DNA of 64,000 nucleotides from Chaetoceros tenuissimus (Eukaryota; Bacillariophyta; Thalassiosirophyceae; Chaetocerotales; Chaetocerotaceae), in the NCBI GenBank assembly GCA_021927905.1, contig BLLK01000047.1, forward strand, positions 4,278,001 to 4,342,000, written 5' to 3'. A program made the position numbers and the translations under genes. A model generated the notes under the pieces. The model had not been told where the DNA came from. It saw nothing but the letters and a program-made list of their open reading frames with translations, and did not search any database. Below, in pieces: positions 1-64,000 of the stretch. Every line of letters begins with the position of its first letter. Position 1 is the first letter of the stretch.

Positions 1-2
1 TA

Positions 3-476
3 AAGTCAAAAATACGTGACAAAATTAGAGAACGGATGACCTTGCGATACTCTAAACAAGTTTCTAAGCCTATGGATATTTTCTCTGAGGATTCTATTGG
101 TAAATCACAAACAGAAGTGATTGATTTGGGTGGACATGAAAAGTTTGAAAGTCATCGCTCAAGTCAAAGTTCTTACAGTAAAAGGAACTCCTATGATAGC
201 AATATAAGCGAAGGATCTAGCTCATTAAGTCAAGATCTATTCCTTGATGACGACATTATCGATTTAGGAGCAAGTCTCGGAACAAGACCATCCCCAGCAA
301 ATTCACAGCAGATAAAAAGTTCAATAAGGAGCAAAAACGATGATAGTGTGACATCGCTGAAACGAGTTAGTTTCCAAGACAATCCGCAACTTATCAATGA
401 ATCGACTTTTGATTCTCATACAAATCAGTTAAAGAATCAGGACTACATCAAATACTCTGAAGAATTTGAAGCATAG
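3..476 (+). CDS. 3' end of a gene of unknown function
   Basis: The reading frame is open from the window edge through the first ATG (36) to the stop at 474-476, so this is the C-terminal part of a gene that begins outside. The visible 157 residues start with a basic stretch (KSKIRDKIRER) and then become Ser-, Asp- and Gln-rich and low in complexity, with several Ser runs and the acidic LFLDDDIIDLG. There is no membrane segment or recognisable domain. It could be the cytoplasmic tail of a membrane protein, such as the seven-helix receptors elsewhere in the window, which also end in Ser-rich tails; that is only an inference. Confidence 0.55.
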   Translation, partial: KSKIRDKIRERMTLRYSKQVSKPMDIFSEDSIGKSQTEVIDLGGHEKFESHRSSQSSYSKRNSYDSNISEGSSSLSQDLFLDDDIIDLGASLGTRPSPANSQQIKSSIRSKNDDSVTSLKRVSFQDNPQLINESTFDSHTNQLKNQDYIKYSEEFEA

Positions 477-656
477 TATAGTACTGAATGAAGTGAGATG
501 TAAATGACATAGTATAACTAATGTAGCATTTATTCCTAATACTGTTGCAGACAAGGTATCTCCTTGTAAATGCAAGGAAACATGTTTTCAACAAAGTTTA
601 CACTCCAATTACTTTTGGATTCTACCCCTAACGAACCCTGAGACTACAAAATGACT

Positions 657-3437
657 TCATTTTGCATTGCTAATCCATTTTTTCAAGCACATGCGGTGTA
701 CAAGTGCCATCCATTGAAAATCCTGAGAATCGATGATATCAACTGTACAATAGCTTTTGATCATGCCTTCGTTATAAAAACCAAGCTCAACAAACTTCTC
801 TGAGTATTCCTTACATTTCGAAAGAATACTTGGAGTATTGATCTTCAGAATCTCTTTATTGAACCAGATTGCGATCGACATTTTTTCCACTCCGAATGGA
901 CTCTTGAGATCGAAAGTTTGTACAGCAAATGTCTGTTTTGGTGCCTCCAATATCTGCTCTGTTAGCTCTCCTGGATTTTGATGTGAAGATGAAGACTTTG
1001 AATCTGAATTATCTGTAGTCAATGGAAGTTCAATATCATTCAATGCGGAATAAGATCCATCATTAATAAAATCAAATTTGTCTTCTTGACTATCTTGATA
1101 AGGCTCTGCCTCTACAGATCTTCCACTTGATTTCTCGTCGTTGTCAACATACTCCTTTGACTCAGTAGTAGCTTTCTCAGAATGATTGGATGCATTTTCA
1201 AGAGATTCAATGCTACTTGCTGCATGCAAATATTTCCTTACTTCTTCATTGTCTTTGCAGCTGTCACTTTGGTTGGAAATAGAATTTTCTGTCTCATTTG
1301 CGCTACTGAAGAAAAGTTCTGAAACCTTGCCGGAAATCTCTAGAGGGTTATTCCCCGAACTGAAAGATCTGTCGATTGTATTTGTAAGCTCTATAGTTTT
1401 CTTTACATCTTCATTCTTGTCCAGGGCTTCGATTTGGGGGTCACTTTCAACTACTTTCTCTCCCTTTTGACTCTTCTTCTTTTTATATCGATGTTTGAAG
1501 GCTGAGATTACAGCTGAAAAGGAATTCTTTGTATATTTCTCTTCAAATTCAGGATATTTCTTACATAAAGAATCATACGTAGTTTCAAGCCCTTCCTCCA
1601 ACATTTCTGCAACAATAGCTTTGACTCTATTATAATCTTTTGGATTAGAAGCGCACGTAAAAGGAATTCTTACAATTGCACTTTTTTCCTTGTTGCAACT
1701 CTCATTATTTCTTTTTCGTTCCGTATCTTCACAGCTGTTTTGCTTGGAGGCGCTACCCTTTTCATTTGCTACTGCTAGGGCCATACAAGAAAGATTTGAG
1801 GTATTGCATTTGATCATTGGATTTAGCACAGATGCAGAGGTGTATTTTACACTTGGACTACCATCAGCAAGCCTCTCACATACAAGAATCGATGAGTCAA
1901 TGACAGACTCATCAACTTCATTTACAATATCGTCTGCAGTGACGTTGTTTGGAGAAAGATGTTTCTTTGCCTTTGGTGCATCATTTTCACTAGTACTACG
2001 ATCACTAGAAGTCATATCAATACTCTTTCGTTTGTGACTACCTCGTTGTACAGGCTCGTCGCTCTCTAAACTTGAATTGAGGGATATCTTGTTACCTTCT
2101 TCATCTTCAAACGTTTCAGTAAGACATGAAGAACAAGTAGAACACTTCCTTTGAGAATTTGCATTGGTTGAAAAGCAAGTTGGACATTTCCATCCTGTCT
2201 GCGCATGAAGCAAGTTGCCTTGTTCTTTCAAAATTGGCTTTTCAACAGTATCAAGATTGCCTCGAATTGTAAATTTTCTAATATCAGCACCGTAAGTAGC
2301 AGCAACTTGAGGAGTGGCATCAAGTACCGGCTCGGAGCGATGAACATTATCATTCGCTTCTACAACATTCATTTCATCATCTTGACCAAAGTCAGATACA
2401 TCCATAATGACAGTATCTTCATCTCTATCTTCATCTTCATTTTCAGAATCTGAAGTCTCTGGTAAAAATTTTTTCCCTTCTTCCGCTACAATCTTGGTAA
2501 TGGCACTCATCAAACTCCGCTCTCTATATTTCGCAACAATACCCGGATATCTTTCCACAAATAGTGGATAACTTGGCGTTTCCTTATTTTGCAACAAGTC
2601 CAATACAATGTTCCTAATTTTGCGATAACCTTTCGGATCACTTTGTTCCGTACATGCAATTTGTCGATGGATAAACGTATCTTCATTCCATTCACATTCT
2701 TGCGATCCTTCACTATCTTCAGTAGCTTCTCCAGTACTTTCCTCATCCAACCCTTCATTTTGTAACTCTTGACTCTCGCTTGCAGAGTCTTCTTCATGAC
2801 ACTCCTTCTCATCATTTGAATCAAATAACAAACGTAATCTACTAATAGTATTTGTCAAACTTTGCTTTTGAAATCTTTGCCCTAGATCCGGATACAATTT
2901 GCAAAATGTAGGATAATTCGGCCATTCTCCTCGTTCCATCATGGAATTTACAATATGTTTGACTTTTTCAAAGCCTTTTGCATCTGCTTTTTGAGTACAT
3001 GGAATAGGTTTCTGCGGTGTACTAGATTGAAATCTAAATGAGAGCGCTTGTTGTGCGCCCATGGTTTCTTCAAACTCTTGCTGAGGCAGTGACTTGTCCG
3101 TTTCTTGTGTAGATGAAATGAAAGTACTTTCCGACATGGCATCATTGCAGTTGTCATTTGAACTAGGAGCAGCAATCTTTGCAGCCTTTTTTCTAGAAAC
3201 GAGTCGAACCTGCTTCCGAACCGGAGTTTGAAATTCAACAAGCTTCACATCTGCATTTCTAGAAACATATTTATGCCGAAGGTAATCTGCAACATTGATT
3301 AGATCCGAGAGAGCATTTTGAGCTTGACATTGACCAATGAGTGTCGGAAAGTAATATTGCAGAGCTTCCAATGATGGATTGATATTTTTGGACAGGAGCG
3401 ATTCAATCGCTTCCTTCTTTTCTTTGTAGGGAATCAT
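657..3437 (-). CDS. large nuclear-type protein with four related repeats and a RanBP2-type zinc finger
   Basis: A 926-residue reading frame. Upstream in-frame codons contain no ATG, and a good intron (donor at 3575, acceptor ending at 3481; 95 bases) lies in that stretch, so I take the ATG at 3437 as the start and the intron as 5'-UTR. Four related ~50-residue units are seen near residues 6-58, 147-205, 262-320 and 594-650. Each has a K/R-x2-V/I start, a helix with paired hydrophobics, a central YP or YF, then S-x3-I and a basic end. Residues ~416-435 form a RanBP2-type zinc finger (WKCPTC...N...KCSTC). Basic RKR/KAKK clusters suggest nuclear import, and the linkers are acidic and Ser-rich. 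The repeat is not a family I can name; a DNA- or chromatin-binding helical module is a guess. Confidence 0.75.
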   Translation of the reverse strand: MIPYKEKKEAIESLLSKNINPSLEALQYYFPTLIGQCQAQNALSDLINVADYLRHKYVSRNADVKLVEFQTPVRKQVRLVSRKKAAKIAAPSSNDNCNDAMSESTFISSTQETDKSLPQQEFEETMGAQQALSFRFQSSTPQKPIPCTQKADAKGFEKVKHIVNSMMERGEWPNYPTFCKLYPDLGQRFQKQSLTNTISRLRLLFDSNDEKECHEEDSASESQELQNEGLDEESTGEATEDSEGSQECEWNEDTFIHRQIACTEQSDPKGYRKIRNIVLDLLQNKETPSYPLFVERYPGIVAKYRERSLMSAITKIVAEEGKKFLPETSDSENEDEDRDEDTVIMDVSDFGQDDEMNVVEANDNVHRSEPVLDATPQVAATYGADIRKFTIRGNLDTVEKPILKEQGNLLHAQTGWKCPTCFSTNANSQRKCSTCSSCLTETFEDEEGNKISLNSSLESDEPVQRGSHKRKSIDMTSSDRSTSENDAPKAKKHLSPNNVTADDIVNEVDESVIDSSILVCERLADGSPSVKYTSASVLNPMIKCNTSNLSCMALAVANEKGSASKQNSCEDTERKRNNESCNKEKSAIVRIPFTCASNPKDYNRVKAIVAEMLEEGLETTYDSLCKKYPEFEEKYTKNSFSAVISAFKHRYKKKKSQKGEKVVESDPQIEALDKNEDVKKTIELTNTIDRSFSSGNNPLEISGKVSELFFSSANETENSISNQSDSCKDNEEVRKYLHAASSIESLENASNHSEKATTESKEYVDNDEKSSGRSVEAEPYQDSQEDKFDFINDGSYSALNDIELPLTTDNSDSKSSSSHQNPGELTEQILEAPKQTFAVQTFDLKSPFGVEKMSIAIWFNKEILKINTPSILSKCKEYSEKFVELGFYNEGMIKSYCTVDIIDSQDFQWMALVHRMCLKKWISNAK

Positions 3438-3599
3438 TGAATGTGCTAGTTTGAATGATGTTCGACTAGCTCTCTGTTCTCTACAGTATGAATAGAAAAG
3501 GTATTTTTTTAGAGTCAATGAAATCACATATCTTACTATCTTTTGTACATGAAACACGTGTTGCTTCTCACTTACCTCGCTGTTCACAATATCTTCTCT

Positions 3600-4285
3600 A
3601 ATGAAAAGAGTCTACTCTCAATGGATCTATTGCGGAAAGTAATCTAAACTAAATAGAAAGTAGATAGCAGCAATGTACAAATGCTTTTCAATTCCTGTTT
3701 TTTGTAGATGAGTGAGAATGTGAGAATGCCTCCAGCGCTTCCGAAGATAAGAGAGTTGAATTCGAGTGTCAAAATGAGGCCTTTTGATGATGGCCTTGGA
3801 CTATTTTAATAATTCACATCGGAACTCCCAACTATATGTATTATTTCAATTTTATTTTTATGGTTTGTATTTTCTTGTGTATGCTTTTGAAATAGTATTA
3901 TCCGTCTAGAATTGATTTATATTATAATATATAGGATGCAGATATCACTTTCGGTATAGAGCTTTTGGTGTATATCTTTTGTTTCACCCGATAGAAAGCG
4001 TAGCAACAATTCGGATGTCTCGAAGGAGAAGAAATCTTGCTTGTATATCATCATGGAATATAGTTCAACAGCATTTCATATTTGGACAAATTCAATTCTT
4101 GGTACATTTCCTCATATGCAATTTTTTTGATTTTTCCATCTCTTTGTCAGGTAATTCTTGCTTCCTTATGAAAATGATATAGAAAAGAAAAGTATACATC
4201 ACACACATAGCACAAATCTATTTGTTAAAAAATGGACTACTATTCAAATTCTTCTTATTGTAAATGGCACATTGCAACTATGAAT
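3600..4285. other. intergenic region
   Basis: AT-rich sequence between the start region of the repeat protein and the 3' end of the GAT-domain gene. The stretch nearest 3600 should carry the promoter of the repeat gene. Only short open frames without family resemblance are present, and I see no gene here. Confidence 0.5.
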
Positions 4286-4930
4286 TTATGATTGTTGAGG
4301 AGAAACTCGACTATTGAAAAAGTCATCAAAATCATCAGTAGTAGTGTCCTCTTTTGGTTTTGTAGTGTCAGCACTTGTACTGGTTGTATTTGATACAGGT
4401 TCAGGTACAGGAGCCAATAGTAAATCATCCAAATGATTGGTAGTAGTCTTTTCCGCCTTTGCAGTCTCCTCTACACTACTACTAGCAGCAGCAGGTTTTG
4501 AATCAAAATCATCAAGTAAGTCATCTTCATCCATAATTCCAAATGCATCAAAGTCATCCACGACAGCCTCTACCTTCTTATCTTCCTTCACTTCTTCCTT
4601 TTGATTACATGTTTCAGGATGTTCGACAAATTCCAACACTTGCAATAGTAAATCATTCACAGTCAAACATTTGACAACGGTATCTTCCTGTAAAGCACCA
4701 GTCATGCCTGCTTCAATCAATTCACGAACTCTAGGACAACATGCTTCTAGAAAGCCAATGATTGTCAGGAGTGATTCATCTTGATCGATTTCATAAGTGG
4801 ATGTGAGAGGGTAGAGCATGCTAGTGCATAAATTGATCTTTTCAATTACTGTCGCGAGGTCGGACAATATTTTCGAGTCTGGTGTGGATGTTGGCGGGAT
4901 GCTTGGTGCTGCTGAGGGAGATGTACTCAT
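4286..4930 (-). CDS. GAT-domain protein with DxF adaptor-binding tail
   Basis: A 214-residue protein. Residues ~20-110 form three predicted amphipathic helices resembling the GAT domain of TOM1/GGA-type ubiquitin- and ARF-binding adaptors: paired Leu heptads, CCPRVRELIEAG, then LTVNDLLLQVLEFVEHPE, where canonical GATs have L..VNDxL..V...Y/F. The C-terminal half is acidic and carries repeated DDFD-type motifs (DDFDAF, LLDDFD, DDFDDFF) of the sort that bind AP-2 appendage or GGA-ear domains. This suggests a small endosomal or clathrin adaptor. Unlike TOM1 and GGA it has no VHS domain in front. It is divergent from the SmG gene, with about 330 bases between the starts. Family assignment is by pattern, moderately sure. 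Confidence 0.65.
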   Translation of the reverse strand: MSTSPSAAPSIPPTSTPDSKILSDLATVIEKINLCTSMLYPLTSTYEIDQDESLLTIIGFLEACCPRVRELIEAGMTGALQEDTVVKCLTVNDLLLQVLEFVEHPETCNQKEEVKEDKKVEAVVDDFDAFGIMDEDDLLDDFDSKPAAASSSVEETAKAEKTTTNHLDDLLLAPVPEPVSNTTSTSADTTKPKEDTTTDDFDDFFNSRVSPQQS

Positions 4931-5256
4931 TTTAGATAATATATGTGTTATTTGTTTCTAGTTTCTTTTTCAATAGTTTTGTTAATGTACTGCAATTCAA
5001 AAGCTTCTTGGAGAGAAAGATTCACACTTCATCGTGTTCTTTTTCTTTCGTTGCCTTTCACATATCCAGTCGTGCCCAAAATGTGAGTACGAGTCAATTA
5101 GCTTCATTATTTTATCCATTTAGGATCCTACTTTTGGTCGGCCTTTTGACAACCACTGGAACAACGAAAAACATAATCTTTGTGTATGAGATACATTCTC
5201 TACAGCATCTGCTTCTTCTCTAGTCTCTATTAGTTCATATACATATATAATACAAG
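4931..5256. promoter_or_regulatory. shared upstream region of the GAT-domain and SmG genes
   Basis: The 326 bases between two divergent start codons must carry both promoters. TATATAA at 5244-5250 sits only 6 bases before the SmG ATG, too close for a normal TATA box. No other element can be named with confidence. Confidence 0.4.
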
Positions 5257-5650
5257 ATGGCACCGTCACATGTGAAAGGACCGGATCTTAAAAGATTCAT
5301 GGTAAGTACAGTGCAGGAGATGGCTTTTCTTGCTTCGCTCCTCGACAGCAGTAAACGAGATCACTCTGCTGCTTCTTCTTGTTGCGACTAACTGCTTGCA
5401 ATTCTTGTTTCAAAATAAAAACATATATCTGACTTTCCCTTTTCTATAATAGGATAAGAAATTACGTCTGACACTCAATGGAAACCGAAAGGTTGTCGGT
5501 ACACTTCGTGGTTTTGATGCATTCCTAAATGTTGTATTGGAGGAAGCAATTGATGAAAAGGCTGCTGCGGGAAGTAATTACATTGGTCAAATTGTCATTC
5601 GTGGAAATAGTATTGCTCAATTTGAAACTTTGGAAAGGATTCGGGCTTAG
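5257..5650 (+). CDS. SNRPG: small nuclear ribonucleoprotein G (SmG)
   Basis: Two exons, 5257-5301 and 5453-5650, give an 80-residue protein; the intron has GTAAGT and TAG ends and falls between codons. The product carries Sm motif 1 (LTLNGNRKVVGTLRGFD, with conserved Gly, Asp and Asn) and Sm motif 2 (IVIRGNSI). SmG is one of seven Sm proteins that form the ring on U1, U2, U4 and U5 snRNAs in the nucleus. Length and motif spacing match SmG of other eukaryotes (about 76-80 residues), and the N-terminal SHVKGPDLKRFMDKKL is SmG-like rather than LSm7-like. The protein looks complete. Confidence 0.93.
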
Positions 5651-5741
5651 ACTATTGCAAGGGGTATGAGATGTATAGATATGGAATCATGTTGCTAGAG
5701 TTGCTACTGGTGGAATATGACTCTATGATTCAAGCAAGTGC

Positions 5742-6218
5742 AAAAGTAAAGTAAGGGACTAACATCAAAACCTTTTCTTACATATATTAATTTTTCACTT
5801 TGTAGTAAAACTTTTTATGGACTTGTGACAGAATGACATACTAGTTGCTTTTACTATCAAGTAAAGTAAGGTAAGGGACTAACATCAAAAACTTTTCTTA
5901 CATATATTAATTTTTCACTTTGTAGTAAAACTTTTTATGGACTTGTGACAGAATGACATACTAGTTGCTTTTACTATCAAGTAAAGTAAGGTAAGGGACT
6001 AACATCAAAACCTTTTCTTACATATATTAATTTTTCACTTTGTAGTAAAACTTTTTATGGACTTGTGACAGAATGACATACTAGTTGCTTTTACTATCAA
6101 GTAAAGTAAGGTAAGGGACTAACATCAAAAACTTTTCTTACATATATTAATTTTTCACTTTGTAGTAAAACTTTTTATGGACTTGTGACAGAATGACATA
6201 CTAGTTGCTTTTACTATC
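5742..6218. repeat. tandem repeat, four copies of a 120-bp unit
   Basis: GTAAGGGACT recurs at 5751, 5871, 5991 and 6111 with an exact 120-base period, and the last copy ends near 6218. Copies are nearly identical. Copies 1 and 3 read CAAAACCTTT while 2 and 4 read CAAAAACTTT, so the array looks like a doubled 240-bp dimer. It lies between the convergent 3' ends of SmG and the reductase gene and has no open frame of note. Confidence 0.95.
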
Positions 6219-6342
6219 GCAACTTTGAAACATAAATATTTCTCAAACCGATAAGTATCAAATTATAAACAGCGAGCAGTGTTCTTGCAACTGCGTTCAG
6301 AAACTCCTGATGAAATAGTTGCTTGCTTTCACGACTTTCTGA

Positions 6343-9199
6343 TCAACAGCTAATCTCTTCTAGGAAGTTTTCAGAGAAGCCACCAACTTCAGTGTGAGAG
6401 CGATCTGAATAAAAACCATTTTGGTTTCGCTGAATGGAGCCAGTGTCGCTACTATCAGAAAAAGATGCGAATTGAATTGCAGATTGTACTTTTGAACCTG
6501 CAATACTCGTTCTATTGAAAAGATTTTTCGAAGAAAGACTTGCTCTATTGAATGCTGATGGAAATCGACTTGATGAATTGCTATTTGACGCTCTAACTTC
6601 ACGAGAAAGAGACTCAGACTTGTTGGGTTGGACATCAAATGGATGAGGAGCCGGAATCTCCAAATATGCATTCTTTTTACGTTTCTGAGATGATACAGAT
6701 GGAACAGAACCATAGGTTTGGATCGAGAGATCCGTAGTATGAGAGATGTGACCAGTCATTGACAGTACGAGATCACTCAAGACTTTGGCAGCTTTCAACT
6801 CATTTGCAATCACTTGTGATCCACAGAATGCAAAAAGAGTTCTTGATACGGGGAGATCAGATGAAAGAATGTCCATTACATTCTTCTCCAAAATGCCCAA
6901 CAAAAAAGGCTTACCAAACTTGATGCATCCTTTTTGGAATAGGCCTGTATCTTGTACGGAGTCAACAAGCTGTTGACAGCTTTCCTCGTTCAAGTCAGTA
7001 CAATGTATGCTTATATTGACTTTATTCACGGCTTCTTCTTCACCCCATGCCTCGACAAGCTCGTCCCATAGCTTTGCAATGTCTGGAAATGCAACAGCGA
7101 TAAGCTCCGCTGATCTACAACTCCATACGAAATTGAACTTTTCGTAAACAATATTGCTTTTATGTGTGAGAGCATTCTGTCCTGGGACATAATTTACATC
7201 ACGGAGAGTTTTGTTCCAAAGTCTTGCAACCATGTAGACAATCAACAGAGTGTAATATACAAGGTCAGCATCTCTAAAACTTCCAAAAGATGACTTTGAG
7301 ATCCAGAACCAATCCGCAACTACGCTTAGACATAGAAAGAATACATCTAGAAGCATCAAGTAGAGATTCTTTTCTCTCGTCAATACTGACGACAATAAAA
7401 ATACTGCTTGGAAACCAATAGTCAAACTCATCAATACTGTGTCCATACCATCGTACAAGTCAAAGTTATAACTATTGAATGACAAGGTAAGGCCGAAAGC
7501 AATTACACCTGAAGCAGGTGCAAACATGAATAGTGTATGTAAAAAGATCTTTCGCTTGGTTATGGCTGCTTTGTTAATGATCTCAGCTGCAGCCGTCAGA
7601 ATCTGCGCTTGATTCATTTGTTGAGGTTTGCCAAAACCGAGAAAATTATTGCAACCTGGACTGGAAGATGTGTCATCATCAACAAATCCTTCATGATAAT
7701 GAGAAAGATATCTAACAAGTTTCTTGCGTTTGGTAGCAGCTTTGTCGTATCTTTTAGGATTCAATGCAAGACATGCATTGATATGATCTTCCAATGCACT
7801 CATGCATGGAACAAAACCTGTACCTGTCCCTACAAAAGTAGCATGAGTATACAAGCGTTTATCACCAAGCGCTGTTCCATAAGGACCGAGGACTTCAATT
7901 GGAAGATTGATGTCAGAACTGTAGGTATCATTCAACTCTTCTTCCAACACATCGAAAAGCTTGCCACTCCAAGACTTTTCTCCATAGGCCTTAATGTAAA
8001 AGCTCATGACTTCATTATCAGGTGACGATGCAATGGAGAATGGATGCCATAGATTGTCGACCTTTGGTACCTTCAAGTATACATACTGGCCTGCAGCGAA
8101 AGTAAGCATGGATGGTTTCTTCACTTTCAAAATGACAAGTCTTCCGTCCTTTTCACCACTATCAATGGTAACTGCCGAGGTAATCGTGCTATCGTATCTA
8201 TGAGCCAAGTACATTGTACATCTATCGGCCGCATAGAGTAGAATAGATGCAGAGAACCATTTGAAGGTTTGGGATCTTCCACCATTCTTTCTCTCTACAA
8301 TATCAATAGTATGCAGAATGACTAGGATGTATGCGACGAACACGACATGATGAATCACATAAAAGATGCGATATTTGATTTTGTATCGGAAGAAGGAAGT
8401 AACAGCTACAGTCATGAAAGCTACGAAGATCACATATCCAGTAATCATGATCTCTGTCGTAAACTGTAATGTGGAAGTTGTTTGAGATCAGCTGGATATT
8501 AAATATGTTTTACGACCAATAATAATACTTACCTTTTTGCAGAAGTTTTGATCTCCCGAGCTACAAATTGTTCCAAAGAACATGAGAAAGACAATGATTG
8601 TGATAAGGAGTAGGAACGCGAAGGTATAGCCAATACCTATGTGACATCTATCAAAAAGAATATATAAGTGTTCGTGATAAGGATGATATCATGAATAAGT
8701 AGGCACTATAACATATCTCACAAGAAGGAGAATTAGAAACTTACCTTGTCATTTCATCAAATGGAATAATCTTTGAAACAAATGTTCCTGAGAGGTTGGC
8801 AATGAGCAATCTACACATTGTCAAAGGTAGAATTGCAAGCTGATATAGAATGGCATGCATGGTACCAAACTCAAAAGTAGGAACACCGATCTTCCAGGAA
8901 TAGAATGGCGCCGCTTCGGGTACCTTGGTTGATTGAGACTGAAACTTGAGCAGACCAAAATGTGCTATCATGAAGAAAGTTTAGAAATACGCGACGAGGC
9001 ATTTTAATTTAGAAGATGTGTGGTCAATGGTATTCTTACCATAACAGATCAAGGTAGCTACAACATGAAATGAAACTAGGAGAAGAAACTTTCGGTCAGC
9101 ATAGAGGCTGACAACAGCTCTAAAGATCGGTCCTGGATTCAAAGCTTTGATAGTGCTACCAAAAGTAGTATTGCTGTTTTGGACAATTTCTTTTGCCAT
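6343..9199 (-). CDS. NADPH oxidase / ferric reductase-type transmembrane flavocytochrome with a membrane insert
   Basis: Four exons on the minus strand: 9199-9040, 8964-8745, 8647-8533 and 8463-6343. All junctions are GT/AG and in phase, giving 871 residues. The first three exons and the start of exon 4 form a ferric-reductase/NOX membrane domain, with His in TRCHIGIGY and in IHHVVFVAYILVILH. Then come an FAD-binding motif (HPFSIAS) and an NADPH glycine motif (GTGTGFVPC); the C-terminal FCGSQ matches the terminal NAD-binding CG motif. Such enzymes move electrons from cytosolic NADPH across the membrane to Fe(III) or O2. Between the GTGTG motif and the rest of the NAD domain lies an extra segment with about four hydrophobic helices. 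The usual second His about 14 residues after TRCH is not visible. A Ser-rich cytosolic tail follows. Confidence 0.85.
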
Positions 9200-9755
9200 T
9201 TTTTTTTTCGACAATCTTTAGAACTGTGTAAAATAGCTACTTCGTAGATTGTATTAGTCTAGATAGGATGGCTGGTTTGTGTTCATGCCATCTGTGATAG
9301 AATCGAATCATGATGACAAAATGTTGAAGATAAAACATCACAGATCAGCGACCGTGTGGGAAGGTTGTCTAAAATAATAGAATTGTTACTATCTTAGCCT
9401 TTTTCGACGTCATTATTTTAATCTTAGTACGGCTCAATGACGTCATTGTAAAATTGAATATAGAAAGTGGAAAATATCTTCACCAGCCATTGTACAATAT
9501 AAAAAGTTTTGTTCAAATTTCTTGTCTTTGCAATACTGTCGAGGAAATAGTGCCTTTAGAATGTAATAGGTACTCTTTTTTTACGAGAGAGGAGAGAGTA
9601 GTAAAATTTTAATCCAAAGAACCCCTCGTCACTGAGGGTATGAAATTGATCTAAACATATATTTCTGACTGATGCATTTACGAGAAAAACAATTACATTG
9701 ATCATAATTATGTAAGGTATTAGCTGCTTGTACAATAACAAAAAGAAATTGAATC
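9200..9755. promoter_or_regulatory. bidirectional promoter region with CRE palindrome
   Basis: The reductase (minus) and ORC2 (plus) start at either end of these 556 bases. The 14-bp perfect palindrome CAATGACGTCATTG lies at 9435-9448, around the bZIP/CREB core TGACGTCA (9438-9445), and a further GACGTCA is at 9406-9412. In diatoms TGACGT/ACGTCA elements are known from CO2- and cAMP-responsive promoters (Phaeodactylum carbonic anhydrase). A role for these sites here is inferred. Confidence 0.5.
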
Positions 9756-11488
9756 ATGTCAGAGCAACAACAGCATCCCCTTCTTTCACCAGAAGAAGAA
9801 GATAAGCTATTTTGCTTCAAGCTTCGAGGGCGACTGTCCAACATATCCTTCAAATTAATTTACAAAAACATGCAAAAAATTCCTGCTTGGAAATATACAT
9901 CTACATCAGGTCATTATCATTACAAGGAAATCAATTTTGGATCGGCAAAAGATGCCATGGAAAAATTAGATGAATGTGCTTTACAGGATTTGACATTTCG
10001 TAAATCTCTTTCTAGGAGAGTACAAGATGAGAGATACAAAGCTATCCGTGAAGAATTGCTGACTGCTATTTTTTATGACTGTGAATGTGGCCGTGAGCCA
10101 GAGAAGAAACCTTTGCCTTGTTTTTATTTTGATGCAGAAGATGAACATGACTTGGATGAAATGGAAGAAGAGGCAAAGGAACAAAATGAAGCTACTACGA
10201 CGAGGCATAGAACGCGCCTTGCAGATGGTCAAAATCAATATGCAACGAGTAATGAACCTGGAGCTGAAATGGTTCTTGATGGAAACAGAACTTCATCGAA
10301 AAAATCAAAAGAAAGTCAAAAATTACAATTTCCAAGTGCGGTAGATTGTGTACAGCGTATGAGAAAGATGACGCTTCAAACTGATGCACATTTGGATATA
10401 GAAGAATGTATCAATTCAAATGGAGAAGAATGGGAGTTTCTTCTTGAAACTGGACATTCACTTTTATTTCATGGTTTAGGTTCTAAGAAACAGCTATTGG
10501 AAGAATTTGGGAAGAAACATTTACGGGCTAGAGGTGATGTCCTTTCTTTGGATGGATATGATCCACAAATTAATATTGCGGAAATTCTCAATTTAATGGT
10601 TGGTTTATTTCTCAATGGAGTCGACCCCTCATCTCCCATTGACTCAATTGAATCCCCAAATGACAACGAAGTGAATATTGGAATGCTATCAACGCCTAAT
10701 CAGCTGAAATCTGTAAATGAATTACGCGCCATTGCAATTGCAAAAGCTTTGGCGACGAGTCATTCGCGACCCATTTATTTATTGATTCATGGAATAGATG
10801 GTATTAGTTTAAGAAAAGATGCGGCACAAAGAGTATTGTCAAGTCTTGTATTATATAGTAGTTTCAAGGGAGACTCCGATTTCGAGAGTCGAAATTTACT
10901 GAGAATTGTAGCGAGCCTAGATCACGTTGATGCGCCTTTGTTTCTTTGGGATTTGGAAACTATGAATAATTACTCATGGATATGGAATGAGGTAAATACG
11001 CATCAACCTTATTATGATGAAATTGAGGCCAGCATCAAGGAGGGACCAAGAAAGATACGTAGCACACAGCAAGAAAAGGTCGACTTTGTATTCATGAAGA
11101 AAGTTTTAAAGAGTATTGCACCAAAACATACAGCAATCCTCAAGGGTAAGTCAGTGGTCTCGATTGGTCTAGATTATTTTATTTGAGATTTACAGTAGTA
11201 TCTGACATTTTATCTTTAGAGCTAGCAACTTTGCAGCTGAACTCTGAGAAAACTACACTCATTGGAGACTATGAGTATGTTGACTATGCAGTGTGGAAAC
11301 GTATTTGTCACAAGACTGCTTTCATAGTTACTAAAGACTCTGAGTTTCTGAGTATGGTTGCAGAACTACGGGACCATAATATTATCCAAATCCTTGATGA
11401 TAAATCGCAAGGAGTCACATTTGCATGTATTCCTGCAAAGAAGGAAAAGGTGAAGGAGATCTTTCAATCACTTGGGAAATCAAAATAG
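9756..11488 (+). CDS. ORC2: origin recognition complex subunit 2
   Basis: Exons 9756-11145 and 11220-11488 (74-base intron, phase 1, GTAAGT...TTTAG) give 552 residues, typical of ORC2. The C-terminal two thirds carry the ORC2 core. LLFHGLGSKKQLLEEF occupies the AAA+-like Walker A position without a true P-loop, as usual for ORC2. YLLIHGIDG, LLRIVASLDHVDAPLFLWD and NYSWIWNEV follow in the expected order. The C-terminal exon holds the winged-helix part. The N-terminal third is charged and variable. ORC2 is a structural subunit of the replication origin-binding complex in the nucleus. Confidence 0.9.
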
Positions 11489-11494
11489 TGTATA

Positions 11495-11955
11495 TCCTTC
11501 TTGGATAGGAGATCTGCTCATCAGCTATTGCTAAGCTAAAGATATTCTTGCTTTTGGGCTTACCAATATTTACAGCTTCGATTGGTGTAGAATTAATTCG
11601 CTTAACCATTGGTTTTCAAGCAATATTCTTTTTGTCATCTATTCTAATGAAAGAAAAGAACCTCTACTTGATGCTTCTAGATGGCTTTTTTCTATGTTTC
11701 AGCATCGCAGCGGACTGGTTCTGGATTACAAAGTCATCTTTTGTGAGTTTCAAAGATGCTGAACTGTTATATTACACACTTTAGATTGTCTACACGATTG
11801 CTAAATGTTTGGCAAGTATTTTATCTTTGGTATTTTGGAGAAGATATTCTTGTATCTAATCTCCCAGTTTTAAGATTTCTCTTTTTCCGATAATTGTGAA
11901 AGAGTTGAGGGCTGCAAAGGTACGAACTCTCAATGACTTGCCATATATCTAAAGG
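11495..11955 (+). pseudogene. fragment of a second NADPH oxidase/ferric reductase
   Basis: From about 11509 one frame reads a clear match to the membrane insert of the intact reductase at 6343-9199: LTIGFQA.F.LSS.L..EKN, then LMLLD.FFLC.S..ADWFW and KSSF.SF.DA.L.YYTL. It ends at a stop at 11782-11784. About 140 bases on, another frame reads KELRAAKV, matching the NELKAAKV segment near the C-terminal NAD motif. The parts between and outside are missing, and a stop lies just upstream (11506-11508). It begins within about 20 bases of the ORC2 stop codon. A decayed partial duplicate is the simplest reading. Confidence 0.85.
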
Positions 11956-12013
11956 GCACAGATATTAGTTTTATTGTAACCTTAGAATCGTTCTTATGAT
12001 TATTTGTATTATT

Positions 12014-13470
12014 TTATGTTAACCAACAAACACAGTCCTCAGTCTCTTCTCTCCACTGTTCAACATCCTTCGCAAAAGTCTGACTAACAATCAATGGTAG
12101 AACTAGAGTTGCATCTGCCGAAACCTTCACTGGCTTTGCATCAATGCGAATCTTCCCCCAACTAATTGCCTCATCTGGACTCGCACCTGAATCCGATCCA
12201 TCAAATTCTTGTCCAGTATTGATATACACTGAATAGTTGGCACCATTTCGCATAAGGTTGGCATTACAAGTATGATGCTTGACAAGTCCACCACCAATAA
12301 TGATTTGTCCCGAGCAGTGGCATTGAACTGCCAAATCGTTGATTCGACGAATATCCTCATTGATGTCTAGAGTAAATCCATTACGTTTATAAGAATGAAA
12401 GTACAACATATCTCCAACGGATCCATCCGTCAGAGCTGGACAAAATACAGGAATATTGTTCTTTGCTGCCCAATAAAGAACAGAAGATTCATTATCGATC
12501 TCATGACCAAGACGTTCAATGACCTGTGAAGGAGTCCAACAAAACTTTTTAGGTAGCTCTTGACCCTTTTCAAGTTTCATAATTTCTTCTGCCCACTTTT
12601 GATCCGCTTCATCTTGCTCATCATGCATTTTACTAATCAAAGGTTCCATCCAATCTTCAAACTGGCAGTAATTACGATTCGGCACTAACAAGTTTCCAAT
12701 ACGATTAATTCCTGTTTTGAAGTATCAAAAGAAAGGTTTGAGTATCTAGTGCGCTGGGATCTAGATGCCTTGATTGAGACTAGAGTTGACGATGAACATA
12801 CCCTTTTTACGCAACTCTTTGCCATTCAATTTAAAGTCTCCCATAAACGTAGGCTCGAAGCACTTGATCAAATCTTCTTCAATACCACCAGCAGTAGTCA
12901 CAATGACATCTACCATTTTATTCTGTACAAGATATCTTATAATCTCTCTCTGTCCACATGATATTTGATTACTCGTGTACGAAAAGAAAATTCTCGCTCG
13001 AATCTTTTGACGAAGCGACATGTCTTCTAGACTTGGATCTTCCTTTGTTGGGTCAAATGGTACATCACTCAATCTCCATTTTCTCATTTGTTTAATTTGT
13101 TCAATTGCAAGTGACAAGTTTGATGCTTGAAATCCCATGGTTGCATAAGAAGACATGATGTCATCGAGTAGAGATGAGTTTTTGTTGGTTTCATTTGAAG
13201 TTTGAAAGTCATGTCCTTGAACAATTGGTGTTCCCTTTTAAAAATACATTAGTATATCGTCCAAGAAGATAATGATAAGATGTACTATTTCAATGTACAT
13301 ACCTCTGGCATAGTTTCTGATTCTCCAAGCACAGCAGCTGCAGAAACAGATGGAATATGAGGATTGGCAGTGACAGCTGAGTTTTCAGGCAATGGTGCTG
13401 CCTTGAGGATGTCCACCGACTCATCCTTTGGCGCAATCATTTCTTTCAAATCATTAGCAGTTGACGACAT
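12014..13470 (-). CDS. DHPS: deoxyhypusine synthase
   Basis: Three exons: 13470-13303, 13234-12802 and 12711-12014, in phase, giving 432 residues. The enzyme uses NAD and spermidine to convert one Lys of eIF5A to deoxyhypusine in the cytosol. The sequence holds [11 protein letters not shown] (NAD site), [13 protein letters not shown], and the active-site GGGLVKHH, where the Lys is the catalytic residue that forms the enzyme intermediate, followed by NANLMRNGA and EFDGSDSGA. The N-terminal ~75 residues are longer and Ser/Ala-rich compared with the human protein. Confidence 0.95.
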
Positions 13471-13724
13471 GTTGACAAGTGATTATAGACTTGTAAAAGA
13501 CTTTTAGTCTATTAATAATGATGCCTCTATTTGCTTCATTATTATGAACAATTGTTTTGACATGTGTGTGAGAGAAAAACTTTGTGCGTCTGTCTGTGCG
13601 ATTGGTCTTTTCTTTTTGAATGGCTGAGAAGCAATGTTGATTACATGGCTAGCTAATCTCAATGTAGAAATTGAAAATCATTTCGATTGATAAAAAAGTC
13701 TCTTTCAATACAGTTTCAACTACT

Positions 13725-15022
13725 TCAAGGAACTAGAGATCGCCAGTCAATTGATATACTTTGATTTAACCTCCGAAACTGTTCAATGTGCATAGATCCA
13801 TCATTTGAGTAAATGTTGGCATAAGCTCCATAATCGCGACTCGATAGCTTGGAAGGGGCAGAGTGTAAAGTTACTACTCGACCTTCATGAGCTATTCGAA
13901 ATCCTTTTGGAATATATGTATGTCCCTTGATTATATATTCTAAATTGTTTCGTTGTAAAAATTCTTTGGATATATCAGGACCAAAGTATATTCCTCTTCT
14001 ACTAACAGTGATGCCATTCTCCTCATCTTCTTCTGCCCATACCAGTTCTTCAATCAGACTTTGGTCCTTCGTCATGTTACCATGAAATATTTCATCAGTT
14101 GTACGGTTTATAGATTGAAGCTCATTGAGAGTGATGTTGGCAGATGGTATTCCTCCATGTACGACAAGAATCCTATTATCAAGAACGATTCCTAATGGTA
14201 ATAAGTTAAAGATATCTCGAACAATCAGCCATATTTCTTCATCGTATACTCTCAATACTTGAGATTTCATGATTCCGTTGTAGTAGTCCCGAAGCTCATG
14301 ATTTCCTCGTAATAAATGTAGACATTCATTACAGTATACTTTGATGAGTAAAGCAGTAAGTAGACACTGTATACCTTGATAGTCCTTGTCTGTAAGATCA
14401 CCGTTGAATATGTAAGGATTGTCTTTAGATGGTAGTCCACCATTGGTTCGAAAGATGTGTATCATGTTGTTATAGTTCCCATGAATGTCCCCAACAACCT
14501 TTGAATAAGCATGTTAGTTATGAACAAGTGACAATATTAATAAATAAATGAGAAGAGAAATGAACGTACAGTGATTCTCTTTTTGGAAAGATTTCTTTTT
14601 TTAAAATCATCATCTATCGTGGGTAGTGATACATTGCAGAATGATGGGAGCTTTGCCATCATATCTCTGCCTTGAAGTAAGATATACTTAGCATATTCTC
14701 TGTTTAGATGACCTCCATTGTACATTTTTCGTATGGCATCAATTATTACAGTTGTTGTATTATCTATTCTGCCATCATGTTTTCTAGTATTGCTCTTTGT
14801 ATTGCGGTGAATTTCTTGTTTTCTGTTTGCATTTTTGAAATTTCCATCGTTTTCAAGTAGAGAAGAAAGGTTTGCATGGAAAGTGAATGCAATCATGATG
14901 AGAACAAGTAGGTTTTTAAAGTTCAAAGCAGCCAAAATTGCTTTTCTTCGGGACTTATTTTGTGGTCCATGACTGCTGTTGCTAAGGCTGCGGGCGATGT
15001 TTCTTTCGTATTCAATCATCAT
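13725..15022 (-). CDS. membrane-anchored PPP-family Ser/Thr phosphatase with altered GDxxDRG motif
   Basis: Two exons, 15022-14570 and 14498-13725, joined in phase, give 408 residues. A basic cytosolic N-terminus and one hydrophobic helix (residues ~35-52) suggest a type II signal anchor, with the catalytic domain in a lumen or outside the cell. The catalytic domain has GDIHG, GNHE, VVHGG, the late IKGHT and a TLHSAP element supplying the last metal His. The second signature is GDLTDKD instead of GDxVDRG, so the metal-binding first Asp remains but the phosphate-contacting Arg is missing. The YFGPD region resembles the PP1/PP2A/PP5 group. Catalysis is likely but not certain. Confidence 0.85.
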
Positions 15023-15714
15023 GTAATTCTTTTTTACTTTTTATAAGCAACAGACGGCACAAGAAGACTACTGAGTAGCCGGATTGTCGTCGTTGCCTTG
15101 GCGCCACAACAAGCAGCAAGAGGCTACTAATGCGAGAAGAGATAACTCTGATCTTTGTACTTCTCTATTGTCTGGTGGATTCTTCCTTCAAATTAGAGAA
15201 TCTTCCGTTCAAAGTGTAAACACACGCGCTATTGCTCTGTATGATTTCTTCACTTGCTGTATTTTTCGAAGACACAGCCACATAGACTTTTTTTCGTGTG
15301 CGAATTAGAGAAGATAGACGTTGTGAAAAGCTCGACGTTTAGAGAGAAGAAGAATCTTGAAGTAAATGAAGAAACTGTTAAAACTTGCTAATATAAAATG
15401 ATTTTCCTATGCCTTTCTGCATCATACAAATAGGACGTACAAAACGACGTTTTCTTTTCATAGCAGCATCTCCATGAATCTGAAGTGAGGAAGAGGAAGC
15501 TCGGTTTGAAAAGTGAAATCTTTTTTAGTACCGGGTTCAACAAAAATAGCTGATTTAGGCCATTTAAATGTCTAAAGAACAGAATCCAAACAGGCCATTT
15601 GAAAAATCAAATGAAAAAGTTGAGAAGCCAACGACAAGAAGCACACTATCAACAATCAGCAAACCTTTTACTGCTTTTATGAATACCTAATACTTCATCC
15701 AACTAAACTGAACA
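15023..15714. other. intergenic region between divergent genes
   Basis: Both neighbouring genes point away, so this 690-base stretch holds their promoters. It is AT-rich with no believable reading frame. I could not assign a core promoter element. Confidence 0.45.
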
Positions 15715-16602
15715 ATGCGGAACTATGAATCATACACTCTACTTTCAATTACTTTTGCAAAAGTTGCTTTCGGAATTCTTTTCATAATAAGTGCGGCATA
15801 TTCTCATTCAGGGCAAAGAAACGAACTAGAAGATATATGTAATTCAAATGTATCCTGCTATTTAAATTTTATTGGCGGTCTACAGATATCCGGTTCCATT
15901 CTATTATTCATTTCTATTGTTGCAGAAGGTTTACTACTGAATTATTTTGATAGATATGGCTTATCCGTTCTCTTTTATTCCATTCATGCTCTCGGAAGTT
16001 TATGTATAATGGGTGCGGTCACTACAGATATGGAAATATTGAAAAAGGGGGACTATTACTATTACAACATTGCCAACATTTTCCAAGACGACTATACTTT
16101 TCGTAAAGATGATAAAAGCTATGCTACAATCTTTTGGATAGCAGGAGGATCCTTGACATGCATAGCTCAAGCGGGCTTGATTATTTCGTCAAAGTTTCGA
16201 GACTTTATTCTACTACTATCACATTTTGCTGGAGTAATTGGATCTCTTTGCTATGTCATGTATGGTATGCTTTACATTGAAACAGTCATTCAAGGATTAC
16301 GTGCTGATTTCAATGAGACTTACAAAAGCATCAATGATATCATGAGTTGGGTACTCATTGCCGGTTCTGTGACTTATATTTTACATTCATTCCTCTTCTT
16401 TTTAGGACTCCGTCAAAAATTTACAGAGACTGCCTTTGAAGCCATTCCACATGTGCAATCATCAAATCTTGAGAAAGTGAATGATTCTCCAAGTCATTCA
16501 CATGGACATGTTGCCATTGATTTAAATGATAATGATGATGTTTCCGCCATCGATAGTGCTGAAGATGTATTTCATGAAGCAAAGGAGGAACTAGAGCCTT
16601 GA
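15715..16602 (+). CDS. multi-pass membrane protein of unknown function
   Basis: A single-exon frame of 295 residues with about six hydrophobic helices (roughly residues 8-28, 52-74, 82-102, 138-160, 165-190 and 208-232), a soluble loop after helix 3 rich in Tyr and Asp (KKGDYYYYN), and an acidic cytosolic tail of about 60 residues. No family motif is recognised. The layout would suit a tetraspan- or claudin-like protein, or a GPCR-like fold lacking one helix, but nothing decides between these. Confidence 0.7.
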   Translation: MRNYESYTLLSITFAKVAFGILFIISAAYSHSGQRNELEDICNSNVSCYLNFIGGLQISGSILLFISIVAEGLLLNYFDRYGLSVLFYSIHALGSLCIMGAVTTDMEILKKGDYYYYNIANIFQDDYTFRKDDKSYATIFWIAGGSLTCIAQAGLIISSKFRDFILLLSHFAGVIGSLCYVMYGMLYIETVIQGLRADFNETYKSINDIMSWVLIAGSVTYILHSFLFFLGLRQKFTETAFEAIPHVQSSNLEKVNDSPSHSHGHVAIDLNDNDDVSAIDSAEDVFHEAKEELEP

Positions 16603-16892
16603 AGACAAATTGATACTTTTTATGTAGAAAGAGGAGGCATTGTTATTAATTGTTCTAGTAGTTAGTGGACAGCTGCTAGATTTCAATATAGAAAATAATG
16701 CACATGTCATTCGGGAAAGAATGTATTAGATGATTGTCTAGTTCCACTCCAGTTCCATGCGTCAATCTATAACTTAGAATTAAAAATCAAAAATGAAGTT
16801 ATGTTTATTCAAAATTTTTACATGATAAGTAGTTCCTTCCTCGAAAGAGACATAGATTGGTTTCAGTCAATGTTCCATCAACATTTTCGTAT

Positions 16893-17493
16893 TTAAAACT
16901 CAGGATGTGGATGCTCATCTTCATCATAGTAATCATCATCGTCGTCATCGTCATAATAATTTTCTCCTTCACCACCTTCAAATTCAGCCATTTTCTCAAA
17001 CTGTTCCCCGATCCAATCCTCGCAAAAGTCGCTATCACAACATGCCATATGATCAAGATCAAATACATGAAAGCCTGAATGAAGTTGAAGCATTAGCGTT
17101 GAATTTTTCATGATATGTTCATATCTTTACATGTATATGCTCTATATAAATCTATATAATTTTCCACTTACCAACATACTTGACACAACCGGCGAAAGCA
17201 TTCTTGCCCTGATCTACTTCAACGCCATCATACTTCTTTACAACATCATCACCGAGAAGAGCCTTACAGTGATTTTCAATACCTTCAATTGGACCACATG
17301 GAAGCTTCTCATCTCCTTGCGGACAGATTTCTTTATCAATCAATTCAGGTTGACAATCTGGTGCATCATCATCTGGTACATCGTATTGTACAAAGATTTC
17401 TTCCATCTGTTCTTTGGTCAGAGGTTCAGCAGAAACGAGGGACAAGAATGACAACAGTGCAGCTGCTGAAAGTGTGACAATTTGATTCTTCAT
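16893..17493 (-). CDS. secreted Cys-containing acidic protein, unknown function
   Basis: Exons 17493-17172 and 17074-16893 (GTAAGT...TTCAG, phase 1) give 167 residues. A signal peptide is clear: KNQIVTLSAAALLSFLSLVSA with likely cleavage after SAEP or SA. The mature part has about nine Cys (CQPEL, CPQGDEKLPC, HCKALL, ACCDSDFC) that could form disulphides. The end is a strongly acidic Asp/Tyr tract followed by HPHPEF. No family is recognised. The tract could bind cations or silica/wall material, but that is a guess. Confidence 0.75.
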
Positions 17494-18041
17494 TTCGGAA
17501 TAAATGTTTATAGAAAGGATGAATCAGCTCAATAAATAAAAACGAAGATTGGAAAATAAGTAGGAGCACAGGCTAGTAGTAGAGCATTAACAGTAGTGGA
17601 ACACTACGTAGGAAAAAGCATACCTAACTTTTGAGTTCGTTTTTTAGGCTCAAAGTTAATGACAAAAACATCTTCTTTCTTGTCTCTTCTTTTCTTTTTC
17701 ACTTTCAATTTTAGCACTTTTCTCTCTCTTCGCTTTCCCTTTGTTTCAAAGGAAAAATGTCTGAGCATTCCCGGAAAAATGCCTGAGCATTCCCACTTTT
17801 GAATTTTTGAAGATGAGGAACAGAAAATCAAGTACGCACATTCTGGATGACTAGAGAAATTCAGAAAGAGAGGATAGAGTTCACTACATTTCCTCAGAAA
17901 CATCTTGATTGTGGACACATGCGCATCTTCGCATTGACACCTATTCTTTTTGTTCCTACCTTGATGCATTCTCGGCAGCATGATACAAAATCACATGTGA
18001 AATTCAATACGAACACAAAAGAAGACAGACATAAAATCAAC
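17494..18041. other. intergenic region with a short direct repeat
   Basis: This lies between the secreted-protein gene (minus) and the HSF gene (plus). The element CTGAGCATTCCC occurs twice about 25 bases apart (near 17760 and 17784). The HSF frame stays open upstream of 18042, but that part lacks any conserved sequence. No other gene is seen. Confidence 0.4.
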
Positions 18042-18734
18042 ATGCCTGGTAAATACAACTACACTGACTACGCTACCATCGACGAAGATGCATACGTTGC
18101 ATCTAACGCACCCATCAACAAAATGAAGGGAGGCGTCGTAACCCCCTTCCCTCAAAAGCTACACAAAATACTCGACCAAGGCATACATGCTGAAATCATA
18201 TCATGGTCTCCTCATGGCAGATGCTTCCTCATTCATCAACAAAAACCATTTGCTCAAATCGTACTGCCTCAGTCCTTCCATACCACCAAGAAGACCTCCT
18301 TTACAAGACAATTGAACTTATATGGTTTCGTTCGATTGCTATCGAATGGAAGTGATAAGGGAGGGTACTACCATGAGAAGTTTCTTCGAGGCAAAAGCAA
18401 GCTATGCAAGTGTATCAAGAGGATACCATTGAAAGGGTCTGAGCATTCATTATGTGCAGACTCTCAGCAAGAGCCGAAGTTTTACAGCATGTCGTGTCTT
18501 GTTCCACAGATCAGTAATCTTGATATTTTATATGCTTCTGCGTCGTCTGCCTCGAAGAGTAGTAATACAGTGAATGAGAGAATAACCCAAGACAACAGCA
18601 AGATCTTCGATAGAAATATAGCTCTGAAGGAAGCATCATTCGAATCAACTTTTTCGAGAGACTACATCAAAGAGCCTAGTTCTACGATTGCTTTTGACTC
18701 AAAAACAAAATTTTTCATCTCTCAGTACTTTTAG
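18042..18734 (+). CDS. small heat-shock-factor-type transcription factor
   Basis: From the ATG at 18042 the product is 230 residues. The frame extends to an ATG at 17847, but the extra 65 residues look non-coding, whereas MPGKYNYTDY leads into an acidic segment common in diatom HSFs. Residues ~33-128 form the HSF DNA-binding domain: TPFPQKLHKIL, a central SWSPHGRCFLI, then SFTRQLNLYGF (recognition helix region) and YYHEKFLRG. There is no obvious HR-A/B coiled coil, so trimerisation is uncertain. HSF-type factors are greatly expanded in diatoms, and most probably do not serve heat shock as such. A broken relative lies just downstream. Confidence 0.88.
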   Translation: MPGKYNYTDYATIDEDAYVASNAPINKMKGGVVTPFPQKLHKILDQGIHAEIISWSPHGRCFLIHQQKPFAQIVLPQSFHTTKKTSFTRQLNLYGFVRLLSNGSDKGGYYHEKFLRGKSKLCKCIKRIPLKGSEHSLCADSQQEPKFYSMSCLVPQISNLDILYASASSASKSSNTVNERITQDNSKIFDRNIALKEASFESTFSRDYIKEPSSTIAFDSKTKFFISQYF

Positions 18735-18958
18735 CTTTATCATGAGTTATTGTGATAACAACAATGTAGCTAGATGTACTAGTACATGTTTGTTGTTTGT
18801 TGTAAACTAAATATTAACACTTTATAGATCAAAGTTTACGTATGCTAGCTATTTAATTTACAGAGCTGCAAACTTCAAGCAACTATACTTATTCTACCAC
18901 TTTTACGCATCACCTTACCCGCGTTATGTATTAAGAAAATTTGGCTGGTTTGTTACCT

Positions 18959-19111
18959 TATCATGAGAAGTTTCTCCGAGGCAAGAGCAAGCTATGCAAG
19001 TTGATCAAGAGGATAACATTGAAAGGGTCTGAGTATTCATTATGTGTAGATTCTCGACAAGAGCCGAAGTTCTACAGCATGTCGCATGCCATACCTTCCG
19101 CAGATCAGTAG
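18959..19111 (+). pseudogene. HSF gene fragment
   Basis: This 51-codon stretch, ending in TAG at 19109-19111, repeats the end of the HSF domain and the following linker of the neighbouring gene (YHEKFLRGKSKLCK, then IKRI, LKGSE and QEPKFYSMS) with a handful of substitutions. The first two thirds of the domain are missing and no start codon is near. It is a partial tandem duplicate in decay. Confidence 0.88.
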
Positions 19112-19448
19112 TACATCTGCTTCTAGTGTTATGTCTGCTTCATCTCTCAGTTCTTTTTGTATTGACAAACAACAACAGAAAGCACATAAAAGTTGTATTA
19201 ATCTGAAAACCTCCTATTAAAAGTTTTATACATGTTAGATAAAGGAGCATGAAGAAACATCTTCACGAAGAATACTAACAATGTTCCGAGGCTTGAATGG
19301 TCCAACGTCGTCAGTTCGAAACGTTGGATAAAGTGATACCAAGGATTACTTTTGCGTAGTAATGGAAGGCCGAATTGAACCAATCATCAAAGAGCCTAAT
19401 GAAATACGCATACACTCATCATTCTTCCCATTGCTACATGCACTCACC
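19112..19448. other. intergenic region
   Basis: About 340 bases between the HSF fragment and the DPH1 stop codon. I see nothing supportable in it apart from 3' flanks. Confidence 0.4.
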
Positions 19449-20811
19449 TTATGCTTTGGTTTCTTTCTCATTTCTCATGGAACGCAATCTATTATCTTCA
19501 TGATAGTTCGACCATCGTCCACTACCCTGTTTGTAAAAGTCCATGGGATACACTTCCCGAAAGTGTTCCTCTCCAAGAGCCACATTAAGTTCATAGGCTG
19601 ATAGTACTGGTTTGGTAAAGAAATGTCCCCAGTCCACAGATAATCTAGGACAAGCAATCTGTACCCATACATCCACATTCGGAAACATTTCTAATTTCTT
19701 TGGAAATATTTCACTCAATAAAAGTATAAAACACTTTTTATTGTGTTTTTTGAGTAATTGACGAACATGACCTAATATTGCAGGATTGCCTTGTCTCCCT
19801 AAAGTACCCAAAATGATTCCAAACGTCTGTACAGATGGTTCCATCGCTTTTTGAATGGCAGAATATCGTATTTGTTTCATTTTGGTAGTTTCATACTTTT
19901 CATCTGTTAATGTTTTGGAATAAGGATCGTATCTCAATGCCCGTAGAGATGGATTGGCAATCATGGCTGCCTCAAGATGGAATCTACCATCTGCGATAAA
20001 CAACATGACATGTGTCGTATCAGTATCATGATTCTCAGTACTAGAGGATGAGCCATTACATCCTAGACCTGCAGGTGCAGTACATCCCAATACTTCTCCT
20101 GGTGAGAGCGGTTTGGCTTGAGGTATAGTCGCCGGTCTATCTCTTTCATTGAGAGCCTTTGCAGCAGCAGCAATCGCCGATCGGAACTAAAAAAGAGAAG
20201 ACGTTAGAAACAGGGTATAGACACACTAAAATTTTTCACCTCTTCATATAACCAAGTCTCACCTGAACAGTTCCCATGACATGAACTCTAGTACCAACAT
20301 CACAAGTTTTACAAAAGCACTCAACTAAATGTTCCACATCGACCCGAATCTCTACAAAAACATAAAGACAAGAAATCACAGTCGTTGTCAAAGGCACTAA
20401 ACAACTATGACCGTAATGAACGAGTAAATCCGCTCCAAGAGCTTGAGCACCTAAATCATCGACACAACAAGCACCATACGTGACATCGCCCAATATGGAT
20501 ACTGTATTCGCTTGTGAAAAGTTTTTCAAAATGTCTGCAACAATGAGGGAATACATTAATAACCCTTCTGGCATTTGAAGTGCGACATGAGTGGCTTTGG
20601 CAGTTTCAATTCTTGCAATAGTTTTTAGAATTTCAAATTGATAATCTTTTGGTAGAGACGTGTTGATGGCATTAGCAAGTGCTTGATTGTTTGCAATGTG
20701 ATCTGGAATTGTATTGGCGGATGTACGGTTGCCTCGTCTTCGGATTATTCTTTTTCTTCTTGGCTTTGCCTCTTTTGTTTCATGTACTTTTGTTTCTTCT
20801 TTGTCGGTCAT
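19449..20811 (-). CDS. DPH1: diphthamide biosynthesis protein 1
   Basis: Exons 20811-20263 and 20186-19449 (76-base intron, phase 0) give 428 residues, close to human DPH1. With DPH2 this iron-sulphur enzyme moves an aminocarboxypropyl group from SAM to a His of eEF2, the first step of diphthamide synthesis in the cytosol. Diagnostic segments are LQMPEGLLMYS, GDVTYGACCVDD (first cluster Cys), GADLLVHYGHSCLVP, VQIACPRLSVDWG (last cluster Cys) and YPMDFY near the end. A basic N-terminus with an RRKRIIRRR stretch precedes the core. Confidence 0.94.
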
Positions 20812-21280
20812 GATGTAATACAGATCTCTTTCATTTATGATTCATTTAGATGATGTTCTTTTTGATGATGATGATGTGAAAATGTGTCGAGATTTTGTGT
20901 GGATACAAAAGTGCGTTGTTCTTTCTAGATGGGACTGAAGGACAGACGACAAAGGTAATTGAATTTGACTGGTTGGTGACACTCTCACCTCCTACTTCTC
21001 ATCATCTGTTGTCTGGCTTTGGCTGCTGCTGGCTGTCTTCCTGGGCCAACTTGCTTTTTTGTATTGAATTTGCAACTGCAGAAAGAATACATCCATATCT
21101 CAACAGACTGAAAAAATTCTGAGAAGTTCTATTGAGGAGAATGTCTACTATCATATATTTTATATTCACCAACTAACATTGCTTGTTGAAGAAGTGAGTG
21201 AGGATATACTATTTCATCATTTTGTCTTCTTTAGGTACTAGAGACAGCAGCAAGAATTTCAGCACGTGCGTACAAAAATC
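20812..21280. other. intergenic region between DPH1 and the dead receptor gene
   Basis: This contains the DPH1 promoter side and, on the other end, what was the upstream region of the receptor pseudogene. A short GATGAT run lies near 20860. No reading frame here resembles a known protein. Confidence 0.4.
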
Positions 21281-22824
21281 ATGAGCTCGGAAAACTCATT
21301 TTTTTATGGCTTCTATAAGGGTTTCATTATCCCTGTAGTAAATGGACTGCTCTCGGCTTTTTGATCTCTCTTGATTCTAGTGATCATTGAAAGATCTCAA
21401 CACAAACTTTGTGATGTATATCATAGAATCATGACATTCACAAGTGTTTGTGATATCTTGCTTTCCATTGCAACTGCATTCTCAACAGTGCCATTTCCAA
21501 AAGATACAGTATTTACCTTTGCTGGACCAACACTTGGCAATAGAACAACTTGTTAAATTCAGGGATTCTTTGTGACACTTGGAACAAACATGATTCCTCT
21601 CTTGAATCTATTCTTGCGTCCCTACTATGTTTGCATCAGTTTTTGGATGCAGCCAAGAAAGTTCAGTTGTTACATTGAGCCAATCTTTTATGCATTTACG
21701 TTGGTGACTGGATTCTATGCTGCAATCAATACACTTGCCAGCGATTTGATCAACCTTTCTCCATTTTTGCCTTGGTGTATTGCAGTTCCATATCCATAGA
21801 TTGTCTCTGGTTCCCAACTATTGAATGTGAGCATGGTGATAATTCATCAGAGATATTGGTACAGCGTTGGGTATACCTTCTGATTGTGGTATTTATTGGA
21901 ATGTTAATTTCTCTCACCATTGTAATCGTTGTGATTTTCATCAATGAGTGCAAGATGAGAAAGTATCTCCTATCACAACAGCAACAACAGAGAGATTCCG
22001 TTGAGGAAGAAGGCGAGGGAAGAAATGAGGAGATTTCCATGGATACCCATGTAGAACTCAAACATACACGGACCATCACTCTTCAAGCTCTTATGTATAT
22101 TGCATCTTTTATGCTGACTTGGATATTCACTCTCGTCCCAGAGATCTTTCCATCAACAGTATCTCCAAGAATGTTCTTGCTAGTCATTGTGTTTCAACCT
22201 TTGTGAGGGTTTTTCAACATGCTTATATTTGTTTATCATAAGATAATCCTGGTGCGAAAAGCTGATCCAAGTATCAGTAGTTACTATAAAGCATTCGTCC
22301 AATTGCTTACACAGCCAAAAGATGTACCCGAAGTAATGTTTACAAACTTTGGTGAAGTTGAGGCTATAGAAAATTTACAAGCTCAAAATAATATGGAACA
22401 AGAAGAAGAAGTTATCAAAATCAGTCAGCCAGATGAAAACAGGGATATTGTTTCGGCATATGATGGGATTTCAAAGTGCGAAAGAATGGGTTCAAATTAT
22501 GGAGGATCTGCTGCTTTGAGCTTTGTAGATCTCTCTTCTGATCCTAGTTTACCTGATGGTTTCAGCAGTGTGGATAGTGCAGTAATTGTAGGACCAAACA
22601 ATGATGCACAATCTGTTGGTTTGAGCCTCGTTGATCTCTCTTCTGGTCCTAGTCTACCTGATGGCTACAGTATGGATAGTTCAACATTAGAAGGGTCAAA
22701 AAAGATGAGCGATGTACTATGGTCTAACACCTATCTTTGCGTGAATGGTATAATGTTTATTTATTTTGCAAATACAAGAGAATTGGTTGAATCAAAAATA
22801 ATTGATGAATACATAGGCGATTAG
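21281..22824 (+). pseudogene. dead seven-helix receptor (GPCR-like)
   Basis: Reading from the ATG at 21281 gives a recognisable seven-helix protein related to the receptor at 61547-63066, but broken by in-frame stops at 21362-21364 (TGA), 21554-21556 (TAA) and 21797-21799 (TAG), a frame change near 21790, and a TGA at 22204-22206. Conserved stretches include YHRIMTF.S..DI in helix 2, C..(I)QGFF in helix 3 and GFFNMLIF in helix 7. A cytosolic tail with two copies of an LSxVDLSSxPSLPDG unit stays open to 22824. Aligned to the sister gene, the first two stops replace a Gly and a Glu codon. No intron solution fits these positions. Confidence 0.85.
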
Positions 22825-22848
22825 TAACTCTTATGTACTAAATCTATT

Positions 22849-23596
22849 TTATAAGTTATCAAAGACTCTGTTATTTACATTCGAAATCATGATCTGTGAT
22901 AAAGCATTACTATAAAGTACTTGATTGATGTTTCTCTGCGTAGCTATGCAATGTTTGATGTTGCTTGTACGGTCATTTTTGTCCATTTCTAGTTCAAACA
23001 CTGCTTCCTTGAGGCAAAAAATGCATGGCAACTTTTCTTCTTCTTTGACATCACATTCTTGACAGACATCATTTTGATGCTGAATATTTGAGATAGACTT
23101 TACTCTTCTTTTCGTCAATTTCATAGCATGACCCAATATATTTTTTCTATAGGCTTGTTGTAGTTTTCTTTGGTTTACAATTCTATAATACATTGCCCTA
23201 GTGGATAGTTGCAAAGAAGAATGTAAAGATAAGATTGCTGTTTCTGGAAGACATGTAGTAAAGAAGAAATACAGTTGAGTCATTTGAATATACTAACCAA
23301 GTCTTTTCATTGTAGTATTGCTCCATAGATGAGATGCTGCCATCAATAGTTTCACTCATAGAATCAGATGTAGATTCTGCAATTGATATTGGTGGAGTAG
23401 ATGAAGAAGACCTAGAATAAGAAGGAGTAGTACTACTCTGTTGAAAACATTTGGGCAGTGAATGACTCATGATTGAATAAACCGATTCTTCCTGATCTTC
23501 TTGACGTATCATATTTGTGTTATTACTGTTCTGGGATGATGATAATATATAACTGCACCAGCTTCCTGTTTCATTTTTGTTCCATCTTTTCTTCAT
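22849..23596 (-). CDS. protein of unknown function with a basic helix and CxxC pairs
   Basis: Exons 23596-23298 and 23197-22849 join in phase (donor GTTAGT, acceptor ACTAG) to give 215 residues. The N-terminal ~95 residues are Ser-rich and disordered-looking. The junction creates KTWAMYYRIVNQRK, a motif type (W.MY.RI...R) I associate with diatom-specific proteins of unknown role. A basic segment and a possible zinc-binding CQEC...CIFC arrangement follow. The intron choice rests on frame continuity: other acceptors lead to a stop at once. Confidence 0.55.
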
Positions 23597-23873
23597 GAAT
23601 CATGTTCTATGTATAAGGTACCACACAAAATCAAGAGAATCATCCAATCCGATGAACCGTTTAAAGAACAGTTACATTTGGGTTATGAATGAATCAATCC
23701 CGCTAAAATGTATTATTTTCAATTTGTCAGACTTTTGAGTCGTGCTTTTGGAACGAAATGTTCTTTCTCAACGCATATCCATCTGCACATTCCATAAATA
23801 ATAAATCTGAACTCGTTTACATAGATATATTTCTTCCAGATAATTACAACATTACAACATATTATCAACAACA

Positions 23874-25106
23874 ATGGCTCGATCAACGAAAAGCTACGAT
23901 GAAGAGATGCAATATGCCAATCAGAAGTCATGTTGCTCCTGTCCAAAGTTTATCTTTTTTCTGTTGGTACTCTCTGCAACTGTTGGAGTTCTCTTTGGCT
24001 TTGTCGACATTGAAACATTAGAAAACTTTTTCACAGGAGGAACCTCTAATGGCAACACTGATACTGGTACAGGCAACAATGACGACACGACGCCATCTCG
24101 GCCTCCGTTTGAATACATGCAATGTCATCCCTTCAATGATGCACAGTGCTGTAATGGCCTCGATACCAATTGTAACCTCAAAGTGGACGAATTCATGTGG
24201 GCGACTGTACACAATGCCAATCATGATCACTTACTCGTTCCCAATCATGAAGCACCACTGGAACAAGCACTCGAAGCAGGATATCGTGGACTCATGCTTG
24301 ATGTTTGTAAATGTCCAACATCTGATACTACCTTTGAAATCACATTCTGTCACTCCCTATGTGGAGTCGGTCCTCGAGATCCTACGGAAGTATTTGCAAA
24401 CCTAAACACGTTTCTAAATCAGAATCCTACCGAGATTGTAATGATTAATTTTGAAATGTCAGTAGGTGATCCTACTCCTCAAGAAATATGGGATGTATTA
24501 CGTGAAAACACAGGCTTGCGTCAAAAGACTTATAATCATTTAGAGACGGAAAAGGATTGGCCAACACTTGGTAATTTGTTAAGTGACAATAAGCAATTGA
24601 TTGTGTTTGAACATAATCATGATTCAGATTGTGTCAATCCTAATAATCCAGGTTGTAATGCACGTGTCGAGCCTTGGTTTACCTATGCTGTGGAGACAGA
24701 GTTTGACTTTGATGATGTGGATGCTGTGAACTTTTATGATACCAGTTGTGTTTTTAAAAGAGGGGCTGGTGGTAGAAAAGAAATTTTTCAAATTAATCAT
24801 TTTGGTGAGTAGAGTATGTGTGTATTGCCTCCTTTATAAAGTTTGCACGGTGTGTTCTGACTGATTCCTTGCTTTTCTTGTGTAGTAACTGCTACCTTTG
24901 GACCTAGTAAGTCTAGTGCAGATGAACTCAATACCTATGAAAACATTCAAGCGCGTGTGGAAGCATGTGAGCGTATTACAAAGCATCCTGTAGGATCGGT
25001 TGCGATTGATTTCTGGCAAAGAGGTGATACTGTGGAATTCACACAGACCTTGAATGCGGAGCGAGGAAAGAGAAGAAATAGATTGTTGTCTTGGATCTTT
25101 GGTTAG
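23874..25106 (+). CDS. membrane-anchored PI-PLC X-domain-like phosphodiesterase
   Basis: Exons 23874-24804 and 24886-25106 (81-base intron, phase 1) give 383 residues. One hydrophobic helix at ~26-45, after a Cys-rich cytosolic start, suggests a signal anchor; a Thr/Asn/Gly linker leads to the catalytic domain. The domain has WATVHNANHDH (first catalytic-type His, residue ~113), RGLMLDVC, FCHSLC (second His, ~160), LNQNPTEIVMINFE and an AIDFWQRGD end. This is the pattern of bacterial-type PI-PLC and related phosphodiesterases. The substrate could be a phosphoinositide, a GPI or another phosphodiester. Catalysis is probably lumenal or extracellular. Confidence 0.8.
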
Positions 25107-25404
25107 ACATTGACTCGTAGCTACTTTGGAGGCAAATAGCTATTGGATTGTTGAAGTTTAGTATACATGTTTTTGGTATTATTCATTAAGTGCACTATAT
25201 CTAATTATATAATGATGAATCAAATGTAATTTCTTCATGTATTCGCGTAAATGTGTATCAATATGGAACCATGAATGAACTCTCTCTTCATGTTAGTGTT
25301 CTTACCAAGAGTTCTGTACCAATGCCATCATTAAAAATGAAACCATAAACTTTCTTCGAATATAATGAACTTTATTCTTGGTTCCTATTATCCTTACGTC
25401 TTCA

Positions 25405-26166
25405 CTAGATCAAAATAATGAGGGCAAGAAGAGCGAAAATACAGCTTCGGATGCAAAATTGAGTCTTTCTCTTCTTAGAATCAATGTCTTTTACATTTTC
25501 AATATCTTCAATGACAAAGACCTTGACCAATTGCAATACCGATGCTAGTAACGCATTGTAACCAAAGGCATTTTGAGCATCCATACCAAAGCCTACGGAT
25601 GTAAGATAGGATCCAGTAAGTACTAATGCCATACCATGAGTATTGACGTAAATATGAGTTAGAGCATCTGTTTTGGTAGCTTCCAATTTATTCTTGACGA
25701 ACTGGTTTGGGAATAGGAAAAGGAGAGTACCAGAGCAAAGACCCAAGGCCCCATCTACCTTCAAAACAGTGTAGATGTACTCCTCCTTGTAAATGGCAAC
25801 GTAGGTACCAACCAACATCGTAAAGAGTACAATCGCGTCAATAGGTTCAACAGCATTATTTTCTTCAAGATTCAAAAGTGTTTCTAGAAGCTTTGCTGTC
25901 CACATGGATTGATTGATGACAGATGCAAGTCTATGCCCGAAATCATTGAGGACGACACAATATACTCGAATAGCGATAGCAAGGAGGCCAATACCAGCAC
26001 GTCGAAGCATTTCCTTGTTAATGGGACTGATGTTGGAAGCACTTCCAAAAGTTTTGGAGCTTCTATTTGGAGCAAGTGTGAGGATGATCCCTCTGTAAAA
26101 GGTGAAGATCGTAGCAACTACAGTTGCCTGCATGGGAGTAACGATTGAGTGTATGATAGATTCCAT
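25405..26166 (-). CDS. membrane protein of unknown function
   Basis: A single-exon 253-residue protein with hydrophobic segments near residues 14-32, 55-72, 110-128, 138-155, 178-196 and the very C-terminus (CIFALLALIILI). A basic SKKRK cluster precedes the last helix, leaving almost no tail. Nothing ties it to a named family. The repeated small-residue helices and loops suit an organelle or ER membrane protein. Confidence 0.7.
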   Translation of the reverse strand: MESIIHSIVTPMQATVVATIFTFYRGIILTLAPNRSSKTFGSASNISPINKEMLRRAGIGLLAIAIRVYCVVLNDFGHRLASVINQSMWTAKLLETLLNLEENNAVEPIDAIVLFTMLVGTYVAIYKEEYIYTVLKVDGALGLCSGTLLFLFPNQFVKNKLEATKTDALTHIYVNTHGMALVLTGSYLTSVGFGMDAQNAFGYNALLASVLQLVKVFVIEDIENVKDIDSKKRKTQFCIRSCIFALLALIILI

Positions 26167-26434
26167 ATTGGTCTTGTTTAAATTTGTGTTTCTTTATCTT
26201 TTATTGAAACGTTGTAAAATACATAGTCGAGACCTTGTTCTGTTTTGGTCTATACGATTCATATGGAAAGCATTCGCTTGATGTAGGGCTTCGCATTTAT
26301 TTGGAACAACATCGAATTCAGTGACTAACCTCGTTTTAACCGCAATTTTCAAATCGATTTTTAGAAGCGATGCGACTCTTCATTCGATTCTACACAAAGC
26401 TAGAACAAACTTCATCGACTATTTCATTAAAAGT

Positions 26435-27643
26435 ATGGGCAAGCGTAGTAAATGCAAAAGTAAACAGTCTGCTAAGCAAGAACGAGCTTTGCACCTAAAG
26501 AATGTAGAAGTTTTTGAGGAAACCATTTTGTCTTTCTATGAAAAAATTGAGGATTTAGGAACTTCAAGACGACGTGAACGGATTGAGCTTTCTGTGAAAC
26601 GGATTCAAGTTACTTTGAGTATTGAAGAATCCTATGCGTTCATCAATCGATATCAATTTTATAAAGACGAGCTATCTGAAGTATGTTCGGTGCTACTTCT
26701 TGATCAAATTCGAAGACGAAACTATATCCAAGCTTTGAATGCCTACAATATTATGTTGAAATATCCTTTGACTAAAGAATGTAGAAGCTACATCAAGCCC
26801 TTTTCAAACTTGATTTTACTATGGACAATAGGAAAAACTGCCGATGAAAAAGAAATTTTTGAGAGGAAGAAAAGACTTGATAAGATTACTCAAGATGCTA
26901 TTGGCATCATCGGAAGACCTGAGGCCAGAAGTAGTTTGCAAGTTTTGTTTCTATTAGGAGTGCTAATGGAATTGAGTCAGCAAAGACTATTTGAAGAAGT
27001 AGAATACCTTTCATTAGCGATGTTGAAGAATGTTGGTCACAATAACGAGTCTAAGAATAGTACTTGGGTGACAATAGCGCAAACCTCCTTAGTATTCTCG
27101 ATCATTGATGAAATTCGCTCTATTCTACTCGAAGACTGTCGCAAAGAAGAAGACATTAGACGCAAAATCCGTTCAAAGTTTGAAATGATAGATTCGAGAC
27201 CGCACTGCCGACCACATTCTCCTACTGAACATTTGGCTCTTTCTCTCCTTTGCTTTTATGCTTTCGTCTGCATCCCAACAAAATCAAATAAGAAAAGAGC
27301 AGACGAATGCATTCAGTCATTGGAAAAATATATTGCATTGAAAAGTAAAAATTCACATAAATTATTGTGTTATACATGCAACGAGGAGGATACAGTAGAT
27401 CATGAAGGTCTTGTTTGTCAAGCATGTCGAGTGGTCTCTTATTGCTGTAAAGACCACCAACGCTTGAATTATCTTCATCACGAGTTAACAGGAACTAGAG
27501 GTCTAGGGCATAAGCAACTTTGCCCTCTTTTCAAAGCATATCGTAGGAAGAGAGATAATGCCGATACCTCAAAGGAAGGACACCTCGAAAGAAAGTTTCA
27601 GAGAGCATGTAAGAGGTTCTTAAGGGGAACACTTCAAGAATGA
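26435..27643 (+). CDS. MYND-type zinc-finger protein, paralogue 1
   Basis: 402 residues from the ATG at 26435. The frame extends upstream only through a GTG, and the next gene's paralogue starts at the same MGK(R/S)SK position. The N-terminal basic KQERA(L/V)HLKNV leads into a long helical region with scattered Leu. The C-terminal ~100 residues have a MYND-like finger: CYTC, CQAC, SYCCKDHQ, H..., then GLGHKQLC. A basic tail with KFQRACKRFLRGTL follows. MYND fingers bind proline-rich partners; diatoms carry many of unknown role. It lies in tandem with paralogue 2, 208 bases apart. Confidence 0.85.
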   Translation: MGKRSKCKSKQSAKQERALHLKNVEVFEETILSFYEKIEDLGTSRRRERIELSVKRIQVTLSIEESYAFINRYQFYKDELSEVCSVLLLDQIRRRNYIQALNAYNIMLKYPLTKECRSYIKPFSNLILLWTIGKTADEKEIFERKKRLDKITQDAIGIIGRPEARSSLQVLFLLGVLMELSQQRLFEEVEYLSLAMLKNVGHNNESKNSTWVTIAQTSLVFSIIDEIRSILLEDCRKEEDIRRKIRSKFEMIDSRPHCRPHSPTEHLALSLLCFYAFVCIPTKSNKKRADECIQSLEKYIALKSKNSHKLLCYTCNEEDTVDHEGLVCQACRVVSYCCKDHQRLNYLHHELTGTRGLGHKQLCPLFKAYRRKRDNADTSKEGHLERKFQRACKRFLRGTLQE

Positions 27644-27851
27644 AGTCACAAGACCTATCGTTTTCGAAACAGATGAACTAAGAATGAATGATATCTAAAT
27701 GGAAATAACTCTGACTTTACCAACTGTAATCCTTTCAATCTAGGATTGTAGCGAACATCTTTGAATTTTAGTGATAATCCAATTGATTTTCTATTCGATT
27801 CGATTCTTCTTTCAAATAGAACTAAACTTCATAGAAGCTTTCAAATAAAGC

Positions 27852-29081
27852 ATGGGAAAAAGTAGCAAAAGGAAAAGCACAGGCAAGAAGGTAGGAAAGC
27901 AGGAGCGAGCTGTACACCTAAAGAATGTGGCGATTTATAGAGAGACCATGTCTACACTAGATAAAAAACTCCAAAGTTTCGATATTTGCAGAACTCGCGA
28001 GCATCTTGAGGTTTTAGAGGAGCAGCTTCAACTTACTTTGGGTATTGAAGAGTCTTATACTATCGTCAATCGACACCATGCTTATAAATTTGAACTGTCT
28101 GGAGTATGCTCGGTCCTACTTTTTGATCAGATTCGATTACGAAACTATGTCCAAGCTTCCCAAGCTTATGATAACATGATTGAGTATTCCTTTGTTCAAG
28201 AATTTGAAAGTTGTGTGCAGCCTTTTTCGAACTTATTCCTTTTGTGGACAGAGAGAGCAAATGGTGATAGAAAGGATACAGTGGAGAATATCATCGAAAG
28301 GAAGAGAAGACTTGATAAGATTACTCAAGACTCTATTGATATCATCCATAAACGTGGGGCCAGAGGCGCAATGCGACTTTTGTTTCTACAAAAAACATTG
28401 ACTGAATTGAATCGCTGTTCCGACCAACTTTTCGAAGTAGTTGAATCAATTTCATTAGCCGTGTCAAAGAAAGTTGGTAACCACAGATACACAACTCAGT
28501 GGTTGTTACTAGCACGAACATTTTTAGTATATTCGTATGTTGATGAACTCCGTTCTTCAAGACAGTTCAATAAGCAGGCATTCCTTAGCAAGGTTCGTAA
28601 GATTCGTTGGAAGAGCCATTTGCACTTACTCGCAGGCACTGGGTATTTAGCGTATTCTCTCCTCCATTTTTACATTTTCATCAACGAAAAAGAGAAACAC
28701 TCATTGGAAGCAGCCAACGAAATCGAAGACGAATGCATTGTGCCATTGGAAAAGTACATCAATTTCAGAAGTAAAGATTCACAGAATGTTTGTTACACAT
28801 GCCGTGAAGAAGATACTCAAGATCATGAAAGTTTTGTATGTCAAGGATGTCGAGTAATTTCTTACTGCTGTAGAGACCATCAACGTCTTAACCACTTTCA
28901 TCACGAGGAGACGGGAAGTAGAGGTCTGGGTCATAAGCAACTATGTCCCCTTTTCAAAGCATATCGACGAAAGAGGGGTAATACTGATACCTCAAAGGAA
29001 GGACACCTTGATAGGAAATTTCAGAGAGCATGTATGAGGTTCTTGAGAGGAACACTTCATGCGAGAACTCAAACTGAATAA
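27852..29081 (+). CDS. MYND-type zinc-finger protein, paralogue 2
   Basis: 409 residues, closely related to the gene just upstream along its whole length. The start is MGKSSKRKS, the core has the same LRNYVQA-type helices, and the end carries the MYND-like finger (CYTC, CQGC, SYCCRDHQRL, GLGHKQLC) and KFQRACMRFLRGTL. Every finger Cys and His seen in paralogue 1 is kept, while the middle has diverged. This points to an older tandem duplication with constraint on the finger. Confidence 0.85.
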   Translation: MGKSSKRKSTGKKVGKQERAVHLKNVAIYRETMSTLDKKLQSFDICRTREHLEVLEEQLQLTLGIEESYTIVNRHHAYKFELSGVCSVLLFDQIRLRNYVQASQAYDNMIEYSFVQEFESCVQPFSNLFLLWTERANGDRKDTVENIIERKRRLDKITQDSIDIIHKRGARGAMRLLFLQKTLTELNRCSDQLFEVVESISLAVSKKVGNHRYTTQWLLLARTFLVYSYVDELRSSRQFNKQAFLSKVRKIRWKSHLHLLAGTGYLAYSLLHFYIFINEKEKHSLEAANEIEDECIVPLEKYINFRSKDSQNVCYTCREEDTQDHESFVCQGCRVISYCCRDHQRLNHFHHEETGSRGLGHKQLCPLFKAYRRKRGNTDTSKEGHLDRKFQRACMRFLRGTLHARTQTE

Positions 29082-29287
29082 ATCTATCCTGTTAATTGTA
29101 TCTGAGTGTACCTTTGTATTTTCATTATAGTGTTAGGCAGTTGACTTGCTTATTCGTTGCGATACAGAAGAACTAAAAAGAACGATATCTAATTGAATCT
29201 TTTTGTCCTCTCACTGTACAAACATGAATCTCAAAAGCCTTTGATTTCATTTATCTCCCCTTCTTTTGATTCATAAGTTAAACTCTC

Positions 29288-29641
29288 TTAGAATCCAAGC
29301 CATCCTTGTCTATCTGACTTTTTCTTCTCTGTCTTCTCATTCTTCTTTTGTACATTCTTCTCTTGCGATGACCTCCAAAAGTTCACTCCTACTTTATGAC
29401 TATTCTTCTTTCCCAATTTAGTTGCTTCAGCAATCTTATTCAAAGCAGCTTTACACAAAGCGACAATATTGTATTTCTTATGAATAGTAGCAATTACCAT
29501 TGTAGCTGTAAAAAGTGCAATGGTTTGTTGTCTCTCTTCTGCCTCTGTTTTAGCGGGTGGCAATGGCTTTCCTACGACTGTTGTTTGAAGAGCATCAGAA
29601 AGTTCCTGTACAAGATCGAGTACGTATGATGATGAAGACAT
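29288..29641 (-). CDS. small protein of unknown function
   Basis: 117 residues in one exon. There is a helical N-terminal half with a hydrophobic stretch (ALFTATMVIATIH) and a Lys/Glu-rich tail (KNEKTEKKKSDRQGW). No signal peptide or family motif is recognised. It is likely expressed, since the frame is clean and starts at a clear ATG, but its function is unknown. Confidence 0.55.
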   Translation of the reverse strand: MSSSSYVLDLVQELSDALQTTVVGKPLPPAKTEAEERQQTIALFTATMVIATIHKKYNIVALCKAALNKIAEATKLGKKNSHKVGVNFWRSSQEKNVQKKNEKTEKKKSDRQGWLGF

Positions 29642-30102
29642 GTTGGTTGATGTATATTTGATTGTATATATTCAATTGTGTAGATTATGAAGAATGATGC
29701 CTTCAGGAGAATGAAACCAGAAGATTTGTATTGGGCTGCATCGAACGTTGGAGTAAAAATTTGGGTTTGTGTGCAGGAACGTTGAAGAAATTTTCGATGA
29801 CACGTCATACTATTTTCAGGCTAACTGCGACTAAAAAGGAATGATTTAGCTCTTCCTTATTCAAGTTTTTCCAAAAAAAGAAAAAAGATTTCATGGATTG
29901 AAAGAGGAATACGTAGTACATTACATGCATGTAATAAAATTATTCAAAGAATAATATGAAATAATAATTATAAGGCTTAATATCTTTTACAAAGTTACTT
30001 CGTTATCGAATCTCTGTACTTTTAAAAAGAATCATTTTTTTCATGCCACAATCAACCGTAAACATTCATACTTGGCACAGTCCATCTAATTCCCTTCAAT
30101 GA
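29642..30102. other. intergenic region
   Basis: AT-rich sequence with homopolymer runs between the 5' end of the small gene and the 3' end of the PS-rich membrane protein. No gene or repeat is seen. Confidence 0.4.
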
Positions 30103-31368
30103 TTATATTTCTCCATATTCCACCATTTTCCCTCTAGTCATTTTCCGCGGACTAGGTTCAATTTCAATTCCATCACTTATAGCTTGATCATAAATGACAC
30201 AAACATCCTGTTGCAATTCATCATATTTCGCAAGTCTTGTAGTCTCTTTACGTTTTTTCGATTTCTTTTTGTAAACGACGAATCCAATGGCAGCTACAAT
30301 GAATATTAAAAATGCGGATACACCAAATGCTAGGATAGGGTTTGCTTTTGGGTCAATGAATATGGTAGTGGTTGACCCTTCTTCTTTGATGTTAGAAGTT
30401 GGCAATGCAGTAGTAGAAAGTGTAGAAGTCAAAGATGGCGAGGACGTCAAGGTTTCAGATGGCGAAGTAGTAGGCTTGGGATGGTCTACAAACGATACAG
30501 GAGCAACGGTAGGACTACTACTCGATGGTGCATTGGAACTAACTATTGCAGGTGAAACAGTAGGACTCTTTGTCTCCATCAAACTAGGACTTGGACTCAA
30601 TACACTTGGAGCATGACTCTCCATTCTACTTGGACTTGAACTCTGTACTACAGTCGGTGCATCCGTATAAGGATTCGGTCCATGACAAGGCTCATTGCCA
30701 AAACTTGTAATCATAATATACCAATTCTTTCCAAGCTTGGTATGAAACCCACCATCAAAACACATGTAACGTTCTTGATCGGAAACATGTATCCAATCTT
30801 GTGACGATAAACGTGGTTCAAAAGGTACACCATTGATTCCATCCTGAATCACTTGTGTTTCACAAAGATTAGTCAATTCACCTCGTTTTTGTTGTACATA
30901 GACTAATAGTGAATCATCATATCCTGAATCAATCTCTTGACCATTATACCATGAACTACAAACTGCAGAGATACGAAATGTGACGAGTTTGGTTGGGTCA
31001 GAAGGTGGAGGAGTGATGGTCATCATACCACATTGACGACCGGATACAAATTGAGTTTGAATTCTACCTTGTGTGAGAGGAGATGTCGGACAGGAGTTCA
31101 TTTCTTGTTGTGCTGTTTGACAGGTACCCGTTCCAAATTGTATAGCGATCGGTGCAGATGGATAATAGATTCCACGGCCGAGTCCCTCATTTATGAGAGG
31201 TGCAGAGGGTCCATATTGACTTTGAAATGGATCCGATGAAAATGTATCGCAGACGTTGTTGCTATTGTTGTCTGTTTGCAAAGAGATTGCAGAGAGTACT
31301 TCACATCCAGTCGTGAAGGGAGATGATGAGCAGTCAGTTGCTGGACATTGACAGCCAGGAATTTCCAT
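30103..31368 (-). CDS. single-pass membrane protein with Cys-rich ectodomain and Ser/Pro-rich stalk
   Basis: 421 residues. The first ~235 form a Cys-containing domain (CQCPATDC, CGMMTI, a late CHGPNPYT). Residues ~238-335 are a stalk of PSxSPS/SPSL type, the linker common in diatom wall and surface proteins. One transmembrane helix follows at ~345-368 with a basic stop-transfer (KKKSKKRK) and a ~50-residue cytosolic tail. This topology needs a signal peptide, which is absent at the ATG used. An acceptor-like TTTTATAG lies directly before that ATG (31371-31370), so an upstream exon may be missing, but I could not find it. Ligand and role are unknown. Confidence 0.7.
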   Translation of the reverse strand: MEIPGCQCPATDCSSSPFTTGCEVLSAISLQTDNNSNNVCDTFSSDPFQSQYGPSAPLINEGLGRGIYYPSAPIAIQFGTGTCQTAQQEMNSCPTSPLTQGRIQTQFVSGRQCGMMTITPPPSDPTKLVTFRISAVCSSWYNGQEIDSGYDDSLLVYVQQKRGELTNLCETQVIQDGINGVPFEPRLSSQDWIHVSDQERYMCFDGGFHTKLGKNWYIMITSFGNEPCHGPNPYTDAPTVVQSSSPSRMESHAPSVLSPSPSLMETKSPTVSPAIVSSNAPSSSSPTVAPVSFVDHPKPTTSPSETLTSSPSLTSTLSTTALPTSNIKEEGSTTTIFIDPKANPILAFGVSAFLIFIVAAIGFVVYKKKSKKRKETTRLAKYDELQQDVCVIYDQAISDGIEIEPSPRKMTRGKMVEYGEI

Positions 31369-31371
31369 CCT

Positions 31372-32441
31372 ATAAAATTTGATTGTACTTTATATAAAAA
31401 AATTGTTGTAGAATAAATCAATAGCAGCCTTTGTGCAAGCCTTTTGATGAGGTCGGCTAATGAATCATTTTCAAAATAATGTATGTTGTTTGTGCGTTTA
31501 GTCGTGCTGGAAGAAGAAAAGGCGGGGCACTTTTGTAAGACCCCGTTTGATGTCAATTTGTATGTTTTTAGCTCATTCCGAAGAAATCCAAAATATTGCA
31601 TTTAGCGATCTGTTCTCCTTTTCGATTCTATATTAATAAGGTAGTCTAGATGATATTTTCAAAAGATTCTTTTCCATGAATAGTAAGAAGTAGCTACTGC
31701 AAGAGATTGGCAAAGCAAACATTGTCAAGTATGTACTTCTTCTGAGAATGCGGAATGTAACAGCATATCAGCATCTTCAACTTGAGGTTTACTGAGAGAG
31801 GCCATTCTGATCATGCAATTTTTCATTACTTTTTCACCAATCGTGTTCTTCCTCTTCCATTTAGCGAGAAGCCTCGGAAAAGGAACCTCTGTATTAGATT
31901 TGCAACTGAAAACTGAGGCCTGAAACGGGCGAAATCATAGGAGCCAGCAATTATAGATTTCGAATAAAAAAATGTGACATTGACCAAACTAAATCATTTA
32001 ATTATCCATCGTGGTGGTCCTCTTGTACAGTATTTGTAATATAATATTTTGCTTGTTATCAAGAACACTTGTTTGCTTTTTCATTGCTCGTTACCAAAAA
32101 ATTGCTTCACACAAAAGCTCAAAACATCGAAGAAGGAAGGAAAGGCTACAAGAGCACTTTGAAGCAGTAATTTTTATGTTTTGCTTATGAACTTCAATGC
32201 CACATTCGACCCGTTTGGAAGAGCGAACAGGTAACAACCTAGCAAACATATTTTCTAAAATAAATAAAGATAATTTAAATCATACACTCTTGTTATGTAC
32301 AATGTACATTATGTTTTCAAATTTGTCAGACGAGACTTCTTGTTGCTTGATATTCTTCTTTTTTGCTTGGACAAGAGTTTCGCCGAAGAAGATTTGAAAA
32401 TGTACTATTTCATTGTTCGCGTTCTATGGATTAATTCCACT
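31372..32441. other. gene-poor region 3' of KIX gene A
   Basis: No believable gene. Parts of this stretch (a GAGAGGCCATT... block near 31796, ATTGCTTCAC...AAGCTCAAAA near 32100) recur in the same order near 32990 and 33223, 3' of KIX gene B. Gene and downstream flank were therefore duplicated together. Confidence 0.55.
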
Positions 32442-32886
32442 CTAAATACTTTTCTTCGGATTATCAAAAAGTGCCATCTTTTTTACTTTCTTTACCATAC
32501 GCTGCCTCAATGTAGACATATCAGCATATTCCTCCATGGAGGAAGCAATGATGTAGAGATTGAGCTCGATATGTTTCACCAACTTGAATTTTGCTCTTGC
32601 TAATTGTTCCTCTTTTATGGATTGGAGCAGTTCCATCCTGTTGTTAATGAAATGTAATACAATATAAAAAGATTCTTGTTAGAGTATCATAATCAAAGCA
32701 TGAAACAAAGAAAACATGCGCCCTAGCCTCCTCCTCGAAGAAGAACCTCTTCTTATTAACTCACATGATGTAAATCATTCCTTTTCGTAAGTGGAAGTCG
32801 CTTTCGGAATCATGCCATGACTTGGATGTTTTCGCTTTGAAAGCAATAGAAGGCAAAGGTAGTGTTACTTTCGATTGAGAGTTCAT
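32442..32886 (-). CDS. stand-alone KIX-domain protein A
   Basis: Exons 32886-32765 and 32637-32442, joined in phase 2 (donor GTGAGT, acceptor AACAG), give 105 residues. Exon 1 ends with SWHDSESDFHLRKGMIYI; exon 2 continues with MMELLQS, then HIELNLYIIASSMEEYAD and STLRQRMVKKVKK. Spacing and residues match the KIX fold of CBP/p300 and Mediator subunit 15: W-H start, a helix with LR.....I, then E..LY..A.S..EY and a third helix. KIX domains bind activation domains of transcription factors. Here nothing else is attached: no HAT, TAZ or bromodomain. The same intron position is kept in genes B and C. Confidence 0.75.
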
Positions 32887-33708
32887 GCTTTCGTTGAAAT
32901 AAATTCTAACGAATCTTAAATAACGAATTTACGCTTCTTTTTTTTATGAGGAGGACGGAGGCGTATCAACCTTGAACTGACGTCCATAGAGAGGCCATTT
33001 TTCCATCATGCAATTACGAAAGTCCCTTCCTAGTCGAGAAGCCAATCTTTGCCTTCTTAGTACCTCGCCATCTTTCTGAAGTAGCTAGATAAACAATGTT
33101 CCTCCTCCTCCTCCTCGATCGAAGATTTGCAAAGTGAAAAGGAGCCAATAGGTACCTAACTTATTAAACAACCTTTTCAGAAATACAAAAGTTCTCAATT
33201 TGAAACATCTAGCTAGCTAATATAAAATTGCTTCACTCAGAAGCTCAAAAATGTTTCGAAGAAGGAAGGAAGGAAAAAAATTACTATGTATGCACATATT
33301 CCGTTTTTGATGGAGCCGGAGTTGGAGCGAAACTTCCAGCAGCATCGATGCAGATGATTTTTGCCTTCTCAGGAGGCTTCTCTAACAATCATGCTTACGT
33401 ACGTATTGTACCGTACCTATCACTCTGGTACTCGTTTGAAAAATGGGAATGTTTATTGAAAATGGGAAAGAAAAGTTTATTTTATCAAAATTACTACTCG
33501 AAGTACCGTATGGATGCCTAATTAGTTATCAAGAATCAAACTATTTTTACTCTTTCAAAATAGGAGAATATAAAGTAAATCTAGTCCAAGGGACCAGCCA
33601 GGCAAGAAAAATTAGAAATGAAAAATATCGAACATGCCATCATGTAAACATCATCTACTCGAAGATTTTTCTCTTGGCTGGTGGCATTCTTTTTTTATGA
33701 ACTGTAAA
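32887..33708. other. region between KIX genes A and B
   Basis: This holds the upstream region of gene A and the 3' flank of gene B, including the duplicated blocks also seen 3' of gene A. Plus-strand frames at 33228-33700 show no family resemblance and overlap duplicated flank, so I do not call a gene. Confidence 0.45.
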
Positions 33709-34199
33709 TTAAAACTGTTTTCTTGTTCCTCCTTCTTGTGATGCACCATTTCTATGATCTTGCTCATCCTCTTTTTTCATATTGTCTTTGTTCTTTCCAT
33801 TTTTTTCTTGGATGTGCCTCCTTGCGTTACATGCCATCTTTTTCACTACCTGAACCATGCGCTTCTTTAGTGTAGATATGTCTGCGTATTCTTCTATCGA
33901 CGATGCATTGTAGTAGAGATTGAGTTCGATGTATTTTAATAGCAATAACTTTGATGATATTGCCAACTGTTTACATTTGAAAGGTTGAAGCAGTTCCTTC
34001 CTGAGTTCCATTCAAAAAAGAAAGATGAGAAAGAGAAATATTGTTATGACATCAAGATGAACATAAAAAGAACGTACATAATGTAAATCATGCCTTTTCG
34101 TAGGTGGAAATCTTTCTTAGAGTGCCATGAAATGGGTATACTATCTTCATGAATCGGGCCATTTCGACGAGAAGAGTTAGATTGAATTAAAAAGTCCCT
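33709..34199 (-). CDS. KIX-domain gene B, start codon apparently lost
   Basis: Exon 2 is 34000-33709 and exon 1 ends at 34078 (donor GTACGT, acceptor ACTCAG), at the same intron position as A and C. The joined product reads SWHSKKDFHLRKGMIYI, then MKELLQP, YIELNLYYNASSIEEYAD, STLKKRM and a Lys/Glu/Asn-rich tail. The frame is open upstream to about 34240 but has no ATG. At the codon where A and C start (about 40 codons before the donor) there is AGG (34199-34197). Unless another exon supplies the start, translation could only begin at the internal Met of GMIY, which would cost most of helix 1. Either a start-loss pseudogene or a gene with an unseen first exon. Confidence 0.6.
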
Positions 34200-34978
34200 T
34201 TGTGGTAGCTCATAGTGTTGATGATCGTCTTGACAGTTTGTAGTGCCTTAGTTTTATAATTAGAATGATAGATTTCAGGTATGATAAACTTGTGTTCTCT
34301 CTCAATGTATTTTTGCGTTCTCACATTTGCCTTCTCAGTCGACCTTTCTCGCGTCTGTCGTAGTATGTGTTCAATATACATACTGCAAGTACGTAGGAGT
34401 CGAGAACATTTTGCAAAGAAAATAAATGTATCTATTTTGATAGGCTTATTGTTTTTCATCACTTTCTTATTACAGTAACATTTCAATACACCATGGGCTA
34501 TCAGTTTAGTTAAAAACGAAAATTCATACATCTCCAATGTGCATTTTTTCCTTTATGATATTGTTCTTTGTTGGTTAGGAATACACAGAAACATTTCTTT
34601 GTCACAGGGTCGTGTTCTCACGCTTCTCTCCTAGTTTTTTTTTTAAGTAGTAGTTCTACCCTTCCTCTCTCTCACTCACTCCTCATGCGTTTTAGAGTCA
34701 TCATGCCAATGTATTGAAATCTTAGGAATATATCAGGTATGTTATTACCTTTGTTTAAAATTTTGTCTAATGTTTTAGTTTATACTACAATTCTCACAAC
34801 GCATGAAAAATTTACCCCCTTAAGCAAAATATTTTCCTTAACTTTGCCGTACTTGCTTGGTATGTTTTTCTACGGGAATCGAATCGATTGAAAAAATGAA
34901 AAAGAATGTATTGTATCTAAAGCGAGAATTGTATGCCAACTTAGTACATTTGTCTGATAATCTTGTTGACTCCTACTT
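34200..34978. other. region between KIX genes B and C
   Basis: A 116-codon minus-strand frame (34187-34537) overlaps the open 5' part of gene B in another frame and has no family resemblance. Otherwise AT-rich spacer. Confidence 0.4.
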
Positions 34979-35403
34979 CTACTTCTTCGACGACATAAAT
35001 TGTAATTGAGTTGGCTGAGTTCTTGCCACATCCAATCTCCTTTTTGCAATTTTAATTATACGTTCTTTTAAAGTGGATAAATCAGAATATTCTTCAAAAG
35101 AAGAAGCATTCGCGTAAAGGTTCAGTTCTATTCTTTTCAGTAGGAGTAACTTGGACTCTGTAATTGGTCCACCTTTCGCTTCGAAGAGTTTTTTGCTGCA
35201 CATCAGGGTAAGAAGGAATAAGTGAGCTGTCAATTAGACTAAGTTTACATTCATCTAGGCATATCACAATATACTTACATTACGTAAATCATTCGTTTTC
35301 TTAGACATTGGTAATGACTAGTTGACTGCCAGCCCATATCCTTCTTTTGTAGCATTGGTTTGCCATCTTGGCTTTTAGATAGTATAAGAAATTCTGCACC
35401 CAT
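34979..35403 (-). CDS. stand-alone KIX-domain protein C
   Basis: Exons 35403-35279 and 35195-34979 (donor GTAAGT, acceptor TGCAG, phase 2) give 113 residues. The start at 35403 follows a nearby upstream in-frame stop and gives an N-terminus of 41 codons before the intron, against 40 in gene A. The KIX core reads HYQCLRKRMIYV, then IKKLFE, RIELNLYANASSFEEYSD and STLKERI, ending in a short basic tail. The Trp-His of A and B appears as Trp four residues earlier. It is the most diverged of the three and has intact coding. Confidence 0.75.
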
Positions 35404-37080
35404 TGTTTATATTTCGAATAAGCTATTGTATATTTCAAACTTTTGTTGTAATAAGAAGAGGGAATGCAGAACAAAAATAAAGTGCGGTGGAGAGGAATGC
35501 GAAAAGAAAAAATGCGAAGGGTAATGGTGTGACATTCACCAGGCATGGTATTTTCTTTCCAAACTGTTCTTACTAACGTATTTACGTAAATTATCGTCGA
35601 GTAGATAAGAGTGAGCGAGATAGCCGAGAAGGCAAAATTATCAAACCTCAGTGAGAAGCACGGTAGAAATATTTGGGGGGGATGCGCACTTGGTTGCTTT
35701 GTAACATTAAGCTAAATCTACTAAAATAAAGGGGGGATTCTACCCTTTTCAGACCTTTTGATCCGTCATCGCCTGTCAATGATGTTGTCAATAATTAACC
35801 TGACATTGTTTTAATTTTTTCTTCTTTTAGTTACTTCTTTATTATGAAGGCACATGAACAAATATATCATCAATTAATTGAATTTGCTAATAATAATTAT
35901 ATATGAATACCATCGGAGGATGTTTGCTCTTCAATTTGTCAGCATATCATCCTCATGACAACATTTCTTATAATAACGTTGAATTTACACATTGCTTCTG
36001 GTGAAATTTGCGTTTTAGATGCTTTACTAGAATCAATCCAAAGTGTATTTCGTTCAATTAGATAGTAGAAGAGTCCATGAAGCGATTTTGCTGGAGATAG
36101 GTTCAACTTAAAAGGTTGTGAATCTATTCCACTTTTCTAGGTGGAAAACGCAACCGGTGTAGTCTTTCCACCTCATTATCTTTTGTAATTTAATCTGAAT
36201 ATATATATCAAAACATGAAAAACATTCTATTAATAAATTATGAGCTATCTAAAACCTGTTTCAAGCATTTGAAGGGGTCTAAAGCTGCCTGTTGTTGTCA
36301 ATACAACCTTCTCAATAATGCATCATTGTATTACCAACTCTAAAATCGAGTGTAGATGGTATTTCATTGCTCTATTCATATAAATTGAAACTGTTTACAC
36401 TGACTTCTAACTCCCAATGCTTTTTGAAAAACAACTATGCAGTGGAAAGGTTTATGAAACGTATTTACATCAATGTTTCGACACGAACAAACTTTGATGG
36501 GAAGTGAAAAAATTGAGCGCTATCTGGATCGTCAAATAAAAGCATATTTTTCCTGAATCTATGTCACAAACTGTTTCATAATTGTACCAAGTAAATGATG
36601 TGCTGTTTTCGTAGCAATTGTGATAGATTAACATCGCTTTCCTGCTCGAATAGTCTCTATAGCTGAAAGATGAAAAACAAGTAAGAATTCTATACTGAAA
36701 ATGTATGTATCATAAGTTTAAATGCATCTTTTCGCTAACTTACACGGTCAACGCTTCTCTACTTGATGCATGCACATAGTGAGTGCAAACTGAGAGCAAG
36801 TAAAGTCTTCATGATGGCAAAAAGTGGCACATATATGAAATCATGTGATCTCCATAAAAATAAAGTCCCTGTGTTGGCAGCATGTAGCACTTGATAGAAT
36901 GCTCCAAAACCCTACCCCTTGCCGCAACCCTTTTGTCTATGTATTCAGTTAGGCTTCTATAGTAGTGGGTAGGGTTTTTACCAAAACATGGTTCCACTAT
37001 AGTGTGTTTTGATTCAATAGGTGGTGAAAAAAATTTGATTTGACGTTGAGCGAAGAATTTTTGTAAGGAGGTCTACGCAT
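35404..37080. other. long gene-free region
   Basis: About 1.7 kb of AT-rich sequence with no convincing gene. A perfect 12-bp inverted repeat (AAAACCCTACCC at 36906-36917 against GGGTAGGGTTTT at 36967-36978, 49-base loop) lies inside a short open frame near 36809-36997. A G-run (GGGGGG) is near 35680. Unknown content; possibly old mobile-element remains. Confidence 0.4.
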
Positions 37081-37316
37081 TGAGGCCTTGTCCAAACACA
37101 TTGAAAAAAAAAAAAAAAAGTAGTGATGATGACGTCGACAAGGACGTTTATTTTTTTCAACGCACCTTGTCCAAACAACTTTCGAAAAGAAAAAAAAAGT
37201 TTATGTCAATTTTAGCTAGATTATTATAATACTCTTCATTTTCACAAGGCTGTCCTACGCTTCTTTCATATGACCTCTCCACCACTCACGCGAGCCGTCT
37301 TCTCCACCAAATACAT

Positions 37317-37694
37317 TCATTCTTCACTTTCATGTTCCTGTGCACGTAAGGTATCCAACTGTTCCTCTAGCTCAATGAGTGCGTCAGCTTGTGCCAGAAT
37401 CTGTGCTTCAATTTGATCAGTCCATACCTTCTGTTCTTCAATTTCTTCAGCAGGGATATGCTCATCTCTCTGCATCTTTCTAAGTTCCTTCATCGCTTCA
37501 ATCTTCCGACCTTTTAAGTCGAGAAGAGTAGATTCACTTGCACGAATCTCACTCTTGAGAACAGATGCTTCCATGACGTAAGTTGAACGTGCCAATCTCT
37601 TCATCAACTCTTTATCTTCCTTACTCACTTCAATTGAGATCTTTCTTTTGGTTCCAGAAGAGTTGACAGCAGAAGGAATATTGTTCTCACTCAA
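37317..37694 (-). pseudogene. coiled-coil ORF of the transposon (second protein), N-terminus missing
   Basis: An open frame of about 125 codons whose first codon is TTG, not ATG; it remains open further upstream into transposase sequence. Content: a basic KRKISIEVSKEDKELMKRL stretch, then a long Glu/Lys/Leu coiled coil (EIEEQKVWTDQIEAQ...) and an acidic end. Harbinger elements usually carry a second Myb/trihelix-type protein that helps the transposase enter the nucleus and bind DNA. This may be its C-terminal half, cut by the internal deletion. That assignment is an inference. Confidence 0.6.
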
Positions 37695-37700
37695 AGCGAA

Positions 37701-38051
37701 CGAAAATGGTTTTGTTCCAGGAAGAATAAATACGGCCTAAATCTACAAGCAATCTGTGATTCCCGAAAGCGATTCTTAGATTTATCCATTCTTTTTGGTG
37801 GATCTTCCAGTGCTCCAACACCACGAGATGCATATCATTTAAGTTGCGAAGGTCAAGTAGATGTGTCAGAGAGACGTGATGGATATCCATTGGTACCAAA
37901 TGATCTAAGTGGAGGAGGTGAGCATTTTGATGATGATACTCAGAGAACGAGAAGATCTACTGTGCCACGCGGCTTGGAAAATATGCTTCCACGTGAACAA
38001 TTGATGATCCAAGTTAGTGATAGTGGGTTTGTTAGACCATCAGTAACATAG
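37701..38051 (+). pseudogene. DDE transposase fragment (HARBI1/DDE_Tnp_4-like)
   Basis: From 37701 the frame reads RKWFCSRKNKYGLNLQAICD, then SRKRFLDLSILFGGSSS. This is the typical stretch of PIF/Harbinger nucleases around the second catalytic Asp (G.N.Q..CD...RF). After GGSSS it passes directly to a C-terminal tail rich in charged residues (RRSTVPRGLE, PREQLMIQV) and stops at 38049-38051. The N-terminal part with the first Asp and the segment with the acidic third residue are missing, so two internal deletions are implied. Confidence 0.75.
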
Positions 38052-38184
38052 AGTAGATGATATGGAAAGAGTGATAGTTGTAACATAAACATGCAGTTCT
38101 ATGGTGCAGTCTTCTCTCTTCTTACTACCCTCCGTCCGCAGAAACGAGGATGGCCGATCGTCCTATCTACATTTTTTTTTTTTC

Positions 38185-38215
38185 CGATGCCAGCCTCGGT
38201 GGGGAGCTGGCATCG
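38185..38215. repeat. hairpin flanked by T and A tracts inside the transposon
   Basis: CGATGCCAGC (38185-38194) and GCTGGCATCG (38206-38215) form a perfect 10-bp stem with an 11-base loop. A T run precedes and an A run follows, so pairing can continue past one mismatch. It lies in the subterminal zone on the right side and could serve transposase binding or folding, or act as a 3' signal. Confidence 0.8.
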
Positions 38216-38322
38216 CAAAAAAAAAAAGTAAAAAAAACATGTCATGATCAGAAAATGAATGGGTTATGAGGTGTGATTTTTTACTTTTTTTTTTTTTTTT
38301 GCTGTGTTTGGACAAGGCCTGA

Positions 38323-39719
38323 TGAGCTATTTAGCAGGTGTCAAAATTTGAGGAATTAACCGTGACGGAATCGCGGGATTTAGTTTATCGCGGTGTTGTT
38401 ACCAAGTTCACTCCTTTTCTACCGTGAAGAGTCAGTTTTTGTCTTCCCGCGATGGCCTTCGCTATAATTTGATTTTACTCTGTCCGTTGATAAGGTGCTC
38501 GTTTTACAAAACAAATTCTCCAAGTGAGAAACCAAAAGGGCCGAGAAGCGTCCCGATGCAGTGCTTCTCATCCTTCTCTAAAAATTACAAACTATTTTTC
38601 AATATGGACAGCATATGCTACCACCTGTTCATCCTCTTGACCAAATGAATGAACAGGCCGAGAAGCGTTTCGATGTAGCACCTCCCACCCTTCTCTCTAC
38701 GTGTAAAATTCAATTGTCAGTATGATATTTTTTCCTATGTTCTTACTACAAATTATTCTTCAATATTGACACCATACAATATGCTAATGTTCTTGACCAA
38801 ATAAATTATTCTATGATGCAGAACTCATGATATGTAAAGGTCAATCTACTATGTCAACTTAGCACTTGGCACCCTTCGAAATTAGAATCCTATCCAACAA
38901 AATATAACAGCAGCTATCTAATGAAGGTACCTCTCTACCATCTCTATTGGTTAAGAAGGACAAAGCTCTACCTGATCCGTGCAAAGCCAAAGTAGCCAAT
39001 CATTCTTCAAGCATCATCGAGCTATCTGATTCGTAGATGAAAGGCAGGTAAAGAGGTATGCCTCCTATGTGACTTTCGTGGCTGCTGCATCGATACCATT
39101 GCATCCAAATCCCGTTCATTCTCTATCGCAATCAACAATTCTCTCTTCATTTTATGCAGTCGTTTCGCTTTTGATATAGCTCTAGATGGCACTAGGTTTG
39201 TTGAATTTGTATATGTGTTATTGGATCTTATGAGTGTATGTGTCATGTAGAAGTTTATGAAATCTTCTATAAAATTCTCTATCTAGATATGATAGTTAAA
39301 GCGTGAATCAGTAGTGACTCCTTGTGTTACTCTATGAATCAGTAGTGACTTCTATGCAACTGCAAAAATTATGAACCTGTGGCCTCCAATCAAATAACAC
39401 AAAACAGTGAAGACGTATTTAGCTCTCGTACGTGTTTGTTCGGAGTACCTTTGCTAATTGGCGCCCATCCCGACTCCGAGTCCCTTTACAATTTGGATTC
39501 GTGGTTTGCATCGGAGATTCATTTTTTTTTACATTTTGTGATTACATCCAATTGCTGAAACGGGTCTAAAAAGCCGAAGAATTCATGTCACAAGACCAAG
39601 ACTCAGATCTGTGCAAATCTTTTCAACACAAGTCGTTTTCGTGCAAGCCATTTCCTTCCATTACAATATCTACTTTTGTCAGTTCATCCAGTGGCTGCCG
39701 ATACTTCTACAACACTAAC
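38323..39719. other. gene-free region with diverged direct duplications
   Basis: A block starting GCCGAGAAGCGT (near 38541 and 38658), running through the CTTCTCT, TTCAATAT(G/T)GACA and TTGACCAAAT segments, occurs twice in tandem with about 120-150 base spacing and many differences. TGAATCAGTAGTGACT is repeated at 39304 and 39335. I see no gene. The end nearest 39719 should carry the promoter of the acidic secreted protein. Confidence 0.5.
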
Positions 39720-40468
39720 ATGAATACTATTGCCTTTGTTTTACTAGCTTTGAATCTATTTGCTTTGGATGCTTCTGCTTCCTTTTTAAGAGGGACAAGA
39801 CATGAACAGTTACAAGTTGTGTCAGAAGAAAGATTGCTAGCTGCAGGTAAGAAACACATGTGTGCCTCTATAAAACATATGTTATAGATCGGATGACTCA
39901 CTTCTTCTTCTCTTTAGATGGTACAGCACTCCTCGATGTTCCACCGGAAACATTAGATGCCAATCTCGATATTGACACAGACGACGAGGAAGATGATGAA
40001 GAAGAGGAGGCTTTCTACAGAGATTTATACGAAGATGAACCTACCACACATGCTCTTGCAGAAGATGGTACAGAGCTACTTGACATTCCTCCCGAGTCAT
40101 TAGATGAATCCATTGATATTGAAGACGAGGAAGACGAAGAAGATGAAGAAGAGGAATCATTTTACAAAGAGCTCTATGAAGAGCCAATACAAGAAGAAGA
40201 AACTGTAAATGAAACACCAGAACAAGATTCATTTGAAATGGCTTCTGATGAGGAAGACGATGATGATAGTCAAGATGAAATTCCTGTTGTAGAAGAAGAA
40301 GAGATATGTACAGATATTGACTCGTGGTTTGATGCAGATGGCGAGCAATACAATTGTGCTTGGTATTCGGCACTTCATTCACGTTGTATGGTTTATGGAG
40401 ATAGAAAGAGACATGATGGAATGACTGCGAATGAAGCATGTTGTGCATGTGGTGGGGGATCAAGGTAA
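39720..40468 (+). CDS. secreted acidic protein with two internal repeats and a Cys-rich C-terminal module
   Basis: Exons 39720-39846 and 39918-40468 (71-base intron, phase 1) give 225 residues. A signal peptide (NTIAFVLLALNLFALDASAS) opens it. Two units of about 42 residues follow, each DGT(A/E)LLD(V/I)PPE(T/S)LD, an Asp/Glu tract, then (A/S)FY(R/K)(D/E)LYE(D/E). After more acidic sequence the last ~50 residues form a Cys module (CTDIDSWFDADGEQYNCAWY, RCMVYGD, ACCACGGG) of a type repeated in many secreted diatom proteins, with six Cys. Acidic secreted proteins can bind Ca2+ or associate with silica or wall polymers. The role is unknown. Confidence 0.8.
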
Positions 40469-40623
40469 AAGGGAGATTGTATCAGAAAATATATACTAGG
40501 CTGTTTGTATAGTATATTCTTTAGAAGTACAAATAATTATAGACTACAACATAGAGCATTATTATAATTTCAATTCAATATCTTTCAATATGACATAAAC
40601 AGTTTTACGTCTAGCGTAGTATT

Positions 40624-43239
40624 TTAGTTCTCCTCTGTTGCTTTCCCTGCATCCTTGGCTCCTCCTTCTGGATTCTTTTTCTTTGGCCGTCTTTTTTGCA
40701 TTCTTCGTTGATTACGAGATTGTTTTGGTTTATGTTCCGCTTCTTGATCATCTTTCTTTTCATTGGCAGCAGATTGAAGTGAAGACTTTGGTTGTCGACG
40801 CTTTGGTGAAGGAGCAGCTGCACCTTTGGAATCTTTACTTTGTTCATTTTTCTTGTTGCTTTTCTCTTGGCCATTAGCTTTCTTTTCAGATTTCTTCTTT
40901 GTAGTGCTATTTCCTTCGTCATTTTTCTTTCCTTCATCCTTTTTCTCTTCGCCCTTTCCTTTCTTTTTATTGCGATTACGGTTTCTTCCTTTCTTTCGTT
41001 TGTGGGTATCTTTCTGCTCTTCTTTCTGTTCAACCTTTTCAATGTCCATCGTAGAATTACCTTCTTCTTCTTCCTTCTCATCTTCAACTGCATCCCACAT
41101 GGTGACATCATCCAACAGATCCATAATGTCTGCAGCATCTTCATCATTCGGATCTCTATGGATCAATTTATAACTACCAATGATATCTTTGACCTTGTCG
41201 CAATCTATAAAAAGCTGTTCCATTCTATCCGCTGCATTGCGCAAAGCATCCATGACACGTTTAGTACCATTTTCATCCATGGGAATTGCTAAATCATGAG
41301 GACAATGTGAATCATGTGTTTCAAATGGATCTTCAATCACAAATCTCCAAAATCTACTTGATTTGAATACAGTCTTTTGCAAAGACAAGTTCCCAAGACG
41401 GATAGATATTGCGGTAGTCTCATGTGGAAAGTTTCTAGCATAGAAATGAAAGAAACCAGCCAAGAGGCATGATACGGGTGTAGCACGAAATTCTTCAGGT
41501 TGTTCCCATATTCCACGCTTGTGAACTTGTTCACTTGTCAAGTAGACAGTCTTGAGTCCATTGACTGTATGCATTCTATCGTTTGGATCATATTTCAAGC
41601 CATGTTTTGCCATGAATACTGGACATTGTAAATTCGGTACAAAGCCAATGCACTGCAAATAAAAAATAGTCATGACCATCCAAGTATAGCTACTCAAAGT
41701 ATTATCCGCTGCACTTCCAATATCGTGATGCTTGATCCAAGACTTGATACTCAACATGAGCATCTTGACACGTAGATCCATGGTAGAATATGCTTTTAAA
41801 AGTCCACTATTCCTCACTGCGATATCATTTAAAATGCAAATATCAAAATGTAACGAACCATCATTGCTAAATGGATTATTCGCATGTAGATAATTCCCCT
41901 TGACAACAGGTACACGAGCATATGGAATCGCTTCACATTTTGTAAATTCCACCTTGGAAGTATTCCCCTCATGACTTCTAGAACGAAAGATACCTGCCAA
42001 TCGAAACACAGTCTTTTTCACATGTTGCTGATACTTGGCTTTATCGATTTCACCAGATTGATATTGTTGTTGATAATACCACATTTGTGGAATGTAAAGT
42101 GATAAATCTACATCGGAACTTTTTCCCAGTGACAACTCCGACAGGCAACTTCCATACACTTCTAATACAGCACCCTTGAAGACATTGGAAATGAGTTGCT
42201 GTAGTCTATTCTTCAAAATGACAATTGAATTGCGATGATGTCTATGCATGTCATATCGATCGAGTGCTAATGGATGTATAATTTTTTCATCCATTTCATC
42301 TGCAAATTTCATCATGGTGGGGTCTACTGTCGCAATCAAAGTGTTCGCAATTATTTCTGAAGGAGATGGTATAGATGTTGGAAACAGTTCTTGAAGCATT
42401 TTGGAAGAAATAAAGTGATCCATGGACGTCGAATTTACATCGTAATGATGTGGCATTCCCTTGTTTTTACGATAAAATCTATACATGTACGTCACGATTT
42501 CTTGATATTCTATTGAGAGAGAATTGAATTGCTTGGTGGTAGATGTAGAATACACTCCCTGTTCTTCAAACAATAGATAGACAGTTGATTTGCGTACCCT
42601 CTTTTGTTTCTTTTTCTCTGCATCAGCTTTACGTGTGACTTTTCGTATATTGGGCCCATTCTTCATTTTCAAGTCATAGTTATCATGATCCTTGTGTGTC
42701 ATGGCTGGTTGAAGGATTGGTAATATAACTTGTAGAGTATTGAATGTGAGATGCATTCGTTCACTTGGTTCTTTGTAGTAAACTGGTTCCATTTCTAGAT
42801 TGGAAGAATCTTGTTTTCCAACGACATTCCATGAATCTTGACTATTTGATTGCTGCAGCTCTTCTTCATCATCTGATACTTGTTTGAGAGTTTCTTCTTG
42901 TGGTTGTATACAAGTCATTTTATGTATCTGATGAAAGACGGCTGATATCTGATCGACAATGTTTGGCACATGTTTTAGATTTGTAATATCGTTCTCTTTC
43001 TCAGTTGAAGTAGAATTTATATCTTTATGATTCTTGTCATAATCTTCCTTGTCATTATTCTTATTTTTAGAATCTCGAGAATAAATCAAAGCCAAAAGTT
43101 TGGTACATGCATGAAGTACCGGTGGAACTGAGTTATTGATTGACTCATTTTCTTTTTGTTCTTTTTCATGTTTGCTAATCAGCCAACCTTCAGAATTCAA
43201 TTCCAAGTCCGTCACTAAATGACGAGGCAATTCATTCAT
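40624..43239 (-). CDS. non-canonical poly(A)/uridylyl polymerase (Cid1/TRF4-type nucleotidyltransferase)
   Basis: 871 residues, one exon. The Pol-beta-type active site is GSCLSELSLGKSSDVDL (Gly-Ser at ~363, two Asp at ~375-379), with the third carboxylate in LHFDICIL (~466). A central domain follows, and the PAP-associated segment reads LAGFFHFYARNF...ISIRLGN. The N-terminal ~340 residues are charged, and the last ~150 are a Lys/Glu-rich basic tail (KKKGK-type runs) that could bind RNA or target the nucleus or nucleolus. It adds A or U to RNA 3' ends; which nucleotide is not readable. A single long exon is unusual next to its intron-bearing neighbours. Confidence 0.85.
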   Translation of the reverse strand: MNELPRHLVTDLELNSEGWLISKHEKEQKENESINNSVPPVLHACTKLLALIYSRDSKNKNNDKEDYDKNHKDINSTSTEKENDITNLKHVPNIVDQISAVFHQIHKMTCIQPQEETLKQVSDDEEELQQSNSQDSWNVVGKQDSSNLEMEPVYYKEPSERMHLTFNTLQVILPILQPAMTHKDHDNYDLKMKNGPNIRKVTRKADAEKKKQKRVRKSTVYLLFEEQGVYSTSTTKQFNSLSIEYQEIVTYMYRFYRKNKGMPHHYDVNSTSMDHFISSKMLQELFPTSIPSPSEIIANTLIATVDPTMMKFADEMDEKIIHPLALDRYDMHRHHRNSIVILKNRLQQLISNVFKGAVLEVYGSCLSELSLGKSSDVDLSLYIPQMWYYQQQYQSGEIDKAKYQQHVKKTVFRLAGIFRSRSHEGNTSKVEFTKCEAIPYARVPVVKGNYLHANNPFSNDGSLHFDICILNDIAVRNSGLLKAYSTMDLRVKMLMLSIKSWIKHHDIGSAADNTLSSYTWMVMTIFYLQCIGFVPNLQCPVFMAKHGLKYDPNDRMHTVNGLKTVYLTSEQVHKRGIWEQPEEFRATPVSCLLAGFFHFYARNFPHETTAISIRLGNLSLQKTVFKSSRFWRFVIEDPFETHDSHCPHDLAIPMDENGTKRVMDALRNAADRMEQLFIDCDKVKDIIGSYKLIHRDPNDEDAADIMDLLDDVTMWDAVEDEKEEEEGNSTMDIEKVEQKEEQKDTHKRKKGRNRNRNKKKGKGEEKKDEGKKNDEGNSTTKKKSEKKANGQEKSNKKNEQSKDSKGAAAPSPKRRQPKSSLQSAANEKKDDQEAEHKPKQSRNQRRMQKRRPKKKNPEGGAKDAGKATEEN

Positions 43240-43611
43240 TATATATAGTATGTTGTAGTTTTGAAAATAGGATATGAATACAGAGAAGAGATATTCATAA
43301 GTTTAATTCAATAAAAATAGGAAACATGAAATAATGAAAGGCGAAGAAGAGAAAGAGGGAAACTGAGGTAGCTACTTGACTTGCTACTTTTGTTATTCGA
43401 CTTGCTATTTAATGCTATATTCTACCTTGCTAGATACGAAAAAAGACATTTTGAGACTTCTTTAGTTGCGAACCCTTCCACCAAAGTCTGCATCATTCAT
43501 ACTTTCAAAAATGTTCCGACAAAATAAATGCAGTTTCACAGCTCCACATTCCTTTATCGCAAAACGAGTACAACATATATTTTTGAAAATCAATACAATC
43601 TTCTTAATATA
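43240..43611. other. upstream region shared by two divergent genes
   Basis: About 370 bases between the polymerase start and the ATG at 43612. An in-frame ATG at 43528 would add 28 residues to the plus-strand gene, but these look non-coding. No clear promoter element. Confidence 0.4.
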
Positions 43612-43923
43612 ATGCCTTTAATCTGTGGTTGTTCAGGAAAAGAACAAGTCATACCCGCCAAGGAAGAAAAGGAAGATGTTACAGATTTAAAAGTAATTGC
43701 AAAAATTGCACAATTTCCAGAGGTGAAACAAATGAAAAACAAAGAAGATGGTAGTATTGGAAAAGAGATTCAAAATGGTTCTAAAGTGCCGGCTTCTATT
43801 GATACTACTCCTAGTAGTAATGTATCGTCGTACTCAATGGAACAAGAAGCACAAGACGAAAGCATAGTCAAAGATATTGCTACTGTTTCGCAAGAGGAAG
43901 ATAAAGACGAAGGCAGTCTGTAG
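43612..43923 (+). CDS. short paralogue of the 45.0-48.4 kb family (N-terminal region only)
   Basis: 103 residues from the ATG at 43612. After MPLICGCSGKE and a charged spacer comes DLKVIAKIAQFPEVKQMKN, a diverged form of the segment near residues 34-53 of the tandem genes downstream (DPKVISNIAQFPSVKQMRN). The rest is Ser/Glu-rich and ends early, so it lacks the large C-terminal domain of the family. It may be a truncated relic or a short functional form. The CGC near the N-terminus could be lipid-modified. Confidence 0.55.
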   Translation: MPLICGCSGKEQVIPAKEEKEDVTDLKVIAKIAQFPEVKQMKNKEDGSIGKEIQNGSKVPASIDTTPSSNVSSYSMEQEAQDESIVKDIATVSQEEDKDEGSL

Positions 43924-44790
43924 TAACAAGAGAGACTATGAAGGAATCAACTTTATGATTTTGTTTTTGATGGTAATAGAGGAGCAAATCTATTCTTCTT
44001 TAGCAAAGCTTATTGATGATATAGACAGCACCAAACAAGAAGGAAATTGCTTGTATCTAAAGAGGGATGCTTTTCACTCCTCTGTAGTTGTTTTTTGTAA
44101 ATTAAAAATATAATTCAATCAATATTTTTCAAAGGGAAAGATGTGAACAAAAGAGCTGATTATGCATATTCATCAATCAATATGATGGTAGATTGTATCT
44201 AATGGCAAGGTCAACCTGCCATTAGTAATCTGCGATCAATGCTTCTTTTGTTGTTTTCATCTCATAACCTCTATTTAAAAACTAATACATTGCACATTCG
44301 TATTTTAGCTAAACTCAAAATCCTTTCGGAACGCACACTCATCAAGCAAAATTGAATTGTATCGTTTCTTTTTGAACCCTTTCAGCAACATTCAAAGCCT
44401 GATTCCCATACAAAATGTGTTGATTGTTATGTCTGTATGGTTGTTTGAATCGATTGCATTGTTTGAAGCTCGTTTCAATCGATGTTGATTTGTCTATGTA
44501 TGTAAGTACGTACGTGGGATGAGTGAGTCCCAGGAACCAAAATTAGGTGGTTTTCCATCAAATTCTGAACGAACAAAGCCCTCTGAATTTTTTCTATGAT
44601 TTTTCCCAATATCAGCGGAAAACATTCTATTAGATCGGTATTTTACTTTAAGTGTACATATTGCCTAGCTCTCAATCAATTCAATTTTTTATCGACCCAT
44701 TGATTTCATTCATACCACACATGTACGTACAGGGGTTAAGTAAGCGGTCAACACTCGTCGCTTCGCTCCTCCCGTTGACCTTGATAATGA
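43924..44790. other. intergenic region before the tandem array
   Basis: No supported gene. A 7-bp inverted repeat, GGTCAAC (44746-44752) with GTTGACC (44774-44780), frames a short hairpin just before the first array unit. The rest is AT-rich spacer. Confidence 0.45.
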
Positions 44791-44981
44791 AAAAGTTAAG
44801 AGGAATGCTCTCCTCGTTCGCATCGAAATAAGATATTTTCAAATATTGACACTTGTCACTGACGATTGAATTCTGAACTCTGAGGAGATAGATAGATCTT
44901 TTTAGAAACGCTCACAACAACAAAAACGCGAACCTTCAACCGCTTACCTCAACTCAACCATTCAAGTGATTTGCAATAGTA

Positions 44982-44990
44982 TATATAATA
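44982..44990 (+). promoter_or_regulatory. TATA-like element, repeated in each unit
   Basis: TATATAATA lies 26-34 bases before the ATG at 45016. The same element is at 45621-45629 and 46261-46269 in units 2 and 3. Distance to the ATG implies a very short 5' leader if it is a real TATA box. Each truncated copy therefore keeps a complete proximal promoter. Confidence 0.5.
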
Positions 44991-45015
44991 GGGGAGTAGA
45001 TAGTCATCGAACACA

Positions 45016-45429
45016 ATGGGCTTTCTAGAAACAATCTTTTCCTGCTTTTATGATAAAAGGAAGCAAAAACAAGAAGATGAGAAATCAGAAAAAGAAGATG
45101 ATATAGATGTCGGCGATCCAAAAGTGATTTCTAATATTGCTCAGTTTCCATCTGTGAAACAAATGAGAAATATGTCTACTATCCAGGAAGAAAAGGAGGG
45201 AGATGTTACTGTGGATAACGACGATGACAATCAGAAACGACAATCAGTAGATAATGATCAAGACACTGCCACAAACGATCAGAAAGTGGATGATTCAACA
45301 GTTGAAGAATTAAAGAAACTTTTTCCAGAACTTACGATTGGTTTCAATACTCCAGAAGCTGAATGGAACGACATGAGTCAACCTATTCGATGCACTTACA
45401 AAGAATATGATACGTCGATATCTGACTAA
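45016..45429 (+). CDS. truncated tandem copy 1 of the SHFWGEP-family gene
   Basis: 137 residues: MGFLETIFSCFYDK, a charged region, the family motif DPKVISNIAQFPSVKQMRN, an acidic linker with DNDDDNQ, then a conserved-looking LKKLFPELTIGFN segment, ending ...YDTSISD. The stop is created at the repeat junction. An N-terminal MG followed by a Cys at position 10 could allow myristoylation and palmitoylation. It lacks the whole C-terminal domain and is probably a by-product of duplication, though it keeps its promoter and a clean frame. Confidence 0.7.
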   Translation: MGFLETIFSCFYDKRKQKQEDEKSEKEDDIDVGDPKVISNIAQFPSVKQMRNMSTIQEEKEGDVTVDNDDDNQKRQSVDNDQDTATNDQKVDDSTVEELKKLFPELTIGFNTPEAEWNDMSQPIRCTYKEYDTSISD

Positions 45430-45654
45430 AAAAGTTAAGAGGAATGCTCTCCTCGTTCGCATCGAAATAAGATATTTTCAAATATTGACACTTGTCACTG
45501 ACGATTGAATTCTGAACTCTGAGGAGATAGATAGATCTTTTTAGAAACGCTCACAACAACAAAAACGCGAACCTTCAACCGCTTACCTCAACTCAACCAT
45601 TCAAGTGATTTGCAATAGTATATATAATAGGGGAGTAGATAGTCATCGAACACA

Positions 45655-46068
45655 ATGGGCTTTCTAGAAACAATCTTTTCCTGCTTTTATGATAAAAGGA
45701 AGCAAAAACAAGAAGATGAGAAATCAGAAAAAGAAGATGATATAGATGTCGGCGATCCAAAAGTGATTTCTAATATTGCTCAGTTTCCATCTGTGAAACA
45801 AATGAGAAATATGTCTACTATCCAGGAAGAAAAGGAGGGAGATGTTACTGTGGATAACGACGATGACAATCAGAAACGACAATCAGTAGATAATGATCAA
45901 GACACTGCCACAAACGATCAGAAAGTGGATGATTCAACAGTTGAAGAATTAAAGAAACTTTTTCCAGAACTTACGATTGGTTTCAATACTCCAGAAGCTG
46001 AATGGAACGACATGAGTCAACCTATTCGATGCACTTACAAAGAATATGATACGTCGATATCTGACTAA
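45655..46068 (+). CDS. truncated tandem copy 2, identical to copy 1
   Basis: The same 137-residue product as copy 1, from a unit that appears identical at the nucleotide level, so the copying was recent, has been homogenised by conversion, or was introduced by the assembly. See copy 1 for the content of the protein. Confidence 0.7.
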   Translation: MGFLETIFSCFYDKRKQKQEDEKSEKEDDIDVGDPKVISNIAQFPSVKQMRNMSTIQEEKEGDVTVDNDDDNQKRQSVDNDQDTATNDQKVDDSTVEELKKLFPELTIGFNTPEAEWNDMSQPIRCTYKEYDTSISD

Positions 46069-46294
46069 AAAAGTTAAGAGGAATGCTCTCCTCGTTCGCA
46101 TCGAAATAAGATATTTTCAAATATTGACACTTGTCACTGACGATTGAATTCTGAACTCTGAGGAGATAGATAGATCTTTTTAGAAACGCTCACAACAACA
46201 AAAACGCGAACCTTCAACCGCTTACCTCAACTCAACCAATCAAAGTGATTTGTAATAGTATATATAATAGGGGAGTAGATAGTCATCGAACACA

Positions 46295-48378
46295 ATGGGC
46301 TTTCTAGAAACAATCTTTTCCTGCTTTTATGATAAGAAAAAGCAAAAACAAGAGGATGCGAAATCAGAACAAGAAGAAGATGCTATAGATATCGGCGATC
46401 CAAAAGTGATTTCCAATATTGCTCAGTTTCCATCTGTGAAACAAATGAGAAATATGTCTACTATCCAGGAAGAAAAGGAGGGTGATGTCACTGTGGATAA
46501 CGACGATGACAATCAGAAACGGCAATCAGTAGATAATGATCAAGACACTGCCACAAACGATCAGAAAGTGGATGATTCAACAGTTGAAGAATTAAAGAAA
46601 CTTTTTCCAGAACTTACGATTGGTTTCAATACTCCAGAAGCTGAATGGAACGACATGAGTCAACCTATTCGATGCACTTACAAAGAATATGATACGTCGA
46701 TATCTGACTATAGAAATGAATTTATTGGAGAAGAACTTCCGACCAATATCAATGGCAAAATATAGAATATCGTGGCATTACACTTAGACAACTTCGAGCT
46801 GTTCATGCATTGGTTCTTAGATTATGTCAAGAAAAGAAGATGATGAGTTCTATACCCGGAGAAGCGCCATGGCCCATTACTGATCCAAACAAAGTTACCC
46901 TCTATGATATTAACGCGAATATCATTCTACCTTTTACAAAACCATTCAAGACGTCTTTGTAGAAGCATTACCGTCTACAGCTGGGACGCAAAATCCGCGT
47001 TGGTTCATGAGTCACTTTTGGGGTGAGCCGTTTCTGCATACCATGGCTTGTATTGAAACTCTATATCAGGATTTCAGTGATAACTTTCAACCGGATTCTT
47101 TTGCGCGTGGAGGAGGAATGACTCTTGATTCACCTATTTGGATTTGTGCGTTTGCAAATAATCAGCATGACTTGAGTGATATTACAGAGAATCCCGAAGA
47201 GTCAGGCTTTGCAAAAGCGCTCGAGGTGGCCAATTATCGCACAGTATCCATCATAGATGAAAACGGCATTGTTTTTACTCGAGTTTGGTGTGTGGAAGAA
47301 TTGTATCTAACTCATTTGTATTCACAAAAACAAAAGACCGAAATTTCCACGAATGATGAAGAAGATAAGCCTAGAGAAGGTCAAATTTGGGCTATTTACA
47401 CTGCATATGAGCATGAGAATGATGATGGAGAGACAAAGAATGCCATTGGTCTCGTAGCGGGTGGAACGACTGTAGATGGAGGTGACGGATCTTATATCGC
47501 TGCTCGAGAAGCAGAGTTTCCAATGAAACGTATCTTGCAATCAAGAAACATCAATATTCAAACTGCTCAAGCTTCGGTTGAAAATGATCGAAGGCATTTT
47601 GAATTCCATCTGCAAAAGAAAAGACTTGAACGCTGAACCATTCGAAGCTCATGAAAATTACGATGAGTTGAATAATGCTGTAAAGGGTGCTTTTGCATGT
47701 TCTTTACCGGCTTTACGAGGCGCATTGGAAGAAGGGGAAGAAGAATGGCAAGAAATGATAAAAGTCATGTCGACAAGTTTAACAAGAGATCCAATGAGAT
47801 TTAACTTTGAAGATGGCTATGGTTGGGATGATCTTGAAACAGATGCAGCAATTCAACTAAATGATCATCTACCATGTAACATTGAAGGTCTAGAGCTGTT
47901 GTATGCACCTTTTGGTGCATCCTTTTACAATGCAGTAGCTAATTTCATTGAAAACAGAGCAACAAATCTCAAATCTCTTGAAATTTGGCATAGCACATGT
48001 GGAACAGGAAAAGATGCAGTCCTTGAAGCTTCCTCAAATTTGGCAAGAGCAATAGGAAGAAGCAATTCGATTGTGAAACTTGAATTATTTCAGACAGATC
48101 TTATTGGATCTCTTTCTTTTCTTTCCTGGATTGAGGCATTCAAGGAAAACAAGTCACTGAGGAAAATTACAATCGCTGGACTAAATAATGGGTATATGAT
48201 AGAAGATGTTGATGAGGATACATATGATGAAGAAGATGAAACCGTTGAAAACCCTGATGACTTTCGACAACGTATCTATTGGAAGGAAGGATTCTTCCCT
48301 AATGCAATGATGACAGATGAGGAAGATACCCGCATCAAGGAAGCTTCAACATGTGACATTGAAATAGATCAAATGTGA
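46295..48378 (+). pseudogene. full-length SHFWGEP-family gene broken by three single-base frameshifts
   Basis: The first part (46295-46765) matches the truncated copies with some changes and runs on past their break point. The frame then changes near 46757-46760 (AAAA), near 46946 (AAAA) and near 47592 (AGGC), and in each case one base more or less restores the next conserved stretch: YRGITLRQLRAVHALVLR; then VEALPSTAGTQNPRWFMSHF with WGEP, DSPIWICAFANNQ and VWCVEEL; then ILNSI...HENYDELN and a long C-terminal region to 48378. The RW(F)xSHFWGEP...WVCAFANNQ...RVWC pattern marks a family I know as common in diatoms but functionally unknown. Either a young pseudogene or consensus errors in short homopolymers. 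Confidence 0.7.
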
Positions 48379-48563
48379 ATATAGCTCTCTCAATCTTCCA
48401 ATAGTGCTTTTTTTAGTTCATTTCGTTGTAAAGTTTGAAAGCCGTTTGGAATAAATCTTGCTTATATTTACGATATGTGCAGTATTCATAGAGAAGTATG
48501 GGTATCAAGAAGTATGCCATTTCAGAAATCCTAGCCTAGATACGATGAAAACATATTTACAAT

Positions 48564-49064
48564 TCACCATTCAAATTTACTCTTTTGTACAGGAGATGCT
48601 TCTTCATCTTCAATTACAGTCAAAGAGAGTCTGCGATGATTATATCTTGTACTTTTTCCACTTGATCTCTTCTCGTTCTCATATCCATCTAGGTTTCCAT
48701 CAGTAACTGGTTCTTGTTGTGGAATGATTCCTTTCTCTACTTCATCAAACCAACTCTTTTTTTGTGAAAAGTTGATAGACGCTATCTCTTGCACTTTCTT
48801 TCCATTATCATGAGGAAGAAATGATGAAGTGGAAGAAGTACGACAATACTTGCTTTGCTTCAATAGCCGACGTCTCTCAGCAGCGAATCTTTTAGTCAGG
48901 ATCTGACGGGTATATGCTGCTCTTTTTGAAGATGCCAAAAGTCGTATTAGATTCTTCCGTATGCATCTTAAAGATTCTTCATTTTGCCTCTCCTTGTCTC
49001 GATTAAATGATCGGGCAGGAAGTATTTCGAACTCTTTACGTTGTTGTTGCTCGAAAGAAATCAT
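48564..49064 (-). CDS. basic protein of unknown family, paralogue 1
   Basis: 166 residues from the ATG at 49064; the upstream extension has no support. The core is LIRLLASSKRAAYTRQILTK, then RFAAERRRLLKQ, a strongly basic helix. The C-terminus carries RRLSLTVIEDEEASPVQKS and ends KFEW. The same core and end occur in the gene at 49588-50355. An R(R/S)xS phosphorylation-type site precedes the acidic EDEE. No known domain; nucleic-acid binding or a kinase substrate would suit the charges, as a guess. Confidence 0.65.
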   Translation of the reverse strand: MISFEQQQRKEFEILPARSFNRDKERQNEESLRCIRKNLIRLLASSKRAAYTRQILTKRFAAERRRLLKQSKYCRTSSTSSFLPHDNGKKVQEIASINFSQKKSWFDEVEKGIIPQQEPVTDGNLDGYENEKRSSGKSTRYNHRRLSLTVIEDEEASPVQKSKFEW

Positions 49065-49587
49065 GATGATGCAAATGATTAAATGTGAATATATTTTTTC
49101 GATTGTAGTATTGGTGTTATGATGACTTGGTTCACTAATGAAGATGCCGTATGGAACACGGATGCTGTATCTCTCCAACTGAAATCAGTAGTGGTGATGG
49201 AAAGAACAATGTATGAACATTATTTTTATCGGACTTTTCCACAAAAGTCGCTGTTCGGACTTTCAATCTCGGAATAATTATTTGGGAACAACCTATTACG
49301 TGGAGATTTCTTTCATACAAGAGAGAACGAAGGAAAGAGTGAAGATGAAAACAAATTTTGAAGAAAACAACAAACTTTCTTAGAAACTCCCGTTCGGTAA
49401 TAATTGTATACAAATGTCGGCGAGAATGTACGAACGTTTGCTTCTTCCGAAAAAATGTAGGAACAACGGAATCCCTGGGAAATCTGTTTTTTTATTACTG
49501 CAAGAAATACCGAAGTGGTGTATACATCATCTATAAATGAAGTTTGGATCAATATAATTTAACCTTTTATATATTATTGAAATGAAG
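49065..49587. other. intergenic region
   Basis: This is the upstream side of paralogue 1 and the 3' side of paralogue 2. AT-rich, with no gene or repeat that I can support. Confidence 0.4.
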
Positions 49588-50355
49588 CTACCATTCAAAC
49601 CCTTCCTTTTGAATAAAAGAAGGTTCTTCATTTTGAACCATTGTCATAGAAAATCGACGAAGAGCACCGCCTTCTACTCTCGTATTTACATTGTAATCTC
49701 TTTCTGCATTATCCGGAATCATTGTATAAAATCTTCCTTCCCTTTTGTGATTAAATTTTTCTTCGTTTGTTGAGTGGTGATCATATGATTGCCATTCGTT
49801 CTTTCTACCTGTTCCTGATTCGCAAGAAGCCCATGTTGAACTGTTTCTTTCTTGAAATTTTGGATAGTTTGCTTCCACATGGAGAATAGCTGCATTGTGT
49901 TTGCTTGTATATCTATTCCTCTTTCTCAAAATTCTCCGCTTCTCAGCACTAAATCTTTGTTTCAAGCATTGTCGGGTATAAGTTGCTCGTTTGGAAGCAT
50001 CCAAAAGACGTATCAGAGTCGTTCGCATGATATATTCAGGATCGCATTCTCCTGTTCCACTGTTCCCATTTTGGAAAGATGTATTGACTGGTATATTAGG
50101 TCTCCAAGCTGGCGAATCTTGCTCTCCTCTCGTCCAAGAAGAATGGACTCCTCCTGGTTGAGATGTATTATATAGAAAACTGCTTCTCGTAGTAGACTTG
50201 TTGTTCGTCACCTGGAGCTGTTGTTGAATACTAGTATGTGTTCTCCAAGATTCATCAGATCCGCAACCTTGGTAAAACCGATTGCAAGAAGGAGCCATTC
50301 GTCGTTGATGTTCAAAATATGGTGTGTGCAAATTTTCTTCCTCGGGTGCATACAT
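49588..50355 (-). CDS. basic protein of unknown family, paralogue 2
   Basis: 255 residues. An N-terminal ~115-residue Ser/Gln/Asn-rich region is absent from paralogue 1. Then comes the shared core TLIRLLDASKRATYTRQCLK with RFSAEKRRILRKRNRY, a linker, and the shared end RRFSMTMVQNEEPSFIQKEG with FEW. Between core and end the two proteins differ widely, so constraint lies on the basic helix and the C-terminal peptide. Confidence 0.65.
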   Translation of the reverse strand: MYAPEEENLHTPYFEHQRRMAPSCNRFYQGCGSDESWRTHTSIQQQLQVTNNKSTTRSSFLYNTSQPGGVHSSWTRGEQDSPAWRPNIPVNTSFQNGNSGTGECDPEYIMRTTLIRLLDASKRATYTRQCLKQRFSAEKRRILRKRNRYTSKHNAAILHVEANYPKFQERNSSTWASCESGTGRKNEWQSYDHHSTNEEKFNHKREGRFYTMIPDNAERDYNVNTRVEGGALRRFSMTMVQNEEPSFIQKEGFEW

Positions 50356-50778
50356 TTCTGTATAGTAGTAGAAGAATGAATAGAATGAAAATGAAGTGGC
50401 GGAGTAAATATATTTATGTGATCGAAGGCAATAAGTAATAAAGAGGGCCTCGTACGATCAATGTCCCAACGAGTATCGAGGACTGCTTTGTCACAATATC
50501 GAATTTGACTTCTTTTCTGCCGACGCGGCGGAATACCTTTCATTCCCATTCGGACTTTTACTCTTCCTTGCCCTTGCCTCTTTCTATTACGTACTTTCCG
50601 AACCAGCTCATTCGCTTTTTAAAGTAGAGTGACCGCAAAAAGTTCAGACTCACTCAGACTCGTTCTCTTCTGTTCTTTTCAAATTTCAGAAGTCATCAAG
50701 AGTAACGAGTACCATGAAGTGTGATAGTATCATAACTGAATCAATAAAGATTCAATTAATTCTCTATTTACATACAAA
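50356..50778. promoter_or_regulatory. divergent upstream region
   Basis: The ~420 bases between the start of basic paralogue 2 (minus) and of the reductase-like membrane enzyme (plus) should hold both promoters. It includes a comparatively GC-rich patch (CTGCCGACGCGGCGGAAT near 50518). No named element. Confidence 0.4.
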
Positions 50779-51986
50779 ATGGTATCACAAGAACTTGGTA
50801 TTCTAGGAATAGCAGCAGCCATCACAGGCGGGATTCAAGGCCTCGGTTTTCTCGTAGCCTATGCACTTCAAACTGAAAAGTTTTACGATATTCTCGGAGG
50901 TATCAACTTTCTCGCTATTGGAATCTATTCTGCAATTGATGGATCTAGTGATGATCAGTTGTGGAGTGATGATCCTCGTAAAATTTCAGCAACTGTTTTG
51001 TTTCTCGTGAGTCGTCTTTGGCTTTTGACGTTTTTAGCTTGGAGAGCTCATGAACGTGGTGGTAAGTTTATATATGATATGTTATGAGAAGTCTAGCAGT
51101 TGATCTAATGAAATATGTATATCTTAGGTGATGCAAGATTTGATGAATGGCTTGGATATGATAAATTCTTTATCTTTGGCTTTGTATGGTTCTTTCAAGC
51201 AGTTTGGGTCTTTTGCATTTCTTTGCCGATTATTTTCATCAATGGATCTGATAAGGTTTATGATGGATTGAATCCTATTGATTACGTGTCTATTGTGTTC
51301 TTTGCAATTGCTATTGTTGTAGAGATTGCAGCTGATGTACAAAAGGCTGTATGGGTCAAGAAAGGTAGACAAGGTGGATTCTGCCAAGGTGAGTGCAAGG
51401 GATATACATATATCTTTGTATCTTGAGTATCTTTCTCATTTTGACTTCCTCTCTCACAAACTGTCATAGTTGGTGTATGGAAATATTCAAGACATCCAAA
51501 CTACTTTGGTGAAATGTTGCAATGGTGGTGCGCATTTGGACTTGCATTTTATTCTGGAACTGGTTGGGATGATGCACAATGGTGGACTAGCATCCTTTCT
51601 CCTCTCATGACTATGCAAATTCTCCTCAATACCTCTGGAACAGGAGTAGCGAATGCAAATGGAAAGAATCTAAAGAGATACTATGATAAAGTTCCTGAGG
51701 CATATGCTAAATATCGTAAGGAAACTAGTATTCTTATTCCAATGGTAGGATATCAATACGTTCCAATGTTTCTCAAGAGAACCATCTTTTTCGATTGGGC
51801 CAAGTATGAGTACAAGCCTGAAGAGAGCAAACGTGAGTAAGAGTCTGTTTGGCAATAAGTACGTTTTACAACTAGTAAAGTACTTTATTCTCATGCGTGT
51901 TCTTTATCTTTTTCATATTTCAATAGCTGACTTTAATTACAATACCTTTGCCTCTTGAACACACAGCTGATGAGGAAGAGAAATGA
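50779..51986 (+). CDS. DUF1295 / steroid 5-alpha-reductase-like membrane enzyme
   Basis: Exons 50779-51061, 51128-51388, 51470-51832 and 51967-51986, all phase 1, give 308 residues. Several hydrophobic helices are present. The signature VWKYSRHPNYFGEMLQWW is the Arg-His-Pro-Asn-Tyr-x-Gly-Glu motif of the DUF1295/steroid-5-alpha-reductase and isoprenylcysteine methyltransferase superfamily, placed in the C-terminal third with LNTSGTGV...YRKETSILIP after it. Such enzymes reduce or methylate lipids in the ER using NADPH or SAM; the substrate is unknown. The last intron begins inside the codon before an immediate in-frame stop (TAA 51838-51840), so retention changes only the last few residues. 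Confidence 0.85.
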
Positions 51987-52073
51987 AAATCTCATTCGAG
52001 GAATTTAGTCTAAAGCTAACTTTATAAATAGCGAATTTTATGTTTACATAATTATACTTTAATGCCCAAGTTC

Positions 52074-53129
52074 CTATTGCTGTTTACCATCTTCTATAAG
52101 TCTCTTTCCACCCGTTTTACTCACCAACTCCGTATTCTCAATCTTGACTTCATGACTGACAGCCTTGACCATATCATATATAGTAAGCGCAGCAACACTT
52201 GCACCAGCCAAAGCTTCCATTTCAACTCCAGTCTTGTGACTTACACTACATTCACATTCCACAATGGCTCTATTCCCTTCTAAACGAATATCAATCTTTA
52301 CATTTTCCAAAGGAAGTGGATGACATAATGGAATTAGATCTGAAGTCCTTTTGGAAGCCATGATACCTGCTATCTTCGCAGTTGAGAATATAGGTCCCTT
52401 TTTACCAATCATTTCATGATTTTCACTTGTTGTATTGATTCCAAGTGCTGACATTACTGATGGAGGGAATAATACAGTTGACCTCGCCTTGGCCGTTCGT
52501 CTCGTTACAATCTTGTGTCCTACATCTACCATACTTGCTTGATCACCACTTGAATTCAAATGCGTAAATGGCTGACTTGACTCATTTGATATGTGCGTAT
52601 CTTTTATTTCTTCTTCTACAGCTTCTACATTACTATTGCTGCTATTATATTCAGATTTTGCCTCATTTGCAATATCTTGCATCTTTTGATCCAAATCTTG
52701 ATTCAAAGTCTTTTCGTAAATAGCTTTCGCTTCTCTAGCTTTGGCAACAGCATCTAGAAATTCTTGATTGTAAACTTTATCAATGGAATTGGATCCCCAA
52801 GCTGCCTTTTCTTCCTTTGAGAAATTATAAATGGCTTCTCGATCTGCATTCATTTCTTCAATGGTCAATTCTTGTTCTGGCGGTTGAGAGGGTATAGATG
52901 ATGCTGCATCATTTTGATTATTTGATATGTTTTGAGCAGAGTCATCCGTTCCAAATAAAGAAATTCGTTCCTCTTGCAATTCTTTCAATTGATCTTGATA
53001 GGATTGATGATGTTCTTTGGAATCTTTGGAAAAGAATCTAAACTGAGAAACTGGTCCTCTGATCGCAGTCCTTCTTTGAAGAGGACTCAGATATATGTGT
53101 CGAAGAGATCTCACAGCTATTCTTTTCAT
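52074..53129 (-). CDS. CNX3: cyclic pyranopterin monophosphate synthase (molybdenum cofactor), mitochondrial form
   Basis: 351 residues, one exon. The C-terminal ~160 residues are MoaC: SSGDQASMVDVGHK at the start, then TAKIAGIMASKRTSDLIPLCHPLPL, VSHKTGVEMEALAGASVAALTIYDM and a C-terminal SKTGGK. It converts the cyclised GTP intermediate to cPMP with the MoaA partner. The N-terminus (MKRIAVRSLRHIYLSPLQRR) is Arg-rich without acids, a typical mitochondrial transit peptide, in keeping with cPMP synthesis in mitochondria. A long Glu/Gln/Ser-rich linker sits between. Confidence 0.93.
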   Translation of the reverse strand: MKRIAVRSLRHIYLSPLQRRTAIRGPVSQFRFFSKDSKEHHQSYQDQLKELQEERISLFGTDDSAQNISNNQNDAASSIPSQPPEQELTIEEMNADREAIYNFSKEEKAAWGSNSIDKVYNQEFLDAVAKAREAKAIYEKTLNQDLDQKMQDIANEAKSEYNSSNSNVEAVEEEIKDTHISNESSQPFTHLNSSGDQASMVDVGHKIVTRRTAKARSTVLFPPSVMSALGINTTSENHEMIGKKGPIFSTAKIAGIMASKRTSDLIPLCHPLPLENVKIDIRLEGNRAIVECECSVSHKTGVEMEALAGASVAALTIYDMVKAVSHEVKIENTELVSKTGGKRLIEDGKQQ

Positions 53130-53385
53130 TTTTATCTGAAATTATATTTACAAAGGGGATGAAATATGCAGTACGAAAAGATATGAAAGAACTTTGAGAT
53201 GAGAGATACAAAAATGAATGGTTGTCAGCAAACACGTTGTTCGTGATCATGTCAAAAGACGTTAAGGAAACGTTTCTTCAAATTATTTCAAATTCCTTTT
53301 TCGACCTGGTCCAAGTCTTGTTCTTTATAATAAATTCAAGAAAGATATTTATAATTATTAAAAAAGTTTACGCACTTTCAAAGTT

Positions 53386-55125
53386 TTACATGAATGAAAA
53401 AGTAAAACCAGAACTCTGTGTAGGTGAAGCTTTATTTTCTCCATCCTTTTCCTCAAACATTTTTGCCTTTTCTAATACACTGATACCTTTTGACTTGACT
53501 TCTTTTCCATCATTCTCATTCTCTTCATTACTTTCATCTACGTCATCAGTCCAGGCTTCGCATTGCCATCCCTTCTCCGACTCTAAAGTAGCCTCCTTCA
53601 ATAAAGCTGGTCTCTTCTCCTTTAACTTTTCTACGAACTTGTCTAATAACTCATCTGGTTGAGTAGCTTCTCTGCGATCTCTACAACCTGAAATCTGTTG
53701 CGGTTTAGTTTTGAGAAACCTCAATACATCAGGTAAATTACTCGCACTGACATAGTTTTGAGTCAAGGCAATCGACATTCCATCATCCAAATTTAAAACA
53801 CAATGCCACCAACCATGAGGAACAAACAGAATATCCCCTTCATTGACAGTACATTCCAACGGCCGTTTCGAAACATCTGGATTATTACGTTGCTTGACAT
53901 GATCATTCCAATGGGATAGATACCATTCACCTAATGAAATAGGCATGACAACATCATCTCCATTGGGACTAGGATATACTCCTGGAGGAGGCACACCTGG
54001 TGGATAAAATATCCATCGCTTTCTACCTCGAATAGGTGCATTCCAAGCATGTGTCGCGTTAGGATCAATGTGAAAACTAGATCCTGATCGTTTCGGTCCA
54101 ATAATGATCCATCGATGATCTGGTCGTTTCCCTTTGCCCAATAGAGAGAATAAATCATGTCCATGTTCTGCTTCGTCGTCAAAATAAGGACAGAAAGATT
54201 TCAAATCACCTAAAAAGTCATTTAATAGAGTAGGGCACTTTTGTGCAAAGGTTCTATCAAATAAGTAAAGTGGTGCTTCTTCCGTCGCACTCTCACAGTA
54301 TTGAGCATAGGAAGCCATGCTAAATTGTGCTGGCAAAGGTGCTGCTCCACTCGTAGCTCGAAATGTCATGTCTCGAGTCTGTTGACATAGATATTCCTTG
54401 TTCCACTTTTGACTCGCTCTCCATGATTTCGTAGCACCTCGTACAATCAATGGAATATTCTTTTCTTCATACTCGGAGAGAAAACGATCTAGTGAGAGAT
54501 TCTCTGCATCTTCTGTAATCACATTATTCACTGAAAGCCATGATTCTTGTAATGCAAAGGATCGACAAAGCCATGAACGAAAGAAAGTGTCACTGTAAAT
54601 ACCCTTGATAGAAATTGGTACATGATTCTGAAACATTTCTAATTTTCCATTTGTTTTCAAGGTAGAATGCACAAATGTATCCCGCCAACACTTTTGAAAA
54701 TCAAAGCCAACTTTTCCAAAATACCTCAAGACTAAATCACGCCAAAGTTCATCATGATGACCGGCTACATATGCAAATCTTGAAGCTTGAACGACATTTG
54801 CTAAACTCTTTCCATCTAAAAATTGAAAAATAGATATAATTTGTTCATCATTCATACATTTTAAATTGCCAAGGCCATTTTCACGCACAGCATCGGATTG
54901 AGCCATGAAAATGTTTCCATAAGGGAGAGCACCGTATGGATGTGAAAAGAGAGTCCCGAGTCCTTCTTGATCTGCTTTGGGAAGAGGTGGGAGGGATGGT
55001 GATGCTCCATTGCCGTTGAGTGTTCGTGCTGCTGCTTCTCTTGCAATCTCTTTGAAACGTCTCTTTTGTCTCTTGCTTTGTTGAGACTGTTTAGAAGATT
55101 GAAGCTTTCGTTTTTCAATTGCCAT
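53386..55125 (-). CDS. F-box plus JmjC-domain oxygenase (JMJD6-like)
   Basis: 579 residues. A basic N-terminus (SKRQKRR) is followed by an F-box-like stretch at ~92-132 (IISIFQFLDGKSLANVVQAS...LWRDL). The JmjC cupin follows: RWIIIGPKRSGSSFHIDPNATHAWN holds the Fe(II)-binding H352 and D354, and FVPHGWWHCVLNL has the second iron His (441). The RGRKRWIFYPP between them is typical of the JMJD6/PTDSR group. These use Fe(II) and 2-oxoglutarate to hydroxylate Lys or demethylate Arg/Lys in protein. The F-box suggests SCF attachment, as in some plant and protist JmjC proteins. The Glu-rich C-terminal tail is unique. Confidence 0.9.
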   Translation of the reverse strand: MAIEKRKLQSSKQSQQSKRQKRRFKEIAREAAARTLNGNGASPSLPPLPKADQEGLGTLFSHPYGALPYGNIFMAQSDAVRENGLGNLKCMNDEQIISIFQFLDGKSLANVVQASRFAYVAGHHDELWRDLVLRYFGKVGFDFQKCWRDTFVHSTLKTNGKLEMFQNHVPISIKGIYSDTFFRSWLCRSFALQESWLSVNNVITEDAENLSLDRFLSEYEEKNIPLIVRGATKSWRASQKWNKEYLCQQTRDMTFRATSGAAPLPAQFSMASYAQYCESATEEAPLYLFDRTFAQKCPTLLNDFLGDLKSFCPYFDDEAEHGHDLFSLLGKGKRPDHRWIIIGPKRSGSSFHIDPNATHAWNAPIRGRKRWIFYPPGVPPPGVYPSPNGDDVVMPISLGEWYLSHWNDHVKQRNNPDVSKRPLECTVNEGDILFVPHGWWHCVLNLDDGMSIALTQNYVSASNLPDVLRFLKTKPQQISGCRDRREATQPDELLDKFVEKLKEKRPALLKEATLESEKGWQCEAWTDDVDESNEENENDGKEVKSKGISVLEKAKMFEEKDGENKASPTQSSGFTFSFM

Positions 55126-55565
55126 GATGATGAAGGTGAATTATATGAATAGATTGAAGTGAAATAGAAAAGATTGTTGTTGAGAAGAGCTTCGCATTTC
55201 GCATTTCGCAACAAAAAAATAGAAAACGAATGGCTGGAAAGCCTTCTTCATATTGTGACATTGAAATGGCCTAAATGACCTTGTCCGAAAAATAAACTTT
55301 CATTTCACTTTTTTACTCGCTTCAATTAGTCTACCCTCATAATAATTGTAGCGACAAACTTTTGGACTTAAGCTATAAATTGTATCATATTGAATGGATA
55401 GCTAGTTTTGCTTTTTCCACAATGAGATAGCAATTCAAAAACAAAAATCAAACATCCTTTACAAAACAAAAATATTGAAAATTTTATATAATTTACGAAC
55501 ACTTTATTGAACACAAAAGCTTCAATGATAGAATCAAAAACTATCTGAAATCTTTATCCATGTTA
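55126..55565. other. intergenic region, partly duplicated near 59 kb
   Basis: Upstream of the JmjC gene. Stretches such as GCTTCGCA, AATGGCTGG and GAAATGGCCTAAATGAC near 55190-55300 recur, less exactly, near 59060-59165. The remainder is 3' flank of the Cys-repeat gene. Confidence 0.45.
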
Positions 55566-57308
55566 TTAGATTTCGCAGTTTACATCGTTTGGTGATGAGC
55601 AGCATGATTCTGTCAGCTGGAAACCGCCATTATGATTTGAGTTCCCACCACAAAAAGAACATGCTCGGAAAGAGGAGCACTCATCATTTTGAACACTTAA
55701 GGAAGTTATATCTTCAGCTTCACGAACCGCTTCATAGCAAGAATCTTCAGAAAAGCAGCTTGAGTCTCCAATATGGAAAGTAGAAAGAGCCTTTGAATTG
55801 AAAGCAATTGCATAGCAAGAATTATCTTCAACGCAGCTTGAGTCTCCAATATAGAAAGTAGAAAGAGCCTTTGAATTGAAAGCAATATTAATGCAAGATT
55901 CTTTTTTAACACAGCTTGAGTCTCCAATATGGAAAGTAACAAGAGCGTCTGAATTATGTGGAGTGAAATGGCAAGCTTCATATTCAACGCAGCTTGAGTC
56001 TCCGATATGGACAGAAGAAAGTACCTCTGAATCGTAAGCAATATAATTGCAAGATCGCCAAGAAGAGCAGCTATTTCTTCCAACAAACAGATTCAATACC
56101 TCTGTACTCCAATGACCTATGTTCTTACAAGAACCATTGTGTGAGCAGCTTTTCGCTGATATTTTTAGTACACTACCGACTGCACTATTTGCACCAATGC
56201 CTCTGCACGAGGATTCGCCTTTACACGCCTCACTACAGATGATATAGGACGCATTGCTTGACCAGTCTTTTGCGCAAGCGTTGTCCCCTGTACAACATCC
56301 TTCGATGCTACAAAAGGTAGCCAAAGACTGGTCATCTTCATCCAGCCAATTTTCCATATCATTTGAAGAGCTGCCTCTTTTTCTAAACAAACTACAATTT
56401 GGTGCTTTGGATGGCTCATTCGAAGGCTCAATGGACGGCTGAGAGGAAACAGATGGCTCATTCGAAGGCTCCTTAGACGGCTGAGAAGAAACAGATGGCT
56501 TGTCGGAAGGCTCCTTGGACGGCTGAGAGGAAACAGATGGCTTGTTCGAAGGCTCCTTGGACGGCTGAGAAGAAATAGATGGCTCATTCGAAGGCTCCTT
56601 GGACGGCTGAGAAGAAACAGATGGCCTATTTGAAGGCTCGATAGACGGCTTAGAAGAAAGGGATGGGGAAGGACTTGGTACATTGGAGGGAACCATTGTA
56701 GAGAAAATTTCTTCAATGAACACAGTTTTCTCAGTCATAGCAAGTGAGCGTTTCCACAACTTGCTCAGCTCTTTTTTGTTCTTTTTCATGTGTTTCAAGA
56801 GATGAACTTTAGTAACATCAAAAACTTGTAAAAGGACTTCCGTCAGGCCATTGCTAGCGCAGGTTGATGTATCAGGACTGCACTCTTCAATGTTGAATTC
56901 ACTGCATAAGCTTTTCTCAAAAAAACCTTGGATGAAGGCACAGTCGCAACTGCCTTTCATGGTTAGTCTCATGAACGCATAGCTCTCTTTTTCCTCAGAA
57001 GCTACAGTTCCTTTAGGCTTCTTATCCATTCCTTTCCAATTGAAACAATTAGGTTTCTTGGTGCCTTTCAATGCATGGTCTGTCTGGATTGAGTTGTCTT
57101 CTACTTTTCCAACAACATTGAATGTCACAACCTTGCCATCAGTCTCCACTATGATGCTATTGGTATGATCCTCAATACCCCCATTGTCACTGCTGTCTTC
57201 TTGCAATCCTTTGTTTAGTACAGCCTGTGTTCCTACTTCTTCGGAAGCTGAAACAGAGGCCAAGGCAGCTGTAAGGAAAATAAACCCAATTCTTTTTAGA
57301 AGCAACAT
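55566..57308 (-). CDS. secreted protein with PS-repeat stalk and Cys-ladder repeat domain
   Basis: 580 residues, one exon. Signal peptide LLLKRIGFIFLTAALASVSA. Residues ~25-210 are a Cys-containing domain of unknown type. A stalk of about six 14-residue units of type SSQPSKEPSNEPSV follows (~210-300; the DNA is a 42-bp minisatellite near 56410-56655). The rest is Cys-rich. After GCCTGDNAC come about seven turns of type xxIGDSSCxxxxSCxxI, spaced 22-26 residues, with two Cys four residues apart in each turn and matching Ala/Asn/Ser loops (NSKALSTF). Regular turns with stacked Cys suit a beta-solenoid. Function unknown; wall or surface location likely. Confidence 0.8.
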   Translation of the reverse strand: MLLLKRIGFIFLTAALASVSASEEVGTQAVLNKGLQEDSSDNGGIEDHTNSIIVETDGKVVTFNVVGKVEDNSIQTDHALKGTKKPNCFNWKGMDKKPKGTVASEEKESYAFMRLTMKGSCDCAFIQGFFEKSLCSEFNIEECSPDTSTCASNGLTEVLLQVFDVTKVHLLKHMKKNKKELSKLWKRSLAMTEKTVFIEEIFSTMVPSNVPSPSPSLSSKPSIEPSNRPSVSSQPSKEPSNEPSISSQPSKEPSNKPSVSSQPSKEPSDKPSVSSQPSKEPSNEPSVSSQPSIEPSNEPSKAPNCSLFRKRGSSSNDMENWLDEDDQSLATFCSIEGCCTGDNACAKDWSSNASYIICSEACKGESSCRGIGANSAVGSVLKISAKSCSHNGSCKNIGHWSTEVLNLFVGRNSCSSWRSCNYIAYDSEVLSSVHIGDSSCVEYEACHFTPHNSDALVTFHIGDSSCVKKESCINIAFNSKALSTFYIGDSSCVEDNSCYAIAFNSKALSTFHIGDSSCFSEDSCYEAVREAEDITSLSVQNDECSSFRACSFCGGNSNHNGGFQLTESCCSSPNDVNCEI

Positions 57309-57597
57309 TTGAGTTTGAGTAGAGGAAGCAACTTCGTTGAAGGTTTCTATTTTATGTTGTGGTTTGAAATGTTTTTATGTTGAGACCGCTGTGTGTGTTG
57401 TGTTTCTATCCGCGCGGCCGGCTCGCCAACGGTATTGTTTGGCGGCAACCGTTTACAACCGTTAAGTAACAGATTTTCACCTTCCATCGGCTTCGTTTTT
57501 CTTTCATTTTTTACTCAAACTTTTTCACTACAACAACAAAGACGAAGTAATCTATAAATTAATGATTACAGTAGAATAAATAAATATATATATAAGT

Positions 57598-57815
57598 TCA
57601 CTACTCTCTCCATTACTATTCCTAAACTACTCACTTCAGGATGCAAATGATTCCACATGATTTTTAAAAATATCCTTTTGCATAAGAAGCATCATTTTCG
57701 TCTCCTCTTCATGACTCTGTTGAAACAAAATCAAATTATTCCTTGTTTCCAAAGGCACTGAAGGAGATTTGATTTTAAAACTTCGGATCGATCTACAAAT
57801 GTCTTGAGTGTATAC
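57598..57815 (-). pseudogene. fragment of the 3' end of the zinc-finger gene at 59288-60973
   Basis: About 215 bases matching 59262-59520 with substitutions and small deletions: CCATTACTATTCCTAAACTA, AAAATATCCTTTTGC, ATGACTCTGTT, CAAATTATTCC and TTTCCAAAGGCAC(T/A)GAAGGA all recur in order. It therefore holds the last ~75 codons and the 3' flank. No intact frame. It lies directly 3' of the decayed Cys-repeat gene. Confidence 0.85.
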
Positions 57816-57819
57816 ATGC

Positions 57820-58920
57820 CAATACGTTTCTATAGCATTATGACATTGCTTTCCTTCGAGTGTGGTACTAAGAACCTCAAAACAAGATTTTTCATTGAGC
57901 AGCTCAAGTTTCCAATGCGAAAAGTGAATAGTACCTTTGAATCTACAATAATATCCCAGCGAGAGTATTCGGAAACGCAGCTCGTGTCTCCAACATTGAA
58001 ATTAGAAAATGCTGTAGAATCTAACATCATATCAGCACAAGAATATTCCAAAGTACTGCTTTTGCGTTCAACATGTAGAATACTTCTACAAAAAGAAATA
58101 TCTGCAAATGATTTTCATAACTGCAATTTGAACAAGATTTTTCCATTAAGCAGCTTAAGTCTCCAATATCAATTTTGGATAGTACCCTGGACCAGAAAGC
58201 AATATACATAATTTTTCCATAGAACAACTTGAGTCTCCAATTTGAAAAGCAGAATATATGTAAGATCCTGAACCAATCAGAGTACAAGAATAATCAGAAG
58301 CACAGCTAAAATGCCCAATGTGAAAAGTACAAAGTACGTTCGACGCTTCAGCAATTCAAAAGCATGACTCTTCAGAAGTGCAGCTATTTTGTCCAATATA
58401 AGAAAGCTCTAATACTGCTTTACTTGATCGACCTACACCAAGACAAGATTCAGATCCAGAGCAACTATTCTCTGAAAATCGCAATACAGAACCTACTGCA
58501 CTTTTTCCACCCAACACCTTCGCACGAGCCTCTGCCCTGACACGATCCTCTACATACAATATAGGATGCATTATTTGACCAGTAGGCTGCACACGCTCTC
58601 CATTCTGTACAACATTCATGGCTGTCGCAGAAACTAGCTAAAGATTGTCCCTGTGAATGAAACCATATTTTCATATCTTGCGCTCCTTTCCTCTTTATAG
58701 ATCCTGCTCCTTTTGTTAATAAATTGCATCCCTTTGAAATTAATGCGGCTTCAGCTATTTCTTCATTATCTGAAAAAGAAGCGGCTCGAGCAGCACTCAA
58801 GAAGAAAAGGGTATACGCTATTAGTACCAGTATTTGCGGTTCTGCACTTTTTGAGCGAAACAAGATATCATTAGTAGACGAGCGAGGAAAAACTGAGAAC
58901 AATTCAAACTTCCACGTGGT
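57820..58920 (-). pseudogene. decayed paralogue of the Cys-ladder protein
   Basis: Read on the minus strand, pieces in several frames follow the intact gene in order. First a signal-like segment (ILVLIAYTLFFLSAARA), then QSLASFCDSHECCT, SNASYIVC, KSAVGSVLRFSENSCSGSESC, ELSYIGQNSCTSEESC and further IG(D/N)xSC turns to about 57840. At least three frame changes and several stops break it, and no ATG precedes the signal-like segment in its frame. The PS stalk is missing. The copy is clearly older than the repeats at 45-46 kb. Confidence 0.85.
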
Positions 58921-59287
58921 CCTCGTCTTCTTTGAATCTGAAAGATGATAGTAGTGGCCTTTTTTTCTTTACATGGTGGTAAAAGTGAATGAGATATGAT
59001 AATATGGAAAATGTAAATAGAATAGATTTTGCACAGTGAGTGTGTGTGGAAATAGAAAAAAGCTTCGCAATTCTCCTTCAAAAAAATGAATGGCTGCTGG
59101 AGAAAGACATTTGGAAATGGCCTCAATGACAGATGGCAAGTCGTCGAAAATAGAATTTCAATTTCATTTTTTAAGGTATGTCTCAGATGTTTTCGACTAG
59201 CACTTGACACTCCTTCATAATCTATAAAATAATGAATTATCTAATGTTTAAATTTCACTACCCCCTCCATTACTATTCCTAAACTAC
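58903..59287. other. intergenic region
   Basis: The flank between the decayed Cys-repeat gene and the 3' end of the zinc-finger gene. It includes sequence resembling 55190-55300 upstream of the JmjC gene. No gene seen. Confidence 0.4.
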
Positions 59288-60973
59288 TCAATCTTCAGCA
59301 CCAGGATGCAACCGATTCCACATTGTTTTAAAAATATCCTTTTGCGTATAAGAAGCATTCAACAATCGTTTCATTTTCGTTTCTTCGTCATGACTCTGTT
59401 CAAACAAAATCAAATTATTCCTCGTTTCCAAAGGCACAGAAGGACACTTAATCAAATGCTTCACCAACGCATTCAAAGTTTTGGATCGATCTGCAAATGT
59501 TTTAATATTGGAAGGAAAGTATCGTCCACACCTTGCAAATTTAGGTTTTTTCTTGGAAGAATTATTTAAATCAGCTGCACATTTTGATTTCCCTTCACAG
59601 TGTTTACATGCAAATCCTACGAATCCATCTGGTACTGATGATCGTTTGGCACGTTTATCATCTGCAGAATCATAATATACGAATTTGGTTTGTGCAAATG
59701 CCGTAAAAATTAATCTTGTCGTTTCCGTCATGTCTGATGGTTGAAGGAGTTCTTGTTCCATAGGACTCTGATTTTTCAGTCGAGGTGAAGAACTATGACT
59801 TTGTTTGGGGAGTGATTGCTGTGAGTTAGATTGTGCACTATACGAATTCGCACTAGAGGCCGAGGCGGATGTAGGACATGTAAATGTATTATTAAAAGAG
59901 GACATGGTATTCGATGGCAGGTTGGGCATTTGAAGCACATTACTAGTTGTAGTAGTACTAGTAGACTGATTTTGCAACATGAGTTGCTTTTGTTGTTGTT
60001 CCTTTTGTTGTTTCTTCTTTTTTGCCTTTTCCAATTTGGCAGGCAAAGTCCGAAGTTCCTTTCTCGCAACCCGATGTTTGGTCGGCTGAAACCGTTTTTC
60101 TGTAGAAACTTTTGTATTACTATTGGAAGAAGAATTCACCGCAGAAGAGGTAGCTGCACTAGAACTAGTAATACTAACAAGTGGCTGTTGCGGATTGGGA
60201 AAGAATTGCTGTGTATCCAAATTATCAATGGAAGGAGCATAATCACTTCCATATGTCGAAAAGTAAAGAGAAGAAGTATCAAAATTCTCTCGTTGATCCA
60301 CCTGTTTCAACATGTTGACAGTCGGTTGAAACGAAGAATCTGGAAGAGTATCGAACTGTTCTCCATTTAAATTCATGTTCCAGTCACTTGAATCATGCTT
60401 GCTGCCACCATTAAAATTCCAGCAATCAAGTTGTTGACTTAGCAATTGTGAAACTTCACTATCTTTCATGACACTGCTTGTACTAGTCTCTCGGCTATCT
60501 TGATGAAAATGAAGTACAGGCTCATCCACAAGTTTCTCCATGGCTCCTTCATCTCCTTCTGCAATGTCTTCCATAACAGGCGGAGAAGTAAATTCTCCAG
60601 GAAACTGTAGACCCAAATTATTTTTATAGAGACTGTTGATGCCTAACAATTCAGAAGCATTAAAGTACGTATGTTGACTCGTGCTGGGATGCGAAGCTGC
60701 AGATGCGAGAGGATCATCGATTGCACTTGAATAAGAAGTAGAAGCGATGGACGGCTCGACATTTCTATAGGAAGATGGAAATGTTAAGGAGGAGTAGTTA
60801 TGAAAGGCATCATTTGTTTGATTTGTTTCATTCTTTGTTTCATTTGACACATCAGTGATAGCAACGGAGGAACTAGAAGGGTCCTGTTGCTGCTCGTCAT
60901 GACGATTGTTGACCTCTTGACTGCCCATTGCAATCAATTCTTCTCCCATTTGACGCAGTTCTGAAAAGTCCAT
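59288..60973 (-). CDS. diatom-type zinc-finger protein with Gln/Ser-rich region
   Basis: 561 residues, one exon. The first ~330 residues are Ser/Gln/Asn-rich with a basic Gln-rich coiled coil (KKKKQQKEQQQKQ). The C-terminal ~145 residues hold a conserved module: DGFVGFACKHC and KPKFARCGRYFPSNIKTFAD, then SKTLNALVKHLIKC, ending with TQKDIFKTMWNRLH. The Cys/His order C-x2-C ... C ... H-x4-C suggests zinc binding. The family GF.GFAC.HC...GRYFPS.IK is frequent in diatoms; a regulatory role is inferred from the composition. A copy of its 3' end lies at 57598-57815. Confidence 0.75.
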   Translation of the reverse strand: MDFSELRQMGEELIAMGSQEVNNRHDEQQQDPSSSSVAITDVSNETKNETNQTNDAFHNYSSLTFPSSYRNVEPSIASTSYSSAIDDPLASAASHPSTSQHTYFNASELLGINSLYKNNLGLQFPGEFTSPPVMEDIAEGDEGAMEKLVDEPVLHFHQDSRETSTSSVMKDSEVSQLLSQQLDCWNFNGGSKHDSSDWNMNLNGEQFDTLPDSSFQPTVNMLKQVDQRENFDTSSLYFSTYGSDYAPSIDNLDTQQFFPNPQQPLVSITSSSAATSSAVNSSSNSNTKVSTEKRFQPTKHRVARKELRTLPAKLEKAKKKKQQKEQQQKQLMLQNQSTSTTTTSNVLQMPNLPSNTMSSFNNTFTCPTSASASSANSYSAQSNSQQSLPKQSHSSSPRLKNQSPMEQELLQPSDMTETTRLIFTAFAQTKFVYYDSADDKRAKRSSVPDGFVGFACKHCEGKSKCAADLNNSSKKKPKFARCGRYFPSNIKTFADRSKTLNALVKHLIKCPSVPLETRNNLILFEQSHDEETKMKRLLNASYTQKDIFKTMWNRLHPGAED

Positions 60974-61546
60974 TGTTTAATTGTATAGTAGATGTAGAGG
61001 CTTAGCTTGAAAGAAAAATTGTTTGTATCTATCACGAGATGAAAATGTCAAGGTGCTCACTATCACTATCACATCATCACATCCGAAAAGGGGAATACCG
61101 TGCAGGACAAGCTATTGCGTCTGCATGATAAGTGCTTCTACAAGATGTCAATAGCTTCCCTAACTCTCAGCCAATGAAATTGATGCAAATTTTACTATAC
61201 CGACTATCTACGTACATATTATCCGATATTCAGAAAGAAGGAACTTTTTTGATACGATCGAAATGTCACTTCTTGAGATCGAATCACTACCTTCTCTTGA
61301 AGCATGTGCGTCAGCACAGACAAAAACGATACTGATGAATAACGGTTTCAAACGTTTCGAATAATAAAAATCAAATTGGAATTGTCTTGTGCCGAGAAAG
61401 CATATTGCAAGGGGACAAGTTCGGCTATGATGAGTAGAGCTATATTATGTATATGCCAACCATGGTATTTATTGATCTTCAATTATTACTATTGCGAGAA
61501 TATCATTCCATAAGTCATCCCGCAATACATCCTGCATCGGCTCATT
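60974..61546. other. intergenic region
   Basis: About 570 bases between the start of the zinc-finger gene and the stop of the receptor gene. Short plus-strand frames here have no family resemblance. The end nearest 60974 must carry the zinc-finger gene's promoter. Confidence 0.45.
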
Positions 61547-63066
61547 TCAAGAAGCAGATTCTTGTTCTGATATTTCGTCATCATCTTCTTCTTCTTCCTG
61601 CATCGCCCCAAATATTTCCAACTCACTGCCACCTTCTACATAAGACCAATTGGATTCGCGATTGTAAAGAATGTTGTCTTCGCTTACATCTTCATGACTG
61701 CCAAGATCATAACATTGGACAGAACTTACTACTTCTGAGGATGATCCTTGATGGTCCATGCAAATGTTGATTGGATAAGATATATTAGATTGGTCATTTG
61801 GACTCCCATTCTGATTTCCTGCTTTGTTGGGATGTACTACTTCTTTGTATACTCTTGCATTATTCTTGCTTTCTGGTCTACGAATATGTCGACTACTCAT
61901 TGCTTCCGCAGGAATTTCGCCTCCTGACAAAACTACTTTTGAAAATCTAGACAACCATGACATTTGTGGATGAAGCTCTTTGAATTTCAAAACCTTTGGA
62001 CGAGTATAAATCAAAATGTTGAGAAAACCAGCCAAGGGCCATGTAGCAGAGATGAGCCAAAAGACCCAAATCTTATCAGCTGATTCTTTGTTTCCATTTG
62101 TGAATAATTGAGCCAACAGTGGCAAGTATGTCAAGAGAAATGTAAATACATACAATGAAGACTGCTTCAAGGATGACATTGCAATGGATGAGTTCGAGCT
62201 AGGGTTGCTATCTTCTTGTGTATTGGAAGAGGTATTTCTTTCGTTACTAGTATTCTCGGCTCCAAGGACATCTTGTTCAATTTCACTCGCAGAGTCGTTA
62301 TTGTTGATCTCTCTTGTAGGTCGTTCACTGCGAATATGGACAAGTTTCTTTTCTTCATTGTAGACATAGCATGTCAGCATAGAGAGCGTCACCAGGATAC
62401 CAATGAAACAAACACCAGAAGTAGCATAGAAGAAGAGAGAGATGAGGGACTTTCGTAAATCTTCTTCTGTATTAATTACACAAAGAGAACCATATCTTGT
62501 AGGACTTATTTTGCCTGAAATAAACAATCAAAATGTAATACCATGATGAGTTTATAAAACTAATGACCTTAAATAATAATAAAAGTATTCACTTGCTTAC
62601 CTTTGATCGTTGGAATGATGGAACAGACAATATTATACAGCCAAATAAAAATATGAAGCATCTGTTCTTGAAGTCGAAATTCTTTCGGTTGAACTTTACA
62701 TTTTACTTTTCGCAGAAAGTAAAACGTCAGGAAAAATATATAAAAGGGAACTACACCTGCTCCTACGCTCAAGAAGAAACCAGTCGCTTCACAAGTAGAC
62801 TTTGTACCTATGGACCACAAAGCAAATTCAGATTCATTTCTGGGACTTGTCCATGGACTAATGAAAATTCCGAATGACTGCATCATATCGGCTATACTTA
62901 GCCCAAATATGATGCGGCTATAGGGCGACTTCAATCCTTTCTTTGATTTTAATATCATGATAGTAATTGTAGTGGAACCAAAGAAGGATAAAATGGCGGT
63001 AGAGCAGCGTAGAATCTGTCCACCTACGATGAGACCATAGTGCTTACTATTTGTTGTGATTGACAT
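61547..63066 (-). CDS. seven-helix receptor (GPCR-like)
   Basis: Exons 63066-62601 and 62514-61547 (86-base intron, phase 1) give 477 residues; the frame upstream of 63066 has only a GTG. Seven hydrophobic segments are seen: TM1 IVGGQILRCSTAILSFFG, TM2 SRIIFGLSIADMM, TM3 after TCEATGFFLS, TM4 LHIFIWLYNIVCSI, TM5 LISLFFYATSG, TM6 LYVFTFLLTYLPLLA, TM7 WPLAGFLNILIYTRP. The Cys before TM3 and the Cys in the loop before TM5 (SLCVI) could form the usual disulphide. The fold order resembles the cAMP-receptor/class E-like GPCRs of protists. Loop 3 and the tail are Ser/Asn/Glu-rich. A dead relative is at 21281-22824. Confidence 0.8.
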
Positions 63067-63447
63067 ATTCAATATAGCTCTAAATGAGTATTTCAAATTG
63101 GTCGTATGAACTATGAAAGTGTAATTAATCACAATACTAAAGTGTGAACATAAATATGACGTTTATGCAACTTCATGAAGAATGGAGGATGGAGAATGAA
63201 TATTTCTTATGTTCTCGTGCATTGAGTTTTGAGTTGAGTCATTACATATTATTTATTACAAAAATATCATTTTGAAGACAGCAGACGTGGAAAATGATGT
63301 AATGATGACGTTATCTTGAAGAGATTAAAACCTGTTAGATCTTTCACTGGGCCATTAAAAATACTGCATTTCAAACATTCATTTAGCATTTAGCAACTAT
63401 TTCTGAACAAAAAATATAAAGTTTAATTTAAGATTTATCCTATTTTA
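63067..63447. promoter_or_regulatory. receptor upstream region with a TGACGT element
   Basis: TGACGT lies at 63306-63311, about 240 bases before the receptor start codon. It is a bZIP half site of the kind also found at 9406-9448. The rest is AT-rich, including the 3' flank of the metallophosphatase gene. Confidence 0.35.
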
Positions 63448-64000
63448 TTATGCTAAGAAATCTTCTGAGTACATTTCTATGTCATCATCGTCATCGTTGG
63501 ACAAATAGGAGAAGGAGTGTTGAAGAACGCGCTTTTGTTGAAATGTCATTTGTTGAATTTCAGTACTGTCTATGGAAAGATCGTCTTCATCTTCAATATC
63601 AACACTTCCATCTACAGAAAGATCATCATCCGCAGCTTTCTCTTCTTCGTTGAGGTTGGTTGGAGATAATTTTGCACTCTTGATATATTCTGCAATGTCG
63701 TCACCTAGCATTGTTTTCCTTGTAGTTTCTGCAATGGAACTGAGATCAGACCCTATAGATTTTTCAATGCGCTGAATAGCACTATAATGCAGTTCTTCTT
63801 CGTTATCCAAAAGCACCCATTTATGCTTGAACTCTCCTCGATCTCCAACGTCTACGATGCGCATACCCAATCCAATTGTTTCACCATTTGATAACTCATG
63901 AGAGATTTCACTCTTGAGGTTCATACTCAGAGGTCCAGTGACAATCATTGGCATGCCCCACGATGTTTGAGTCACAACATTTTGATGGAAATGACCTGAG
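63448..64000 (-). CDS. CPPED1-like calcineurin-type metallophosphatase, C-terminal part
   Basis: The frame is open to the window edge, so the 5' part lies outside. The visible start, SGHFHQNV, matches the last metal-binding GHxH motif of calcineurin-like phosphoesterases. The following WGMPMIVTGPLSM, then GLGMRIVDVG and HKWVLLDNEEEL, are laid out as in CPPED1/CSTP1, where a GHYHRN motif is followed by similar strands ending in the catalytic domain. The rest (about 100 residues) is an acidic tail with repeated DDLSxD motifs and a DDDDD run, absent from animal CPPED1. Probable cytosolic protein phosphatase. Confidence 0.75.
   Translation of the reverse strand, partial: SGHFHQNVVTQTSWGMPMIVTGPLSMNLKSEISHELSNGETIGLGMRIVDVGDRGEFKHKWVLLDNEEELHYSAIQRIEKSIGSDLSSIAETTRKTMLGDDIAEYIKSAKLSPTNLNEEEKAADDDLSVDGSVDIEDEDDLSIDSTEIQQMTFQQKRVLQHSFSYLSNDDDDDIEMYSEDFLA

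Follow-up and report, generated by a model that had tools for sequence, protein, structure and literature searches.

The KIX domains of coactivators are well-studied docking sites for activators. As described in passages of a review (PMC3936767), the R600-Y640 pair stabilizes the KIX core, and Y658 is tied to the binding of CREB and c-Myb. Between soybean and Arabidopsis, one arginine and one glutamate are the sole perfectly conserved KIX positions according to a section of a plant KIX study (PMC10565003). Proteins in which KIX stands alone are already mentioned in parts of the KIXBASE account (PMC5668377). MicroProteins, for their part, are presented in two publications as small proteins that have a single domain, are related to larger proteins and interfere with complexes (PMC6003976, PMC4807768). 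Here we describe a row of small two-exon genes in the diatom Chaetoceros tenuissimus, whose predicted products probably consist of little beyond a KIX domain, and place it within a family scattered across the same genome.

A row of predicted minimal KIX genes

The window, i.e., the whole 64-kb stretch of DNA analyzed (C34:4278001-4342000), has a G+C content of 37.3%. Its minus strand carries three two-exon frames, A, B and C (Table 1), for which a sequence-only reading had proposed three genes with a conserved phase-2 intron, products of 105-113 residues in A and C, and common W...LRK, IELNLY and STL..R motifs. The introns are exact at 32764-32638, 34077-34001 and 35278-35196, each is bounded by GT...AG and all are in phase 2; spliced A and C fall at the two ends of the proposed length range; and W...LRK.MIY, IELNLY..ASS.EEY and STL..R are common to all three. 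The count of three genes stands in part: A and C each combine an ATG with an intron and open exons, but the frame of B, which opens at 34247, offers no in-frame ATG ahead of the tryptophan, its first methionine being that of GMIYIM. Since no ATG precedes the tryptophan, the true start of B is either unassigned or broken; the missing start may reflect a real mutation, a further exon upstream that escaped notice or a fault in the assembly, and B is treated as a candidate for an intact gene. It also carries a charged C-terminal extension of 39 residues. As the same reading had proposed, there is little beyond the domain: TAZ, bromodomain and PHD are absent from A, B and C.

Table 1. Features of the row (positions in the window) and KIX-type loci in the genome (contig:position)
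Feature	Position	Strand	Remark
Gene A, two-exon frame	32886-32442	-	intact
Mini-KIX gene A exon 1	32765..32886	-	ATG at 32886; N-terminal tail and first part of helix 1
Gene A intron	32638..32764	-	phase 2, GT-AG, 127 nt
Gene A exon 2	32442..32637	-	remainder of helix 1, helices 2 and 3, stop; whole protein 105 aa
Gene B, two-exon frame	34247-33709	-	no ATG before domain
Gene B exon 1 open frame	34078..34247	-	W...LRKGMIYIM at its end
Gene B intron	34001..34077	-	phase 2, GT-AG, 77 nt
Gene B exon 2	33709..34000	-	helices 2 and 3, charged C-terminal tail, stop
Gene C, two-exon frame	35403-34979	-	intact
Mini-KIX gene C exon 1	35279..35403	-	ATG at 35403
Gene C intron	35196..35278	-	phase 2, GT-AG, 83 nt
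Gene C exon 2	34979..35195	-	whole protein 113 aa
Block downstream of A	32098..32142	-	85% identical over 48 alignment columns to 33224-33271
Block downstream of B	33224..33271	-	pair of 32098-32142
TTTGCCTTCTC motif	33360..33370	+	474 nt upstream of ATG of A
TTTGCCTTCTC motif	34326..34336	+	upstream of B exon 1
TTTGCCTTCTC motif	35626..35636	-	223 nt upstream of ATG of C
Minimal locus	C34:2996503		intact
Minimal locus	C34:3897689		intact
Minimal locus	C54:23832		broken; exon 1 frameshift
Minimal locus	C54:24760		intact
Minimal locus	C54:109250		intact
Minimal locus	C54:110473		broken; exon 2 fragment
Minimal locus	C54:112409		intact
Minimal locus	C16:3398946		intact
Minimal locus	C16:3400889-3401058		broken; frame break
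Minimal locus	C16:3406341		no ATG before domain
Minimal locus	C16:3411795		intact
CBP-like gene	C16:220317		
CBP-like gene	C16:2513265		
CBP-like gene	C48:1273232		
IBR gene	C58:621837		
Longer KIX-like gene	C38:1444080		
Longer KIX-like gene	C46:321402		
Compact MED15-like KIX_2 protein	C54:1264775		

A genome-wide family of minimal loci

With exon 2 of C as query, a search of the genome (41.03 Mb, 68 contigs) recovered at least 17 places including the query itself, among them B (E 8.2e-12) and A (E 1.7e-8); the row is thus a member of a wider family. Three further queries added the broken copy at C16:3400889-3401058. They also picked up C38:1444080 (E 0.06) and C46:321402 (E 0.17), both weak matches that form part of longer KIX-like genes. 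Altogether there are at least 14 minimal loci on three contigs, and as the search scores the best candidates only, such family counts are lower bounds. Donors, acceptors and starts were selected manually for agreement with the alignment, after which the joined frame was checked to be open. On this footing nine of the 14 look intact: each begins with an ATG and has two open exons separated by the phase-2 intron. Of the remainder, two have no ATG ahead of the domain and three are broken (Table 1). The nine intact products have 100-116 residues, a range that depends on the chosen start where the frame runs on upstream, and their N-terminal tails vary from copy to copy. Among viral contigs, 87 stretches fit a pattern and none was confirmed as a relative.

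Evidence for kinship with the KIX domain of CBP-type coactivators

In Pfam, neither A, B and C (at E <= 10) nor the C54:24760 product matched a KIX family, and PF02172 found nothing in the genome at E <= 1 with introns left unspliced. The connection was obtained through larger proteins of the same genome. Three CBP-like proteins (C16:220317, C16:2513265 and C48:1273232) all contain zf-TAZ and a bromodomain, and the two on C16 additionally show PHD above the cut-off and RING_CBP-p300 below it; no acetyltransferase domain was detected in the CBP-like gene frames examined. Their spliced KIX segments score 22.0, 34.1 and 35.4 bits against KIX_2, and a further segment from an IBR gene scores 20.6 bits, so that two of the four (34.1 and 35.4) pass the cut-off of 25.6 bits. 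A profile of these three CBP and one IBR segments, when compared with the PDB, retrieved the CBP KIX domain first (1sb0/1kdx, E 2.4e-4) and the MED15 KIX domain next. In turn, a profile of the minimal rows (eight of 11, three near-copies being omitted) matched that profile with an hhalign probability of 99.0 and a pairwise E of 8.8e-18 over 72 columns; by itself the minimal profile had CBP KIX as its best PDB match, at an E of only 0.66.

The alignment agrees with this connection at the level of individual residues. In 12 rows (15 spliced rows less three near-copies), W, R, E, Y, Y, T and R are invariant, and the first five of these align, in the register of 1kdx, with what we take to be W591, R600, E636, Y640 and Y649 in CBP numbering. 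The equivalent of Y658 in helix 3 is kept neither in the minimal rows nor in the diatom CBP rows, the register near the adjoining gap being uncertain; ligands of the mammalian type are therefore not to be assumed.

Structure prediction for exon 2 (14 rows) gave a model with mean pLDDT 80 and pTM 0.53, with helices at 2-6, 13-29, 33-37 and 39-59. A Foldseek search of the PDB with this model returned no matches. The MED15-like protein, used as a positive control because of its significant KIX_2 sequence match, likewise gave no significant structural match; its model was weak (pLDDT 73, pTM 0.38), and the KIX entry 4i9o ranked 25th of 27 at E 9.7, so that the structure search weighs neither for nor against a KIX fold.

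Because the minimal profile matches the CBP/IBR profile, which itself matches CBP KIX, and because an intron is held in common (below), the identification of these products as KIX domains, put forward earlier on motifs, is borne out by way of the CBP-like genes. These sequence comparisons support the view that the minimal genes and the KIX domain of CBP/p300-type coactivators descend from a common ancestor.

An intron shared within helix 1

Of the 14 minimal loci, the 11 that can be spliced into an open frame all have the phase-2 intron at the same codon of helix 1. Two of the three CBP-like genes, C16:220317 and C16:2513265, share this helix 1 phase-2 intron, as does the IBR gene, where the acceptor was picked among several AGs for phase 2 and an aligned helix 1 and is less sure than the donor. 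The two longer KIX-like genes have a 143-nt phase-2 intron at a matching place; in the third CBP-like gene (C48:1273232) the intron is in the loop after helix 1, and the MED15-like gene has none within the domain. An intron shared with CBP-like genes is good evidence that the small genes and the coactivator KIX domains have a common origin. Being internal, it is hard to obtain by convergence and points to duplication at the DNA level; its retention inside helix 1 argues against retroposition.

Selection, phylogeny and origin of the row

Within the row, synonymous and nonsynonymous differences are far apart (A/B, pS 0.742 and pN 0.182 over 80 codons; A/C, 0.828 and 0.337; B/C, 0.761 and 0.276), as they are between C and C34:2996503 (0.755 and 0.186), and each of the 15 pairs compared has a lower pN than pS. 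In eight of these pairs dS is saturated; the other seven have dN/dS of 0.12-0.53, the highest value belonging to the youngest pair, C54:23832 and C54:112409, with dS 0.02. Since synonymous sites are near saturation while the protein is kept, the substitution pattern indicates that long purifying selection is acting on the minimal KIX proteins. Chance or non-coding frames are ruled out for A, B and C by the genome-wide matches together with pN < pS.

In a 17-row tree, which is unrooted and short, the 11 minimal rows fall on one side of a branch with support 95/96, and a 14-row tree concurs (95/91). An earlier tree, which included the distant MED15-like row (on a branch of 5.39 changes per column) and two mistyped junctions, did not recover the minimal rows as one group. 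A and B are sisters in the 17-row tree (99/95), followed by two C54 copies as their next relatives (88/96), and C is unplaced.

Of the flank blocks that the sequence-only reading had seen as shared between A and B, what stands is one of 48 nt, situated downstream of both stops (Table 1), and a short motif of 16-24 nt; otherwise, similarity between the A and B units stops at the exon edges (blastn, E <= 0.05). An 80-nt query around the B block matched only itself in the genome and missed even the A copy, so such a search is insensitive to copies diverged to this degree. The suggestion that the row as a whole grew by segmental duplication holds for the sister pair A and B but is unclear for C, whose closest relative by identity (C34:2996503, 64%) is 1.3 Mb away. 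Local duplication thus fits A and B, and does not clearly account for C.

A candidate shared upstream element

Each gene of the row has a copy of TTTGCCTTCTC upstream (Table 1). In the 64-kb window, TTGCCTTCTC occurs three times, always in the row, against a mean of 0.2 in shuffled sequence; no palindromic version of the motif turned up there. Genome-wide, there are 116 occurrences of TTTGCCTTCTC versus 32 of the reversed pattern. Among 100 of the 116 sites, triples within 3 kb are confined to this row and two instances in the C16 cluster of mini-KIX loci, one group lying upstream of C16:3398946 and the other resembling a copy of the same segment; when 116 sites were placed at random 20,000 times, 82 of the sets contained any such triple. 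As the motif was chosen after the row had been seen, only the C16 cluster provides a fair test. Only shorter forms are present around C34:2996503 and the C54 copies, and the neighboring DNA examined at C34:3897689 contains no form of it. We consider TTTGCCTTCTC a lead towards a possible shared control element.

Proposed role and alternatives

A scenario that would accommodate these observations begins with gene copies made by DNA-level duplication, the intron inside helix 1 being retained and the other coactivator parts lost or never present. The direction that we infer, with loss of coactivator parts set against coactivators gaining a pre-existing small KIX domain, would have to be read from a tree that is unrooted and short. 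The products would be basic proteins of about 100-116 residues with the KIX core residues, each binding activation domains as KIX does, in the absence of the coactivator's other domains. If they do bind activation domains, they would as a direct outcome compete for activators with the CBP-like proteins, much as a microProtein would, and the many diverged copies might tune different activators. Gene structure, kinship with CBP KIX, purifying selection and the size of the family are shown by the analysis; expression, fold, binding and competition in this model are what we infer. We give about even chances to this reading as a whole, namely a minimal KIX family, akin to CBP KIX, whose members act as microProtein-like competitors of CBP. 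A more specific version, in which roughly a dozen KIX-only microProteins derive from CBP KIX, are co-regulated via TTTGCCTTCTC and titrate activators away from CBP, is tentative and on the doubtful side.

In an alternative reading the minimal proteins are adaptors, whose KIX part would bind an activator or repressor while a short tail recruits a partner, by analogy with plant KIX8/KIX9 in their complex with PEAPOD and TOPLESS. Repressor-recruiting motifs have the form LxLxL or DLNxxP. From the tryptophan onward, DLNxxP is absent from all 11 minimal rows and LxLxL from ten of them, the one instance, in C34:3897689, lying inside helix 2; and the tails, besides being short, are not conserved among subfamilies. 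The charged extension of B and the differing N-terminal tails would nevertheless suit an adaptor, as would the precedent of plant KIX8/9, which act in a TPL-KIX-PPD-MYC repressor complex according to part of one account (PMC7160150). On balance we regard an adaptor role as unlikely.

Somewhat less likely again is a move of the same fold to a ligand that has nothing to do with transcriptional activation, as in ubiquitin ligation or nucleic-acid binding. That KIX is used outside coactivators in this genome follows from the segment, with the same intron, found behind the zinc domains of the IBR gene. All nine intact minimal proteins are strongly basic (pI 9.1-11.6), and the subfamilies diverge, the C row being 32% identical to C34:3897689 and 36% to C16:3398946. 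Both core and charge, however, resemble those of the CBP rows from the same genome (domain pI 9.3-10.5 in the 11 minimal rows versus 9.35-10.0 in the three CBP rows), and the IBR row is acidic (pI 5.9).

Decay of a duplicate family with little function, several of whose copies would be recent and short-lived, would explain the five of 14 loci that are broken or lack an ATG and the slight difference between C54:23832 and C54:112409, but it is improbable given that A/B, A/C, B/C and C/C34:2996503 combine near-saturated synonymous sites with pN of 0.18-0.34, indicative of long purifying selection, and that nine loci, each with its intron and ATG, look intact.

Comparison with known systems

The open-licence literature searched, in which a wider query was covered in part, yielded no description of a KIX family in diatoms; nothing was found for KIX together with Chaetoceros, and the main texts of a stramenopile transcription-factor study and of a C. 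tenuissimus virus transcriptome study do not contain 'KIX'. Among the microProtein papers listed, none mentions KIX. A KIX-only layer of transcription control thus had no description in the literature searched, standalone KIX proteins as such having already been mentioned. Being short, intron-split and below Pfam thresholds, mini-KIX genes can be missed by standard profile searches, and other diatoms may have comparable families that go unnoticed. If the competitor reading is true, freestanding KIX copies beside CBP-like proteins could keep activators from reaching the full coactivator, a case of natural dominant interference; under the adaptor alternative they would represent adaptor evolution at an activator-docking site.

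Among described systems, the standalone KIX proteins of KIXBASE likewise have KIX alone in the protein, but the parts of that account drawn upon here mention neither a family in diatoms nor an intron in common with coactivators nor a tandem expansion (PMC5668377). MED15 KIX belongs to the same domain family and has a compact counterpart in this genome, which differs from the minimal genes in its intronless domain and very long tree branch. Plant KIX8 and KIX9 resemble the minimal proteins in having a single KIX domain and no other recognized domain, a likeness drawn apart from sequence comparison; they differ in that the minimal rows have no LxLxL outside helices from the tryptophan onward, and in gene structure, with four exons in soybean as given in a section of the published study (PMC10565003) versus two here. 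With microProteins, the diatom products share their shortness, their one interaction domain and their kinship to larger multi-domain proteins of the same genome, i.e., the three CBP-like proteins; interference with a larger complex, described for microProteins, would be the predicted counterpart in mini-KIX. A further close system is the KIX domain of CBP/p300 (PF02172; KIX_2, PF16987). The minimal proteins depart from CBP/p300 in having no TAZ, bromodomain or PHD, in their total length of about 100-116 residues, in scoring below Pfam thresholds and in not keeping Y658 of mammalian CBP; yet their entire domain can be aligned with the KIX of the CBP-like proteins in their own genome, with which they share the core residues and, in two of the three CBP-like genes, the internal intron.

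Recent turnover and possible shared flanking elements of the mini-KIX genes

The mini-KIX copies (small genes coding for little beyond a KIX domain) near the end of contig C54 have undergone recent turnover, as indicated by two near-identical copies (dS 0.02), a frameshift in one of these, and a remnant of exon 2 in the same regions. Within the 100 listed of its 116 genome sites, the motif TTTGCCTTCTC forms triples inside 3 kb at three places only: one is the A/B/C row, and the other two lie in the C16 mini-KIX cluster. Downstream of A and B lies a 48-nt block, which is more similar between the two than are their synonymous sites; it is possibly a common 3′ element.

Loci with KIX-related segments and their flanking repeats
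Feature	Location	Remark
MED15-like protein, compact (141 aa)	L017 1255-1677 (C54:1264775)	N-terminal part matches KIX_2, 44.4 bits
KIX exon of IBR gene	L016 1766-1990 (L016 = G000:C58:620000-624000)	KIX_2 20.6 bits, below cut-off
TTTGCCTTCTC triple, A/B/C row	window 33360, 34326, 35626	
TTTGCCTTCTC triples, C16 cluster	C16:3399567-3399732; C16:3410532-3410673	
48-nt block downstream of A and of B	window 32098-32142; 33224-33271	85% identical
Near-identical mini-KIX copies	L018 (C54:22000-27000); L019 (C54:107500-114500)	~90 kb apart
Longer genes, divergent KIX-like N-terminus	L022 (C38:1444080); L023 (C46:321402)	

KIX segments in larger proteins

The phase-2 helix-1 intron of the mini-KIX genes is also present in the KIX segment on C58, which is preceded by IBR zinc domains (IBR_1, E 8.6e-15); with the IBR and KIX parts taken as one gene, this locus apparently codes for a putative RBR-type ubiquitin ligase bearing KIX. 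The longer genes on C38 and C46, whose products comprise more than 140 residues each in the stretch read, likewise have a 143-nt phase-2 intron at the matching position. A search with the C46 piece recovered no Pfam family for the C-terminal part. Their KIX-like N-termini lack the tryptophan and resemble a CBP KIX with E 0.06 (C38) and 0.17 (C46).
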